The translations under genes were made by a program, and so were the position numbers. DNA of 64,000 bases from Vibrio sp. 10N.261.55.A7 (GTDB lineage Bacteria > Pseudomonadota > Gammaproteobacteria > Enterobacterales > Vibrionaceae): positions 1 through 64,000 of the forward strand of contig NZ_MCWZ01000317.1 in the NCBI RefSeq assembly GCF_002877365.1, given 5' to 3'. Below, in pieces: positions 1 to 64,000 of the stretch (position 1 is the stretch's first letter; every line of letters starts with the position of its first letter). The notes beneath the pieces were generated by a model. The model did not search any database, was not told where the DNA came from, and saw nothing but the letters and a program-made list of their open reading frames with translations.

Positions 1-87
1 GTGCGTCTTCTGTTCAATAAAGTAACAAATAAATTTGCTTTTGGGTAAGAAAATTACGGAATAAGCCATAATAATATTGTGAAAACT

Positions 88-118
88 ATAAAAAACGGCA
101 CCTACAGGTACCGTTTGT
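88..118 (-). terminator. Rho-independent terminator of rpiA
   Basis: Read on the minus strand, an AAACGGTACC arm, a 4-base loop and a GGTGCCGTTT arm form a 10-bp stem with one G-U pair, followed by T residues. It lies about 35 bases after the rpiA stop. The remaining bases 1-87 hold no gene that I can see. Confidence 0.75.
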
Positions 119-153
119 AATCAAATGACAGAAAGTGTCTTTCTTTTTATCGA

Positions 154-810
154 TTATTCTTCGATTTTGGCACCTTCTGGTGTGCCAGTGATGACAGCAT
201 CAGCGCCACGAGCAGCAAATAAACCGACAGTCACGACACCGGCAATTGCGTTGATGGTTTTTTCTAGCTCTTTAGGCTCTGTGATAGCCATATCATGAAC
301 ATCTAGGATGTCACAGCCGTTATCTGTCACGACACCTTCACGGTAAACAGGGTTACCGCCAAGCTTAGCTAATTCACGTGTAACGTAAGCGCGTGACATT
401 GGAATGACTTCAACAGGAAGTGGGAACTTGCCTAATACGTCAACCGCTTTCGTGCCATCTACAATACAAATAAACTTGTCTGAGATAGCCGCTACGATTT
501 TTTCACGAGTCAGCGCCGCGCCGCCACCTTTGATCATGTCACGACTCGCATTGATCTCGTCAGCACCATCAACGTAGACATCCAGTTTTTCGACATCATT
601 ACAATCAAAGACTTCAATGCCGAGTTCGATCAGCTTTTCTGTTGACGCTTCAGAGCTTGATACCGCCCCTTTAATGTCGCCTTTAATTGAACCAAGAGCA
701 TCGATGAAGTGGTTAACAGTAGAGCCTGTACCTACGCCTACAATACTGCCTTTTTCTACGTACTTAAGAGCGGCCCAACCGGCTGCTTTTTTCATTTCAT
801 CTTGAGTCAT
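154..810 (-). CDS. rpiA: Ribose-5-phosphate isomerase A
   Basis: Interconverts ribose 5-phosphate and ribulose 5-phosphate in the non-oxidative pentose phosphate pathway; cytoplasmic. The protein begins [18 protein letters not shown], very close to E. coli RpiA, and carries the family signatures GTGSTVNHF (phosphate binding), DGADEIN and [11 protein letters not shown]. At 218 aa it is full length. An in-frame ATG six bases upstream (816) gives MSMTQ, but the AGGAG ribosome site abuts that codon and sits six bases from the ATG at 810, so I prefer 810. A terminator follows. In many gamma-proteobacteria serA is the next gene downstream; that would lie outside the window. Confidence 0.97.
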
Positions 811-885
811 GCTCATCTCCTGCTAGAAGTTAATGCCAATGGTTAACGTGAATGGTTAATGCGGCGCGATTATAACGGTATTGGT

Positions 886-1476
886 CTAAGATTCCCAATG
901 CCATACTCTGCTTGGCGTCACTATTTTTGGTAGTGGAACGTCCCAAGCTTCACTGGGAAGCGCTTCAACATGTTGACAGTCGTGAGCTAAGCCAATTGGT
1001 ATTGCCCCTTCTTTATGCTTAAACCAGGCTTCTAGTGTACGGTCGTAGTAACCACCACCCATTCCCAAGCGTTGGCCTGTGGAATCAAATGCCACTAGTG
1101 GCGTGCAAATCAGATCAAGTTCCGCTACCGGTTTGACTAGGGTTTGATTGAGCTTCGGCTCGATGATTTGATACTTATTTAGGACGACGGGTGTATCAGG
1201 GGTGTAGTGCAGGAAGAGCAATTGTCCTTTGGAAAAAGGGTGTAGCACAGGCAGGTACACGGCTTTTCCTTGCGCCCACAGCCATTCAATCAGAGGTGTT
1301 GTATTGACTTCACCATCTGTTGATAGGTAGATAGCAATATGGTTAGCGGAGGAAAGTTCAGGAATCGTCGAAAATTGTCGAACCAAGTCAAGCCCTGCTT
1401 GGTGCTGGGTATCGGCTTGGAGTTGGTTACGTCTTTCACGGATCTGTGAACGTATCGCTTGTCGAGATAAGGTCAT
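886..1476 (-). CDS. fau: 5-formyltetrahydrofolate cyclo-ligase
   Basis: Converts 5-formyltetrahydrofolate to 5,10-methenyltetrahydrofolate with ATP (YgfA/Fau family, cytoplasmic). The diagnostic stretches are YLPVLHPFSKGQLLF near the middle and the binding-site motif GQRLGMGGGYYDRTL, followed by AHDCQHVEALPSEAWDVPLPK. The longest frame opens at 1494 (MMTGGHMTL); the ATG at 1476 has AGGCGG upstream at better spacing and gives 196 aa, nearer the E. coli length, but the start is not certain. It lies directly downstream of the 6S RNA gene on the same strand, as in E. coli ssrS-ygfA, so it is probably co-transcribed with that RNA. Confidence 0.93.
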   Translation of the reverse strand: MTLSRQAIRSQIRERRNQLQADTQHQAGLDLVRQFSTIPELSSANHIAIYLSTDGEVNTTPLIEWLWAQGKAVYLPVLHPFSKGQLLFLHYTPDTPVVLNKYQIIEPKLNQTLVKPVAELDLICTPLVAFDSTGQRLGMGGGYYDRTLEAWFKHKEGAIPIGLAHDCQHVEALPSEAWDVPLPKIVTPSRVWHWES

Positions 1477-1510
1477 ATGTCCGCCTGTCATCATAGCGGG
1501 TATCGAATAG

Positions 1511-1693
1511 GATACCCCAGAGTGCCGTTGAGGATTGTGGCCCTTGAACCATCTGGTTCAAGGCGGGTCAGCAAGGGTGACCGTAGGCTTCTCGGTACGA
1601 GCCGAGCTTGCTCAATAGTCATCGAATACTAATCCTAGGGTATTGCTTATCGGCTCAGGGACTTAAATCCTGCTGACGCACACTCCAGGGTAA
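1511..1693 (-). ncRNA. ssrS: 6S RNA
   Basis: Non-coding RNA that binds sigma-70 RNA polymerase holoenzyme in stationary phase. The minus strand contains landmarks shared with E. coli 6S RNA: CCCTGAGCCGATA, GAGCAAGCTCGG followed by CCGAGAAGCC, and CCTTGAACCA-TGGTTCAAGG near the 3' end. The two ends, ACCCTGGAGTG and CACTCTGGGGT, pair to close the long rod. It lies between zapA and fau, the classic gammaproteobacterial location. The ends are estimated from the closing stem, to within about 5 bases. Confidence 0.93.
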
Positions 1694-1757
1694 AACGGGT
1701 ACAGTTTAAACGGTTGTCGTTTACTGTTGGTAAAGTAAAGTGTATCAGTATTTCCAG

Positions 1758-2063
1758 TTACTGACCTTGATTAACTTTGCTTAATGCATCATCTAATGAC
1801 GCAGAGAGAAGTTCCATTCTCTCGGTAAGTTGGGATTGCTGAGATTGATCATCTTTGTTCTTACTGTGCAGCTCATAGCAAATGTTGAGTGCGGCAAAGG
1901 TAAGTAATTGAACTTCATTGGTGACTTTCGTACGTTCAGCCAATTCTGCCAAACGGTTATCAAGATCTTGGGCAGCATGCTGCAATGACTCTTCTTGCCC
2001 ATCAGGACAATTGACACGAGTGAGCTTACCTAAAATTTTAACGTCTACCGCTTGATTACTCAT
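1758..2063 (-). CDS. zapA: Cell division protein ZapA
   Basis: Small FtsZ-ring-associated protein that bundles FtsZ protofilaments at midcell. The 101-aa frame begins with the family beta-strand segment VDVKILGKLTRVNCPDGQEE. The helical part LLTFAALNICYELHSK and a C-terminal coiled coil follow. Length and location directly upstream of 6S RNA match E. coli zapA-ssrS-ygfA. The ribosome site is weak (GAGTTGAACCATA before ATG). It is divergent from ygfB. Confidence 0.93.
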   Translation of the reverse strand: MSNQAVDVKILGKLTRVNCPDGQEESLQHAAQDLDNRLAELAERTKVTNEVQLLTFAALNICYELHSKNKDDQSQQSQLTERMELLSASLDDALSKVNQGQ

Positions 2064-2341
2064 TATGGTTCAACTCTATTTTCACATTTCCTAATCTAGG
2101 ATGGCCGAATTCACGATCTCGCAAAACGATGGTTGTTGTGATCATTGCCACCGAGTCGGAAACTATAGAAAAAGCGTCCATAACATTCAAGCTTTTCCCG
2201 CAACCGTAGAAGAAAACGAGTACTGAGAACACAGATATTGGGCAAATTGTATAAAAGCCCGCCATATTATGTTTATCAACGTTTTCGCTCAGTGAGTGAG
2301 ATGTTAGGATGTCGAATAATCTATGAATACTGGGTTTTACC

Positions 2342-2920
2342 ATGAGCAAAACAACACTACCTGAATACCTTTCAAGTGCAATAGAATTACAGTCTGCTGC
2401 GTTAGCCGTTACTCCTGCAGAGCTGCATGGCTTGTTGACAGGCATGATCAGTGGTGGACTTTCCCTTAATGATAATAGCTGGCAGCCACTTATTTTTGAT
2501 TACACCAATGATGGAATGGGGTGGCCTGAACGTGCACTGCAGGTGGCACAATCTATCTTCGATGCAACGTCTAAAGAGTTAGTTGGCACGGACTTAGAGT
2601 TGTCATTGCTGCTTCCCGATCAAGAAGCCAGTGCCAGCGTGTTTGATTTGGCCGATGGCCTAAGTGATTGGATTAATCATTTTATCTCAGGTTTAGGGTT
2701 GGCTGGTGCAACGCTGAACAAGGTGTCGCCTGACACGAAAGAAGCCTTGGGCGATCTCGAAGAAATGGCGAGACTGGGCATTGATGAAGATGATGATCTT
2801 GAAGAGCAGGCTTTGCTATTAGAGCAGGTCATTGAGCATGTGAAAGTTTGTGTGTTGACTATTCATACAGAACTTGGTGTTAAAGCTGATAAAGCGGAAG
2901 AGAAGCCAACGCTACACTAA
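2342..2920 (+). CDS. ygfB: YgfB/UPF0149 family protein
   Basis: Small acidic helical protein of the YecA/YgfB family (192 aa). Typical features are the N-terminal [16 protein letters not shown], the central [23 protein letters not shown] and the acidic [21 protein letters not shown] near the C terminus. In some gamma-proteobacteria YgfB has been linked to control of other genes; its biochemical role is not settled. It heads a plus-strand cluster with ubiH and ubiI. In E. coli pepP lies between ygfB and ubiH; here only about 44 bases separate the two, so pepP is absent from this site. A shared promoter region with zapA lies upstream. Confidence 0.92.
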
Positions 2921-2964
2921 ATGCTACAAACAAGAGAACCGTCAAACATTAGAGAGCTGAATCA

Positions 2965-4143
2965 ATGAAGAAGTATGATGTGATTATCGCTGGTGGCGCA
3001 ATGGCTGGTGCAACCTTAGCTTTAGCCATAAGGGAGTTAAGTCAGCAGACATTGTCCATTGCCGTTGTAGAGGCTTACCAAGTCGATCATCATGCCCATC
3101 CTGGGTTCGACTCTCGCTCTATTGCCCTTTCTGCAGGCACGGTGGCGATCTTAAAAAAACTGAATTTGTGGTCATCGATAGAACCCGTCGCGACCGCCAT
3201 TGATCATATTCACGTGTCAGACCAAACTCATTTGGGCATTACGAACATAAACAAGCAAGCGCTCGGCATTGATGCATTGGGTTATGTTGTCGAACTTGCT
3301 GATATTGGCGAAATCTACCAAGGCAAGATGGATGCGGATTCTGGCATCGAATTGTTGTGCCCCGACTCAGTTACTCACATTAGTCGAGAACCAGAACTGG
3401 TGACAGTAGAGCTAGACAGTGGGCAATCCATTCAAGGCAAGTTACTTGTTGCGGCTGATGGGGCGATGTCGACTTGCTGTGAGCAAATTGGCATTGAAAT
3501 GCTCGAGCATGATTTTGAACAGTCTGCTGTGATTGCGAATGTGGTGAGTAGCGAGCCTCATAATCATCAAGCTTTTGAGCGTTTTACGAAGTACGGCCCT
3601 CTCGCTTTATTGCCAATGAGCGATAATCGATTGTCGTTGGTTTGGTGCCTTTCGCCTGATCTTGTGACGCAAGTTTTGTCGATGGACGACGATGAGTTTT
3701 TACTTGAGTTGCAAAGTGAGTTTGGCTGGAGACTAGGGCAGTTAACGAAAGTTGGCAGCCGAGCGACCTATCCATTGCTATTGCGTTACAGAAGCCAAAA
3801 CATCTCGCATCGCTTTGCTATTGTCGGTAATGCCGCTCAAACTTTACACCCAATCGCGGGACAAGGTTTTAATCTTGGCATTCGGGACGTAGCGAGTTTG
3901 GCTGAAGAGATCGCCTTTTCTTCTGAAGACCCAGGAAGCTATGAGACGTTAGTGGCCTACAGGAAACGACGTGAGAATGATCGTGAAGACACCATTTCAA
4001 TGACATCTCAGCTAGTACATACGTTTTCCAATGATTTACTCTCTATGAGAGTGGGGCGAAACCTAGCGCTGGTCGCAATGGATAACCTTCCTGTTTTAAA
4101 AACGCCTTTACTGCGAAGAACATTAGGCATTGTTCAGAGGTAA
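2965..4143 (+). CDS. ubiH: 2-octaprenyl-6-methoxyphenol hydroxylase UbiH
   Basis: FAD-dependent monooxygenase that hydroxylates the aromatic ring during ubiquinone synthesis, probably on the Ubi metabolon. N-terminal FAD-binding motif YDVIIAGGAMAGATLALA (residues 4-21), the central ADGAMS motif, and the second FAD motif VGNAAQTLHPIAGQGFNLGIRD near residue 290. The NAAQ form is what distinguishes UbiH from UbiI (DAAH) in E. coli. It has 392 aa, a normal length. ubiI follows after 37 bases, so the two are probably an operon. Confidence 0.93.
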   Translation: MKKYDVIIAGGAMAGATLALAIRELSQQTLSIAVVEAYQVDHHAHPGFDSRSIALSAGTVAILKKLNLWSSIEPVATAIDHIHVSDQTHLGITNINKQALGIDALGYVVELADIGEIYQGKMDADSGIELLCPDSVTHISREPELVTVELDSGQSIQGKLLVAADGAMSTCCEQIGIEMLEHDFEQSAVIANVVSSEPHNHQAFERFTKYGPLALLPMSDNRLSLVWCLSPDLVTQVLSMDDDEFLLELQSEFGWRLGQLTKVGSRATYPLLLRYRSQNISHRFAIVGNAAQTLHPIAGQGFNLGIRDVASLAEEIAFSSEDPGSYETLVAYRKRRENDREDTISMTSQLVHTFSNDLLSMRVGRNLALVAMDNLPVLKTPLLRRTLGIVQR

Positions 4144-4180
4144 ACACCGTGAGCAATGAAATAAAAAGGATAACAAGAAC

Positions 4181-5407
4181 ATGATGCAAAGCGTCGATAT
4201 CGCAATTGTTGGTGGTGGCATGGTTGGTCTGGCTCTCGCTGCTGCTTTTAAAGAGACAGATTTACGAATTGCCGTTATTGAAGGACATCGGCCTGATGAA
4301 AACTTGAAAGACCTGCCCGATGTGAGAGTGTCGGCGTTGAGTCGTTCAAGTGAAACTATTTTGAAGAATGTGGGTGCGTGGCAAGGTATTGAGCAGCGTC
4401 GACTTTCCCCCTATGTAGGAATGGAAGTATGGGAGCAAGACAGCTTTGCCCGAATTGAGTTTGAAGCAAAGCAGCACGCTCAGCCTAACTTAGGACACAT
4501 TGTTGAAAACCGAGTCATTCAGCTCTCACTCCTTGAAAAAGTGAAGCAGCAGTCGAATGTCTCTCTGTTTATGCCTAATACCTGTTTGAGTATTGCTGTC
4601 GGTGAGAGTGAAGCGTGGTTATCTCTTGATAATGGCCAATCATTGACGGCAAAACTCGTTGTAGGCGCTGATGGCGCTAATTCGTGGGTAAGGAATCAAC
4701 TTGATATTCCATTGACGCACTGGGATTACGGCCACAGTGCAATCGTCGCGAACATCAAAACAGTAGAGTCCCATGAATCGACCGCGAGACAGATCTTCAC
4801 ACCACTAGGCCCATTGGCGTTCCTGCCAATGTCAGAACCCAATATGAGTTCAATCGTATGGTCTACAGAACCTACTCGTGCTGAACAGCTAATTAAGATG
4901 TCTGACGCAGAGTTTAATAAGTCATTAACCGCTGAATTTGATCACCGCTTGGGTTTATGTGAAGTGGTGGGTGAGCGTTCATCTTTCCCACTTCGAATGC
5001 GTTACGCTCGTGATTTCGCTCTCGATAGAATTGCTTTGGTTGGTGATGCAGCACATACGATTCACCCGCTTGCTGGGCAAGGCGTGAATCTTGGGTTGTT
5101 AGACGCTGCGAGCTTGGCGCAAGAAATCAATCAACTTTGGCGACAAGGTGAAGATATAGGCAGCAAGCGAAACCTGCGTAGCTATGAACGCTGGCGAAAA
5201 GCAGAGGCGGCGAAAATGATAGCGTCGATGCAAGGCTTTAAAGATTTGTTTGAAGGTGATAACCCTGCGAAAAAATTGCTTCGTGGTATTGGAATGCAAT
5301 TAACTGGTCAAATCCCAGGAGCGAAAGACGAGATAATGAAGCGTGCGCTTGGATTAAAAGGCAACCTTCCAGAGCTAGCTAAGGCGAATCACAGCGAATT
5401 TGTCTAG
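4181..5407 (+). CDS. ubiI: 2-octaprenylphenol hydroxylase UbiI
   Basis: FAD-dependent aromatic hydroxylase (formerly VisC) acting at C5 of the ring in ubiquinone synthesis. N-terminal dinucleotide motif DIAIVGGGMVGLALAAA, central VGADGANSWVRN, and the second FAD motif VGDAAHTIHPLAGQGVNLGLLD around residue 290. At 408 aa it is close to family length. The start is ATG-ATG; either codon could be used. Paralogous to ubiH just upstream, and followed by a strong terminator. Confidence 0.93.
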   Translation: MMQSVDIAIVGGGMVGLALAAAFKETDLRIAVIEGHRPDENLKDLPDVRVSALSRSSETILKNVGAWQGIEQRRLSPYVGMEVWEQDSFARIEFEAKQHAQPNLGHIVENRVIQLSLLEKVKQQSNVSLFMPNTCLSIAVGESEAWLSLDNGQSLTAKLVVGADGANSWVRNQLDIPLTHWDYGHSAIVANIKTVESHESTARQIFTPLGPLAFLPMSEPNMSSIVWSTEPTRAEQLIKMSDAEFNKSLTAEFDHRLGLCEVVGERSSFPLRMRYARDFALDRIALVGDAAHTIHPLAGQGVNLGLLDAASLAQEINQLWRQGEDIGSKRNLRSYERWRKAEAAKMIASMQGFKDLFEGDNPAKKLLRGIGMQLTGQIPGAKDEIMKRALGLKGNLPELAKANHSEFV

Positions 5408-5437
5408 CTCGTCAGCTCTGAGCGCATTAGAACTAAA

Positions 5438-5465
5438 AAGGGTTGGCAATTTGCCAACCCTTTAT
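5438..5465 (+). terminator. Terminator after ubiI
   Basis: AAAGGGTTGGCAA and TTGCCAACCCTTT form a perfect stem with flanking A and T runs. It can work in both directions, serving ubiI (+) and ytfK (-). Confidence 0.85.
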
Positions 5466-5494
5466 CTTTAAGCCTATTTTTTTAAGTGCAAGTT

Positions 5495-5701
5495 TTAAGC
5501 ACAAACACAGCGCAGTCTTTTAATTTCTAGATTCACTTCTTTAACTGCCTGAAAGTGACGATTATCAGCACGTTCTGGCAGGATGAGTTTTCCGTTATCA
5601 AACTCAAACTTTCCTACGCCATAAATGTAAATTTTCCCTTTAAAAAGCCTACTAACATGTTTGGCAATCATACTCGGCGTATAGCGCTTAAACAGTCTCA
5701 T
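5495..5701 (-). CDS. ytfK: YtfK-like DUF1107 protein
   Basis: A 68-aa protein resembling E. coli YtfK over its whole length: MRLFKRYTPSMIAKHVSRLF, then KGKIYIYGVGKFEFDNGKL and a C-terminal VKEVNLEIKRL. In E. coli YtfK activates the (p)ppGpp synthetase activity of SpoT during phosphate and fatty-acid starvation. That role here is inferred from family membership. AAGGAT at suitable spacing precedes the ATG. It is monocistronic between the ubiI terminator and a long non-coding region; a TATAAT lies about 40 bases upstream of the start. The end has an unusual Cys pair (LRCVCA). Confidence 0.85.
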   Translation of the reverse strand: MRLFKRYTPSMIAKHVSRLFKGKIYIYGVGKFEFDNGKLILPERADNRHFQAVKEVNLEIKRLRCVCA

Positions 5702-5737
5702 ATTCTTATATCCTTATTATTCTTCCTAGCACCGCGA

Positions 5738-5743
5738 ATTATA
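5738..5743 (-). promoter_or_regulatory. Possible -10 element of ytfK
   Basis: Minus strand TATAAT about 36 bases before the ytfK start. No convincing -35 is visible. Upstream, AATCCCC (5746-5752) and GGGGATT (5778-5784) form an inverted repeat that could be an operator. Confidence 0.35.
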
Positions 5744-5806
5744 TAAATCCCCCACTGATATTGTTGTGATAAGACGAGGGGATTATGCAGATAAACCAAC
5801 TCAATT

Positions 5807-5848
5807 GGATATTTGTGCTGCTCTAAGCAGATATGAAGACAAATATCC
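5807..5848. repeat. Inverted repeat (potential stem-loop)
   Basis: GGATATTTGT (5807-5816) and ACAAATATCC (5839-5848) are perfect 10-bp inverted arms around a 22-base loop. The loop contains a nested CTGCT/AGCAG hairpin. No T tract follows on either strand, so it is not an obvious terminator. Confidence 0.5.
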
Positions 5849-6030
5849 GACTTAGCGTGATGGATTCCTCAAAGTTAATGCAAGTCTGATTTTCTATTGT
5901 TCAATTTTTCCACGTATGGTGCTGGAAAATTGTGACACTTTTAAGAATAGCGTGATTATATTTAATTGTGTTAATTTTTTGTAAATAGAAAATGTAATTT
6001 ACTATGAATAGTGAGTGAGGAATGGAGGGT

Positions 6031-6058
6031 AAAAAAAGCCCGCTCATAATTGGCGGGC
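6031..6058 (-). terminator. Rho-independent terminator (orphan or of the ygfZ operon)
   Basis: On the minus strand a GCCCGC/GCGGGC stem with a 9-base loop is followed by seven T residues. It lies about 230 bases after the last codon of the YbaK-family gene. It could therefore end that operon or a separate small RNA. Confidence 0.7.
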
Positions 6059-6178
6059 GAATAGTCACAGATGCATTACACAAAAAGTGGATGTCCTGAA
6101 ACAATCAGTGGATTCACTTTTTTGTTGGGAAGGAGTAAAGCGACCATTGGGCTGCCTCAATTTCAACCAACATCCATA
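6031..6178 (-). ncRNA. Candidate small RNA or structured 3' UTR
   Basis: No protein is convincing in 5702-6288, yet the minus strand shows an ordered layout. There is a possible -10 (TATACA, 6185-6190), then a CU-rich ACTCCTTCCC stretch (6127-6136) complementary to a Shine-Dalgarno site, then a long stem-loop (arms 6080-6092 and 6112-6125), then a strong terminator. This resembles Hfq-dependent small RNAs. No good -35 was found, so it may instead be processed from the ygfZ-YbaK mRNA. I know no named family that it matches. Confidence 0.35.
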
Positions 6179-6288
6179 CTCTACTGTATAAAATTACTGG
6201 TGACTATTTATGTTTTTATTTTGAATATTAATTCTTTTGATTAGAGCACTAATTACGATGTAGATCATATGTGCCTGCAATGGAATGG

Positions 6289-6777
6289 TTAGTTTTCTTT
6301 ATTTCTGCGACATATGTCCGCCACGAAAGGATTGCAAAGGGTGATGAGGTCTTGGCAGCTTAAACTGATCCCTAACATAGGGTCACCACTACTGATCGTA
6401 ATCGTGGTTTCTTTTAAAAGGCGAGAATCGAAAAAGATAGGCATTGTGCTTTTGAGTAGTAGCGGGTTTACGGTACCTGCCTGATAGCCTGTGACAGACT
6501 CTATTTCATTTCGTGCAACGCACGTCATTCGCCGACAATTGAGTAAAGATCGCACGCGTTTAGGATCAACACTTTTGTCTCCGGGCAAACAAGCAAGAGC
6601 GTATTGATTACCCATATCGCGTAACACGATACTTTTCACCATCTGAGAAGGTCGAACACCACGCTGCCGTGCTGTTTCTTCGATGGTTATCGTCGGCTGT
6701 GTTTGATGCAGCAAATGATAGTCTATTTGCTGCGAGTCAAGGTATTCCGTTACGGGTGTCGCCAGTGCTTTACTCAT
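6289..6777 (-). CDS. YbaK/EbsC-family aminoacyl-tRNA deacylase-like protein
   Basis: 162-aa single-domain protein of the YbaK/prolyl-tRNA editing family, whose members hydrolyse mischarged aminoacyl-tRNAs. Supporting stretches are [19 protein letters not shown] at the start, [10 protein letters not shown] with the conserved Lys near residue 48, [33 protein letters not shown], and the closing [18 protein letters not shown]. Which amino acid it edits cannot be told. The start overlaps the end of ygfZ by 8 bases, so translation is probably coupled to that tRNA-modification gene. Confidence 0.82.
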
Positions 6778-7741
6778 CGTCTAATGAGTATGGTAACGCT
6801 TGTAGGGACCAGTTGTATTCAGGTTGATCTTTAAGACGAAGTTGGGTGTCGCTGTCGAGATCTTTAGAGCCTATGATGAGCCCGATCGCTCGGTCGTTAC
6901 CAAATTGGTAATAACTGAGTAAATCACCGGCTGAACGCCAGTTTTCCCCTACGGCTCTCTCTAGGGACACAGAGTCAAAAGAAGACAGCGCCTTTGAGGT
7001 TGAACCCGATACGATATACATGACGCGTTTGTTCATGCCTCTGTATTTGGCGCGTGCGACCGTTTCTTGGCCAGTGTAACAGCCTTTAGAAAAACTAATG
7101 CCACCAAGAGCTTGTAGGTTGAGTGCTTGCGGAATATGAGTGTTTTGTTGTGAACTATCAACGTAGGGCAGGGCGGACTCTATATCAAACCGAGTCCAAA
7201 TATCTTCGGCTACGGTTTGTGCGTCAGCCTGTGAGATGAGTTCCTCAGCCGACTCTGATGAGACAAGCAGCACCCAACGCTGACTGTCCACTTTAACAGC
7301 AGTGCCTCCAGTGATTATTCTAACATCGCCAGTGTCATCACTGAGTGTATCGATCCACGCCTGTGCTTCACTGCCAATGACACCGAGAGTGATATCTTGG
7401 CTTTGCTGTATCTCAACTTTTGCGAAGATAGCGTATTTCTTGAGTTCTGTTAGTTCGGTGTCAATCGCGCTTAAAGGTTGAATCATCGCGTAGCCATCAT
7501 TGTGATGAAACAGGCGGAATATACTCCAAACCTTGCCTTTGGCATCACAGTGAGCCCCAAAGGTTGATTGGTCGCTATTTAGCCCAACCACATCACAGGT
7601 GACTTGCCCTTGCAGGTAAGACTTCTTGTCGTCGCCGCTCATTGTAATCGCTCCCCAAGCGCTTAAATGAGTTAACATTAATGATGGAAGCGAACTCTCT
7701 GGAGAGATTGAAAGTGAAGTAAATTGTTGCTGCCAGTCCAT
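6770..7741 (-). CDS. ygfZ: tRNA-modifying protein YgfZ
   Basis: Folate-binding protein of the glycine-cleavage T-protein-like family, needed for the MiaB-dependent methylthio modification of tRNA and for repair of some Fe-S enzymes. The family signature KGCYTGQE with its conserved Cys lies near residue 220. It is preceded by [15 protein letters not shown] and followed by [12 protein letters not shown]. The N-terminal domain has [11 protein letters not shown]. At 323 aa it is full length. It is divergent from sdhE-ygfX, as in E. coli, and overlaps the YbaK-family gene downstream. Confidence 0.95.
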
Positions 7742-7962
7742 GTTACCGTCCTAAGTACAATGATTAAGGGAGAGTGTGACCTATGTTAATCGTTAAGGCT
7801 TGCATAATTCAAGGAATAGCCTGATTTCCTTTGTGTGTGCGGATGACACACGATTGCCGTTCTGTGTATTTTTATTGAAGTAGCGGATTGTGACTCGGTT
7901 ACTAGTCGCGGTTTGTTGAGATTGTTACACTCTGGCTAGGATTACACAGTAGGGAACAATTC

Positions 7963-8223
7963 ATGTACACCACAGAACAAAAAGCACGTGTTAAGTGGGC
8001 TTGCCGTCGAGGAATGCTAGAGCTTGACGTGGTCATTATGCCTTTTTTTGAAGAGTGCTTTGAGTCGCTAAATAGCTCAGAACAACAAGATTTCGTTTCT
8101 TTGCTTGAGTGCGATGACCCAGACTTGTTTACATGGGTGATGGGACACGGTCGTAGCGAAAATTTGGGTCATGCATCCATGGTAGACAAAATTGTCGCAC
8201 ATAACCTCTCTAAGGTTCGTTAA
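7963..8223 (+). CDS. sdhE: Succinate dehydrogenase flavinylation factor SdhE
   Basis: 86-aa protein (formerly YgfY) that promotes covalent FAD attachment to SdhA and FrdA. The essential RGxxE motif is present in KWACRRGMLELD near residues 15-19. The rest matches the family five-helix fold (FVSLLECDDPDLFTWVMGHG). It is divergent from ygfZ and is followed by ygfX, whose likely start lies inside the end of this gene. Confidence 0.95.
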   Translation: MYTTEQKARVKWACRRGMLELDVVIMPFFEECFESLNSSEQQDFVSLLECDDPDLFTWVMGHGRSENLGHASMVDKIVAHNLSKVR

Positions 8224-8611
8224 CGCTTCGGCTAGCACCTCTTTTTATGCCACCGCCATTAATTTCAGCCTACTGACATTTATGGTGGTGTTTCTTGTAA
8301 GCGCATCACTTCCTTTGCTTGTTTCTTCTTCCTTAATTGCCCTTTCTCTCATTATATTTCATCGATATCGCTTTTTGCCTGAACCCATGGTTGGAGCCAT
8401 CGTAATAAGCGATGAAGGTGTATTGGATTACCAAGGGAGCAAGTGTCTAGTTAAGTTTTCATCTTTCAATACAGCATACATTGGCGTCATACTGACCCTG
8501 ACGGATAATAGACGACTCATATTGTGGCGAGATAGTGTGACAGATGATGAGTATCGAAAGTTGTTAGTACAATTGAGAAGTATCGATACAACACCGGATG
8601 AGAAAATGTAA
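8192..8611 (+). CDS. ygfX: YgfX-like inner membrane protein
   Basis: 139-aa protein with two closely spaced transmembrane segments (about residues 22-56) and a short cytoplasmic tail (residues 66-130). It sits where ygfX (cptA) follows sdhE in E. coli. The E. coli protein has been described both as a toxin that affects MreB/FtsZ and as a protein linked to SdhE; that activity here is inferred from position and topology. The first usable codon is TTG at 8192, overlapping sdhE by 32 bases; the next in-frame ATG (8282) would remove the first membrane segment. A strong terminator follows. Confidence 0.75.
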   Translation: MSHITSLRFVNASASTSFYATAINFSLLTFMVVFLVSASLPLLVSSSLIALSLIIFHRYRFLPEPMVGAIVISDEGVLDYQGSKCLVKFSSFNTAYIGVILTLTDNRRLILWRDSVTDDEYRKLLVQLRSIDTTPDEKM

Positions 8612-8613
8612 AA

Positions 8614-8648
8614 GAGCACCGCTACTTTCATAGCGGTGCTCCTTATAT
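8614..8648 (+). terminator. Bidirectional terminator between ygfX and nadB
   Basis: GAGCACCGCTA (8614-8624) and TAGCGGTGCTC (8631-8641) form a perfect 11-bp stem. The minus-strand side has the better T run (CTTTTAC). It serves the convergent ygfX and nadB. Confidence 0.85.
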
Positions 8649-8665
8649 TTACGTAAGAAAGCGGG

Positions 8666-10285
8666 TTATTGAGTGCTGTTCTTTTTGGGTGTCAATATGG
8701 TTGCGCCACTGTCTTTGGCTAGCTCTGGATAGTCTAACGTGTAGTGGAGACCTCGGCTTTCTTTACGCTGCATCGCACAACGAACCATTAATTCGGCAAC
8801 TTGTAGCAGGTTACGCAATTCCAAAAGATTGTTTGAAACCTTAAAGTGGCTGTAATATTCGTGGGTTTCTTGTTGCAGCAACTGGATGCGTCGCAGTGCT
8901 CTTTCAAGTCGCTTATCTGTACGAACTATTCCCATGTAATCCCACATGAACAAGCGCAACTCGTGCCAGTTATGCTGTATAACAACCTCTTCATCAGAGT
9001 TAGTCACCTGACTTTCATCCCAAGCAGGCAGCGTGGGAGGAAGCTCTGCTTCGCTCATTTTCTCGATGATGTGGTTTGCGGCCGATCTCGCATAGACGAC
9101 ACACTCAAGTAAAGAGTTCGATGCCATTCTATTCGCACCGTGAAGGCCTGTAGAGCTGACCTCGCCAATGGCGTAAAGCTGAGATAAGTCGGTTTTACCA
9201 TTCTGATCAACAATGACACCACCACAGGTATAATGCGCGGCAGGTACGATGGGAATGGGTTCCTTGGTCATATCTATGCCTAGGTCTTGAAGGCGCATAT
9301 GAATGGTAGGGAAGTGCTTCTCAATAAAGTCGGCTGGTTTATGGCTAATATCTAGGTACATACAGTCTGCACCTAAACGTTTCATTTCGAAATCTATCGC
9401 TCTTGCGACAACATCTCTAGGGGCAAGCTCACCACGCTCATCAAAGTCTTTCATAAAGCGAGTGCCATCAGGACGCTTTAAATAAGCGCCTTCACCACGA
9501 AGCGCTTCCGTTAGCAGGAAGTTTCGAGCCTCAGGGTGGAACAAACACGTTGGATGGAATTGATTGAATTCTAAGTTAGCCACACGACAACCCGCACGCC
9601 AAGCCATCGCAATGCCATCGCCAGAAGAAACATCAGGGTTCGACGTGTATTGATAAACCTTTGAAGCGCCACCGGTCGCTAATACGACAAATTTACTGCG
9701 GACAGTCTCAACGTGTTCTTTGTTTCGGTTCCAGATGTAAGCACCAACAATCTTATCTTTATTGCCGCCCACTTTATCTTCAGTAATGAGGTCTAGCGTA
9801 TTGTGTCGCTCAAGGATTTCAATGTTCGGATGGTTCTGCACATTGGTTTGCAGCGAGGTTTGCATCGCCATGCCCGTTGCGTCAGCAGCATGCAGAATAC
9901 GACGGTGACTATGACCGCCTTCACGTGTGAGGTGATAGCGAGGTTTTTCATCGGTGTCATCGTCTTCGCGATCAAACGGGACTCCACCATCGATCAACCA
10001 CTGAACACACTCTTTGGCATTTTCAGCAATGAATCGTACGGTTTCTTCGTCACAGATGCCTGCGCCAGCTATTAAGGTGTCTTGAACGTGTGACTCGATG
10101 CTATCTGATTCATCGAATACCGCAGCTATACCACCTTGAGCATAGTAAGTCGCGCCTTCGCTAATAGGTCCCTTACTTAGCAAAATGACTTTCCCATGCT
10201 CAGCAACGCGTAAGGCTAAAGATAAACCTGCTGCACCACTTCCTACCACTAATACATCACATTGATGTTCACGGTTTGCATTCAT
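8666..10285 (-). CDS. nadB: L-aspartate oxidase
   Basis: FAD enzyme that oxidises L-aspartate to iminoaspartate, the first step of de novo NAD synthesis. N-terminal FAD motif [17 protein letters not shown], then the substrate region [14 protein letters not shown] and the active-site blocks [24 protein letters not shown] and AAHYTCGGV. The helical C-terminal domain contains LRRIQLL and ends near [11 protein letters not shown]. At 539 aa it is full length. It is transcribed away from rpoE, the usual enterobacterial and vibrio arrangement. An AT-rich 340-base region separates the two. Confidence 0.97.
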
Positions 10286-10500
10286 AAAACTATTAAAATC
10301 CCGAACTGTATAGAGTCATCCAACTCTTCACTTTAACGCGCTTTCTTGCGCTAGATTCTGTTCATCTTATCACTACAGTAAATGCAAATCCTTGTAAATG
10401 CGATTGCAATTGATGTACATCAGCTTCAATATTGAAACCAGACAAGTGACGAGCACATCACACTGTAGTGGATTAATGTTTTTTCTTTTAAGAAAATTTT

Positions 10501-10528
10501 GAACTTTCTTTTTCCTACTGAGTCACAA
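10501..10528 (+). promoter_or_regulatory. Sigma-E-type promoter of rpoE
   Basis: GAACTT (10501-10506), a 16-base spacer, then TCACAA (10523-10528) fit the sigma-E pattern of GAACTT and a TC-rich -10. The predicted start is about 95 bases before rpoE, implying autoregulation as in E. coli. The rest of 10286-10627 is AT-rich and holds no gene that I can see. Confidence 0.6.
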
Positions 10529-10627
10529 TAGTGCTCATGTAGACAGTGGTGTCAATACTACAATGTGCATCAATACAGCTTGTACCTGAGAAGGTAAGAG
10601 CAAATAACAATAGGAGTACACGCTCGA

Positions 10628-11206
10628 ATGAACGAGCAGCTAACCGATCAAGTCTTGATTGAGCGAGTTCAGAGTGGAGATAAGCAAGCATTTAATCTGT
10701 TGGTATTAAGATATCAAAATAAAGTATGCAATCTTATTTCTCGGTATGTGAGCAATTCTGGAGATGTCGCTGATGTTGCCCAAGAGGCGTTCATCAAAGC
10801 GTATCGTGCTTTACCCACCTTTCGTGGAGAGAGTGCGTTTTATACATGGCTATACCGTATTGCTGTTAATACTGCTAAAAATCACATTGTTGCGCAGAGC
10901 CGAAGACCGCCAGCCACCGATGTCGATGCAGAAGACGCTGAATACTATGAAACAGGCAGTGCTTTAAAAGAAATATCGAACCCTGAGAACTTAACGTTGT
11001 CCAAAGAATTGAAACAAGTAGTTTTTAGCGCGATAGAAGCATTACCTGAAGATTTAAAAACCGCGATGACCCTACGAGAGCTTGATGGCTTGAGTTATGA
11101 AGAAATCGCAGAAGTAATGGATTGCCCCGTAGGAACAATACGCTCGCGTATATTCCGTGCTCGTGAAGCGGTGGAAAAGAAAATAAAACCTCTTTTGCAG
11201 CGCTAG
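10628..11206 (+). CDS. rpoE: RNA polymerase sigma-E factor
   Basis: ECF sigma factor controlling the envelope stress response. The 192-aa protein has region 2 (NLLVLRYQNKVCNLISRYV, then DVAQEAFIKAYRALPTFRGES and FYTWLYRIAVNTAKNH) and region 4 (LPEDLKTAMTLRELDGLSYEEI, with VGTIRSRIFRAREA as the helix-turn-helix). It is held at the membrane by RseA, encoded 25 bases downstream by my preferred start. A sigma-E-type promoter lies upstream. The protease DegS, which starts RseA cleavage, is encoded at 56.5-57.6 kb in the same window. Confidence 0.98.
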   Translation: MNEQLTDQVLIERVQSGDKQAFNLLVLRYQNKVCNLISRYVSNSGDVADVAQEAFIKAYRALPTFRGESAFYTWLYRIAVNTAKNHIVAQSRRPPATDVDAEDAEYYETGSALKEISNPENLTLSKELKQVVFSAIEALPEDLKTAMTLRELDGLSYEEIAEVMDCPVGTIRSRIFRAREAVEKKIKPLLQR

Positions 11207-11231
11207 TACTAGTAATTAAATGGTGAAAAGA

Positions 11232-11858
11232 ATGGCTGACCAAGAAAAACTTTCAGCACTCATGGATGGAGAAGTTGTCGATAAAGCTCTGATCTCAGAG
11301 ATAGAAATTGACCAAGAATCCCTAGATACCTGGAAGAATTATCATTTAATTGGTGATGTAATGCGTGGTGACACGCCGAAGGTAGAAGAGTGGAATATTG
11401 CTGGAAGTGTTGCATTAGCTCTAGAAAATGAGCCAACGCACCGCTTAGTAGATAGCAACAATACTTCGAGCAGCAATGTTTCAGAGTTAGCAACACAGAG
11501 AATCGAAGCTCAACCGACACCGAAACAGGCGAAGCGTCATTTGCCTGAGTGGATGACTCAGTTTGGACAAGTCGCGGTTGCCGCGTGTGTTTCACTGGCC
11601 GTAATACTAGGTGTTCAACAATATGGCGGTGCAGAGTCGTCTTCTGTTGACCAATTACCTGTATTGCAAACGGTTCCTTTATCGGGAAGCGCTGAACCAG
11701 TGAGCTTGAGTCGAGACTCAGTAGAAAAACCTAACCAAAGTGTCAACGTTCAAGAGCAGCGTCGCCGCGTAAATGCTATGCTTCTCGATTATGAGTTGCA
11801 GCTAAGGCTGAACAGTGATGGTTCAGATAGCGACACGATTGAATCGGTAATTGAATGA
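11232..11858 (+). CDS. rseA: Anti-sigma-E factor RseA
   Basis: Single-pass inner membrane protein that sequesters sigma-E. The N-terminal cytoplasmic domain begins MADQEKLSALMDGE and includes YHLIGDVMRGD. A transmembrane segment lies near residues 112-132 (FGQVAVAACVSLAVILGV), and the periplasmic part binds RseB and is cut by DegS. The frame opens at 11220 (MVKR), but GGTGA sits five bases before the ATG at 11232, so I use that (208 aa). Its stop overlaps the rseB start (ATGA), indicating coupling. Confidence 0.93.
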   Translation: MADQEKLSALMDGEVVDKALISEIEIDQESLDTWKNYHLIGDVMRGDTPKVEEWNIAGSVALALENEPTHRLVDSNNTSSSNVSELATQRIEAQPTPKQAKRHLPEWMTQFGQVAVAACVSLAVILGVQQYGGAESSSVDQLPVLQTVPLSGSAEPVSLSRDSVEKPNQSVNVQEQRRRVNAMLLDYELQLRLNSDGSDSDTIESVIE

Positions 11859-12826
11859 AAAAAATCCTGATCAGTGCTCTGACGCTGCTCAGTTTGAATG
11901 TACATAGTGCCTCTGTAGAGCCGTCGCCTGCAGAGGCCTTGTTGCATCAAATGAATGAAGCAAGTCAGCAGTTAAATTACGAACTTTCCTATATCCTTAT
12001 CAAGAAAAATAGCATTGAACCTTTGCTATATAGACACGCGCGAAATGAATCTCAACAACTTGCCCATCTTGTTTATTTGAGTGGTCCCGTTCGTGAGGTG
12101 ATCCGTCGTGGTGATGAGGTCAGTTATATTGAACCTGGTGTTGAACCTTTTACCATTGAGTCCGGTAATATGGTTGCCCCAACCATCCCACTATTGAACA
12201 CTGATATTGACTCATTAACGAGCAACTATGATTTCATCACAGTCGGTCGCGCTCGAGAGGCGGGTACGGCTTGTCAGGTGATAAGAGTCGTGCCAAAAGA
12301 TGGCCTTAGATATTCGTATGTGCTTTGGGTTGATGAAGAGAATAAGCTTCCACTGAGGGCTGATTTGGTCGATCGGGACGGTGAAGTCTTAGAGCAGTAC
12401 CGAACAATCTCTTACTCAATAAACGATCAGGTTGAAGATGTATTGGTTGGCTTGAATGACGTTGAGTTACCTGAAGTCCTTTCTCTGCCTAAAGGGAATG
12501 TAAAGCAGACATTCTGGAGTATTGACTGGATCCCTAATGGATTTGAACCCAAAGAACTCAATCGCTATAGAATGGCCGTGACAGAGCGCATGGTTGAAAG
12601 CCAAATGTACACAGATGGGCTGTTTACTTTCTCAGTTTATGTGTCTGACAGTGATGACAACTCATTGAAGGGGCAGTTAGTTCGACAAGGTCGCCGGACA
12701 TTGCATAGTTTTGTTAAGGGTAACTCTGAGGTCTCTATTGTTGGTGATATTCCACCGGCAACAGCAAAGCGTATTGCCCAGTCGATTACGTTTGATAAAA
12801 ATTTGGTTGAGGCTATTTCTCAATGA
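11855..12826 (+). CDS. rseB: Sigma-E regulatory protein RseB
   Basis: Periplasmic protein that binds RseA and shields it from DegS until mislocalised lipopolysaccharide or outer-membrane protein signals accumulate. The 323-aa protein starts with a cleavable signal peptide (MKKILISALTLLSLNVHSAS). A large N-terminal domain similar to lipoprotein carriers LolA/LolB follows (LNYELSYILIKKNSIEPL and HLVYLSGPVREVIRRGDEV), then a smaller C-terminal MucB/RseB domain. It overlaps rseA and rseC by 4 bases each. Confidence 0.95.
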   Translation: MKKILISALTLLSLNVHSASVEPSPAEALLHQMNEASQQLNYELSYILIKKNSIEPLLYRHARNESQQLAHLVYLSGPVREVIRRGDEVSYIEPGVEPFTIESGNMVAPTIPLLNTDIDSLTSNYDFITVGRAREAGTACQVIRVVPKDGLRYSYVLWVDEENKLPLRADLVDRDGEVLEQYRTISYSINDQVEDVLVGLNDVELPEVLSLPKGNVKQTFWSIDWIPNGFEPKELNRYRMAVTERMVESQMYTDGLFTFSVYVSDSDDNSLKGQLVRQGRRTLHSFVKGNSEVSIVGDIPPATAKRIAQSITFDKNLVEAISQ

Positions 12827-13317
12827 TGACGGCACTGGCGACGGTTTCCGCTGTTCATTCGCGCAAGGATGATTTTTTGCTCGATTTAAGCTGTGAACAG
12901 AAAACCAGCTGTTCGAGCTGTGCGTCGCAGAAAAGTTGCAGCACGGGTGTTGTAAGCAAAGCTGTCGGGGCTAAATCTCTATTTTGGAGTGTCGCTAGCC
13001 CGAAATCTATCTCTGCTGGACAAGTTGTTGAAATTGGCTTTCCGGAAAAAACGCTGCTGCAATCTGCTGTCATTGTGTACATTCTTCCCATCGTTTTTTT
13101 GATGCTAGGTGCAGCTGCGGCTCAAGCGCTGTTTGTGACTCACCTTCAACTTGGTGAGCTGAGTGTTATAGCTAGTGCCTTTCTCAGTGCTTACATTGGC
13201 TTTCGTATTGCCAAACACAAAGCATCTCAATTAGAACAAGCCTCTGAGCAGCAGGTGGTTTTACTTCGCGTGCTGGGCGAGCCAATCATTCAAAGCTCAA
13301 ATAAGGGTGCGAATTGA
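12823..13317 (+). CDS. rseC: SoxR-reducing system / sigma-E locus protein RseC
   Basis: Small inner-membrane protein (164 aa) of the RseC/MucC family, a positive modulator in the sigma-E locus and linked in E. coli to reduction of SoxR with the Rsx complex. Visible are a clustered Cys motif (CEQKTSCSSCASQKSC, about residues 25-40), then two adjacent hydrophobic segments (about residues 85-125). It overlaps rseB by 4 bases and is the last gene of rpoE-rseABC. lepA follows after about 100 bases. Confidence 0.92.
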   Translation: MMTALATVSAVHSRKDDFLLDLSCEQKTSCSSCASQKSCSTGVVSKAVGAKSLFWSVASPKSISAGQVVEIGFPEKTLLQSAVIVYILPIVFLMLGAAAAQALFVTHLQLGELSVIASAFLSAYIGFRIAKHKASQLEQASEQQVVLLRVLGEPIIQSSNKGAN

Positions 13318-13414
13318 GTAGAAATTGGGTAGAATCTGCCAACTTGATTGAATTGCAGGCTTAAGCCGCGTTCATATTATCCCTTTTTGCAACGAGTTTA
13401 GTCACCCCAAGCCT

Positions 13415-15208
13415 ATGAAGCACATTCGTAATTTTTCGATCATCGCCCATATCGACCACGGTAAGTCGACCCTATCTGACCGTCTAATCCAAGTTTGTGG
13501 TGGATTAAGCGAGCGTGAAATGGACGCTCAAGTTCTGGATTCTATGGATATAGAACGTGAACGTGGTATCACCATTAAAGCTCAGAGTGTGACACTCGAC
13601 TACAAAGCTCAAGATGGTGAAACTTACCAGCTTAACTTTATCGACACGCCTGGACACGTAGACTTCTCTTATGAAGTATCTCGCTCACTCGCTGCGTGTG
13701 AAGGTGCATTATTAGTCGTTGATGCTGGCCAGGGAGTAGAAGCTCAGACACTCGCTAACTGTTACACGGCGATCGAAATGGACTTGGAAGTGGTGCCAAT
13801 CTTAAACAAGATTGACTTACCCGCTGCTGATCCTGAGCGTGTATCTGAAGAAATCGAAGAGATCGTTGGTATCGACGCAATGGAAGCAACGCGTTGTTCA
13901 GCAAAGACTGGTCTTGGTGTTGACGAAGTTTTAGAAACGATTGTTAAGCAAATCCCGCCGCCGGAAGGTGATCCAGACGCACCTACTCAAGCACTGATTA
14001 TTGATTCATGGTTTGATAATTACCTCGGTGTTGTTTCTCTAGTGCGTATTAAAAACGGTACGTTGAAGAAGAACGATAAGATTAAGGTAATGAGCACGGA
14101 TCAAGTTTGGGGTATTGACCGCATTGGTATCTTTACGCCGAAACAAATCGATACCGATGTCTTGAAGACTGGCGAAGTAGGTTGGGTTGTTTGTGGTATT
14201 AAAGACATTCTTGGCGCACCTGTTGGCGATACATTAACGCTAGCAAAAGGCGGCAGTGAAGAGCGTCTACCTGGTTTCCAAAAGGTGAAACCTCAGGTTT
14301 ATGCCGGTTTATTCCCTGTATCGTCTGATGACTATGAGAACTTCCGTGATGCACTAGGCAAACTTAGCCTTAATGATGCGTCACTGTTTTATGAACCAGA
14401 AAGCTCTGCTGCACTTGGCTTTGGTTTCCGTTGTGGTTTCCTTGGTATGCTGCACATGGAGATCATCCAAGAGCGTCTTGAGCGTGAATACGATCTCGAT
14501 CTTATAACTACAGCACCAACGGTAGTTTATGAAGTTGAATTGAATAATGGTGAATTGTTGTATGTTGATAGCCCATCAAAGCTACCTGCAACCAATGATT
14601 TAGAAGAGATTCGTGAGCCAATTGCCCGTTGTAATATTCTTGTTCCGGCTGATTACTTAGGTAACGTTATTACTCTTTGTATCGAGAAGCGTGGTATTCA
14701 GGTGGATATGGTCTATCACGGAAATCAAGTGGCACTAACATATGACGTTCCAATGTCAGAAGTGGTTTTAGACTTCTTTGACCGCTTAAAATCAACGTCT
14801 CGTGGCTATGCTTCATTGGATTACAATTTCCACCGTTACGAAGCATCCAACATGGTTCGTGTTGATGTACTGATCAACGGTGACAGAGTCGATGCATTGG
14901 CGATCATTACTCACCATGCGAATGCGCAGAGTCGTGGCCGTCTGTTGGTGGAGAAAATGAAAGAGTTCATCCCTCGCCAGATGTTCGATATCGCGATTCA
15001 AGCGGCTATTGGCGGACATATTATTGCGCGTTCTACGGTTAAGCAGCTGCGTAAAAACGTAATTGCTAAGTGTTACGGTGGTGATATTAGCCGTAAGAAA
15101 AAGCTATTGAAGAAACAGAAAGAAGGTAAGAAACGCATGAAGCAGATCGGTAACGTTGAACTGCCTCAAGAAGCGTTCTTAGCGATTCTTCACGTAGGCA
15201 AAGATTAA
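13415..15208 (+). CDS. lepA: Elongation factor 4 (LepA)
   Basis: Ribosome-associated translational GTPase that affects ribosome function or assembly under stress. The 597-aa protein has the G-domain ([36 protein letters not shown]), the EF-G-like domains, and the LepA-specific C-terminal domain rich in Lys ([20 protein letters not shown]). Length and order match E. coli (599 aa). It precedes lepB as in most gamma-proteobacteria. Confidence 0.98.
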
Positions 15209-15244
15209 TACACTTAGCTTTCATGGCTTAGGTGTAACACTATT

Positions 15245-15280
15245 AAGTGAAAGGGTTTCGGCTCTTTCACTTTCGTATTT
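15245..15280 (+). terminator. Hairpin between lepA and lepB
   Basis: AAGTGAAAG and CTTTCACTT form a 9-bp stem with a 10-base loop. The following T tract is interrupted (TCGTATTTTT). It may be an attenuator or an RNase III site rather than a full terminator, since lepB lacks a clear promoter of its own. Confidence 0.4.
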
Positions 15281-15297
15281 TTAGATAAGGGAAGCTA

Positions 15298-16194
15298 ATG
15301 GCAAATACATTTTCACTGATTCTTGTCATCGTAACATTGGTGACTGGAATTGTCTGGGCGTTAGAGAAGTGGGTTTGGGCAAAACAGCGTCAACAGAAAG
15401 TCGCTGATGCTGAAGCACAGACCAATGGTTTGGACGCCGTGACGATCGAAAAAATGCAGACTCAGCCTTGGTGGATTGAGAATAGTGTGTCTATCTTCCC
15501 AGTGATTGCCTTTGTTTTAGTGCTGCGCTCTTTTATCTATGAGCCGTTTCAGATTCCTTCAGGCTCTATGATGCCGACATTGTTGGTGGGCGACTTCATA
15601 CTAGTAGAAAAATACGCATACGGATTAAAAGACCCAGTGTGGCGCAGTCAGTTAGTTGAAACAGGTAAGCCAGAGCGTGGCGATGTTGCGGTATTCAAAT
15701 ACCCACCTCAGCCAAGCATAGATTACATTAAGCGTGTCGTCGGTATGCCTGGAGACACTGTTCGTTATAATGCGAAGAAAGAGATTTGTATTCGTCCTCA
15801 AGGGGAAGCGAACTGTGAACAAGTGAGCTTATCTAACGTTGAAGAGAGTGAATTTGTACAAAATGGTATTCCATTGATTCAACTTGACGAGAAGTTAGGT
15901 GAGATGAAACATCAGATTTTGGTCAACCCGCTACGACAAGATCGCAGAGAAGCGTACCAGCCGCGTGCTGGCGTGGGTGAATGGGTTGTACCACAAGGTC
16001 AGTACTTTGTGATGGGTGACAACCGTGACAACAGTGCTGATAGCCGCTACTGGGGCTTTGTTCCAGAAGAAAATCTAGTCGGAAAAGCCGTAGGCATTTG
16101 GATTAGCTTTGAGTTTGAACGTGGTGCTGACAGTGTACTGCCTTCATGGATTCCAACTGGCGTACGTTTCAGTCGCGTCGGTGGTATTAACTAG
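15298..16194 (+). CDS. lepB: Signal peptidase I
   Basis: Inner membrane serine protease that removes signal peptides from secreted proteins. The 298-aa protein has transmembrane segments at about residues 4-22 and 62-80. The catalytic Ser90 lies in PSGSMMPTL and the general base Lys145 in DYIKRVVGMPGD, the same residue numbers as in E. coli. The C-terminal domain contains GDNRDNSADSRYWGFVP. rnc follows after 37 bases, so lepA-lepB-rnc-era is probably one transcription unit. Confidence 0.98.
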   Translation: MANTFSLILVIVTLVTGIVWALEKWVWAKQRQQKVADAEAQTNGLDAVTIEKMQTQPWWIENSVSIFPVIAFVLVLRSFIYEPFQIPSGSMMPTLLVGDFILVEKYAYGLKDPVWRSQLVETGKPERGDVAVFKYPPQPSIDYIKRVVGMPGDTVRYNAKKEICIRPQGEANCEQVSLSNVEESEFVQNGIPLIQLDEKLGEMKHQILVNPLRQDRREAYQPRAGVGEWVVPQGQYFVMGDNRDNSADSRYWGFVPEENLVGKAVGIWISFEFERGADSVLPSWIPTGVRFSRVGGIN

Positions 16195-16231
16195 TCCAAC
16201 GTAAAGTTGGACCTAATCAAATCGAGAGAGT

Positions 16232-16915
16232 ATGAATTCTCTAATTGAAAAGCTACAAAGAAAGATCGGCTATCAGTTTAATGATGCCGATCATTTAGAT
16301 TTAGCACTTACCCATAGAAGTGCGCATGGTAAACACAATGAACGTCTTGAGTTTCTGGGCGATTCAATTTTAAGTTTTGTGATTGCAGATGATCTTTATC
16401 ATCGTTTTCCTAAGGTCAACGAAGGCGACATGAGCCGCATGCGTGCCACCTTAGTTCGAGGTCATACATTGGCTGAATTAGGCCGTGAATTTGAACTTGG
16501 AGATTACTTAAAATTAGGTCCAGGTGAGTTGAAGAGTGGCGGATTCCGTCGTGACTCTATTCTCGCTGATGCAGTAGAAGCTATCATTGGTGCCATATAC
16601 TTAGACAGTGATACAGAAACCATTCGTGGCATTATTCTTAGTTGGTATAAGACCCGTTTAGATGCCATTGAACCGGGCGTATCGCAAAAAGACCCTAAAA
16701 CTCGCCTTCAAGAATTTCTACAAGGTAGAAGAAAGCCACTGCCAGTCTATACAGTGACTAATATTAAAGGTGAAGCACATAACCAAGAGTTTACGGTTTC
16801 GTGTGAAGTGGCAGGCCTAGGACAGCCTGTTATTGGAAAAGGCACTAGTCGTCGCAAAGCAGAACAAGCGGCCGCTGGCACAGCATTAGAGCTGGTAACC
16901 AATGGCGGAAAATAA
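16232..16915 (+). CDS. rnc: Ribonuclease III
   Basis: Double-strand-specific endoribonuclease that processes rRNA precursors and many mRNAs. The 227-aa protein has the catalytic signature [11 protein letters not shown] near residue 38, the second metal-binding segment [13 protein letters not shown], and a C-terminal double-stranded RNA-binding domain ([29 protein letters not shown]). It overlaps the first possible start of era, as in the E. coli rnc-era operon. Confidence 0.98.
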
Positions 16916-17882
16916 ACCAATGGCTGATAACGAATTTGATATTGATGCGTATTTTGCATCAGACGCGAAACCAAGCGCACCCGAAGATCAACACTGTGGC
17001 TTTATTGCCATAGTTGGCCGCCCTAATGTTGGTAAATCAACACTGTTGAACCACATTCTTGGACAGAAGATCTCGATTACGTCTCGCAAACCACAGACCA
17101 CGCGTCACCGTATCATGGGCGTGGAGACTGAAGGCGAATACCAAGCGATTTACGTGGACACGCCAGGGCTTCATATTGAAGAAAAGCGTGCGATTAACCG
17201 CTTGATGAACCGTGCGGCAAACAGCTCGTTGAGTGATGTTAACTTAGTCTTTTTCCTTGTTGATGGTACGCATTGGACTGATGACGATGAAATGGTACTG
17301 AACAAGTTACGCAAGGCAAACTTCCCAGTTGTATTGTGTATTAACAAGGTCGACAACGTTCAGGATCGCAACGACGTAATGCAGCATATGATGCAAGTTT
17401 CGTCCAAGATGGACTTCCTTGATGTTGTGCCTATTTCAGCGAAGCATGGTAAGAACATTGATGTGCTGCGTAAGCACGTCCGTGAACATTTACCTAAAGC
17501 AACGCATCACTTCCCTGAAGAGTACGTGACTGACCGTTCACAGCGCTTTATGGCCTCTGAGATCATTCGTGAAAAGCTGATGCGCTTCACTGGTGATGAG
17601 CTTCCTTATTCAGTGACGGTTGAGATCGAGCGATTCGATTACAATCCCGACAATGATGGTTTCCATATTAATGCTCTAATTCTGGTAGAGCGTTCGGGCC
17701 AAAAGAAAATGGTGATCGGTAAAGGTGGTGATAAGATCAAAACCATCGGTCGCGAAGCTCGATTGGACATGGAAGAGTTATTTGGTCGCAAGGTTTACCT
17801 CGAAACTTGGGTAAAAGTGAAATCGGGTTGGGCGGATGATGAGCGAGCGTTACGTTCACTTGGTTACATTGACGACCTGTAA
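16902..17882 (+). CDS. era: GTPase Era
   Basis: GTPase that binds 16S rRNA near its 3' end and acts in 30S subunit maturation. G motifs: GRPNVGKST (G1), DTPGLHIEE (G3) and NKVD (G4). The KH RNA-binding domain has [21 protein letters not shown]. The frame opens at 16902, overlapping rnc by 14 bases, while the second Met at 16920 (MADNEF) is just after the rnc stop; neither has a strong ribosome site. The N-terminal extension before [10 protein letters not shown] is longer than in E. coli. A strong terminator follows. Confidence 0.97.
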
Positions 17883-17904
17883 CACGATTTGTTTTTAATA
17901 AAGA

Positions 17905-17936
17905 AAAGAGAGAGTATTAACTCTCTCTTTTTTTAT
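17905..17936 (+). terminator. Terminator after era
   Basis: AAAGAGAGAGT and ACTCTCTCTTT form a perfect 11-bp stem with an ATTA loop, followed by a T run. It separates era from recO. Confidence 0.85.
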
Positions 17937-17958
17937 CTTTCTCTCTATTGGGGGCGTT

Positions 17959-18687
17959 ATGAGTGATGGACTACAACGATGTTTCGTATTGCATCGTCGC
18001 CCCTATAGTGAGTCTAGCCTGATCCTTGATGTGTTTAGTGAGGAATATGGGCGGATGACGCTCATGTCAAAAGGTGCTCGCAGTAAACGCTCAAATTTGA
18101 AAGGCGCATTACAGCCTTTTACCCCACTGTTGCTCAAATGGTCTGGCAACAGTTCAATGAAAACACTTCGCCAAGCAGAACCCATCAGCTTAGGCTTGCC
18201 TTTATCTGGCATTAACCTCTATTCAGCGTTGTATGTGAATGAATTGATTGGTCGAGTTTTAGTGGCAGAAGTGGCCATGCCTTCCCTGTTTCACGACTAC
18301 CTGCATGCATTGACTGAGTTAGCTCAATGCGATAACCCTGAACCTGCTTTGAGGCGTTTTGAGCTCGCTTTGTTAGCGGCACTTGGTTATGGCGTCGATT
18401 TTATTCATTGCGCGGGGACTGGTGAGCCTGTTGAACCTGACATGACATACCGTTACCGAGAGCAGCAGGGTTTTATTGCGTCGGTACGTAAAGATCATTA
18501 CTCTTTTTTAGGCAATGAGCTTATCGCTATCAGCGAAAGAAGATTCACGACGAAAGAGCAGTTAAAAGCTGCAAAACGCTTTACACGCATGGCCTTAAAG
18601 CCGTATCTTGGCGGAAAACCATTAAAAAGCCGGGAGTTGTTCCTACCTCGAATAGGCATTCCCAAAGCACGGAGTATTGGAAAATGA
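17959..18687 (+). CDS. recO: DNA repair protein RecO
   Basis: Part of the RecFOR pathway; loads RecA on SSB-coated single-stranded DNA at gaps and anneals strands. The 242-aa protein has the N-terminal OB-fold ([20 protein letters not shown], then [17 protein letters not shown]) and a helical C-terminal part ([24 protein letters not shown]). It overlaps pdxJ by 4 bases (ATGA). The stretch downstream of the era terminator must supply its promoter. Confidence 0.95.
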
Positions 18688-19415
18688 GCACAATTTACCT
18701 TGGGGTAAACATCGATCACATCGCGACATTACGTAATGCACGCGGTACTAAGTATCCTGATCCTGTTCATGCTGCAGAAATTGCAGAGCGTGCAGGCGCT
18801 GACGGCATTACGATTCACTTGCGTGAAGATCGCCGTCATATTGTTGATCGTGATGTTCGTGTGCTACGAGAAACGCTACAAACGCGCATGAACCTTGAAA
18901 TGGCAGTGACCGATGAAATGGTGAGCATTGCTTTAGAGACTCGCCCTGAGTTTGTTTGTCTTGTTCCTGAAAAGCGCGAAGAGTTAACAACCGAAGGTGG
19001 TCTTGATGTTGTTGGGCAATTAGAGAAAATTAAAGCAGCCACCGCGAAAATGGCCGAAGTAGGGATCAAGGTATCACTGTTTATTGATGCTGATCGAGAG
19101 CAAATAGACGCAGCGAAAGCGACGGGAGCCCCTTACATCGAGCTTCATACTGGTCATTACGCTGATGCGAAAACTGAAGAAGATCAGCAAGATGAACTGA
19201 AAAAAATTGCCGCTGCAGCCAGCTATGCTGATGACCTTGGCATTGTAGTGAATGCCGGTCATGGTTTGACGTACCACAACGTCGCGCCAATCGCAGCACT
19301 CCCAGAGATCTATGAGCTGAATATTGGCCACTCAATCATGGGACGTGCAATGTTTGATGGCTTGCAGAAATCAGTCGCAGACATGAAAGCAATCATGATA
19401 GCCGCGCGTCAATAG
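18684..19415 (+). CDS. pdxJ: Pyridoxine 5'-phosphate synthase
   Basis: Condenses 1-deoxy-D-xylulose 5-phosphate with 3-amino-2-oxopropyl phosphate in vitamin B6 synthesis; cytoplasmic TIM barrel. The 243-aa protein has the family blocks [52 protein letters not shown] and GLTYHNV, then [12 protein letters not shown]. Start overlaps the recO stop and acpS follows after 5 bases, so recO-pdxJ-acpS is one operon, as in E. coli. Confidence 0.97.
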
Positions 19416-19420
19416 CCCTA

Positions 19421-19801
19421 ATGCCGGTTTTAGGTTTAGGGACAGACATCGCTGAAATTGAGCGTATTGAAAAGGCTTTGGCCCGATCAGGAGAGGCCTT
19501 TGCAAGACGAATCTTAACGCTTGAAGAGATGGAACAGTTCTGTAGCTTGAAGCAGAAAGGGCGTTTTTTAGCGAAACGCTTTGCGGCAAAAGAAGCCGCT
19601 TCAAAAGCGTTGGGTACAGGGATTGCACAAGGTGTGTCATTCCAAGATTTTAGTATTGGCAATAATGAGCTGGGTAAGCCTATCCTTGCTTTAACGGGTA
19701 AGGCGCAAGAGATTGCAAAATGTATGGGGGTCTCTCATGTTCATTTGACGATTTCGGATGAGCGTCATTACGCCGTTGCTACTGTCTTGTTTGAATCCTA
19801 G
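19421..19801 (+). CDS. acpS: Holo-[acyl-carrier-protein] synthase
   Basis: Transfers the 4'-phosphopantetheine group of CoA to acyl carrier protein. The 126-aa protein has the two phosphopantetheinyl transferase motifs: [16 protein letters not shown] (residues 5-20, metal-binding Asp) and [15 protein letters not shown] (residues 46-60, catalytic Glu and Lys). The end [19 protein letters not shown] is typical. It is the last gene of the recO-pdxJ-acpS operon. Confidence 0.97.
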
Positions 19802-19843
19802 TTCGGTGTCGTTTTCCTCTCTTTAGTTGCTTAGCATGAATGC

Positions 19844-19884
19844 AAAAAAGAGCGTGAACCCAGTTAGGTTTCACGCTCTTTTTA
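19844..19884 (+). terminator. Bidirectional terminator acpS/barA
   Basis: AAAAAGAGCGTGAA and TTCACGCTCTTTTT form a long stem with A and T flanks, between convergent acpS and barA. Confidence 0.88.
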
Positions 19885-19952
19885 TATTCCGAGACTATTT
19901 TTAATCACCCACTGCGTATAAATGGAGCTCATGCAGGAGTGAATAATTACTC

Positions 19953-22754
19953 TTACTCGTTATTTTCTAAATACAATTCAGCAGTCGCGAGTACTTTATC
20001 CATTTCATCTTGAAGTTCGAATAGCTCAGGCTCAATATCTTCGATTGAATTGCCTGAGCGAAGAGCGGTTTCTATTGTCGCGCATACCTTCTTCAACCTT
20101 GGTACACCACAATATGAACAGCTGCCATGAAGCTTGTGTACATGATGGATTAACGCTTCTGTATCTACGTTGTCCGTTTCCAGTGCTTCATCAACGTGAG
20201 CGACGACCTCAGGGATATAGCCCACGAGCATTGCCAGCATCTCTTGAGCTAGATCTTCTTTGTTTGCAGCTTGCTTGAGTGCGGCTTGCCAATCAATGAT
20301 TATGATGTCATTCGCTTCGGGTTGCGTTTCCTGTTCGAAAGATTGAACACGCTCAAATTCTTCATTCTTTGAAATTTCTAGCTTTTCTATTTTGTTTTCT
20401 GGCGTGTGCGGTCCCCAGTGAACAAGCACTTGTTGTAAAATATGCTCTTCAATCGGTTTGGTTAAGTAGTCATCCATGCCGGCATTGAGAAGTCGTTCTC
20501 TTTCACCCGCCATCGCATGCGCTGTCACCGCGACAACAGGGGTGTTTTTATTGAGCTCTGTTGCTTTGATCTTATGGCAAGCGGTAACCCCATCCATGTG
20601 TGGCATTTGAATGTCCATTAATACGATATCAAAGGCATGAGTCTCTGCTTGCTGAACCGCATCTCGTCCATTTGTACAGGCAACGATACTTTCAACTCGC
20701 TCCTGCAGAAGGGCGGTGATCAATTTAAGGTTTGCAGGGTTATCATCCACAGCCATAACCTTGAGTGGCAACGTCTCTTGGTAAGACGGCTCGACAGCAG
20801 GCAGTAACGTAGGAGGCTGGTTAGCAATCATCATCTGAAGTAATTTCTTACGCGACAACGGCTTAGTAATGCACTGTACATTGTGCGTTTGAATAAGGTG
20901 GTCAGACAGGGCTAATTCTGTACTTGGCGTACCCACAATGACGTTCGGCGACACGCTTTTGGCTTTTTCAACCCATTCGCCAATCGTCTCAACAGAGGTC
21001 TTTTTATTAGGGGCAAGATTGAGTATGACATAGTCGTAACGCTCGTTTTCTTCAGGCATCGAGGATCGATAGGTCACGACCAATCCTTCCTTGATCAGAG
21101 TCTGTTGAATAACCGATGCTGCTTGCATGTTTGGCTCAATCAAGAGTAGGTGTCTCTGATCGAGTACTTGAGCGTCAACGAGTGGACTAATAGGCATGTC
21201 TGTGACATGTAATCGTAACGTAAACCAGAAGGTTGAGCCTTGGTGTAAACGGCTAGTGAGGCTGATCTCGCCCCCCATTTGGCTGACCAGTTTTTGGGTG
21301 ATGACAAGGCCTAAACCTGTACCGCCATAACGTCGGGAAATGCTGGCGTCAGCTTGGCTAAAGGCTTGGAAAAGTTGTGCTTGTTGACGTTCAGAGATAC
21401 CAATACCAGTATCGCGAACCATGAACTGCAGCTCAACCATGTCGTCTTTTTGCGAACGCAGCTCAACACTAATGTCTATGTTTCCGCGTTCTGTGAATTT
21501 GATGGAGTTGCCTACTAGGTTTGTCAGCACTTGCTGGATTCGAAGTGGATCGCCAACGAGCCCGATAGGGACTTTAGAGTCCACTTTTAGAGTGAGCTCT
21601 AAGCCTTTTTCATGCGCAGAGGTGGCTTGCAGACTGACCACCTCTTCCAGACTGTCTTGGAATTCAAACGGAATGTTCTCTAGCGCCAGTTTACCCGCTT
21701 CTAGCTTAGAGAAGTCCAGAATGTCGTTGATAATACTGAGCAAGTTGTTGGCTGATTTTTCAATGGTTTGAAGGTAATCAGTTTGGCTATTGGTGAGCTG
21801 GGTCTTTAGCATCTGTCTGGTAAAGCCAATCACACCGTTGAGTGGTGTTCTTAACTCATGAGACATGTTCGCTAAGAATTCAGATTTCACACGAGCGGCT
21901 TCCTGTGCTCGTTTTTTTGCAATGTCTAATTCAACGTTTTGAATCTCAAGCTGTTCTAGAGTTTCACGTAAGTCTGAGGTGGCTTGGTCAATACTGTGCT
22001 GCATTTCGCTGTGATAGGCAGAGAGAGATTCTGCCATGGCATTGATACCATTTTTAAGTGAATCCAACTCACCGTGCATTTTACCTTCAATACGTACATC
22101 AATATGCCCGCGTCGAATCCTCTGGATCATGTTCTTCATGTGTTCAATTGGGCGGGTTACATCGTGCATTAAACGCATGGCAAAAATGGCTGAGAGACCT
22201 AGGCCAAGTAGAAGAACCAAAACCGAGAGTACGATCTCCTGGTATTGCTGCAAACGTAAAGAAGACAGGTCGAGTTCAATTGCGATGTATCCGAAAGCCT
22301 GGTTTTCGTTCTCAGCTTCGGAGGCGGTGGCCAGTCTTGATTCGGCCAGAATTGGCGTGCGCATAATCAGAGAGTTATCACTGATATGAGAGGAGCCATA
22401 AAGTGGAACGGGCTTCTCTTTAGGAAACATGAGAGATTCAAAGTTGGGATGAAAGTTAGACGTTACAAAAAGCTCATGGTTTGAATCGAAAACGGCAATA
22501 CTACGAACGAATTTAGAGTTTTTTCGATGCGAGTAACTGATGAGGCGACGCACGGCTTCGTGGCTTTGCTTTTGCATGCCATCTTCACTGGCAATGGCCA
22601 GCGGTTCAATAATATTCAACCCCGAATTAATAACTTGCGTTTCAAGATCGTGATAGCGATTGTAGGAAAAGAAGCTACTTAACAGTAAGCCAATGATCAG
22701 TGTTGGCGCTAAAGTAAGGGTAATAACTCGTGCACGTAAGCCGTATCTCGTCAT
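19953..22754 (-). CDS. barA: Hybrid sensor histidine kinase BarA
   Basis: Tripartite sensor that, with response regulator UvrY/VarA (not in this window), controls the CsrB-type RNAs and carbon metabolism. The 933-aa protein shows TM1 (about 10-30), a periplasmic domain, TM2 (about 173-192) and a HAMP domain. The dimerisation domain carries phosphoacceptor His299 (FLANMSHELRTPLNG); the ATPase domain has DTGIGIS and GGTGLGL. A degenerate middle domain, a receiver (DDNPANLKL, phosphoacceptor in VLMDIQMPHMDG) and a C-terminal HPt (HHVHKLHGSCSYCG) follow. All expected phosphorelay residues are present. It is monocistronic and divergent from rlmD. Confidence 0.96.
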   Translation of the reverse strand: MTRYGLRARVITLTLAPTLIIGLLLSSFFSYNRYHDLETQVINSGLNIIEPLAIASEDGMQKQSHEAVRRLISYSHRKNSKFVRSIAVFDSNHELFVTSNFHPNFESLMFPKEKPVPLYGSSHISDNSLIMRTPILAESRLATASEAENENQAFGYIAIELDLSSLRLQQYQEIVLSVLVLLLGLGLSAIFAMRLMHDVTRPIEHMKNMIQRIRRGHIDVRIEGKMHGELDSLKNGINAMAESLSAYHSEMQHSIDQATSDLRETLEQLEIQNVELDIAKKRAQEAARVKSEFLANMSHELRTPLNGVIGFTRQMLKTQLTNSQTDYLQTIEKSANNLLSIINDILDFSKLEAGKLALENIPFEFQDSLEEVVSLQATSAHEKGLELTLKVDSKVPIGLVGDPLRIQQVLTNLVGNSIKFTERGNIDISVELRSQKDDMVELQFMVRDTGIGISERQQAQLFQAFSQADASISRRYGGTGLGLVITQKLVSQMGGEISLTSRLHQGSTFWFTLRLHVTDMPISPLVDAQVLDQRHLLLIEPNMQAASVIQQTLIKEGLVVTYRSSMPEENERYDYVILNLAPNKKTSVETIGEWVEKAKSVSPNVIVGTPSTELALSDHLIQTHNVQCITKPLSRKKLLQMMIANQPPTLLPAVEPSYQETLPLKVMAVDDNPANLKLITALLQERVESIVACTNGRDAVQQAETHAFDIVLMDIQMPHMDGVTACHKIKATELNKNTPVVAVTAHAMAGERERLLNAGMDDYLTKPIEEHILQQVLVHWGPHTPENKIEKLEISKNEEFERVQSFEQETQPEANDIIIIDWQAALKQAANKEDLAQEMLAMLVGYIPEVVAHVDEALETDNVDTEALIHHVHKLHGSCSYCGVPRLKKVCATIETALRSGNSIEDIEPELFELQDEMDKVLATAELYLENNE

Positions 22755-22920
22755 TATTTTCTAAACATCGTGGGTTGGATATGGGAAAATAACCCGCAAA
22801 GCGAATCATCAAGCGAATAGCTTAGCTTAATCAAGTCAACACGATTCGACAATATACCCAGTGGCAAATAGTGATACTGGGGGTAAATTTATCAATAGAA
22901 AACTTTTAGGCACCCAGAGC

Positions 22921-24237
22921 ATGGCACGTTTTTTCCAACCCAAAAAGAAAACTAATATTGAAACCAAGCATCAATCGGTACTGGTGGAAAAACTCGATAA
23001 CCTAGGCTCGGGTATCGCTTACTTAAATAAGAAGCCTGTTTTTGTTGAGCAAGCGTTGCCAGGCGAAAAAGTCGTGGTTCAATTAACCGAGAGCAAAAGC
23101 AAGTTCTCTCGAGCAAAGTTGATTAAAGTCCTAGAGCCTAGCGACCAGCGTGTCGATCCATTTTGTGATTATTACCAGCAATGTGGGGGCTGCAACCTTC
23201 AGCATCTGGAGCTTGATTCACAGCGAGAATACAAGCAGCTGTCTTTGAGTCAGTTGATGAGCAAGTTTGCGGGCCAAGAGTTAATGCTTGAACCAATGAT
23301 TAAGGCGGAAGATAAAGGCTACCGACGTCGAGCTAGAATCAGCTTATTTGTTGATAAGAAAACCCGTCAGCTTCAGTTTGGATTCAGGAAGAAACAAAGC
23401 AAGCAAATCGTCAACATTGATCACTGTGATGTATTGGAGCCTAGCTTGAGCGCGTTGTTGCCTGAGCTAAAGTCGTTGCTGTCTTCTTTTAAGAACCCTG
23501 AATCTCTAGGGCATATTGAGTTGGTCAAAGCGAATAACGGCATCATATTGGTGTTACGTCATTTAAAACCACTGGCCGAAAAAGATCGCAACGCATTGGT
23601 TACACTGGCAGAGCAGCACCTAGCAACACTTTACCTGATGCCAAGTAATGACAAACTAGAACGGATTAGGGGGGAAGTGGCTGAATACCAAGAAGCAGGC
23701 GTCACATTGTCTTTCATGCCGAATCACTTTATTCAGGTGAACCAAGATGTGAATCAGAAGATGATCACTCAAGCATTGGATTGGCTAGGCATATCAGGGC
23801 AAGATCGCGTGTTGGACCTTTTCTGTGGCCTTGGTAATTTTAGCTTACCGATGGCAAAGCGTGCCAATAGTGTAGTGGGTGTCGAAGGGGTTGATGAGAT
23901 GGTTGTTCAAGCGAGTCAAAACGCGCAGAGCAACGATCTGGACAATGCTCGCTTCTATCAGGCGAACCTTGAAGAGGATCTTGTGACTCAGCCCTGGGCA
24001 AAAGAAAAATTCGATAAGGTTTTGCTGGATCCTGCAAGAGCGGGTGCGAGTGGGATCGTTGATCAAATTTCTCAATTTGGCGCCAAAAGCGTTGTTTATG
24101 TTTCTTGCAATCCTGCTACCCTTGCAAGGGATAGTCAAAGCTTGCTAGAGCAAGGATATCAGCTAAAGAAACTTGGAATGCTAGACATGTTCCCGCATTC
24201 CAGCCATTTAGAATCAATGGCACTTTTTGAAAAATAG
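22921..24237 (+). CDS. rlmD: 23S rRNA (uracil-1939-C5) methyltransferase
   Basis: SAM-dependent enzyme (formerly RumA) with a 4Fe-4S cluster that methylates U1939 of 23S rRNA. The protein has an N-terminal TRAM domain ([20 protein letters not shown]), the cluster Cys motif [14 protein letters not shown], the SAM motif [18 protein letters not shown], and the catalytic [11 protein letters not shown] near residue 400. The frame extends up to a GTG at 22861, but the family protein begins at [10 protein letters not shown], so I use the ATG at 22921 (438 aa). It is upstream of relA, as in E. coli. Confidence 0.95.
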
Positions 24238-24327
24238 AAGTAACGAAAATAAAGAATGAACCGAAGTATAGAACGAACCGAGAATCGGTAAGTCAAAAAC
24301 ATAATAATAAATTTCTAGGATGAAACG

Positions 24328-26550
24328 ATGGTTGCGGTAAGAAGCGCACATTTAAACCCAAACGAACAGTTTGATTTAGATAACTGGGTGGCTAGCCTAG
24401 GACAAGACAAGAACGTCGCAAAACGATTAAAAGAGGTTTACCGTCAATGTGAAACGATAGTAGAAGGGCGTGAAGATGCTCAACTGTTATTGTGGCGCGG
24501 ACGCGAAATGAATGAGATTTTGGTGACTTTATCAATGGATAAAGCCACTTTAGTTGCCGCGCAATTATTCCCGCTTGTTTCAGCAGGGGCGATTGAGCGT
24601 GAGCTGTTTGAAGAAAGCTACGGTAAAGAAACCATCAAACTGATTGATGGCGTAGAAGAGATGGCAGCGCTAGGGCAACTCAACGTTACGTTAGAAGGCA
24701 GCGCCGCATCTGGGCAGGTCGATAACGTACGCCGAATGCTATTGGCGATGGTTGATGATTTCCGTTGTGTGGTCATTAAGTTGGCAGAACGCATTTGCAA
24801 CCTCATCGAAGTGAAAAAATCACCAGACGAAGTGCGTCGAGCGGCAGCAAAAGAGTGTGCCAATATCTACGCACCTTTGGCCAACCGGTTAGGTATTGGT
24901 CAGCTGAAATGGGAAATCGAAGATTACGCTTTCCGCTATCAACAACCTGACACCTATAAGCAGATAGCGAAACAGCTGTCTGAGCGCCGTATCGTTCGAG
25001 AGCAGTACATTACTGATTTTGTTGATGACTTAACGTCGGAAATGGGTACTTCCAGTATCAATGCCGAGGTGAGCGGCCGACCAAAACACATCTACAGTAT
25101 CTGGCGAAAAATGCAGAAAAAAGGCTTAGAGTTCGACGAGCTTTTTGATGTTCGCGCTGTGCGTATTATTGCCGATCAACTGCAAGATTGTTATGCCGCT
25201 TTGGGCGTAGTACACACGAAATATAAGCATCTGCCGAGTGAATTTGACGATTACGTCGCGAACCCTAAGCCTAACGGCTATCAATCCATTCATACCGTTG
25301 TGCTTGGGCCAGAAGGCAAAACGATCGAGATTCAGATCCGCACCAAGCAGATGCATGAAGACTCAGAGTTAGGGGTTGCGGCACACTGGAAATATAAAGA
25401 AGGTGCGTCGGTGGCTCGCAGTGGCTACGATGAGAAGATCACCTGGTTACGTAAACTGATCGATTGGCAAGAAGAGATGTCAGACTCTGGTGAGATGCTT
25501 GATGAAGTACGAAGCCAGGTCTTTGATGACCGTGTGTATGCCTTTACTCCTCGTGGTGATGTGGTCGATTTACCAATGGGCGCAACACCACTGGATTTTG
25601 CTTACCATATCCACTCTATGGTTGGCCACCGCTGTATTGGTGCGAAAGTCGCAGGGCGTATCGTCCCGTTTACCCATAAATTAACGATGGGTGATCAAGT
25701 CGAGATCATCACCCAAAAAGAGCCTAATCCTTCTCGCGATTGGTTAAACCCTACCTTAGGTTTTGTGCACTCAGGGCGTGCGCGCGCGAAGATCAATGCT
25801 TGGTTTAGAAAAGAGAGCCGAGAGCAAAACTTAGAGGCGGGTAAAGAGATCCTTGAGGTTGAATTATCCAAAATCGGCGCGTCACTGAAGCACGCTCAAG
25901 AATATGCGCTAAAACGTTTTAATGTGAACTCGCCTGACGAGCTTTATGCGGGTATTGGCAGTGGTGATCTGCGTATCAATCAAGTTGTTAACCACATCAA
26001 TGCGCTGGTGAATAAGCCGACTGCTGAAGAAGAGGATAAGCAGGCGCTAGAAAAGCTTCAAGAAGCTGAAAATAAGCCAAGTATTCAGAGCCGCCCTAAA
26101 AAAGATGCGGTTGTTGTTGAAGGCGTGGATAACCTGATGACGCACTTAGCGCGTTGTTGTCAGCCAATACCGGGTGATGAGATCAAAGGTTATATCACAC
26201 AAGGGCGTGGTATCTCTGTTCATCGCGCTGATTGTGAGCAGCTTGAAGAGCTCAGTCATCATGCACCGGAACGTATTATTGATACGGTATGGGGCAGTGG
26301 TTTTGTTGGTTCTTATATCCTGACAGTACGTATTGAAGCAATGGAACGAAGTGGCTTGTTGAAAGACATTACCTCGCTTCTGACCAATGAAAAAATCAAA
26401 GTCACTAGCATGAAGAATCGTAATGATTATAAGCGTCAGCTTTCCATTATGGATTTTGATTTAGAGCTGACGAATATTGAAATTTTGAATCGCGTAACGA
26501 CACGCATTGAACAGATAAAAGATGTCATGAGTGTGAAGCGTTTAGGCTAA
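24328..26550 (+). CDS. relA: GTP pyrophosphokinase RelA
   Basis: Ribosome-associated (p)ppGpp synthetase of the stringent response. The 740-aa protein has a pseudo-hydrolase N-terminal domain without the intact HD motif, and the synthetase domain with GRPKHIYSIWRKM, FDVRAVRII and YVANPKPNGYQSIHT. The TGS domain (DRVYAFTPRGDVVDLPMGA), a zinc-finger-like region with HLARCCQPIPGDEI, and a C-terminal ACT domain (LLKDITSLLTNEKIKV) follow. Full length. mazG follows 298 bases downstream, across a repeat-rich spacer. Confidence 0.98.
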   Translation: MVAVRSAHLNPNEQFDLDNWVASLGQDKNVAKRLKEVYRQCETIVEGREDAQLLLWRGREMNEILVTLSMDKATLVAAQLFPLVSAGAIERELFEESYGKETIKLIDGVEEMAALGQLNVTLEGSAASGQVDNVRRMLLAMVDDFRCVVIKLAERICNLIEVKKSPDEVRRAAAKECANIYAPLANRLGIGQLKWEIEDYAFRYQQPDTYKQIAKQLSERRIVREQYITDFVDDLTSEMGTSSINAEVSGRPKHIYSIWRKMQKKGLEFDELFDVRAVRIIADQLQDCYAALGVVHTKYKHLPSEFDDYVANPKPNGYQSIHTVVLGPEGKTIEIQIRTKQMHEDSELGVAAHWKYKEGASVARSGYDEKITWLRKLIDWQEEMSDSGEMLDEVRSQVFDDRVYAFTPRGDVVDLPMGATPLDFAYHIHSMVGHRCIGAKVAGRIVPFTHKLTMGDQVEIITQKEPNPSRDWLNPTLGFVHSGRARAKINAWFRKESREQNLEAGKEILEVELSKIGASLKHAQEYALKRFNVNSPDELYAGIGSGDLRINQVVNHINALVNKPTAEEEDKQALEKLQEAENKPSIQSRPKKDAVVVEGVDNLMTHLARCCQPIPGDEIKGYITQGRGISVHRADCEQLEELSHHAPERIIDTVWGSGFVGSYILTVRIEAMERSGLLKDITSLLTNEKIKVTSMKNRNDYKRQLSIMDFDLELTNIEILNRVTTRIEQIKDVMSVKRLG

Positions 26551-26562
26551 AACTCTCGTCAT

Positions 26563-26668
26563 ACTTGAAGCTGTAGCGTTGTTGCCTGCTTTCGCGATTC
26601 TCAATCACATAGTGGACTATGCTCAAGGGAATCGCTCAATTGCCGCCTAGCTACAGCGTCAATTATTT
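26563..26668. repeat. ERIC-like intergenic palindrome, copy 1
   Basis: Imperfect long palindrome. The outer arms GAAGCTGTAGC and GCTACAGCGTC match at 10 of 11 positions, the inner arms are GCGATTCTC and GGGAATCGC, and the centre is CATAGT/ACTATG. Non-coding elements of this shape recur between genes in vibrios and their relatives. Confidence 0.6.
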
Positions 26669-26671
26669 AGA

Positions 26672-26764
26672 GAGTTGCTAAAAGGTGAGATTACTCGCTC
26701 CATCACATAGGCTAGCTATGCTCAGGAGTCTCGCAAGCTTGTTGCCTTGTTAGAGAGCTAACTA
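26672..26764. repeat. ERIC-like intergenic palindrome, diverged copy 2
   Basis: Shares the core (ATCACATAG, CTAGCTATGCTCA, then CTCGCAAGCTTGTTGCC) with copy 1. The outer arms are different: AGAGTTGCTAA at the start and TTAGAGAGCTAAC at the end. Confidence 0.45.
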
Positions 26765-26800
26765 CATAGTAAAAAGCCCAGAGATAAAAATTGAAATAAA

Positions 26801-26830
26801 GGTGAGTGGTTTTGGCCGCTCACCTTTTTG
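26801..26830 (+). terminator. Terminator before mazG
   Basis: AAAGGTGAGTGG and CCGCTCACCTTT pair around a short loop, followed by a run of T. It ends only 20 bases before the mazG start, so it may end relA transcripts or attenuate mazG. Confidence 0.6.
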
Positions 26831-26848
26831 TATAGAGGAATAAAAGAA

Positions 26849-27682
26849 ATGAGCCACCCAATTGAGCAGTTAGAAAATATCATGGCGCAGTTGCGCGATT
26901 CAGAAAATGGATGCCCTTGGGACAAGAAGCAGACTTTTGACACGATTGTGCCTCATACCATCGAAGAGACTTATGAAGTGGTTGATGCTATCCATAATCG
27001 CGACTGGCCAAATCTCAAAGAAGAGTTGGGTGATTTGCTGTTTCAGGTGATTTTCTATAGCCAACTCGCGAAAGAAGAGAACCTTTTTGATTTTTCAGAC
27101 GTGGTTGAAACGGTGAATGAGAAACTCACTCGTCGTCATCCTCATGTTTTTTCAGACAAGGAGTTTGAGAACGAAGAGGCCATTAATGCTAATTGGGAAA
27201 TAGAGAAAGCCAAAGAAAAGGCTGAGAAAGCAAAAGACACTGCTGAAGCGAGTGAACCCGCGTTTGAGAGTATTTTAGACGCTATTCCCAATTCAATGCC
27301 CGCGCTGCCTAAAGCGATAAAAATCCAGAAGAAAGTGGCTAAATTTGGTTTTGATTGGGACACGTTAGGCCCAGTGGTTGACAAGGTTCATGAAGAGATT
27401 GAAGAGGTCATGGAAGAGGCGTTGCAAGTTGATATGAACGAGGAACGAGTAGCGAGCGAATTGGGGGACTTATTGTTTGCTGTCGTGAATTTATCTCGCC
27501 ACCTTGGGCAGAATCCTGAATCGGCGTTGAGCAAAGCGAATTTAAAATTCTCCAACCGTTTTCAGAAAGTAGAAGGTTTAGTTAACCAAAAAGAAAAAAC
27601 CTTAAAGGACTTCAACCTCCAACAGTTGGATGCCATGTGGGACGAGGTAAAGCGTTTAGAAAAAGAGAATAAGAACAATTAG
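26849..27682 (+). CDS. mazG: Nucleoside triphosphate pyrophosphohydrolase MazG
   Basis: Hydrolyses nucleoside triphosphates to monophosphates and pyrophosphate; in E. coli it lowers ppGpp and cleans non-canonical nucleotides. Two MazG domains are visible. The first has [16 protein letters not shown], then [13 protein letters not shown] and [16 protein letters not shown]; the second has [15 protein letters not shown] and [16 protein letters not shown]. The frame can open at a TTG (26828), but AGAGGA precedes the ATG at 26849 (277 aa). In E. coli mazG lies downstream of relA-mazEF; no mazEF pair is present here. Confidence 0.95.
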
Positions 27683-27792
27683 TAAACAACATTTTCAGTT
27701 TCCTAAAGCTCAAATGTTGACTCATTTCTGTTTTTGACTAACTTAAAAGTGGTCACACAATTTGATTTGAAGCAAAAAATAAAAAATCGCAG

Positions 27793-29533
<1,741 letters not shown>

Positions 29534-29553
29534 AATTTTGAAGTAAGGAATAC

Positions 29554-29590
29554 AGGCAGTTATATACGATTATATGGCTGCCTTTAATTT
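29554..29590 (+). terminator. Hairpin between pyrG and eno
   Basis: AGGCAG-TT-ATATA pairs with TATAT-GG-CTGCCT around CGAT, followed by TTAATTT. It is probably a weak terminator that leaves some read-through to eno. Confidence 0.5.
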
Positions 29591-29592
29591 GA

Positions 29593-30921
<1,329 letters not shown>

Positions 30922-30950
30922 TCTCTAGAAGATTGTTAATCTAAGCTTTG

Positions 30951-30979
30951 AATGCCTCGCTCATGCGGGGCATTTTTTT
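30951..30979 (+). terminator. eno terminator
   Basis: AATGCCTCGC and GCGGGGCATT form a 10-bp stem with a TCAT loop and seven T residues. Confidence 0.88.
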
Positions 30980-31010
30980 GTCTGTAATAAAATGGCCTGA
31001 GAGATGGTTA

Positions 31011-31155
31011 GGTTCTAAAGCTCCTCCTATTAGCAACGAAAGCGGTCTTAAAGAAGTTAAAGGTCAATAATTCCCCTAGGTTTTAAACTTAGCGAATGGT
31101 TAATCTCAGCTTTGAATGTATCGCTCATGCGGGGTATTTTTTTATCTGTACAAAA
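31011..31155 (+). pseudogene. Degenerate duplicate of the eno 3' end and terminator
   Basis: The last codons of eno recur here. A 27-base stretch ending at the stop (30895-30921) is repeated exactly at 31044-31070, preceded by a diverged GGTTCTAAAGCTCCT. The terminator also recurs in decayed form (31115-31140), with the same TTTTTTT-TCTGTA tail. No enolase core is present, only the tail. With the following 180 bases, which carry the MFS gene's leader, this explains the 413-base gap after eno. It may be a relic of unequal recombination or of an insertion targeting the gene end. Confidence 0.8.
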
Positions 31156-31334
31156 TCAGATGTCAGGCTTTTAGGCCAATTAGGTTGCTCTTTAATTCTT
31201 AATCTGACGTTTATTCGATGAATCAGATTGAATATTGATCGTAATTCGATCGATGCCCGTGATACAGTCAAAAGGTCTGCAAGACGTCGTTTACACCCCC
31301 TAGAAAGAATACCCAGGAAGAAAAGGAATCCCTC

Positions 31335-32516
31335 ATGTCAGCCAGTGCTTCAAATTGGAAAACCCCTCAGAACTTTCTCATTATCATTTCTATTATTGTT
31401 CCGATTGCGCTTTCTAGCTGGATGGCACTGCTGAATAACTTTGTCATTGAAAAAGCCAACTTTGACGGCAGTGATATTGGATTATTGCAAAGCGTTCGGG
31501 AGATTCCGGGATTTTTAGCGTTTACCGTCGTTTTTGTACTTCTGTTTATTCGTGAACAGCGCTTCATGTTGCTCTCGTTGGCAATGTTGACGTTAGGCAC
31601 GGTGTTAACGGGGTTCTTTCCCAGCCTGATAGGGCTGTTATTAACCACGCTTCTTATGTCGGCGGGCTTTCATTATTTTGAAACGTTGAAACAGTCACTG
31701 TCTCTACAGTGGTTAAACAAGGATGAAGCCCCTGAAGTACTTGGTAAATTGATCTCTATAGGCGCATTAGCTTCGCTTCTGACTTATGGATCCATTTGGG
31801 TAATGTTCGAGAAGCTCCACTTAGACTTTGTCTGGGTTTATTCGATCACGGGTGGAGTTGCGTTTGTATTAGTGGCCTGGATTGCTTTTTCATTCCCTGA
31901 ATTCAAAACAAAAACACCACAAAATAAAAAGCTAGTGCTCAGAAAACGCTACTGGCTCTACTACGCTTTAACCTTTATGAGTGGCGCGAGACGACAAATT
32001 TTTACTGTTTTTGCAGGCTTCCTGATGGTTGAAAAGTTTGGTTACTCGGTCTCTGATATCACGTTACTTTTTTTGATTAACTACCTATTTAATTTTTTGT
32101 TTGCCAAGAAAATAGGCCGTTTCATTGGCATTGTAGGTGAGAGAAAAGCGTTGGTTTTTGAATACATTGGGCTGATCTTTGTGTTTGTCGGATATGGATT
32201 AGTGCAAAGTGCAGAATGGGCGGCGGCACTGTACGTAATCGATCACCTATTTTTTGCCTTGGCGCTAGCAATAAAAACCTACTTCCAGAAAATCGCGGAT
32301 CCCGCCGATATGGCCTCAACGGCAGGGGTGGCATTTACGATTAACCATATTGCAGCGGTCGTTATTCCGGTGACTTTTGGTTTTATTTGGCTTATTTCAC
32401 CTTCCAGCGTCTTTTACATTGGCGCATGTATGGCAGGGATTTCGTTGCTTCTGTCACTGAATATTCCTGCAAGTCCCGATGAAGGTAATGAAGTGCGAAT
32501 CTTACGCTGGAGCTAG
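31335..32516 (+). CDS. Major facilitator superfamily transporter, substrate unknown
   Basis: 393-aa integral membrane protein with about 12 hydrophobic segments and a basic central loop (FKTKTPQNKKLVLRKRYW near residues 195-212), the usual MFS 6+6 layout. The first helices start around residue 15 (FLIIISIIVPIALSSWMALL). I recognise no substrate-specific motif and cannot name a substrate. AAGGA precedes the ATG at suitable distance. It sits alone between eno and cca, next to the duplicated eno tail, and has its own terminator. From memory most vibrios have eno next to cca, so this gene may be an addition. Confidence 0.8.
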   Translation: MSASASNWKTPQNFLIIISIIVPIALSSWMALLNNFVIEKANFDGSDIGLLQSVREIPGFLAFTVVFVLLFIREQRFMLLSLAMLTLGTVLTGFFPSLIGLLLTTLLMSAGFHYFETLKQSLSLQWLNKDEAPEVLGKLISIGALASLLTYGSIWVMFEKLHLDFVWVYSITGGVAFVLVAWIAFSFPEFKTKTPQNKKLVLRKRYWLYYALTFMSGARRQIFTVFAGFLMVEKFGYSVSDITLLFLINYLFNFLFAKKIGRFIGIVGERKALVFEYIGLIFVFVGYGLVQSAEWAAALYVIDHLFFALALAIKTYFQKIADPADMASTAGVAFTINHIAAVVIPVTFGFIWLISPSSVFYIGACMAGISLLLSLNIPASPDEGNEVRILRWS

Positions 32517-32527
32517 GAACTCTCAGT

Positions 32528-32562
32528 TAAAACACCTTATTTTTAGCGATAAGGTGTTTTAA
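32528..32562 (+). terminator. Bidirectional terminator MFS/cca
   Basis: AAAACACCTTAT and ATAAGGTGTTTT form a perfect 12-bp stem with an 8-base loop, between the convergent MFS gene and cca. Confidence 0.85.
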
Positions 32563-32582
32563 TGGATAGAAATATAGAGCGT

Positions 32583-33800
32583 TTAGAGTTGAATCGCTGC
32601 AATGGCTTCAATTCGTCTTTTCTCCATCTCCGTTCTTATCTCTTTACCTTGGAAACCATCAGTAATGATCTCCTGAACATTCACACTCAGGGCGGCCTGG
32701 TAAGCTTGTTCGAAAATTTGTTTCTGCGGATAATCGATCTCTTCGAAGCCAGTCCTTCCTCTGCTGTCTGCCATGCAGCTCAATAAGATCTCTTCAAGAC
32801 GATCCGGCTTTCTCCAGACATCAAACTTATTGAGGACTTTGAGCTTAGTACTCGGTTTAAGCTCAGCAGCTCGGTGGATGTTAGAGTGCTGCTCACAGAC
32901 CATCAGCGCGAGTTCTTTAAACTCATTCGGCACTCGGACACGCTCACAGAGCTTCTTAATGATTTTTAGTCCCGTATGACAATGCATTTTATGGCTAGGC
33001 CACTCTTGCTCTGGTGTTATGCCTTTCCCCAGATCATGAACTTGAGCAGCAAAGCGAACAGGAAGTGACTCGCTCAGTAATGCGGCTTGATTTGCGACCA
33101 TTAAAGTGTGGATGCCTGTGTCTATTTCAGGGTGCCACTGCTCAGGTTGAGGAATGCCAAAGAGCCTATCTATTTCGGGTAATACAACCTGTAATGCGCC
33201 ACAATCACGAAGAACAGACAGGAAAACTTGTGGATTTCTAGTGGAAAGGGACTTATGCCATTCTTGCCAAACACGCTCTGCGGTTAAGTGCTCTAATTCA
33301 CCAGACTGGCTAATCGCTTTCATTAATGCCATTGTCTCTTGCGCAATTGTGAAGCCGAGGTGATGAAATTTAGCGGCAAAGCGTGCTACCCGAAGCACTC
33401 GTAAAGGATCTTCGGTGAACGCCTTTGAGACATGACGTAGCGTTCGATCTGCAAGATCAGCTTGGCCTTCGTATGGATCGATGATGTTACCGTAGTCATC
33501 TTGTGCCATGGCGTTAATTGTAAGATCGCGTCGAAGAAGATCTTCCTCTAATGTCACGTCTTTAGCAAAGTAGCATTCGAAACCTGTGTAACCAACCGAT
33601 GTTTTTCGCTCTGTGCGCGCCAGTGCGTGCTCTTGTTTTGATTTTGGATGCAAGAATACAGGGAAGTCTTTACCCACAGGTGTAAAGCCTTTGTCTATCA
33701 TCTCTTCAGGTGAACTACCCACAACAACCCAGTCTTTGTCATAGACATCGAGATCAAGCAATTGATCTCGCACAGCGCCACCTACTAAATATACTTGCAC
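32583..33800 (-). CDS. cca: CCA-adding tRNA nucleotidyltransferase
   Basis: Adds or repairs the 3' CCA end of tRNAs. N-terminal nucleotidyltransferase core [14 protein letters not shown], then catalytic carboxylates in KDWVVVG, the signature [10 protein letters not shown], and the RNA-binding [12 protein letters not shown]. The C-terminal HD phosphohydrolase domain is intact (HDLGKG). The frame extends to an ATG at 33830 ([10 protein letters not shown]), but AAGGA lies six bases before a GTG at 33800 that gives [12 protein letters not shown], the family start (405 aa). I prefer the GTG. It is divergent from gspA. Confidence 0.95.
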
Positions 33801-33886
33801 GTTAATTCCTTGAATTTTGTCGTTTGCCATTGGCGTTCAATGTTAGTAATGGTACTTTCCTTAACACTTTAATTATAGAGATGAGA

Positions 33887-35557
33887 ATGATGTATCAGGA
33901 CTTTTTTGCATTCAGTGAGCCTCCATTTTCTATTGTCCCTAATTCTCGTCATCTATTTTTGAGTCAAAGACACAAAGAAGCGATCCAACACCTAGAAGCT
34001 GGGCTGGGTGAGGGCGGTGGTTTTGCATTGTTAACCGGTGAGGTTGGGACTGGAAAAACAACCGTGGCTAAGGTTATGTTGGCGAACTTGGGTGGCTCTA
34101 CACAAGCAGGGTTAATTCTTAATCCGACCTTTTCTGATCTGGAACTGCTTGAAGCTATTTGCGATGAATTTTCTGTGGAGTATGCCGAGAATTCAACGCT
34201 TAAGCAGTTAAACCAAGCCATTTATAAGTTCTTGATCGGTAATCACGCGAACGGTGTTCAAACGCTACTCGTGATTGATGAGGCGCAGCATTTGGCTGCA
34301 GATGTTCTAGAGCAACTAAGGTTATTGACTAACTTAGAAACAGACACTCAAAAGTTACTCAAGGTGCTGTTAATTGGGCAACCAGAACTTCAAGAAAAGT
34401 TAAAGATGCCGCAATTGCGTCAATTGGCACAAAGGATCACAGGGCGCTATCACCTGCTTCCATTGACGACGTCAGAGAGCGTCAAATACATTCTGTTTCG
34501 CCTAGAAAAATCAGGTGGTCAGCGTGATCTCTTTCCGCTTAATGGCCTGAAATACATTGCTAATCAAACGCAAGGGATCCCACGCTTAATCAACTTGGTT
34601 TGTGACTCTGCGCTTAGAGCGGCTTATCAGGCGGGAATAAAACAGCCTAATCGCACGCTTATCCAGAATGCTTGCCATGAAGTGATGCAATTTCAAACCT
34701 CGTACTCTAATCAGCGTATTGAAAAAACGTCGCATAATGGTTGGCCTATTGCCTTCAGCCTTTGCCTAGGTATTGCGGTCTCCGTTGCGCTTTACTCTGG
34801 TTTAGCAAGCAAAGCTAAAGAGGTCGTGGCTGCACAGGTGAACATGAAAAGTAGTGTTGAATCTAAAGCGCCCGCTGAACTCATTGAACAAGAAATATTT
34901 TCCCCTGAATTAAAGCAGAAAATACTGCAATCTAATAGCTTAGAGCAGAGCATAGGTGAGCTGTATAAAGTTTGGGGTTATCAATCGAGTGTTTTAGACA
35001 GACTTTGTGAGAATGAGACTAACTCTTCGCGTCTATTTCACTGTGAGAAGCAACAAGGGAGTTGGCAGGATCTTTTGACTCTGAATCTTCCGGTTGTCGT
35101 TCATCTTGATATCGATCTCCAAAAGCGTTATGCCGTTCTTAATCAAATCGATAATACCCTGGTGGAATTGCTGATCGATAACAAACGAGTTCGATTTGAT
35201 AGGAAGTGGTTAGAGGCCATTTGGACAGGAGAGTATCACTATATTTGGCAGCCTGGCTTTTACCAAGTGCTTAAAAAAGGGATGTCTGGTGACCCAGTTT
35301 CCCAGTTAGATGTTAGGTTATCGACTCTGATGCAGGAACCAGCGAATGATTCATCACTCTTTGATGAACGCTTAGAGAGAAAGGTTAAGCTATTTCAGCG
35401 ATGGCAAGGAATGGATGTTGATGGTATTGCAGGTCAAAGAACCTTGAAAACACTAGCGTTACTTACTCAAGAAAATGCACCCACGCTGCATCAACCAAGC
35501 TCTCATATTAAGGCGTATTCACAGCCCGCTACTGAACGAATCGAGGGGGCGAAGTAA
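33887..35557 (+). CDS. gspA: General secretion pathway protein A (ExeA-type ATPase)
   Basis: Inner membrane AAA ATPase that, with GspB/ExeB, binds peptidoglycan and helps place the type II secretin. The 556-aa protein has the family start DFFAFSEPPFSIVPNSRHLF, Walker A (TGEVGTGKTT, residues 50-59) and Walker B (LLVIDEAQHL). One transmembrane segment lies near residue 290 (WPIAFSLCLGIAVSVALYSG). The periplasmic part ends in a peptidoglycan-binding-like repeat (QRWQGMDVDGIAGQRTLKTL). I chose the start from the family N terminus; 33881, 33887 and 33890 are all ATG. It shares its last base with gspB's start. Confidence 0.92.
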   Translation: MMYQDFFAFSEPPFSIVPNSRHLFLSQRHKEAIQHLEAGLGEGGGFALLTGEVGTGKTTVAKVMLANLGGSTQAGLILNPTFSDLELLEAICDEFSVEYAENSTLKQLNQAIYKFLIGNHANGVQTLLVIDEAQHLAADVLEQLRLLTNLETDTQKLLKVLLIGQPELQEKLKMPQLRQLAQRITGRYHLLPLTTSESVKYILFRLEKSGGQRDLFPLNGLKYIANQTQGIPRLINLVCDSALRAAYQAGIKQPNRTLIQNACHEVMQFQTSYSNQRIEKTSHNGWPIAFSLCLGIAVSVALYSGLASKAKEVVAAQVNMKSSVESKAPAELIEQEIFSPELKQKILQSNSLEQSIGELYKVWGYQSSVLDRLCENETNSSRLFHCEKQQGSWQDLLTLNLPVVVHLDIDLQKRYAVLNQIDNTLVELLIDNKRVRFDRKWLEAIWTGEYHYIWQPGFYQVLKKGMSGDPVSQLDVRLSTLMQEPANDSSLFDERLERKVKLFQRWQGMDVDGIAGQRTLKTLALLTQENAPTLHQPSSHIKAYSQPATERIEGAK

Positions 35558-36447
35558 TGTCTGAAATATTAAAAGCACTCAAGCAATCTGAGCAGCAACA
35601 TCAAAGTTTTAGTGCTTATTCTTCCGGTCCAGTTGAAACGAATTCAAACCGACCTAGTCCATTACCAAAGCGAAAACTCGTTGTTGCTTTTTTACTGCCA
35701 GTTATGGCGACCTCTATTTGGATTGGCGTTGATACTTACCTCTTCTATGAAGAACTGAATCAAAGAGAAACTGCCAGTTCAAATATAGTTGTAGAGACTG
35801 TCGAGGTCGAGAGCCCTTTTTCGTCTTCCCCTTACGTGTTGGTTGAGCCATTGAAATCGACTCAGTTGGGTTTGGTCGAGGTCGCTCAAGGTGGTCTTCC
35901 ATCAGAAGCGCGTTCTAATGAGGCAAAAGCTTCTACAGTGGCTGCAGCTCGTATTGATGAAGAGATAAATGGGGCTGCGATAAATGAGAGCGATGTCGAC
36001 GCGCTGTCTCAGCTCGATTTATCTCAGTTCTCTCCAGAGCTTGCCCAGCGTGTTCAGTCAGCATTTCCCTCTGGTGGAGAAGACCTGAGTTCATACGGGA
36101 CCGGTTTACCGTCTGAGTTAGCGGAGAATGGATCGTCGAATCAGTTACCCTCTAATATTAGAACCAATGACATAACCAATGAAAGAATAACTGAAGAACC
36201 TGAGAGCATTAAACTGGTTCAAAAAGGGGCCGATTTTGTTGGCCATTTACCGGCATTGAATTTTCAAACCCATGTCTATTCAAGTCAGAAAAGTAAGCGC
36301 TGGGTGAAGGTGAACGGTAGCGAGTTTACCGAAGGGGACTGGATAAACCCTGAGATACAGATTCTTGAGATTAAGCAGCGTTACAGCACGATTGATTTCC
36401 AAGGGCAAAGAATCGAAGTGCCTGCATTGTATGATTGGAAAGGGTAG
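35557..36447 (+). CDS. gspB: General secretion pathway protein B
   Basis: Partner of GspA in type II secretion. The 296-aa protein has the short cytoplasmic N terminus MSEILKALKQSEQQHQ, one transmembrane segment (about residues 44-65), a long Ser/Glu-rich periplasmic linker, and the conserved C-terminal domain (GADFVGHLPALNFQTHVYSS, then IQILEIKQRYSTIDFQGQRI). That domain is thought to contact the secretin or peptidoglycan. ATG overlaps the gspA stop by one base (TAATG). The main T2SS operon is not in this window. Confidence 0.9.
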   Translation: MSEILKALKQSEQQHQSFSAYSSGPVETNSNRPSPLPKRKLVVAFLLPVMATSIWIGVDTYLFYEELNQRETASSNIVVETVEVESPFSSSPYVLVEPLKSTQLGLVEVAQGGLPSEARSNEAKASTVAAARIDEEINGAAINESDVDALSQLDLSQFSPELAQRVQSAFPSGGEDLSSYGTGLPSELAENGSSNQLPSNIRTNDITNERITEEPESIKLVQKGADFVGHLPALNFQTHVYSSQKSKRWVKVNGSEFTEGDWINPEIQILEIKQRYSTIDFQGQRIEVPALYDWKG

Positions 36448-36473
36448 GAATATATCAAGGTTACAGATAAAGA

Positions 36474-36505
36474 AAAGGCCACTCAACAGTGGCCTTTCGC
36501 ATTTT
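36474..36505. terminator. Bidirectional terminator gspB/ygiM
   Basis: AAAGGCCACT and AGTGGCCTTT form a 10-bp stem around CAAC. T-rich sequence lies on both sides. Confidence 0.82.
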
Positions 36506-36515
36506 AAATGATTAT

Positions 36516-37127
36516 TTATGCCCAGCCGTTTGGCGACTTCTTACGGCGAGGGATAACGTGGGGTAGCAGAAGGCCAAATAGAAGACCACCGCCAGCAACA
36601 CCGCCACCGTACATGAAGTACTTCAGCAATAAATCTTCTTTTTGTGTATCTAAGCGAGCGCGAAGTTCACGAACTTCAGTTTGCGAAGCGGTCAGCTGCT
36701 TACTGATGTCGCTGTAGTTCTGTTCCAATTCAGCAATCTGCTGATTACGAACTTCTAAAGAATCGATTAGACCTGCTTTTTCGCTATCGGCGTTACCGCG
36801 AGCATTAGACAGCTGAGCTTTAACCGTTGTGAGTTCTTTCTCGAGCTTAGGTAAACGAACTGCCATGCTTTCTTGGCGTGTTACGAAGCGAGTTTCTACC
36901 CAACCTGTGCGGCCTCTTGAATCTCGAACTTGACTATAACCAGTGTCTCTATTGGTATCGAGAAGACTAATTTTATCACCAGCATCAATACTGCCAACAA
37001 TTCGGAACTGATTGTTGGGGCCCGAATGCATGTAGGTAAATAGTTTGTCCGCGATATAGCGGTCTTGAGCAAAAGCTGCTGGAATGGCCATTAGAGAGAC
37101 CAAAACCATGCAAATCAATTTCTTCAC
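36516..37127 (-). CDS. ygiM: SH3-domain membrane protein YgiM
   Basis: TIGR04211-type protein of 203 aa: signal peptide (KKLICMVLVSLMAIPAAFAQ), bacterial SH3 domain (YMHSGPNNQFRIVGSIDAGD and DSRGRTGWVETRFV, about residues 29-85), a long coiled coil (LEKELTTVKAQLSNA; LEVRNQQIAELEQNY) and a C-terminal membrane helix before a basic tail. A longer open frame runs up to 37499 into pit, but AAGGA lies six bases before the GTG at 37127, which gives the proper signal peptide. In E. coli ygiM is next to cca; here gspAB lie between. Confidence 0.92.
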   Translation of the reverse strand: MKKLICMVLVSLMAIPAAFAQDRYIADKLFTYMHSGPNNQFRIVGSIDAGDKISLLDTNRDTGYSQVRDSRGRTGWVETRFVTRQESMAVRLPKLEKELTTVKAQLSNARGNADSEKAGLIDSLEVRNQQIAELEQNYSDISKQLTASQTEVRELRARLDTQKEDLLLKYFMYGGGVAGGGLLFGLLLPHVIPRRKKSPNGWA

Positions 37128-37285
37128 AGTGAATCCTTTAACAATATTGATGATGGTAAATATATCTACTGGATTGATAGTATGAATTTTCTTTAGGCCA
37201 TGCAACAAAGAAGGGAGGCAAAGCCTCCCTTTCTGTGCGTTTGAGTCAATAATGACGTGGCGCTTACAATCTACAAACCTGGAAC

Positions 37286-38545
37286 TTAAGCAAACATGCC
37301 TTGAATTGCATAGAAGAACACAACGGCGAGAAGTGCACCAGCAGGCAGTGTCACTATCCAAGATGCCACGATGTTTCGGACAACACCTAGGTTTAGAGCA
37401 CCGATACCACGAGCAAAACCTACCCCTAATACCGCACCCACTAACGTTTGTGTTGTCGAGATTGGTAAGCCAGTACCCGATGCTAGAACCACAGTACAAG
37501 CTGTCGCCAACTGAGCGGCAAAACCGCGGCTTGGTGTTAGTTCAGTAATACCTGTACCAACAGTAGCCATTACTCGGCGACCAAGGGTTGCAAGACCAAT
37601 AACAATACCAAAACCGCCTAGAGGAAGAATCCACCATGCAATCTGAGTTTTGCCTGTGATTTCACCCATATGTTCTACGGTTGAAACAATGGCTGACAAT
37701 GGACCGATTGCATTAGCGACGTCGTTTGAGCCGTGAGCAAATGCCATCGCACAAGCGGTGATAACCATCAGTACAGTGAAGATGCCTTCAACACCAGCAA
37801 ACCCATGATCTTCTTCGCGGTTCGCAAATTTCTTATGGATATACAGGTAGCCGCCAATCATGATGACAGTAGAGAAGGCGGCTGCCCACATCCAAGCGTC
37901 ACCATTACTGAGGTGTAAGCCTACGTGCTTTAAGCCTTTTTTGATTGTCACGAGTGCAATGACCATCGTTGTGATGAACATGTATACAGGAACGAATCGT
38001 TTAGCATTAAACAGAGGGTTCTCAGTATCAAAAATTAGGCGTTGGGCACTGATAAAAATCATGTAGGCGAAAAAGCCAGAGATAAGAGGCGTAACCAGCC
38101 AACTACCCACAATACCTTGCACAGAACTCCAGTCTACGGCTTCTGTACCGACAGAGACACACGCAAAACCGATGATGGCACCGATGATAGAGTGAGTCGT
38201 AGAAACCGGCCATCCCATGTAAGATGCGAGCAATAGCCAAGTACCTGCCGCTAATAACGCAGACAGCATACCAAACACTAACACATCGGGCTGATGGGCA
38301 AACAGCTCAGTATCGATAACGCCTTTGCGAATCGTATCCGTTACTTCACCACCAGCAAGGTATGCCCCTGCAAACTCAAAGATCATCGCGATGATGATCG
38401 CTTGTTTTACTGTAAGTGCTTTGGAACCTACTGAGGTGCCCATTGCGTTCGCAACGTCATTTGCACCTATACCAATAGCCATTAAAAGACCAAAAGCGGC
38501 AGCAATAATAATCAGTAGCGTGCCGTGGTTAGCAATGATATCCAT
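37286..38545 (-). CDS. pitA: Pit-family inorganic phosphate transporter
   Basis: Low-affinity phosphate (or metal-phosphate) symporter in the inner membrane. The 419-aa protein has the duplicated Pit signature: GIGANDVANAMGTSVG near residue 28 and AHGSNDVANAIGPL in the second half. About 10-11 membrane segments are visible. The frame opens at 38602, but TAGGT precedes the ATG at 38545 (MDIIANHG), the family start. The DUF47 gene lies 128 bases upstream in the same direction, the usual pairing with Pit transporters. Confidence 0.92.
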   Translation of the reverse strand: MDIIANHGTLLIIIAAAFGLLMAIGIGANDVANAMGTSVGSKALTVKQAIIIAMIFEFAGAYLAGGEVTDTIRKGVIDTELFAHQPDVLVFGMLSALLAAGTWLLLASYMGWPVSTTHSIIGAIIGFACVSVGTEAVDWSSVQGIVGSWLVTPLISGFFAYMIFISAQRLIFDTENPLFNAKRFVPVYMFITTMVIALVTIKKGLKHVGLHLSNGDAWMWAAAFSTVIMIGGYLYIHKKFANREEDHGFAGVEGIFTVLMVITACAMAFAHGSNDVANAIGPLSAIVSTVEHMGEITGKTQIAWWILPLGGFGIVIGLATLGRRVMATVGTGITELTPSRGFAAQLATACTVVLASGTGLPISTTQTLVGAVLGVGFARGIGALNLGVVRNIVASWIVTLPAGALLAVVFFYAIQGMFA

Positions 38546-38673
38546 CGTTATACCTAATTGTGTAATAAAAATCGGAACAAAATTTAGACGCGACAAACCC
38601 ATCAGCGATGAAAATACTCATCGCCTAATCTGTGCGTTTATATCGTGCTCTTCGTTATTGAATTATCTGTGAT

Positions 38674-39354
38674 TTAAGAGCGAGAAAGCATAACTTCAAG
38701 ACGAGCGCCTACACGCTGTGCTTGATCTGCAATGCCACCAACCCACTCTAGAATTTTGTATAAGAACATAACGTCAATCGGGTTATATTCGGACTCAACG
38801 GCCATTAATTGCTGACGAAGCTGAATTTGAATGGCATCAGTGTCGTCTTCAATTAAATCAAGTTGATGAATCATTTCTGCAACAAGCGTCACTTCACGGC
38901 CTTTAAAGCCAGTCTCGAGCAGTTCGTCAAACTCATTAATCACTTTCTGAGCTTGATCGGCTGCGTCAAGGCATCGCTTTACATAAACGATGAAGTTTTC
39001 TTGAAGTACTTCAGGAATAACCAAACGACGACCATAAACACGGCCTGAGATGTCTTTGGCTAGATTGGCGAGCTTGTCTTGTTGAGTCAAAAGCTCAAGC
39101 ATGTCGGTACGATCGACAGGCATAAACAAACCGCGAGGAAGTTTTAGGCGAATTTCGCGCTTTAGCACATCAGCTTCTTTCTCTAAATGAGAAATCTGAG
39201 CACGAATTTCTGCTGCTTTTTCCCAGTCGCCTTTTGAAGAAACTTCAAAAAAGTTAACTAGGTGAGAGCAACATTCATTAACGCACACTACGTGGCGCTG
39301 CAAAGGCTTTATAGGGGACTTTGCAAATAACCCCATTATTGTATTCACTGGCAT
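38674..39354 (-). CDS. DUF47 / TIGR00153 PhoU-like protein (Pit accessory)
   Basis: 226-aa all-helical protein of the DUF47 family, distantly related to PhoU. It begins MPVNTIMGLFAKSPIKPLQR. Further on are the family segments EKEADVLKREIRLKLPRGLFMP, then RTDMLELLTQQDKLANLAKD and, at the end, DVMFLYKILEWVGGIADQAQ. Such proteins are encoded with Pit transporters and thought to regulate them. Two starts are close: 39360 (MTMPV, with AGGT nearer) and 39354. I keep 39354, with low certainty. Confidence 0.88.
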   Translation of the reverse strand: MPVNTIMGLFAKSPIKPLQRHVVCVNECCSHLVNFFEVSSKGDWEKAAEIRAQISHLEKEADVLKREIRLKLPRGLFMPVDRTDMLELLTQQDKLANLAKDISGRVYGRRLVIPEVLQENFIVYVKRCLDAADQAQKVINEFDELLETGFKGREVTLVAEMIHQLDLIEDDTDAIQIQLRQQLMAVESEYNPIDVMFLYKILEWVGGIADQAQRVGARLEVMLSRS

Positions 39355-39559
39355 GGTCATTGAACCTAATAAATATAACCTAAAAAGAACATACACCATT
39401 TCATGGCGAAATGTTGAACGATGGCTATAAAGGCGCGCATGTTAACCCATTAAATCTCTCATTAAAACTGTTTTAGATCATGATTGACGTCATAAATCTC
39501 ACTTGCCGAGTAGCAAGATTGGCCATATCCTGTTGCTATCTGCTTTGAAAGGTACAGTT

Positions 39560-41077
39560 ATGGAAACCGAAATAGAACTGAAGTTTTTTGTTTCACCTGA
39601 ATTTTCAGGGATTTTACGAGAAAAAATCTCGGAAATGAAAATCCTTCAGCACAGTTGTCGTGATCTTGGGAATACATATTTTGACACGCCAGATAACTGG
39701 TTACGTCAACATGATACCGGTTTGCGAATTCGACGCTTCGATGATGTCTTTATCCAGACAGTCAAAACTGCAGGTCGAGTGGTTGCCGGGCTGCATCAAA
39801 GACCAGAATACAATGCGGAACACACCTGCAACATTCCTGATTTAACACTGCACCCGCAAGATATTTGGCCTCAAGAAAGAGAGATAAGCATCCTTCAATC
39901 GGAACTCATGCCTCTCTTCGCAACAAACTTCACTCGTGAGCAATGGCTAATAGGCATGCCTGATGGAAGCCAAGTAGAAGTCGCGTTTGATCTCGGTGAG
40001 GTGGTTTCCGGTGATAAACGCGATCCCATTTGCGAGATTGAGTTTGAGCTCAAATCAGGGCAAACCGACGCTTTGTTTACACTGGCTCGTCAATTTAGCG
40101 AATACGGCGGCATGCGACTGGGCAATCTAAGTAAAGCAGCAAAAGGCTATCGCCTAGCACAAGGCTATGCCGGTGATGAAGTTAAACCGTTATCATTGGT
40201 CAACACCGAACGCAGCGATAGCGTTGAGTCGTGTTTCATTCACTCTCTTGAGCATGCCTTATCACATTGGCTCTACCATGAACAGATATACTCAGAAAGA
40301 GAATCCATTGAAGCATTGCATGAAATTCGCAATGCACTCAGCTTCATTCGTCAAACATTGACCATTTATGGCGGCATAGTTCCTCGAAGAGCCAGCGCCA
40401 TTCTTCGTCAAGAACTTAAGTGGTTGGAACAAGAACTCGACTGGCTAAAACAGTACGATTACTTGGCTGACCTTCTTGAAGACAAAGGCCATGTTCTTAG
40501 AAAGCTAGACGCGCGCAAATATTTAGTCTCTGAGCTTAAGAGTGTTCAGGATGCGCTCCCAAATCGAGATGAAGTCATACAGCTTTTGTCGTCTGCACGA
40601 TATACGGGAATCTTACTCGATCTTAGCCGTTGGATACTCACTCGAGGTTGGCAGCCCTTCTTAGACGATAAAGCGCGTGAGCAGATGTCTCATTCGATCC
40701 CTAAATTTTCAGTGAATCAGTTAGATCGCACATGGGCTGAGTTAATAGAGGCGTTTCCACCGGAACGGTTACTGACGAGTGAGGAATACATCGAACAACA
40801 GTATCGCTTAATGCGTAATCTCTACACTGGCGTTGGTTTTGCGAGCCTTTATGATGTTGATGAACGCAATAGCTTCCGATTGCCTTGGGCTGACCTTATG
40901 CAAGGCATTGATGATTTATTGATGCTGAAGCCTTTGGCGGAAATGGTGGATAAGCTAGAAGGTGATGAAAAAGATCAGTTGCAACGTTGGTTAGACAGAC
41001 AAGAAACTTCAATCTTGCATGCAATGGAACAAACTCGGATCATCAGTATTGAAGCTGAACCCTATTGGCAACATTAG
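39560..41077 (+). CDS. ygiF: Inorganic triphosphatase YgiF (CYTH-CHAD)
   Basis: N-terminal CYTH domain with the metal-binding ExExK signature ETEIELKF and the tunnel residues GLRIRRFDD and CEIEFELKSG. A C-terminal CHAD domain (from about residue 225, YSERESIEALHEIRNALSFIRQ) is predicted to bind polyphosphate. The E. coli protein hydrolyses tripolyphosphate. AAAGG lies seven bases before the ATG at 39560 (505 aa); a longer frame starts at 39503. In E. coli it is directly upstream of glnE; here a channel and a chemoreceptor are inserted. It lies near the pit locus, so a phosphate connection is possible. Confidence 0.93.
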   Translation: METEIELKFFVSPEFSGILREKISEMKILQHSCRDLGNTYFDTPDNWLRQHDTGLRIRRFDDVFIQTVKTAGRVVAGLHQRPEYNAEHTCNIPDLTLHPQDIWPQEREISILQSELMPLFATNFTREQWLIGMPDGSQVEVAFDLGEVVSGDKRDPICEIEFELKSGQTDALFTLARQFSEYGGMRLGNLSKAAKGYRLAQGYAGDEVKPLSLVNTERSDSVESCFIHSLEHALSHWLYHEQIYSERESIEALHEIRNALSFIRQTLTIYGGIVPRRASAILRQELKWLEQELDWLKQYDYLADLLEDKGHVLRKLDARKYLVSELKSVQDALPNRDEVIQLLSSARYTGILLDLSRWILTRGWQPFLDDKAREQMSHSIPKFSVNQLDRTWAELIEAFPPERLLTSEEYIEQQYRLMRNLYTGVGFASLYDVDERNSFRLPWADLMQGIDDLLMLKPLAEMVDKLEGDEKDQLQRWLDRQETSILHAMEQTRIISIEAEPYWQH

Positions 41078-41093
41078 AGTGCTGACTTGATAC

Positions 41094-41124
41094 AAAAATA
41101 GAGCCTAGAATGGCTCTATTTTTG
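41094..41124. terminator. Bidirectional terminator ygiF/potassium channel
   Basis: AAAAATAGAGCC and GGCTCTATTTTT form a 12-bp stem with a 6-base loop. Confidence 0.85.
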
Positions 41125-41140
41125 TATGGATGAAAAGCAC

Positions 41141-41896
41141 TTATTCTTGAGAGGATTTTTTCTCTAGAGACTCAAGTCTGTCAATGATCTCTTTCTGTTG
41201 TAAGACGATCTCTTCTAATAGACGTTCTTTGTTTTCCTGTCTAAGCGTTTGTTGATGGGTGGGCGATGTGATCATTGAGGTGATCAGACCTGAAATCATA
41301 CCAAATAGCCCTACTCCTGAAATGATCAATGCTGACGCGAGCAATTTCCCCGTCTCAGTGACGGGATAATGATCGCCATAGCCAACCGTTGAGATCGTCA
41401 CCAGTGCCCACCACAATGCGTCGCCGCCATCTTGTATATTGGCAGCGGGGTTTCTACCTTCTATAAAGAGCATCATGCTTGAGCCTACGGTTAGAAGCAC
41501 GACAAGCAATAGAAGTATTGAGGCTAACGTCGTTTCTTTACGATTAGTAAATAACTGGCTGACAATGAACCTGCCTGATCGAATAACCAGAATAAAACGA
41601 AGAATGGAGAACACTCGTGCATACCGTAGAGGTTCAATGAGGGGGAGACTAGCGAGGAAGTCGATCCAGTGCATTTTCATGTATTGCACCTTATTTGCGG
41701 CTCGGATCAAATCAACCGAAAGTTGTAGGAGGAAAATACTACAGATAAGAAAGTCTAAGCCGATAAGTACCTGACGAGTTTCATGGCTAATAGGCATAAA
41801 CAATAAGCCAGAGATCACAAATAGCGCCATAAACGACAGGATCAAGGATAATAAGCTCATTGGTTTCGTATCGTTTTTGATATCATCTTTATTCAT
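41141..41896 (-). CDS. Voltage-gated-like potassium channel
   Basis: 251-aa ion-transport protein with six predicted transmembrane segments: four at about residues 15-110, then S5 (TLASILLLLVVLLTVGSSMML), a pore helix with the selectivity filter TVGYGD (DALWWALVTISTVGYGDHYP) and S6. S4 is weakly charged (RYARVFSILRFILVIRSGRF), so voltage sensing may be modest. The cytoplasmic tail is a short coiled coil (ERLLEEIVLQQKEIIDRLESLEKK), probably for tetramerisation. No RCK/TrkA domain is present. It is divergent from a chemoreceptor gene 130 bases away. Confidence 0.9.
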   Translation of the reverse strand: MNKDDIKNDTKPMSLLSLILSFMALFVISGLLFMPISHETRQVLIGLDFLICSIFLLQLSVDLIRAANKVQYMKMHWIDFLASLPLIEPLRYARVFSILRFILVIRSGRFIVSQLFTNRKETTLASILLLLVVLLTVGSSMMLFIEGRNPAANIQDGGDALWWALVTISTVGYGDHYPVTETGKLLASALIISGVGLFGMISGLITSMITSPTHQQTLRQENKERLLEEIVLQQKEIIDRLESLEKKSSQE

Positions 41897-42029
41897 ACGA
41901 GGCTCGAAATAAATTGGTAATTAGTGCTTTGGCGCTAGTTCAAATAGTTCATTCAATATACATGAGTATTTAGACGTTTAGATAACTTCTTGAATGAACA
42001 AAATAATTAATAATTGCGGAGAATGGACA

Positions 42030-43286
42030 ATGGCTAGGATGGAATTTAAACCATGGGAGCGGGTGATCACCAATACTCGTTTAGTTCCAAAGATGGTTCT
42101 ACTTATGGTGTTTAGCACGCTCTTAATCGTGACGAAGCAGCTATGGGATGCAAGCACATTTCACGACGCTCTTCTTCTAGCGACACAAGATGCAGCCGTG
42201 GCGCAAGAACACTATGAAGCCTATCTCGTCCAAGTGGTATGGCAAACCATCATCATGATTGCCTTATTCGTTGTTATTCTGCTTGCAGCCGCTCGAACGA
42301 TGCTACGTCAAACTCAGTATTTGAATGATTCGATCAAGCAAATGGCCTGTAAAGATCTTTCTGTTGAGATCATGATGGATTGTAAAGATGAATACGGTGA
42401 CGTTGCTCGTGAGTTAGAGACAACGCGCCGTCAATTGCAAGAGATGATCAAAATGCAGGTGGATTCATCTCAAGAGCTAGCCACGCTGACTGAGGTGATG
42501 ACATTGAGCATGTCTGAAACCAAAGAATCAACGCAAGAAGAATTCAACGAAATAGACCAGCTAGCCACCGCCATGAGCGAAATGAGTTCGACGGTTCAAA
42601 CCGTGGCAGATCATGCTCAGAACGCATCATCATTAACTGAGAATGCCTCTGGTCAAGCGCAAACGGGTCAACGTTTTGTGCAAGACAGCGTGACTAAAAT
42701 GAGTGCGCTCTCTCAAGATATCAGCGCTTCTGCTCAGGCTGTGAACCAAGTGGAAGACAGTGTGGATTCCATCGGTAGCGTTGTTGGTACTATTCAAGGT
42801 ATTTCCGAGCAAACGAATTTACTGGCACTCAACGCCGCCATTGAGGCTGCGCGTGCCGGTGAAGCAGGACGTGGATTTGCTGTGGTAGCCGATGAAGTTC
42901 GTAACCTTGCCCAACGCACACAACAGGCGACGGTTGAGATTCAAGAGATGATCAGCCAACTTCAAAGCAATGCGACGTCAGCAGTAGAGTTGATGGAGAA
43001 AAGTGTCGTTGAGGCTGCTGAAGGGGTTGAGCTCGTAACCAATGCAGGCAGTGAGCTAGATGGCATCGTAGATCAAGTGACTCAGATAAATGATATGAAC
43101 TTCCAAATCGCGACCGCAGCTGGGCAGCAAAGCAGTGTGGCAGAAGAGATGGATCAAAACTTAACCAATGTTCGTGAACTGGTAGAAGCTTCGGTTCTTG
43201 TCATTGGTGAGTTACTTGAAACCTCTGAAATCATGCAAAATAATGCCGAAGAGTTAGATAAGAAAATCACCTCTTTCAAAGTCTAA
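42030..43286 (+). CDS. Methyl-accepting chemotaxis protein with minimal periplasmic domain
   Basis: 418-aa chemoreceptor. TM1 is at about 22-36, a periplasmic loop of only about 35 residues follows, and TM2 is at about 73-92. A HAMP-like linker ([16 protein letters not shown]) and a cytoplasmic signalling domain with the hairpin tip [20 protein letters not shown], then [20 protein letters not shown], complete it. The loop is too small for a standard ligand domain, which suggests sensing of membrane state, a partner protein or an internal signal. No CheR-tethering pentapeptide (NWETF-like) is at the C terminus. GGAG precedes the ATG at 42030; a longer frame starts at 41994. Confidence 0.93.
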
Positions 43287-43318
43287 ACTCACGTTCTGAC
43301 GATAAATTCGCTCGCAAG

Positions 43319-43350
43319 AACGCTCACTACGCTTAGTGGGCGTTTTTTTA
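43319..43350 (+). terminator. Terminator after the chemoreceptor gene
   Basis: AACGCTCACTA and TAGTGGGCGTT pair around CGCT and are followed by seven T. It separates this gene from glnE. Confidence 0.85.
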
Positions 43351-43431
43351 TGGCATAAGTTTGATATAACTGTTGTCATCATTATCGAAACATTTTCACG
43401 ACTACGCCTCAGCTCAGTACAAGGAATCACA

Positions 43432-46272
43432 ATGCCATTGCCTGACCAACTCATTCCCGTCGCCAATTCCGCTTTTGAAACATTAATGTCAAATGATGCT
43501 TTTGAAGCCTGGCCTAAAACACGGATTGATGAACTGAAAACGATAGCCGGGCTCAGCCAGTTTATCGTGGAATCATTGCAGCGTGACGAAGGGCTAATAC
43601 GTGGTCTTCCTGACATGCTAGAGAGTGCAAGCCGAGAGCTAGATTATCGCTCGCGTCTAAAAGTCTTACTTGATGATTGTGCCGATGAAGCCGCTGGGCA
43701 CCGAGTCTTGAGGCAGTTTAGAAACCGAGAAATGAGTTATATCGCATGGCGAGACTTTCTCGCATCTTGGTCATTAGAGGAAAGCCTAAAACACCTTTCC
43801 GAACTCGCTGAAGCGATGATCTTTGAAACGTACCAGTGGCAATATCAGGTTTGTTGCAAAGAGTGGGGAACACCATGCAATAGCGAAGGTGTTGCTCAGC
43901 CAATGCTGATTATTGGGATGGGTAAACTCGGTGGTGGTGAGCTTAACTTTTCTTCGGATATCGATCTGATTTTCACTTATCCAGAGAACGGTGAAACTCA
44001 GGGAGCAAGACGCAGCATTGCGAATGCCCAGTTCTTTACACGCTTAGGCCAACGGATCATTAAAGCGCTTGATCAACATACTTTTGATGGTTTTTGTTAC
44101 CGTGTTGATATGCGTCTGCGCCCGTTCGGTGAGAGTGGTCCGTTGGTGATGAGCTATGCGGCACTAGAGGACTACTACCAAGAACAAGGACGCGATTGGG
44201 AACGTTATGCAATGATTAAAGCCCGAGTGATGGGCAGCGAAATGTACCCAGAATATCAAGAACTGCGCAAGATGCTTCGGCCTTTCGTTTTCCGTCGTTA
44301 TATCGACTTTAGTGCGATTCAATCTCTGCGTCGTATGAAATCTATGATCAGCAGTGAAGTCAGACGGCGTGGTCTCAGTAATAACATCAAGCTGGGGGCG
44401 GGTGGTATTCGTGAGGTTGAATTTATTGCTCAAGTATTTCAGTTAATACGCGGTGGACGAGAGCCAAGTTTGCGTGGTCGAGGATTACTTGAAACGCTTC
44501 AAGCGATAAAAGGGCTAGCGCTACTCGATACTCATGAAGTTGACAATCTCTCAGAGGCGTACTTGTTTTTACGTCGCGTTGAAAACTTACTGCAAGCGAT
44601 GTCAGACAAGCAAACACAAACACTTCCTGAGGCTGACATTGAGCAACTTAAGCTGGCAACAGCACTTGGATTTGATAGTTATCCATCGCTAACCAGCGCC
44701 ATTTTTTCCCATATGGAAAATGTACACGCTATTTTTGATGACTTAATTGGCGTTGAAGACGAGCAGTGTGACTTGATAGCCCCGCACTTCCATGAACTTT
44801 GGGATATGGCCTCAGAGCAAGATGTTGTCGAAAATATTCTACAGAATGACCTGGTAATAGAAGACGCCGAATCACTCGCAAAAACCATTTTCCAATACAA
44901 GAAAGACTTGGCTAAAAAGACATTGGGACCACGAGGTCGAGAAGTTCTGAATCGACTTATGCCCAAGGTTTTCTCTACGTTATTCAAAAATAAAGATGCA
45001 AAATTTGGCCTCTCTCGTGTATTGCACCTTTTACACAAGATAGTCACTCGAACCACCTATTTAGAACTGTTGGATGAGCACCCTGCGGCACTGACACAGT
45101 TGGTGCGGTTGTGTACGGCTAGCCCGATGATTTCCGAGCAGCTAGGGCGTTATCCCATTTTGCTTGATGAACTGATTGATCCTCAGCAACTTTACAATCC
45201 AGTCCCACTTGAAAGCTATAAAACAGAGCTTCGAGACTATCTCGCTCGGATACCAGAAGATGATATGGAGCAACAGATTGAAGCGCTTCGCCAGTTTAAG
45301 CAGATATGCATACTGAGGATTGCAGCCGGTGATATTGCTGGTGTTTTACCCGTGACGAAGGTGAGCGATCATTTAACGTACCTTGCCGAAGCAATTGTTT
45401 CGGCTGTTATCGATCAAGCTTGGCAACAGATGGTCGAAAAATACGGTAAACCTACGCATGTTAATGATCGTGACGGTAAAGGCTTTGCTGTTGTCGGATA
45501 CGGAAAAGTAGGCGGTTGGGAGCTTGGCTACAACTCTGATCTGGATATTGTGTTCATGCACGACTGCCCTGTGAATGTGTATACCGATGGAAAAAAAGAG
45601 ATCGATGGGCGACAGTTTTACCTGCGATTGGCTCAACGTGTGATTCATATCTTCTCTATTCGTACCGCTTCGGGGATTTTATATGAGGTGGATACTCGTC
45701 TAAGACCGTCGGGCGTTTCTGGCTTGTTAGTGAGCCCAACAGAAGCGTTCGATGAGTACCAACACAAGGATGCTTGGACATGGGAGCATCAGGCGCTTGT
45801 TCGAGCAAGAATGATCTATGGTGATACGCCATTGCAGCAAGACTTTGCTAAAACCCGACAAGATGTGCTGTGCCTATCGCGCGATCCGGCTGCGTTGAGA
45901 AAAGAGGTCTCAGACATGCGCGTGAAAATGCGTGATCACCTCGGAGGTAAGAAAGCAGGGCGGTTTATGCTTAAACAAGATCCTGGCGGCATTACTGACA
46001 TTGAGTTTTTGGCGCAGTACCTTGTTTTGAATTTCAGCCATGAGAAGCCGAAGCTTTCGCGTTGGTCTGATAATATCCGATTGTTTGAATCGTTTATTGC
46101 ACAAGGAGTTATCGAGGAATCACAGGCCATGGGTCTTATTCATGCGTACACGGCTATGAGGGATAAAATACATCATCGAAACTTGCTTAACCTAGACGCT
46201 GATATAGCTGAAGACAATTTTGTCAATGAGCGAGAGCTGGTCGTTGAAGCATGGAAACAATGGTTAGATTAA
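43432..46272 (+). CDS. glnE: Glutamine synthetase adenylyltransferase/deadenylase
   Basis: Bifunctional enzyme that adenylylates and deadenylylates GlnA under PII control. The 946-aa protein has two homologous nucleotidyltransferase halves. The N-terminal adenylyl-removing domain has GMGKLGGGELNFSSDIDLIF; the C-terminal adenylylating domain has GYGKVGGWELGYNSDLDIVF. Each is followed by a helical domain. AAGGA lies six bases before the ATG at 43432, which starts MPLPDQLIP; the frame is open back to 43336. The length equals that of E. coli GlnE. hldE follows 140 bases downstream. Confidence 0.97.
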   Translation: MPLPDQLIPVANSAFETLMSNDAFEAWPKTRIDELKTIAGLSQFIVESLQRDEGLIRGLPDMLESASRELDYRSRLKVLLDDCADEAAGHRVLRQFRNREMSYIAWRDFLASWSLEESLKHLSELAEAMIFETYQWQYQVCCKEWGTPCNSEGVAQPMLIIGMGKLGGGELNFSSDIDLIFTYPENGETQGARRSIANAQFFTRLGQRIIKALDQHTFDGFCYRVDMRLRPFGESGPLVMSYAALEDYYQEQGRDWERYAMIKARVMGSEMYPEYQELRKMLRPFVFRRYIDFSAIQSLRRMKSMISSEVRRRGLSNNIKLGAGGIREVEFIAQVFQLIRGGREPSLRGRGLLETLQAIKGLALLDTHEVDNLSEAYLFLRRVENLLQAMSDKQTQTLPEADIEQLKLATALGFDSYPSLTSAIFSHMENVHAIFDDLIGVEDEQCDLIAPHFHELWDMASEQDVVENILQNDLVIEDAESLAKTIFQYKKDLAKKTLGPRGREVLNRLMPKVFSTLFKNKDAKFGLSRVLHLLHKIVTRTTYLELLDEHPAALTQLVRLCTASPMISEQLGRYPILLDELIDPQQLYNPVPLESYKTELRDYLARIPEDDMEQQIEALRQFKQICILRIAAGDIAGVLPVTKVSDHLTYLAEAIVSAVIDQAWQQMVEKYGKPTHVNDRDGKGFAVVGYGKVGGWELGYNSDLDIVFMHDCPVNVYTDGKKEIDGRQFYLRLAQRVIHIFSIRTASGILYEVDTRLRPSGVSGLLVSPTEAFDEYQHKDAWTWEHQALVRARMIYGDTPLQQDFAKTRQDVLCLSRDPAALRKEVSDMRVKMRDHLGGKKAGRFMLKQDPGGITDIEFLAQYLVLNFSHEKPKLSRWSDNIRLFESFIAQGVIEESQAMGLIHAYTAMRDKIHHRNLLNLDADIAEDNFVNERELVVEAWKQWLD

Positions 46273-46343
46273 GTCAGTGGTTGAACAAAGCAACGGTTTG
46301 ACTGACGAAATAGCTCGAATAGATGGATATTAGAACAATTATA

Positions 46344-46386
46344 AGCCGAGAGTTTAGCGATAAAAAAGCTTGTGCTACACTCGGCT
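46344..46386 (+). promoter_or_regulatory. Possible hldE promoter within an inverted repeat
   Basis: AGCCGAG (46344-46350) and CTCGGCT (46380-46386) are perfect inverted arms. Between them, TGTGCTACAC makes an extended -10-like element overlapping the second arm. Start would be near 46390, 20 bases before hldE. No good -35. Confidence 0.3.
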
Positions 46387-46411
46387 CAGTTACGAATTTT
46401 GGAGACCCACA

Positions 46412-47842
46412 ATGAAACCAATCCTACCTGATTACAACGATTCAGGCGTTCTTATCATCGGTGATGTGATGCTTGATCGTTATTGGTATGGTCCTACTGG
46501 GCGCATTTCCCCTGAAGCGCCTGTTCCTGTGGTGAAAGTAGAAAACAATGAAGAGCGCCCGGGTGGCGCTGCGAATGTGGCCATGAATATTGCCTCTTTA
46601 GGTGGCCATGCACACATCATTGGCTTAACGGGTGATGATGAACCTGCAAAAGTACTGACAGAAACTTTGTCGGCATTAAAAGTGAATTGTGATTTTGTCT
46701 CGTTACCTGACTACCCAACAATTACTAAGCTACGTGTTTTAAGCCGTGGCCAGCAGCTTATCCGTCTTGATTTTGAAGATAAGTTTGAAAATACTGATGC
46801 CAATTTGATTCTTTCAAAAATGGAGCAAGCGTTACCTAAGTCTCGTTCAGTTATTCTGTCAGACTATGCAAAGGGCGCGTTAGAGCATGTCCAACAGTTT
46901 ATTCAAAAGGCGCGTACTGCGAATGTTCCAGTATTTATCGACCCAAAAGGGGCGGATTTCGAACGCTATCGTGGCGCAACACTGCTTACTCCAAATATGT
47001 CTGAGTTTGAGCAAGTTGTAGGCTCAGTAACATCAGATGAAGAGTTAGTCGAGAAAGGCTTAGCTCTGATTGAGAAATATGACTTTGAAGCTCTGCTTGT
47101 GACACGCAGTGAGCATGGAATGACGTTACTTCGTCGAAATGAAGAACCATTCCACTTACCGACGCAAGCGCAGGAAGTTTATGATGTCACCGGTGCGGGT
47201 GATACGGTTATTTCCGTTCTTGCTGCTTCTGTTGCAGCAGGTAAGCCACTAGATGAAGCTTGCGCACTTGCCAATGCTGCCGCTGGTGTGGTTGTCGGTA
47301 AACTTGGTACGTCGACACTTTCAACGATTGAGTTAGCGGAAGCCATTCATGGTAGTCAAGATACTGATTTTGGTGTTATTACAGAGCCAGCATTAATTGA
47401 AGCGGTCAAGCAGGCAAGAGCAAAAGGTGAAACGGTGGTGATGACCAATGGCTGCTTTGATATCTTGCACGCAGGCCATGTTTCTTACCTTAACCATGCC
47501 GCTCAGTTAGGCGATAGACTGATCGTTGCGGTCAACACTGATGATTCCGTGAAACGCTTAAAAGGCCCAGGACGACCAGTCAACCCGACGGATCGTCGTA
47601 TGGCGGTATTGGCTGGGCTTGGCGCAGTTGATTGGGTGGTTCCATTTAGTGAAGATACTCCGCAGCGTTTAATTTCAGAAGTATTGCCAAGCCTGTTAGT
47701 TAAAGGTGGAGATTACAAACCGGAAGAGATTGCGGGTGGAAAAGAAGTCATTGATGCTGGTGGCCAAGTAAAAGTGCTGAACTTTGAAGATGGCTGCTCA
47801 ACAACAGAAATTATCGATGCGATCAAAGGTGGCAAAGGTTAA
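46412..47842 (+). CDS. hldE: Bifunctional heptose kinase/adenylyltransferase HldE
   Basis: Makes ADP-heptose precursors for the lipopolysaccharide inner core. The N-terminal ribokinase-like domain (1-320) has [17 protein letters not shown] and the catalytic [14 protein letters not shown]. The C-terminal cytidylyltransferase-like domain (about 345-476) has [21 protein letters not shown] lies before the ATG at 46412 (476 aa, E. coli 477); an upstream frame opens at 46370. It is next to glnE as in E. coli, where the order is ygiF-glnE-hldE. Confidence 0.97.
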
Positions 47843-47904
47843 GGTTTGAAATAACCTTGATGTGACTCTGCTAACTTAAAGCAACGATTTTAGTACTGAC
47901 AATA

Positions 47905-47937
47905 AAAAACCGCTGATTATCAGCGGTTTTTGTTTTT
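47905..47937. terminator. Bidirectional terminator hldE/tolC
   Basis: AAAACCGCTGA and TCAGCGGTTTT form an 11-bp stem around TTA with A and T flanks, between convergent hldE and tolC. Confidence 0.88.
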
Positions 47938-47952
47938 CTAATTGGTTAGATA

Positions 47953-49263
47953 TTAACTTGCAGCTTTAAGGCCAGCGTTAACATCCACAACATCTTGCTC
48001 ACTCAATGTACCGACGGCTTGGCGCAGTTGAAGTACGCTGATGATGTAGTTGTAACGGGCATCAGAAAGGTTACGGTTTGCATCGTACAGACGACGAGTT
48101 GAGTCTAGAACGTCAACAATTGTACGTGTACCCACATCAAAACCCGCTTCTGTTGCTTCTAATGCAGAGCTTGCTGAAACTACAGTCTGTTCATAGGCAC
48201 GGAGTGCCCCAATAGATGCCGTGATGTTGTTGTTGAATGCGCGAACATCTTTAACAACACTTCGGTAAGTCGCTTCCAAATCTTGACTCGCTGCAACGTA
48301 TGAGAACTCAGCTTGTTTAGTTTGTGAGGTTACGTTACCACCGGTATAAAGTGGTACCGCAAGATTCACTCCAATGTTGAAGTCATTATTCGTAAAGCTA
48401 GATGATGTACCACCGTAATTTGAATCATTTCCATAGTTGTACCCACCATCTAATGTAATAGAAGGCAAGTGACCAGAACTTGCTAGGGAGATATTGTCAC
48501 GAGCAACGTCTTGGGAGATACGTGCGGTTAGCAAGCTAAGGTTCTTCTGCTCTGCTTCTTCAACCAGCGTACTCACAGAAGATTCTGTTTTGCTCGCTGA
48601 AAAGCGCTCTGTATCAAGAACGTTCAGGTTGGAATGCTCACGGCCTGTGATTTCACGAAGGTTTTCGTAGCTGTTTACTAGGCTGTTTTCTGCGAGTACT
48701 TCATTCGCTAATACGCCATCGTATTCTGCTTGAGCATCGTGCACATCGGTGATCGCCGAGAGACCCACTTCAAAACGTTGCTTGGTTTGCTCTAGTTGAC
48801 GACCAACCGCGGCTTTCTCTGCGCGAACAAACTCCAGATTATCTTGAGCACGTAAAACCTCAAAGTAGGCAGAAGCAACACGAAGAATAAGGCCTTGCTG
48901 TTCAGCAGCGTAAGCTGAATCGGCACGACGGGCTGTTTTTTCTGCTGTATCAAGAGTGACCCAACTTGAGCGATTGTAAAGCGATTGAGAGAAGCCAATA
49001 CCAGCGGTAAGTGCTTCGCTTTCTCGACTACTTTCATCACTACTTCTGATGTTGTAGCCAGCTGTTAAGTTGATTTGAGGAAGCAAGCTACTGCGGCTTG
49101 AAGTTACAGCTTCGAAGGCTGCATCACGCTGAGCTGCTGCACTGAGAAGTTGAGGATCATTCTCTTTTGCGTGGTTATAGATTTCAGCAAATGTATCTGC
49201 AATTGCTGATGTACTCAGGCCGCCTAAAGCAACGCTGATGAATACGGGAAGCAGTTTATTCAT
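47953..49263 (-). CDS. tolC: Outer membrane channel TolC
   Basis: Trimeric outer membrane tunnel for multidrug efflux and type I secretion. The 436-aa protein starts with a signal peptide (MNKLLPVFISVALGGLSTSAIA). It shows the two-fold internal repeat typical of the family, with helical segments (DPQLLSAAAQRDAAFEAV; RRADSAYAAEQQGLILRV) and strand motifs (LPQINLTAGYNI; LPSITLDGGYNYG). A Gly/Ser-rich end precedes the stop. AAGGA sits before the ATG. It is divergent from nudF, as in E. coli. Confidence 0.95.
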   Translation of the reverse strand: MNKLLPVFISVALGGLSTSAIADTFAEIYNHAKENDPQLLSAAAQRDAAFEAVTSSRSSLLPQINLTAGYNIRSSDESSRESEALTAGIGFSQSLYNRSSWVTLDTAEKTARRADSAYAAEQQGLILRVASAYFEVLRAQDNLEFVRAEKAAVGRQLEQTKQRFEVGLSAITDVHDAQAEYDGVLANEVLAENSLVNSYENLREITGREHSNLNVLDTERFSASKTESSVSTLVEEAEQKNLSLLTARISQDVARDNISLASSGHLPSITLDGGYNYGNDSNYGGTSSSFTNNDFNIGVNLAVPLYTGGNVTSQTKQAEFSYVAASQDLEATYRSVVKDVRAFNNNITASIGALRAYEQTVVSASSALEATEAGFDVGTRTIVDVLDSTRRLYDANRNLSDARYNYIISVLQLRQAVGTLSEQDVVDVNAGLKAAS

Positions 49264-49494
49264 TATTCCTTTCCTGCCGAAAAATTAAGTGGGTATCAAA
49301 TCGAAGTTTACCCTAAATTGATGGTAATTTACCCGAAATTTTGCATATTTTTACATACAGTTGACAGGTAAGTGTGTGAATATCAGTTAAGACTTAAAAA
49401 TAATTGTAATTATTGTACAGATATTTTAGAACTACCCTTGGTGCTTAGGGTCAACTCTAGGTAAAATACAGAAGACACAGTAAGAGGTGCTCGG

Positions 49495-50124
49495 ATGCAA
49501 CACTCAAAAAAAACGTTGGTCAACTTTACTAAAGACGATGTGAAAATTATCTCAAAGAAGAGCCTATTTAGCGGTTTCTTTAAGATGATTAAATATCAGT
49601 TTAGCCATCGTTTGTTTGATGGAGGTTGGAGTGAGCCGATTGAACGCGAGATGTTTGAAAGAGGCCATGCTGTCGCTGTTTTGCCTTACGACCCAGTAAC
49701 CGATCAAGTCGTCATTATCGAACAGATTCGTGTTGGTGCGTTAGAGGATTCATCACCTTGGCAACTAGAAATTGTGGCTGGCATTATTGACCCCGGTGAA
49801 ACTGCTGAGGATGTTGCTCGCAGAGAGATGGTTGAAGAAGCGGGGATCGAAATTAACCAGCTTGAGAAGATCACCTCATTTTACCCATCCTCTGGCGGAT
49901 GCTCTGAAAAGCTCGATGTGTATGTTGGGGAAGTTGATGCCACTAAAGCTCAAGGCGTACATGGTCTAGAACATGAAGGTGAAGATATTCGCGTTCATGT
50001 GATGTCACGTGAAGAAGCTTACCAGCGGGTCAAAACGGGCCAGTTGGAGAATGGCGCCTCTATAATTGCACTACAATGGTTAGAGCTGAATTTAAAAGAG
50101 ATAACTTCTAAGTGGCGAGGCTAA
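49495..50124 (+). CDS. nudF: ADP-ribose pyrophosphatase
   Basis: Nudix hydrolase that cleaves ADP-ribose to AMP and ribose 5-phosphate. The 209-aa protein has a complete Nudix box (GIIDPGETAEDVARREMVEEAGI) preceded by the family segment RLFDGGWSEPIEREMFERGH. AGAGG precedes the ATG. It heads the plus-strand operon nudF-yqiB-cpdA-yqiA-parE-parC, with one-base overlap into yqiB. The 230-base region to tolC must hold both divergent promoters; TTGACA at about 49360 on the plus strand lacks a matching -10. Confidence 0.95.
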   Translation: MQHSKKTLVNFTKDDVKIISKKSLFSGFFKMIKYQFSHRLFDGGWSEPIEREMFERGHAVAVLPYDPVTDQVVIIEQIRVGALEDSSPWQLEIVAGIIDPGETAEDVARREMVEEAGIEINQLEKITSFYPSSGGCSEKLDVYVGEVDATKAQGVHGLEHEGEDIRVHVMSREEAYQRVKTGQLENGASIIALQWLELNLKEITSKWRG

Positions 50125-50555
50125 TGGACAATAAACCCTATCATGTTGATTTAGCAGAGTTGATGCGCGTCTATGAGACAAATTATGCGAAACTCAACGC
50201 TTTGCTACCTGCTCAATCTAAGGTAGGGGATATTCGCTGCTATAAAGCTGCTGCCATGACATACCAATTGCATGTGTGCGAGGTCACAAAGTACACAACT
50301 TTAGTGGATGTTTGTCAGAGTGATGACGTTCCAATATTTCCATTGCCCAAAATGTCTGTCAGGCTTTACCACGATGCTCGTGTGGCAGAGGTCTTTACTA
50401 GCGAAAACTTTGGAAGAGTCAAGCCTCGTTATGACTACCCAAATGCTAGAATGATGCAGAAAGATGAGAAAGCACAAATAAATCGTTTTTTAGGGGATTG
50501 GCTGACCTTTTGTCTCAAACACGGTATTAGCCAAGCTCCAATTAATATTCGTTAA
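50124..50555 (+). CDS. yqiB: YqiB / DUF1249 family protein
   Basis: 143-aa cytoplasmic protein of the DUF1249 family, found between nudF and cpdA in gamma-proteobacteria. Recognisable segments are MDNKPYHVDLAELMRVYETNY, LLPAQSKVGDIRCY, and RLYHDARVAEVFTSENF. In E. coli it influences lipid and nucleotide-second-messenger-related phenotypes, without a settled activity. Its ATG overlaps the nudF stop by one base, and GCGAGG lies just upstream. A GTG at 50112 (MARL) is less likely. Confidence 0.9.
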   Translation: MDNKPYHVDLAELMRVYETNYAKLNALLPAQSKVGDIRCYKAAAMTYQLHVCEVTKYTTLVDVCQSDDVPIFPLPKMSVRLYHDARVAEVFTSENFGRVKPRYDYPNARMMQKDEKAQINRFLGDWLTFCLKHGISQAPINIR

Positions 50556-50583
50556 TCGTAATGTAAATTTTCAGGTTTTGATT

Positions 50584-51405
50584 TTGAAATTGTCGTCAAG
50601 CGCAGCAGCATCCGAAGCGATCAAGCTGTTACAAATCACAGATACCCATTTGTTTGCTCCCGAAGATGGCAGCTTGCTTAGTGTTCAAACACTGGCTAGC
50701 TTTCAGGCTGTTGTTGAGATGGTTGAGCGCTCTGCTGTGAATTTTGAAGCCATTCTGGCTACTGGAGATATTTCGCAAGATCATAGTGTTGAGTCATATC
50801 AACATTTCGCTGCGGGTATCGCGCCGCTCAAGAAGCCGTGTTACTGGCTACCTGGTAATCATGATTACCAACCGAACATGGGGTCTGTTTTTCCATCGGC
50901 TCAAATTGAGCACCTTGAACATGTATTGATAGGCGAGTATTGGCAGATCATTATGCTCGACTCCCAAGTCGTGGGTATGCCTCATGGGCGTTTAAGCGAT
51001 CGTCAACTTGCTTTATTGGATGGAAAACTGGCTGAAAACCCGAATCGCCATACATTAGTCTTACTGCATCATCACCCTGTGTTAGTGGGTAGCGCATGGC
51101 TTGATCAGCACACCCTTAAAGATAGTGAACAATTGTGGCAGGTCATTGATAAACATAACAATGTAAAAGCCATTCTGTGTGGGCACGTGCACCAAGATAT
51201 GGATCGAGAAGTGAATGGTGTGCGAGTTATTTCAACGCCTTCTACCTGTATCCAATTTAAGCCCAATTCAGATGATTTTGCCCTAGATAAGTGTTCTCCG
51301 GGGTGGCGTGAACTTGACCTTCATCCTGATGGTCAGCTAGTGACAAAAGTACAGCGCTTACCTAATGATAGCTTTTTGCCTGACTTTACTGCGGGTGGAT
51401 ATTAA
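50584..51405 (+). CDS. cpdA: 3',5'-cyclic-AMP phosphodiesterase CpdA
   Basis: Metallophosphoesterase that hydrolyses cAMP. Motifs: LLQITDTHLF (D and H metal ligands), ATGDISQDHS, LPGNHDYQ (GNHD), LLHHHPV, and GHVHQDMD (GHxH). About 273 aa. Only TTG codons are available at the start: TTG 50578, 50584 and 50590 lie within 13 bases. AGG seven bases before 50584 favours that one. It is the third gene of the nudF operon, after a 28-base gap. Confidence 0.93.
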   Translation: MKLSSSAAASEAIKLLQITDTHLFAPEDGSLLSVQTLASFQAVVEMVERSAVNFEAILATGDISQDHSVESYQHFAAGIAPLKKPCYWLPGNHDYQPNMGSVFPSAQIEHLEHVLIGEYWQIIMLDSQVVGMPHGRLSDRQLALLDGKLAENPNRHTLVLLHHHPVLVGSAWLDQHTLKDSEQLWQVIDKHNNVKAILCGHVHQDMDREVNGVRVISTPSTCIQFKPNSDDFALDKCSPGWRELDLHPDGQLVTKVQRLPNDSFLPDFTAGGY

Positions 51406-51407
51406 AC

Positions 51408-51998
51408 GTGGCGCAGACTAAGAAACCATTGCTGCTCTACATTCATGGTTTTAACAGCTCACCTTTATCGCACAAAGCAAATGTAATGAAGGAATATTGT
51501 GTAAAACAGCGACCTGATATTACGCTTCTCATTCCACAGTTACCCTGCTACCCAGATGACGCCGCCCAGCATTTGTTAGAATTGGTGAACCAATATAAAG
51601 ATGAACATCATATTGCTCTAGTCGGTAGTTCTCTTGGGGGATATTTGTCGACTTGGCTCAATGCTCAATTTGGCTATAAAGCTGTTTTGGTTAATCCTGC
51701 AGTTAAGCCATATGAATTATTGGTCGACTATCTAGGTGAGCAAGTAAACCCTTACACAGGGCTGTCGTATGTACTGGAATATAAACATATAGAACAACTT
51801 AAAGCATTAGATGTTGGTTCTATTACTCATCCCGCTGATTTCTGGTTATTGCAGCAAACTGAAGATGAGGTACTCGACTATCGTCAAGCGGTCGAGCGGT
51901 TCCGATTATCTAAACAAACCGTTGAAGTTGGTGGCGATCATAGTTTTGTTGATTTCGAACGATACCCAGAAGAGATTATCAAATTTCTTGCATTGTAA
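51408..51998 (+). CDS. yqiA: Esterase YqiA
   Basis: 196-aa alpha/beta hydrolase. Nucleophile elbow GSSLGG (near residue 74), oxyanion region YIHGFNSSP (near residue 12), and a His in GGDHSFVDFERY near the end, completing the triad. E. coli YqiA shows esterase activity toward acyl-CoA and p-nitrophenyl esters. It begins with GTG at 51408, two bases after the cpdA stop, with GGTGGA nearby. It is followed by a 328-base gap before parE. Confidence 0.9.
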   Translation: MAQTKKPLLLYIHGFNSSPLSHKANVMKEYCVKQRPDITLLIPQLPCYPDDAAQHLLELVNQYKDEHHIALVGSSLGGYLSTWLNAQFGYKAVLVNPAVKPYELLVDYLGEQVNPYTGLSYVLEYKHIEQLKALDVGSITHPADFWLLQQTEDEVLDYRQAVERFRLSKQTVEVGGDHSFVDFERYPEEIIKFLAL

Positions 51999-52326
51999 TG
52001 TCTAATGTAAATCCACCTTGTCACGTTTATTCGATATCCGCACTCTCCATGTTTTATTAAAGGCGGGGAAATCATTTTCGCGTGATCACTGAGGGAGGAG
52101 TCATAATTTTACTCGTTACTTATCTATCTCTCTTGACATAAGAGAGCCACTTCCAGACTATGTTCTACCTATACTTTTGTTGTTGTGAATGCTGATTGTT
52201 TCGGCAATTCTGTCACTTTTAATGCGTTATCGTCACTTGGGTTTTTCTATTGACGTTGAAAATACGTATCTCTATGCCAACAACAAAAAGTAACCACTTA
52301 ATTTTCTAATAAGTAAATTCCGTATT
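51999..52326 (+). promoter_or_regulatory. Non-coding region upstream of parE
   Basis: 328 bases without a convincing gene. TTGACG (52250-52255), a 17-base spacer and TATGCC (52273-52278) form a weak sigma-70 promoter ending about 50 bases before parE. No strong terminator for yqiA is visible, so read-through is likely. Confidence 0.35.
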
Positions 52327-54207
52327 ATGACTGAACAATATAATGCTGGAGCCATTGAGGTTCTTAATGGCTTAGAACCAGTACGTCGCCGACCAGGGAT
52401 GTATACGGATACAGCGAGACCTAACCATTTGGGTCAGGAAGTCATCGATAACAGTGTCGATGAAGCGCTAGCCGGACATGCCTCAAAGGTGCAAGTAATT
52501 CTTCATGCCGATCAATCGCTAGAAGTGATTGATGATGGCCGTGGTATGCCTGTCGATATTCACCCTGAAGAAGGGATCTCGGGTGTCGAGCTCATTTTCT
52601 GTAAGCTTCACGCCGGTGGTAAGTTCTCGAACAAGAACTATCAATTTTCTGGTGGTTTACATGGTGTCGGTATTTCTGTGGTCAACGCGCTTTCGAAACG
52701 TGTTGAAGTGACTGTTCGTCGCGAGGGGCAAGTCTATGAGATGGCCTTTGAGAATGGTAATAAAGCCGAAGAACTCACGGTAACAGGCACTTGCGGTCGT
52801 CGTAATAAAGGAACCAGCGTTCATTTCTGGCCTGACACGAGCTATTTCGATTCAGGGAATTTCTCGGTTACACGTCTGATTAATAACTTACGAGCAAAAG
52901 CTGTTTTATGCCCAGGGCTTGAGATTACTTTTAGCGATAAAGTTAACGGTAACGAGCACAAGTGGTTCTACGAAGATGGCCTAAAAGATTATCTAGCAGA
53001 AGGCGTCAAGGGTTACACGGTTATTCCTGAAGTACCGTTTACTGGGGAGTTTTCAGCAGAAACGGAAGCGGCTAATTGGGCCATTATTTGGCAGCCAGAA
53101 GGCGGTGATATGATCACCGAAAGCTATGTAAACCTGATTCCAACGGCTCAAGGAGGCACGCATGTTAATGGCTTGCGTCAAGGCTTGTTGGACGCGATGC
53201 GAGAGTTTTGTGAATTCCGAAACCTGTTACCACGTGGCGTCAAGCTAACGGGCGATGATGTGTTTGAACGTTGTTCATACGTATTGTCGGTTAAAATTCA
53301 AGATCCTCAGTTTGCAGGCCAAACCAAAGAGCGTCTGTCTTCTCGTCAAACCGCGGCGTTTGTCTCTGGTGTTGTAAAAGACTCCTTTAGTCTGTGGCTC
53401 AATGAAAAGCCGCAACTTGCAGAGCAGCTTGCTGAAGTTTGTATCGCTAATGCCCATCGCCGTATGCGTGCAAGTAAAAAAGTCGTGCGTAAGAAGGTGG
53501 CTTCGGGTCCGGCTCTACCGGGGAAACTCACCGATTGTTCCGCACAAGACTTAAGCCGCACTGAAATCTTCTTTGTCGAGGGGGATTCTGCGGGCGGTTC
53601 AGCTAAACAAGCACGTGATCGTGAATTCCAGGCCGTCATGCCACTTCGCGGTAAAATCCTCAATACGTGGGAAGTCTCTGCTGATCAGGTATTAGCCTCA
53701 CAAGAAGTCCATGACATCTCTGTTGCTTTGGGTATTGATCCTGATAGCGATAATTTAGAGAGCTTACGTTACGGGAAAATTTGTATCCTTGCCGATGCGG
53801 ACTCGGATGGTCTGCATATCGCGACACTCCTATGTGCGTTATTTACCCGTCACTTCCGAGCTTTAGTCGAAGCGGGACATATCTACGTAGCCATGCCGCC
53901 ACTTTTCCGTATCGATTGCGGCAAAGAGGTTTTTTACGCCCTTGATGAAGATGAAAAAGAAGGCGTACTAGAGCGGTTAAGTAAGAAAAAGGCCAAAATT
54001 AACGTACAGCGATTCAAAGGTCTGGGTGAGATGAACCCACTTCAATTGCGTGAAACTACAATGGATCCAAACACTCGCCGCTTGGTTCAGCTGACTATCG
54101 ATGATAGCGAAGCGACAATGGAAATGATGGATATGTTGCTAGGTAAGAAGCGTGCTGACGATCGCCGCTCATGGCTCCAATCTAACGGCGATATGGCAGA
54201 GGTTTAA
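52327..54207 (+). CDS. parE: DNA topoisomerase IV subunit B
   Basis: ATPase subunit of topoisomerase IV, which decatenates daughter chromosomes. The 626-aa protein has the GHKL ATP-binding motifs (EVIDNSVDEALAGHA, IDDGRGMPVD, GGLHGVGISVVNALS) and transducer Lys (QTKERLSSRQT). The TOPRIM domain has FFVEGDSAGGSAKQARDR, then ILADADSDGLHI. The C-terminal end (RFKGLGEMNPLQLRETTMDP) is intact. parC follows after 6 bases, as an operon. Confidence 0.98.
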   Translation: MTEQYNAGAIEVLNGLEPVRRRPGMYTDTARPNHLGQEVIDNSVDEALAGHASKVQVILHADQSLEVIDDGRGMPVDIHPEEGISGVELIFCKLHAGGKFSNKNYQFSGGLHGVGISVVNALSKRVEVTVRREGQVYEMAFENGNKAEELTVTGTCGRRNKGTSVHFWPDTSYFDSGNFSVTRLINNLRAKAVLCPGLEITFSDKVNGNEHKWFYEDGLKDYLAEGVKGYTVIPEVPFTGEFSAETEAANWAIIWQPEGGDMITESYVNLIPTAQGGTHVNGLRQGLLDAMREFCEFRNLLPRGVKLTGDDVFERCSYVLSVKIQDPQFAGQTKERLSSRQTAAFVSGVVKDSFSLWLNEKPQLAEQLAEVCIANAHRRMRASKKVVRKKVASGPALPGKLTDCSAQDLSRTEIFFVEGDSAGGSAKQARDREFQAVMPLRGKILNTWEVSADQVLASQEVHDISVALGIDPDSDNLESLRYGKICILADADSDGLHIATLLCALFTRHFRALVEAGHIYVAMPPLFRIDCGKEVFYALDEDEKEGVLERLSKKKAKINVQRFKGLGEMNPLQLRETTMDPNTRRLVQLTIDDSEATMEMMDMLLGKKRADDRRSWLQSNGDMAEV

Positions 54208-54213
54208 TTTATA

Positions 54214-56478
54214 ATGTCCACTGAAATTACTTATGATGGCGTTGAACAACTGCCGATGCGCAAGTTCACCGAAGACGCTTATCTAAATTACTCAATGTAC
54301 GTCATTATGGACCGTGCATTGCCTTACATTGGTGATGGTTTAAAACCGGTTCAGCGACGTATTATTTACGCAATGTCAGAGCTTGGTCTGTCTGCGGCAT
54401 CAAAGTATAAGAAATCAGCACGTACTGTTGGTGATGTACTTGGTAAGTATCACCCACACGGTGATTCAGCGTGTTACGAAGCGATGGTATTGATGGCCCA
54501 GCCATTTTCATATCGTTACCCGCTTGTCGATGGGCAAGGGAACTGGGGTGCACCTGATGATCCTAAATCTTTTGCTGCAATGCGTTATACCGAAGCGAAA
54601 CTCTCTAAATTTGCTGAAGTTCTTCTTGGTGAATTAGGTCAGGGTACGGTTGAGTGGCAGCCAAACTTTGATGGCACAATGAAAGAGCCACAAATGTTGC
54701 CAGCACGCCTACCTCATATTCTGCTTAATGGCATTACGGGTATTGCTGTTGGTATGGCGACGGACATTCCGCCGCATAACGTACGTGAAGTGGCCGATGC
54801 TACGATTCATCTATTGGATAATCCGAAAGCAGAACTGAGCGATGTGATGAGCTTTGTTCAAGGCCCTGACTATCCGACAGAAGCAGAAATTATTTCGCCT
54901 AAAGGTGATATTGAAAAAATCTACCGCACTGGTCGTGGCAGCATTAAAATGCGCGCGGTTTGGCATAAAGAGGGCAATGACATTGTTATCACTGCTCTGC
55001 CACATCAAGTCTCAGGTGCGAAACTGTTAGAGCAGATAGCCGCTCAAATGCGTGCGAAAAAGCTGCCTATGGTGGATGACTTGCGTGATGAGTCGGATCA
55101 TGAAAATCCAACTCGTATCGTAATTGTACCTCGTTCGAATCGCATCGATTGTGACCAACTGATGAACCACCTGTTTGCATCCACCGATCTTGAGAAAAAC
55201 TTCCGAGTTAACCTCAATATGATTGGCTTAGATGATAAGCCACAAGTGAAAGGGTTAGTTCAAATACTTTCTGAGTGGATTGAGTATCGTCGCGCCACGG
55301 TGCGTCGTCGCTTGCAGCACCGCTTAGATAAAGTTCTCGCTCGCCTACATATCTTGGAAGGCTTGTTAGTTGCGTACCTTAATATTGATGAAGTCATTGA
55401 GATCATTCGTACTGAAGACGAGCCTCGTCCAGTATTAATGAGTCGCTTCAATATTACAGAAACGCAAGCGGATGCGATCTTAGACATCAAATTACGAAAC
55501 TTAGCTAAGTTAGAAGAGTTTAAGATTCGTGGAGAGCAAGATGAACTCGCAAAAGAGCGTGATAAGCTTGAAAAACTGCTGGGTTCTGAACGTCGACTTA
55601 GCACATTAATTAAGAAAGAGATCCAGGCTGACGCCGAGAAGTATGGCGATGATCGTCGCTCTCCTTTAGTGGAACGTGCTGAAGCAAAAGCGCTCACTGA
55701 GCGTGATCTTGTTCCTAGCGAACCGATTACGGTTGTTCTTTCTGAAAAAGGCTGGATTCGCCACGCTAAAGGGCATGAAGTTGACGCTGAAACACTCAAT
55801 TATAAGTCGGGTGATCAATACTTAGCTCACGCACGTGGCAAGAGTAATCAGCAAGCCGTGTTCTTTGGTAGTGATGGTCGAAGCTATTCACTTGAATCTC
55901 ATTCTTTACCATCAGCAAGAAGCCAAGGGGAACCGATAACGGGTCGACTCAACATCAGTGTGGGAAGTTCTATGCGCCAAGTGATCATGGGTGAAGATGA
56001 ACAGTTATGGCTTGTTGGCTCAGATGCGGGTTACGGTTTTGTGTGTAAAGGCAGTGATTTATTGTCTAAGAACAAGAGCGGTAAAGCACTCGTTAATCTG
56101 CCACAAAACTCTGAAGTGATGCCTCCGTACACGGTGAATAGTTTGGACTCAGATGAAATCCTTGCGATCACGAATCTAGGCCGCATGCTGCTGTTTCCAA
56201 TTAAGGATCTGCCACAGCTTGGAAAAGGTAAGGGCAATAAGATCATCAACATTCCAGCGGCGAAAGCGAAAGAGCGTGAGGAATTCGTTTCACACTTAAT
56301 TGCGTTACCGCAAGGTGCATCGTTAACCCTTTATGCAGGAAAGCGTAAGCTTGGTTTAAAACCGGCTGACTTAGATAACTTCCGTGGTGAACGTGGTCGT
56401 CGAGGAAGTCTACTACCTAGAGGCTTGCAAAGAGTCACTCGAATCGAGCTTGATGAAGAAACGGCTCAAGAGAGTTAG
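54214..56478 (+). CDS. parC: DNA topoisomerase IV subunit A
   Basis: DNA cleavage subunit of topoisomerase IV. The 754-aa protein has the winged-helix domain ([19 protein letters not shown]), with Ser85, equivalent to E. coli Ser80 of the quinolone-resistance region, unchanged. The catalytic Tyr lies in [12 protein letters not shown]. The tower, coiled coil and C-terminal beta-pinwheel ([40 protein letters not shown]) are all present. It ends with a terminator. Confidence 0.98.
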
Positions 56479-56497
56479 GTTAAGTTTGGATAGTATG

Positions 56498-56527
56498 AAA
56501 AAGCCCCTTTAATTAGGGGCTTTTTAG
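56498..56527. terminator. Bidirectional terminator parC/degS
   Basis: AAAAAGCCCCT and AGGGGCTTTTT form an 11-bp stem around TTAATT. Confidence 0.9.
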
Positions 56528-56545
56528 ATATAAATGAAAGGTCAA

Positions 56546-57610
56546 TTATTCGCGCGTATCTTCGGCAATAATAACAGGAAGAGTAAGCTCTTCTCCTTTT
56601 CTTAAAACCAGAACATCAACTTCAGTACCCGGTCGTAGGTCGGTAACGATATCCATCACGCTTTGTCGTCCATTGATCTTATTGCCATCTATTCTCAGAA
56701 TAATATCTTGAGCTTCAAAGCCAGCGGCTGCGCCTGGCCCATTTGGGTCTACACCCAATACAACGATGCCACCTAAGTGCTCATTGCCCAGTAACCGAGA
56801 GGTGACCGAGTTAATATCTTGACCGTCGATTCCGATGTAGCCTCTAATCACCCTTCCATCAGCGATGATTTTATTCATGATCTTGTAAGCAAGCTTATAG
56901 GGAATAGCGAATGAAATACCGTAGGTTTCTGTATCAGTGGCTTGTTGAAAAGAGGCGGTATTGATGCCAACGAGCTCGCCTTTAGTGTTGACGAGAGCCC
57001 CCCCCGAGTTACCTTGGTTAATAGCAGCATCTGTTTGAATGAAAGCTTGCCGCCCATCAGCACTGATGGAAGAACGCCCCGTAGCGGAAATAATACCAAA
57101 TGTGGTTGTTTGCCCTAGATTGTAAGGGTTACCAATGGCCAGTACGACATCGCCAACTTTCGCGCTGAATTCTGAATTTTGAGGAATAATTGGGAGGTTT
57201 TCTCCCTCAATCTGCAAAATGGCAATATCAGTACGACGGTCTTTACCGACTAATTGCGCTGCGGCAACGCGACCATCTTGCAGAGCTACAATGATCTGAT
57301 CGGCCAGGGCAACAACATGGTAGTTGGTAATGATGTAACCCTTTTCACTAATGATGACTCCAGACCCTAAGCCTTGCGTAGACAGTTTTGAGCGATTGTC
57401 TTCAGTGTATTTTCTGCTATAGATGTTAACGACAGCAGGGGCTGCTTTTCGAACGGCTTGATTGAAGGAAAGTTGAATCGAAGAGATATCGCTTGGCGTC
57501 GTCGTTATAACCTGTGGCAAAAGGTTAGGTCGCAATGATGGCACTGCAAGTAACAAAATAAGTGCGGTAGCTAGCCCCAATACAACTGAACGTAACATAA
57601 AACCCAGCAT
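56546..57610 (-). CDS. degS: Site-1 protease DegS
   Basis: Inner-membrane-anchored serine protease that cuts RseA when its PDZ domain binds C termini of misfolded porins, releasing sigma-E. The 354-aa protein has an N-terminal anchor (about residues 5-24). The catalytic triad is His98 (ITNYHVV), Asp128 (RTDIAIL) and Ser202 (QGNSGGALV), followed by one PDZ domain (about 260-345). AGAGGA precedes the ATG at 57610; the frame is open back to 57703. It partners rseA at 11.2 kb. degQ lies upstream on the same strand but a terminator separates them. Confidence 0.96.
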   Translation of the reverse strand: MLGFMLRSVVLGLATALILLLAVPSLRPNLLPQVITTTPSDISSIQLSFNQAVRKAAPAVVNIYSRKYTEDNRSKLSTQGLGSGVIISEKGYIITNYHVVALADQIIVALQDGRVAAAQLVGKDRRTDIAILQIEGENLPIIPQNSEFSAKVGDVVLAIGNPYNLGQTTTFGIISATGRSSISADGRQAFIQTDAAINQGNSGGALVNTKGELVGINTASFQQATDTETYGISFAIPYKLAYKIMNKIIADGRVIRGYIGIDGQDINSVTSRLLGNEHLGGIVVLGVDPNGPGAAAGFEAQDIILRIDGNKINGRQSVMDIVTDLRPGTEVDVLVLRKGEELTLPVIIAEDTRE

Positions 57611-57699
57611 ACTTTCCTCTGCGGATGGATTAAAACTTTTGTGATTAAACGTGTTTTTACAATTGCTGCTGTCGAAGCATAGCATTAGATTGATAAATA

Positions 57700-57736
57700 A
57701 CAAAAAGGCGTCACCGAGTAGGGGACGCCTTTGGGG
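57700..57736 (-). terminator. Terminator after degQ
   Basis: On the minus strand AAAGGCGTC and GACGCCTTT form a 9-bp stem with an 11-base loop, followed by a T run. It lies after degQ and before degS. Confidence 0.75.
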
Positions 57737-57750
57737 CTTATACGTGATTA

Positions 57751-57799
57751 ATTCTATTACTGAAATTCTATTACTGAAATTCTATTACTGAAATTCTAA
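57751..57799. repeat. Tandem repeat, 14-bp unit, about 3.4 copies
   Basis: The unit ATTCTATTACTGAA occurs three times without change (57751-57764, 57765-57778, 57779-57792), then a partial fourth copy. It lies between the degQ stop and its terminator, in the transcribed 3' region. Confidence 0.95.
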
Positions 57800-57804
57800 G
57801 GTCA

Positions 57805-59172
57805 CTATCGAATCACTAGGTAAATAGTACGATCACCACGTTGGATATTGAGTGCCAGAACGCCGGGTTGCTGCTCTATAATTGCTCTAAAGTCAGCAAT
57901 GTTCTTCACGCGTTTACGGTTAACACCGATGATCACATCGTTGGCTAGAAGTTGGTAAGCCTCCGCCGAAGAGCCTTCTTCGACACTGGATACCTTCACC
58001 CCTTCGATGGCATCACTGTCTGTCGTGTTGGTTAATTCGGCACCTGAAAGTCCTGGGTGTAACTTATCTGCTGCTGTCTTACTGGTGGCTTGTTCGCCCA
58101 GCGTGACGTCAAAATTCAGTTTATCCCCGTCACGAATAACACCGATAGTCAGTTCTTTACCCGCTCCAAGAGTGGCAACCTTTGCCCTAAGTTCGCTAAA
58201 GGTATTAATCTTTTTACCATTTACTGTGGTAATTATATCTCCAGCTAAAAGACCGGCAGTGTCAGCGGCACTGTCTGGTACAACTTGGCTCACGAATGCG
58301 CCTTTACTGGATTCATAACCCAGAGCTTCGGCAAGTTCAGAGGTAATTTCCCCTCCTTGAACGCCCAACATGCCACGCTTCACTTCACCAAAATTGATGA
58401 TTTGCTCGGTGAGGTTTCTCATCATATTGGCTGGAATAGCAAAGCCGATACCTACATTACCGCCGTTCGGGCCCAAAATAGCGGTGTTGATACCGATTAG
58501 CTCTCCGTTTAAGTTAACGAGAGCACCACCTGAATTACCACTATTAATCGCAGCATCGGTTTGAATGAAATTCTCAAAGTTTTCTAGATTAAGACCGCTT
58601 CTTCCAAGGGCAGAAACGATTCCTGACGTCACCGTTTGTCCTAAACCAAATGGATTACCGATTGCGACTGCAAAGTCACCAACGCGCAATTTATCAGAAT
58701 CAGCCAAATCAATTTGAGTCAGATTCTTCGCTTTTTCTAGTTTTAGTAAGGCAATATCAGACATTTGGTCGCCACCGACAAGTTCGGCGTCGTATTCTCG
58801 ACCATCCTTGAGTTTCACTCGTATTTTCTCTGCGCCATTTATGACGTGATAGTTAGTCACAATATGACCTTGTTCCGCGTCAATGATGACGCCAGACCCA
58901 AGCCCTCTAAATGGTCTTTCCTGTACTTGGTCGGTTGGGAAGTCTGGTCCAAAGAAAAAACGAAACTGTTCTGGAAGTTGTTGTCTAGATACTTGAGTGC
59001 CTTCCACTGCAATACTCACAACAGCAGGTGTGACTGTTTCTAACATGGGAGCTAAGCTAGGAATGGATTCACCATCGACAGAAACGGGTAAAGCCGCGCT
59101 TACTGATAAAGGGGTGATGATTGAACTTAAGCTGAGAGTAAGGGAGGTTAATAAAAGCAAAGGTTTTTTCAT
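57805..59172 (-). CDS. degQ: Periplasmic serine protease DegQ (DegP family)
   Basis: HtrA-type protease and chaperone for misfolded periplasmic proteins. The 455-aa protein starts with a signal peptide (residues 1-26). The catalytic triad is His109 (VTNYHVI), Asp139 (MSDIALL) and Ser214 (SGNSGGALV), the same positions and total length as E. coli DegQ. Two PDZ domains follow (about 260-350 and 370-455). No long Q-linker is present in the LA loop, which supports DegQ over DegP, but in vibrios one protein may cover both roles. A sigma-E-like promoter lies upstream. Confidence 0.93.
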   Translation of the reverse strand: MKKPLLLLTSLTLSLSSIITPLSVSAALPVSVDGESIPSLAPMLETVTPAVVSIAVEGTQVSRQQLPEQFRFFFGPDFPTDQVQERPFRGLGSGVIIDAEQGHIVTNYHVINGAEKIRVKLKDGREYDAELVGGDQMSDIALLKLEKAKNLTQIDLADSDKLRVGDFAVAIGNPFGLGQTVTSGIVSALGRSGLNLENFENFIQTDAAINSGNSGGALVNLNGELIGINTAILGPNGGNVGIGFAIPANMMRNLTEQIINFGEVKRGMLGVQGGEITSELAEALGYESSKGAFVSQVVPDSAADTAGLLAGDIITTVNGKKINTFSELRAKVATLGAGKELTIGVIRDGDKLNFDVTLGEQATSKTAADKLHPGLSGAELTNTTDSDAIEGVKVSSVEEGSSAEAYQLLANDVIIGVNRKRVKNIADFRAIIEQQPGVLALNIQRGDRTIYLVIR

Positions 59173-59247
59173 CTGATAACTCCATATAGATAAAGGTCAA
59201 TATAGCAACACTTTGAAAGTGCTCACTAAAGTCGACGCTAGTCTGAG

Positions 59248-59276
59248 TTATGACTCAAAAACCTTCACTTAGTTCC
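59248..59276 (-). promoter_or_regulatory. Possible sigma-E promoter of degQ
   Basis: Minus strand: GGAACTA (59270-59276), then a 16-base spacer, then TCATAA (59248-59253). The spacing is identical to that of the rpoE promoter in this window, with one -35 mismatch. Start would be about 70 bases before degQ. Confidence 0.42.
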
Positions 59277-59298
59277 AATCAAGGTTGAATTTGCAAAA

Positions 59299-59748
59299 TC
59301 AAGATGCTTTCGCGGTGACGACTTCTTCCGAACGAATAATTTCTTTTTCTTTATCGGTAAAAAGTCCTGTCGATCCTTTTGCGTAGTCTTTAGGTGCTTG
59401 ATTTGGTTGATCTGAAGCCTCGATAACTTCACTTTCTTCGTTTTGTAGAGTGATTTTCTTAGTGAAAGGGTTGTCTTGTTCTGGTTGGTTAGGCAGAAGC
59501 TCAGATGACGTTTTCGCCATATGCTGATAAAGCTTTGTGTAATCCTTGCCTAACGTGTCGAGCATTTCGGCACTTTGTGCGAAGTAGTCAGTGAGTTCTT
59601 GCTTTTGTTGCTCCAATGCAAACTTTGCGGTCTCTAGATCTTTTTGAACGGATTTTTGTTTTTTATATTCAGGAGTAGTGAAGCGACCGAAAAGAACTCC
59701 TAATACGGCACCAATTAATAAACCAACAACGGCGTAAATCCAAGGCAT
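59299..59748 (-). CDS. zapG: Z-ring associated protein ZapG
   Basis: DUF1043 (YhcB) protein of 149 aa: one N-terminal membrane helix (IYAVVGLLIGAVLGVLFGRF), then a long coiled coil (QKDLETAKFALEQQKQELTDYF) and a disordered acidic tail. The family conserved segment DTLGKDYTKLYQHMA is present. YhcB affects cell-envelope growth and division in E. coli. It is divergent from zapE, as in E. coli yhcB-yhcM, and upstream of degQ on the same strand. Confidence 0.92.
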   Translation of the reverse strand: MPWIYAVVGLLIGAVLGVLFGRFTTPEYKKQKSVQKDLETAKFALEQQKQELTDYFAQSAEMLDTLGKDYTKLYQHMAKTSSELLPNQPEQDNPFTKKITLQNEESEVIEASDQPNQAPKDYAKGSTGLFTDKEKEIIRSEEVVTAKAS

Positions 59749-59892
59749 ATATTGCTCCTTAATAAGGGGAATTTAACAAGCTGATTACCACTTGCTTACA
59801 CATGTATATGACGCATGTTACTATGGCCGGAAGGCTCGATAAAGAGCTATGCGATTATTTTGCAGAGTAACTTGGCGGTAAGCGAATTCTAT

Positions 59893-60996
59893 ATGACACC
59901 AAAAGAAAAGTATGAAAATGACATAAAAGTGCATGGCTTTCAAAAGGATGAGGCTCAATATCAAGCTGTTGAAGCACTAGACCAACTTCATCACCAAATT
60001 ATTGAGTACCTTAATACTCCTAAGCCGTCACTCACTCGTTGGCAAAAGCTATTAGGGAAGAAGGAAAATGTTCCCGAGGTCCCTAATGGTCTGTACTTTT
60101 GGGGTGGAGTAGGAAGAGGGAAAACCTATCTAATGGACTCTTTCTTTGATTCTTTGCCAAGTGACAAAAAGATGCGAGTGCATTTTCATCGCTTTATGTA
60201 TCGAGTGCATGATGAGCTGAAAGCCCTTGGAGAAGTGAGTGATCCTCTCGAGGTTGTGGCTGACACGTTTAAGTTAGAAACGGACATCATTTGTTTTGAT
60301 GAATTTTTTGTGTCAGACATTACTGATGCCATGATTTTGGGCACTTTGTTCCAAGCGCTGTTTGCTCGAGGCGTCATTCTCGTTGCGACCTCTAATATCC
60401 CCCCTCATGATCTTTATCGAAATGGACTGCAGCGAGCAAGGTTTTTACCTGCCATTCAGTTAATAGAAAAGCATTGCAAGATAATGAATGTTGATAGCGG
60501 TGTCGATTACCGGTTAAGGACGCTAGAGCAAGCAGAGATTTACCATTACCCACTTGATGAGGTTGCGAGTGAAAATTTGTATCGTTACTACGGGCAACTC
60601 GTCGGGGAAGAAAAGCAAATTCAAACTCATATAGAGATCAATCATCGCGAAATTGATGTCATTGAGGCCAATGATGGTGTTTTACATGCGACGTTTGAAC
60701 AGCTGTGCCAAAGCGCTAGAAGTCAAAATGATTATATTGAGATCTCTAAAATCTATCATACGGTATTGCTGGCTGATGTTCGTATGATGGGAGAGACCCT
60801 TGATGATGCCGCTCGACGGTTTATTGCGCTAGTTGATGAGTTCTATGAACGGAATGTGAAATTAATTATTTCTGCGGAAGTTAAATTAGAGAACCTATAT
60901 AAAGGCGGGATTCTTGAATTTGAGTTTAAGCGTTGCCAGTCAAGGTTAATCGAAATGCAAAGCCATGATTATTTGGCAAAAGAGCATTTGGGTTAG
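59893..60996 (+). CDS. zapE: Cell division ATPase ZapE
   Basis: AFG1-like P-loop ATPase that acts at the Z-ring, destabilising FtsZ polymers in E. coli. The 367-aa protein has Walker A (FWGGVGRGKTYLMD), Walker B (IICFDEFFVSDITDA), the sensor VATSNIPPHDLYRNGLQRARF, and the closing family segment KGGILEFEFKRCQSRLIEMQ. The family start is MTPKEKYENDI at 59893; the frame is open back to 59815. It lies directly upstream of rplM, as in E. coli. Confidence 0.95.
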   Translation: MTPKEKYENDIKVHGFQKDEAQYQAVEALDQLHHQIIEYLNTPKPSLTRWQKLLGKKENVPEVPNGLYFWGGVGRGKTYLMDSFFDSLPSDKKMRVHFHRFMYRVHDELKALGEVSDPLEVVADTFKLETDIICFDEFFVSDITDAMILGTLFQALFARGVILVATSNIPPHDLYRNGLQRARFLPAIQLIEKHCKIMNVDSGVDYRLRTLEQAEIYHYPLDEVASENLYRYYGQLVGEEKQIQTHIEINHREIDVIEANDGVLHATFEQLCQSARSQNDYIEISKIYHTVLLADVRMMGETLDDAARRFIALVDEFYERNVKLIISAEVKLENLYKGGILEFEFKRCQSRLIEMQSHDYLAKEHLG

Positions 60997-61054
60997 GGTG
61001 AAATTTGAACAGTGGCAGTCGCCTAAAAAAAATCGTGATTTTGTTCAAAAAGAG

Positions 61055-61083
61055 GTGATTTTTTCTTCGCTCTTCTCTATAAT
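61055..61083 (+). promoter_or_regulatory. rplM promoter
   Basis: A perfect TATAAT (61078-61083) follows a 17-base spacer from GTGATT, a poor -35. The discriminator is GC-rich (CCTGCGACC), as expected for ribosomal-protein promoters under stringent control. Confidence 0.55.
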
Positions 61084-61089
61084 CCTGCG

Positions 61090-61242
61090 ACCTACCGTTA
61101 CTGCGGGCCTCTAGCGTTGAGTAAAATCACGTTACGCCAAGAGTTTTCCAACACTCGAAGGGGTGATGAATGGTAACTCTTAGACAGTGGGAATACGTAA
61201 GTATTCCTTAAGTGTAAATTTTTTAAATAGGTAATTATTAGC
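61090..61242 (+). promoter_or_regulatory. Structured 5' leader of rplM-rpsI
   Basis: About 150 bases before rplM fold into two clear stems. The first is AAGAGTT/AACTCTT (61139-61145 with 61175-61181), enclosing CACTC-GAAG-GGGTG. The second is GGAATAC-GTAA-GTATTCC (61190-61207), with a GNRA tetraloop. In E. coli L13 represses its own operon through the leader; this one may do the same. Confidence 0.5.
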
Positions 61243-61671
61243 ATGAAAACTTTCGTTGCTAAACCAGAAACAGTAAAACGCGACTGGTATGTTGTAGACG
61301 CTGAAGGTAAAACTCTTGGTCGTCTAGCAAGTGAAATCGCTTCTCGCCTACGCGGCAAGCACAAAGCAGAATATACTCCTCACGTAGACACGGGTGATTA
61401 CATCATCGTTGTTAACGCTGAGAAAGTTACTGTAACTGGTAACAAAGCTAAGGGTAAGGTTTACTACCGTCACTCTGAGTTCCCAGGCGGCCTAAAATCA
61501 ATCACTTTTGAAAAGCTGATCGATCGTAAGCCTGAGATGGCACTTGAACTTGCTGTTAAAGGTATGTTGCCACGTGGTCCTTTAGGCCGTGCTATGTACC
61601 GTAAGCTAAAAGTTTACGCTGGTGCTGAGCACAACCATGTTGCTCAACAACCAACAGTACTAGACATCTAA
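61243..61671 (+). CDS. rplM: 50S ribosomal protein L13
   Basis: Early-assembly large-subunit protein. The 142-aa sequence matches the family throughout: [54 protein letters not shown], and the Lys/Arg-rich [17 protein letters not shown] near the end. Length equals E. coli L13. Codon use is strongly biased like eno. rpsI follows after 15 bases, the conserved operon. Confidence 0.98.
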
Positions 61672-61686
61672 TCGGGGATTTTGAAA

Positions 61687-62079
61687 ATGGCAGAGAATCA
61701 ATACTACGGCACTGGTCGTCGCAAAAGCTCAGCAGCTCGTGTTTTCATCAAACCAGGCTCTGGTGAGATCGTAATCAACAAGCGCAGCCTTGATGTTTAC
61801 TTCGGTCGTGAAACTTCTCGTATGGTTGTTCGTCAACCACTTGAGCTAGTTGAACTTACTGAGAAATTAGACCTATACATCACTGTTAAAGGTGGTGGTA
61901 TTTCTGGTCAAGCAGGTGCTATCCGTCACGGTATCACTCGCGCGCTAATGGAATACGATGAGTCTCTACGTCCTGCGCTACGTGCAGCTGGTTACGTTAC
62001 TCGTGACGCTCGTTGCGTTGAACGTAAGAAAGTTGGTCTACGTAAAGCACGTCGTAAACCTCAATTCTCTAAGCGTTAA
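61687..62079 (+). CDS. rpsI: 30S ribosomal protein S9
   Basis: Small-subunit protein whose C-terminal tail reaches the P-site tRNA. The 130-aa protein begins [20 protein letters not shown], carries [19 protein letters not shown], and ends in the conserved basic tail [11 protein letters not shown]. The frame opens at a TTG at 61681, but GGGGAT precedes the ATG at 61687, which gives the E. coli length. A terminator follows. Confidence 0.98.
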
Positions 62080-62133
62080 TTTTTCTTTTACAGAAAAGTT
62101 CACGCTCCAGTTTCAATACTGGAATTGTGGTTC

Positions 62134-62164
62134 AAAGCCCAGCATATCGCTGGGCTTTTTGTAT
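62134..62164 (+). terminator. Terminator after rpsI
   Basis: AAAGCCCAGC and GCTGGGCTTT form a 10-bp stem with a 5-base loop, followed by T. Confidence 0.88.
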
Positions 62165-62285
62165 TTTAAAAGCTTCAAAAATCCTTTCTTTTCTCGTGCC
62201 TCTCAACCTCATTGTTCTTATTTCAGCTCTTTTGTGACCTAGCATAGGCTTTACCCTTTGATTGTTACAAAAAGGTAGCTTTATC

Positions 62286-62314
62286 TTGTCAAAAAGTAGG
62301 GTTTTATTTATCAT
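62286..62314 (+). promoter_or_regulatory. petABC promoter
   Basis: TTGTCA (62286-62291), a 17-base spacer, and TATCAT (62309-62314) each match the sigma-70 consensus in 5 of 6 positions. The start lies about 90 bases before petA. The rest of 62165-62412 shows nothing else that I recognise. Confidence 0.65.
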
Positions 62315-62412
62315 TTGCAATCAAATAAATATAAATAAAACTTTAATTTGTTAGCCATGCTCTGTAAGCGGAATAACTACTATCCAAAGGGAGCAAATGG
62401 GAGAATGTTTGG

Positions 62413-63006
62413 ATGAGCAACGCGCCTTTAAATAACGGTCGTAGAAGATTCTTGACTGCCACAACTGCGGTTGTTGGTGGTTTAGGAGCAGCTGCTGTCG
62501 CCGTTCCTTTTATTAAATCTTGGAACCCAAGTGAAAAAGCGAAAGCTGCTGGTGCTCCAGTAGAAGTCGATATCGGAAAAGTTGAAGAGGGAGGATTGCT
62601 TCGTGTTGAGTGGCGTGGCAAGCCTGTTTGGATTGTACGTCGCGGTAAAAAATCGCTCGAAGAACTAAAAAAAGTTGAAGATCAGCTCCGAGATCCAAAC
62701 TCTCAAGAAGAGCAACAACCAGAGTATGCTCAAAATGAGTTCCGTTCTATCAAGGAAGAGTATTTTATTGCTGTTGGTATTTGTACTCACTTAGGTTGCT
62801 CTCCAACTCACTTACCTAATACTTTTGGTGAACAGGTGAAAGGGGTTCAATCTGGCTTCTTCTGTCCATGCCACGGCTCTAAGTTTGATATGGCGGGACG
62901 AGTATTCCAAGGTGTTCCAGCTCCTTTAAATCTAGTTGTCCCACCACATACTTATTTAAGTGACACCAGAGTGCTCATCGGTGTTGACGACGGAGGGGAG
63001 GCATAA
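62413..63006 (+). CDS. petA: Ubiquinol-cytochrome c reductase, Rieske iron-sulfur subunit
   Basis: Rieske 2Fe-2S subunit of the cytochrome bc1 complex. The 197-aa protein has a Tat-type signal anchor (GRRRFLTATTAVVGGLGAAA, residues 9-28). The cluster ligands are in CTHLGC (124-129) and CPCHGS (151-156), with the conserved Pro loop GVPAPLNL. E. coli lacks bc1, so this is a feature shared with respiratory marine gamma-proteobacteria. The stop overlaps petB's start by one base. Confidence 0.97.
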   Translation: MSNAPLNNGRRRFLTATTAVVGGLGAAAVAVPFIKSWNPSEKAKAAGAPVEVDIGKVEEGGLLRVEWRGKPVWIVRRGKKSLEELKKVEDQLRDPNSQEEQQPEYAQNEFRSIKEEYFIAVGICTHLGCSPTHLPNTFGEQVKGVQSGFFCPCHGSKFDMAGRVFQGVPAPLNLVVPPHTYLSDTRVLIGVDDGGEA

Positions 63007-64000
63007 TGCAAGCACTACTTGATTGGGTAGAAAAACGTCTACCAGTGATGGATTCTTACAAAAAGCATCTATCAGAATATCCAATGCCGAAATCATTCAA
63101 CTTTTGGTACCTATTTGGTTCGTTAGCAATGCTAGTGCTGGTTAACCAAATCCTGACTGGTATCTGGTTAACAATGAACTATGTTCCTTCAGGTGAAGGT
63201 GCGTTTGCTTCTGTTGAATACATCATGCGTGATGTCGAATATGGATGGTTACTACGCTATATGCACTCAACAGGCGCATCTGCGTTTTTTGTTGTTATCT
63301 ATCTGCACATGTTCCGTGGCCTTATCTACGGCTCTTACCAAAAGCCTCGTGAGCTACTTTGGCTATTTGGTATGCTGATCTTCTTAGTACTTATGGCTGA
63401 AGCGTTTATGGGTTACTTGCTTCCTTGGGGACAAATGTCTTACTGGGGTGCACAGGTAATTATTTCGCTATTTGGTGCGATTCCAGTGATTGGCGATGAC
63501 CTGACTCTCTGGATCCGTGGTGACTATGTCATCTCAGGTGCAACTCTGAACCGTTTCTTTGCGCTTCATGTTATTGCACTGCCAATTGTTCTGCTTCTTC
63601 TGATTGTGTTGCACGTCCTAGCATTGCATGAGGTTGGCTCAAACAACCCTGACGGTATTGAAACTAAGTTGCCTAAAGGTTCTATGGGTGATGACTATAA
63701 GACTCAGTTTAAATTCCACGATAACTACTCGAAAAAGTACGATATTATCGACTCTATTCCATTCCACCCTTATGGAACAGTGAAAGACTTAGTTGGTGTT
63801 GCTGGTTTCTTATTCCTTTTCTGTTATGTGTTGTTCTTTAACCCTGAGATGGGTGGGTACTTCCTTGAGCCGCCTAACTTTGAAGCCGCTAACCCATTGA
63901 AAACACCTGAGCATATTGCTCCTGTTTGGTACTTCACTCCGTTTTACGCGATTCTTCGTGCGGTTCCAGATAAGTTATTAGGGGTTGTGGCAATGGGCGC
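63006..64000 (+). CDS. petB: Cytochrome b subunit of bc1 complex (partial)
   Basis: Starts at the ATG that overlaps the petA stop and runs without a stop to the window edge (about 331 codons seen). It opens MQALLDWVEKRLPVMDSYKK and has the cytochrome b core. Haem-ligand His pairs lie in RYMHSTGASAFFVVIYLHMFRG and ALHVIALPIVLLLLIVLHVLA. The quinone-site region is MGYLLPWGQMSYWGAQV, and the Qo motif appears as the PEW-equivalent APVWYFTPFYAILRA. About eight membrane segments are expected. Cut by the window end; petC should follow. Confidence 0.97.
   Translation, partial: MQALLDWVEKRLPVMDSYKKHLSEYPMPKSFNFWYLFGSLAMLVLVNQILTGIWLTMNYVPSGEGAFASVEYIMRDVEYGWLLRYMHSTGASAFFVVIYLHMFRGLIYGSYQKPRELLWLFGMLIFLVLMAEAFMGYLLPWGQMSYWGAQVIISLFGAIPVIGDDLTLWIRGDYVISGATLNRFFALHVIALPIVLLLLIVLHVLALHEVGSNNPDGIETKLPKGSMGDDYKTQFKFHDNYSKKYDIIDSIPFHPYGTVKDLVGVAGFLFLFCYVLFFNPEMGGYFLEPPNFEAANPLKTPEHIAPVWYFTPFYAILRAVPDKLLGVVAMG

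Follow-up and report, generated by a model that had tools for sequence, protein, structure and literature searches.

The intergenic region that separates ybaK (6289-6777) from a DUF1107 gene (5495-5701) raises the question of whether it encodes an RNA of its own and, if so, what controls this RNA and with which messengers it may pair. We analysed a 64-kb stretch of Vibrio sp. 10N.261.55.A7 DNA (positions 1-64,000 of NZ_MCWZ01000317.1; hereafter the window), for which a first-pass annotation had proposed a minus-strand small RNA (sRNA) that blocks translation through an anti-Shine-Dalgarno (anti-SD) stretch. BLAST, a covariance model and the predicted fold all pointed to an sRNA gene of ~141 nt at 6171-6031 on the minus strand. 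The folding energy of 6172-6031 was -40 kcal/mol (z -2.53), with 3 of 200 shuffled sequences folding equally well or better, and the predicted RNA length in 116 homologs had a median of 137.5 nt and a range of 106-192 nt. We concluded that 6171-6031 is almost certainly a true small RNA gene, because it is conserved and syntenic, has covarying stems and carries its own promoter and terminator, and because the lengths of its stems vary without keeping a reading frame.

Three hairpins make up the predicted fold: one at the 5' end, one in the middle and the terminator, which is followed by seven U. The 5' stem-loop (6124-6171, minus strand) pairs GUUGG at 6171-6167 with CCAAC at 6128-6124; it forms at least four pairs in 109 of the 116 folded homologs, with about 40 different arm sequences. 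The long stem-loop of the first-pass annotation corresponds to the middle one (6082-6123, minus strand), whose arms, at ~6123-6115 and 6089-6082, lie close to those first given. The intrinsic terminator with seven T (6058-6031, minus strand) is also present in the sequence as described earlier, with a stem of 6058-6053 paired to 6043-6038 and the T run at 6037-6031. The 5' stem, the linker at 6081-6060 and the operator at 6199-6237 were absent from that annotation. For the stems we used an alignment of 51 of 93 distinct cores, hand-picked for diversity (L014, L046, L097 and L026 are among those left out). In these 51 homologs the terminator helix was paired in 100% of cells, the outer helix of the middle stem-loop in 96.6% and its inner helix in 64.1%. 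Cells changed on both sides numbered 21 versus 8.7 in shuffled alignments, none of 500 shuffles being as high, and the count was also lower in every slid version of the alignment. The number of pairs changed on both sides and the number of further pair types were not above the shuffles (51 and 306 of 500 as high, respectively).

Between the middle stem and the terminator lies the conserved linker GUGUAAUGCAUCUGUGACUAUU (6081-6060, minus strand), the probable seed; as GTGTAATGCATCTGTGACTATT it is nearly invariant. An 18-base piece of the linker was exact in 27 of 30 BLAST loci (the best 30 of the matches) and had one mismatch in the other 3. Across a collection of 84,980 species, 97 contigs contained the same piece exactly; their titles name Vibrio in 95 cases, a Vibrionaceae bacterium in one and a Vibrionales bacterium in one. 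The BLAST set is the fairer sample of linker conservation, since the 97 contigs were themselves picked by the exact linker piece. In the 116 predicted folds the central part of the linker had a mean unpaired probability of ~0.6 and the first GUG was mostly paired, so that with the exception of this GUG the linker offers the conserved and accessible pairing region typical of trans-acting sRNAs.

BLAST matches to the sRNA were obtained in 34 of 61 relatives; of the 329 genomes in the family, 215 matched the covariance model, and these belong to 4 of 13 genera. The genes that neighbour the sRNA in the window were present at all 127 loci examined. Five loci from two other genera (g26 and g30) have these neighbour genes and keep AATGCATCTGTGACT. 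The model matches in G119 and G141, two genomes of one genus, have E values of 0.0025-0.005, are without the neighbour genes and are probably false. Genomes called sRNA-negative below are those without a covariance model match, a class in which diverged copies may hide; about 397 kb from two such genomes was searched, and the neighbour genes were not in it. At seven loci (L014, L019, L042, L050, L083, L109 and L113), among them those of V. metoecus (L050) and V. mimicus (L113), ygfZ was matched and ybaK was not; ybaK has seemingly been lost there and the sRNA kept.

We next consider the promoter. The possible -10 of the first-pass annotation is best read, from the sequence and its relatives, as TAGAGT at 6183-6178 (minus strand), 17 nt from a -35 TAGTCA at 6206-6201 (minus strand); the block CATAANTAGTCA is found in most relatives, and the position of the -10 predicts a start at ~6171 on the minus strand. 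This promoter is a reading of a conserved block and not a tool match: a consensus scan of 4500-8000 listed neither the sRNA promoter nor its terminator. ArgR sites were scored with an 18-bp ARG-box matrix for which 16 Vibrio genomes supplied the argC and carA promoters (29 of 32 sites; argC_L165, carA_L192 and carA_L202 were dropped because their top match was off the expected place), and the search form was two ARG boxes spaced 21 bp. The distal box (6220-6237, minus strand; plus-strand sequence TTTGAATATTAATTCTTT), a predicted ArgR site, reached 16.5 bits alone and is the best single box in the 64-kb window. The proximal box (6199-6216, minus strand), 21 bp from the distal one and overlapping the -35, scored 0.5 bits alone, which places it in the top 0.8% of window positions. 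The two-box score at 6199-6237 was 17.0 bits, first in the window, with the next pair at 6.6; a spacing of 17 scored slightly above a spacing of 21 at this site (17.8 vs. 17.0). The promoter thus has the pair of ARG boxes at 21-bp spacing that marks the ArgR regulon, the proximal box being weak in the window.

Among the 97 named loci, 90 could be ranked (seven were omitted, the locus start being too near the gene). The sRNA promoter was the top two-box site in 81 of these and within the top three in all 90, spacing 21 was best in 65, and the median scores were 10.2 for the distal and 5.6 for the proximal box, the in-sample value for argC and carA being 13. For the two other genera, the best two-box site was at the sRNA promoter in 5 of 5 loci. 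Permuted matrices put the promoter first in a mean of 33 and a maximum of 82 of the 90 loci against 81 for the real matrix (1 of 200 permutations at least as high); on 15 of the 90 loci the mean was 5.4 and the maximum 14, with 14 for the real matrix. The AT-rich promoter region favours permuted matrices too. A search for exact-consensus box pairs came up empty in the own genome; of three other Vibrio, one had 1 pair, and an outgroup had 4. With a reversed control pattern, 2 and 1 pairs were likewise obtained. A matrix-free, independent sign of ArgR control is given by the two off-locus BLAST matches to the promoter, one of which lies before argA (an amino-acid N-acetyltransferase, N-acetylglutamate synthase; 686 bits) and the other before a dimethylargininase gene. 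We concluded that the sRNA is, on sequence evidence, very probably under ArgR control: the operator ranked first by the argC/carA matrix argues for repression by ArgR and for synthesis of the sRNA under arginine shortage, and the position of the proximal box over the -35 fits repression.

Two observations were made away from the sRNA locus. In L342 (G040), which comes from another family of the order, a dimethylargininase gene is preceded at ~1567 by a strong predicted ArgR site. In L365 (G005:C1:2122829) the proximal-box-like sequence AAAATAAAAACATAAGCGAATAGTCACAG stands directly before a terminator-like hairpin and a T run.

Next, we asked with which leaders the linker may pair. Duplex energies brought out a motif in the argC leaders, TAGTCA, which is complementary to UGACUA of the linker. 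It follows the second ARG box at a fixed distance of ~25 nt, and the promoter predicted in 38 of 42 leaders (TTGACA, 16-18 nt, TA.AA.) would put it ~50 nt into the transcript. In the first 16 Vibrio genomes the motif was present in all 14 with the sRNA and in neither of the 2 without it. After the idea had formed, argC was fetched from 30 more genomes (26 Vibrio); in these 26 later Vibrio genomes alone, TAGTCA was found in 8 of 9 sRNA-positive versus 1 of 17 sRNA-negative leaders (Fisher p 5e-5, kinship ignored). For all 42 Vibrio genomes the figures are 22 of 23 and 1 of 19, the exceptions being G034 and G249. On a tree of the argC region (a quick method, with good support for 23 of the 43 branches), six changes are needed for the sRNA and six for the motif. 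Independent change, simulated with rates proportional to branch length, never reached the observed agreement of 40 of 42 genomes in 80,000 runs, and the best agreement among 3,308 flanking coding 6-mers of like prevalence was 35 of 42. The independent-pairs test yielded 2-4 concordant and 0 opposed pairs, which are too few (p at least 0.125).

The predicted pairing was stronger in sRNA-positive genomes (mean z -1.78) than in sRNA-negative ones (-0.42). The match between linker and argC leader is short, at 6-9 bases. The leader of the own genome (L163) carries UAGUCA twice, at sites that are 70 nt apart and match the linker over 8 and 9 bases, and in some argC leaders a second contact was predicted at GGAUG before the start codon. 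The argC leader is unusually long in the own genome and in two near relatives (L390 and L392). Taken from sequence comparison, the evidence tips slightly towards the argCBFGH leader being a target of the sRNA in Vibrio. We regard as evenly balanced the further proposal that the sRNA and a pairing site in this leader evolved together, through several separate losses, so that ArgR would set arginine synthesis twice, at the DNA and at the RNA level.

The motif could instead act as DNA, as an element in the promoter of the divergent argE gene. According to this explanation the sRNA is still controlled by ArgR and has its main targets elsewhere, and TAGTCA before argC, either the -35 of argE or an ArgR-related site, shares its history with the sRNA without pairing with it. 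The linker is indeed conserved in two other genera that have the sRNA and whose argC leaders lack TAGTCA (present in 0 of 4 sRNA-positive genomes). Moreover, 16 of the 18 sRNA-negative Vibrio leaders lacking TAGTCA keep TAATCA at the same place (counted by eye), which suggests that the element has a function without the sRNA, and TAGTCA also occurs inside the sRNA promoter itself. Against this, the base that differs between the two forms is one that pairs with the linker, simulated independent change did not match the observed agreement, and by eye no suitably spaced -10 is seen for argE, which is weak evidence. We therefore consider the DNA element possible but doubtful, and the pairing of the linker with the argC leader remains the reading that we follow below.

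Further targets must exist, since conservation of the linker extends beyond the bases that the argC site needs, and also to genera without that site. A GU-tolerant search of 31 genomes with a 20-mer, allowing one mismatch, returned the sRNA locus itself and scattered single matches only. In six genomes, searches with perfect 10-mers complementary to three linker segments revealed no conserved site at gene starts. For the first two 10-mers all 91 non-self matches were examined, and the regions that matched one another were coding or antisense; for the third, 30 of 32 matches came with loci, of which 7 were the sRNA locus and the other 23 had no mutual match. No clear pairing signal was found in the carA leaders. 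The strongest duplex among the 66 ORFs of the window was with rseB (11855), which was rejected as a target because the duplex is not kept in 18 relatives (mean -13.8 vs. -19.1).

On balance we favour an intergenic, trans-acting sRNA of the Vibrionaceae whose promoter is an ArgR operator and whose linker binds mRNA leaders by base pairing. With ample arginine, ArgR on the two ARG boxes would cover the -35 and the sRNA would be silent; when arginine is short, ArgR would be released and the RNA would be made along with the arginine genes. We infer this control by arginine from the known action of ArgR and from the position of the operator. The linker, exposed between the middle stem and the terminator, would then pair with mRNA leaders, presumably with the help of Hfq; an own promoter and an intrinsic terminator with a U tract, both features of Hfq-dependent trans-acting sRNAs, were found by computation. 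In Vibrio, UGACUA of the linker would pair with UAGUCA in the argCBFGH leader, and probably with other leaders too, and GGAUG before the start codon may be a second contact in some species. As a guess, translation of the arginine biosynthesis enzymes would be damped or timed. We lean slightly towards damping rather than activation because of this predicted second contact. In the textbook view, repression of arginine genes by ArgR is a DNA-only circuit. If the favoured explanation is true, an RNA arm has been added to the ArgR circuit in Vibrio, and a first function would be assigned to the linker of this RNA, which is widespread in Vibrio and apparently undescribed. Between species that bear the sRNA and species that lack it, the proposed site mostly differs by a single base, which provides a natural test.

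Three other explanations concern the nature of the RNA. It might derive from the 3' UTR of the ygfZ-ybaK transcript and not from an independent gene: the sRNA is on the same strand as these genes, and the end of ybaK is 83 bp ahead of the -35. However, a conserved operator and promoter lie in between, and the seven loci with a ygfZ match but without a ybaK match still carry the RNA, so that this origin is very improbable. The second explanation is that of the first-pass annotation, an Hfq-dependent RNA that blocks ribosome binding by an anti-SD stretch. The stretch ACTCCTTCCC is present at 6136-6127 (minus strand) and is largely unpaired in the predicted fold, but a single one of the 116 folded homologs has it; 6 of the 116 contain a 6-nt anti-SD (CTCCTT, ACTCCT or CCTCCT) and 38 contain CTCC. 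Because ACTCCTTCCC is not conserved, a translation block by anti-SD pairing is unsupported, and as a conserved mechanism it is refuted; we give the idea hardly any credence. What stands of the earlier proposal is the Hfq-dependent-like layout, with its conservation, covarying stems, promoter and terminator: relatives have kept the stems and have not kept the proposed seed. Lastly, the RNA is most unlikely to be a messenger for a small protein, since the 23-codon frame MVALLLPNKKVNPLIVSGHPLFV that ends in the linker of the window, although dual-function sRNAs such as VcdRP occur in Vibrio according to the cited portion of PMC8672173, has a counterpart of at least 15 codons ending there in just 28 of 127 homologs, and the spacing between the linker and the beginning of the middle stem takes values of 35-40, 53-54 and others that are not steps of three.

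We also compared the sRNA with known RNAs. The first-pass annotation had recognised no named RNA, in agreement with our search of Rfam 15, in which no family reached its gathering score at the sRNA locus and a relaxed threshold gave sub-threshold matches only. The sole match at gathering score in the window was 6S RNA at 1510-1694 (minus strand; RF00013, 121 bits). Among the matches listed from the open-access literature we found no description of the RNA, of its sequence or of an ArgR-controlled Vibrio sRNA; it may well be an unnamed entry in the published V. cholerae sRNA lists (Vcr numbers). It is a known kind of sRNA with an unusual regulator and a testable target. The logic proposed here is that of RyhB under Fur, in which a repressor that senses a metabolite keeps an sRNA silent until this metabolite runs short and the sRNA adjusts metabolism; the regulator, the sequence and the targets differ. 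The linker resembles the seed of SgrS; SgrS was rejected, as it was not among the Rfam matches to E 10. VSsrna24 is reportedly another Vibrionaceae sRNA. In V. cholerae, VC2472 is presumably ygfZ and VC2473 the DUF1107 gene. A CRP peak of V. cholerae is listed at VC2473 in the cited portion of PMC6050953.

GcvB (RF00022) is likewise an amino-acid related sRNA that is present in Vibrio too; it was rejected at 15.6 bits against a gathering score of 42, and its place also differs, GcvB of V. alginolyticus lying between thiI and gcvA in the text cited (PMC9409037). VcdRP (Vcr082) of V. cholerae is described in the cited part of its report as longer than 300 nt, with a 29-aa frame, a seed of four consecutive C and repression by CRP, and it shares with the present RNA its occurrence in Vibrio, a 3' pairing region before the terminator and a role in metabolic control (PMC8672173). 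In contrast, the sRNA studied here has ~141 nt, ARG boxes, no conserved frame and, in the window, no CCCC, and identity with VcdRP is ruled out by length, frame and seed. CarZ (Vcr084) of V. cholerae is also a Vibrio sRNA tied to an arginine/pyrimidine operon, carAB, but as far as the cited text describes it, it derives from the carAB 3' UTR (PMC7398697), whereas the sRNA here lies between genes and has an operator of its own. ArgX of Lactococcus lactis is likewise tied to ArgR and arginine metabolism; by its description in the cited excerpt, on which the comparison is based, it comes from the argR 3' UTR of a Gram-positive bacterium and targets the deiminase pathway (PMC6586332). As far as that excerpt goes, ArgX is the nearest parallel among the matches listed, with a different origin.
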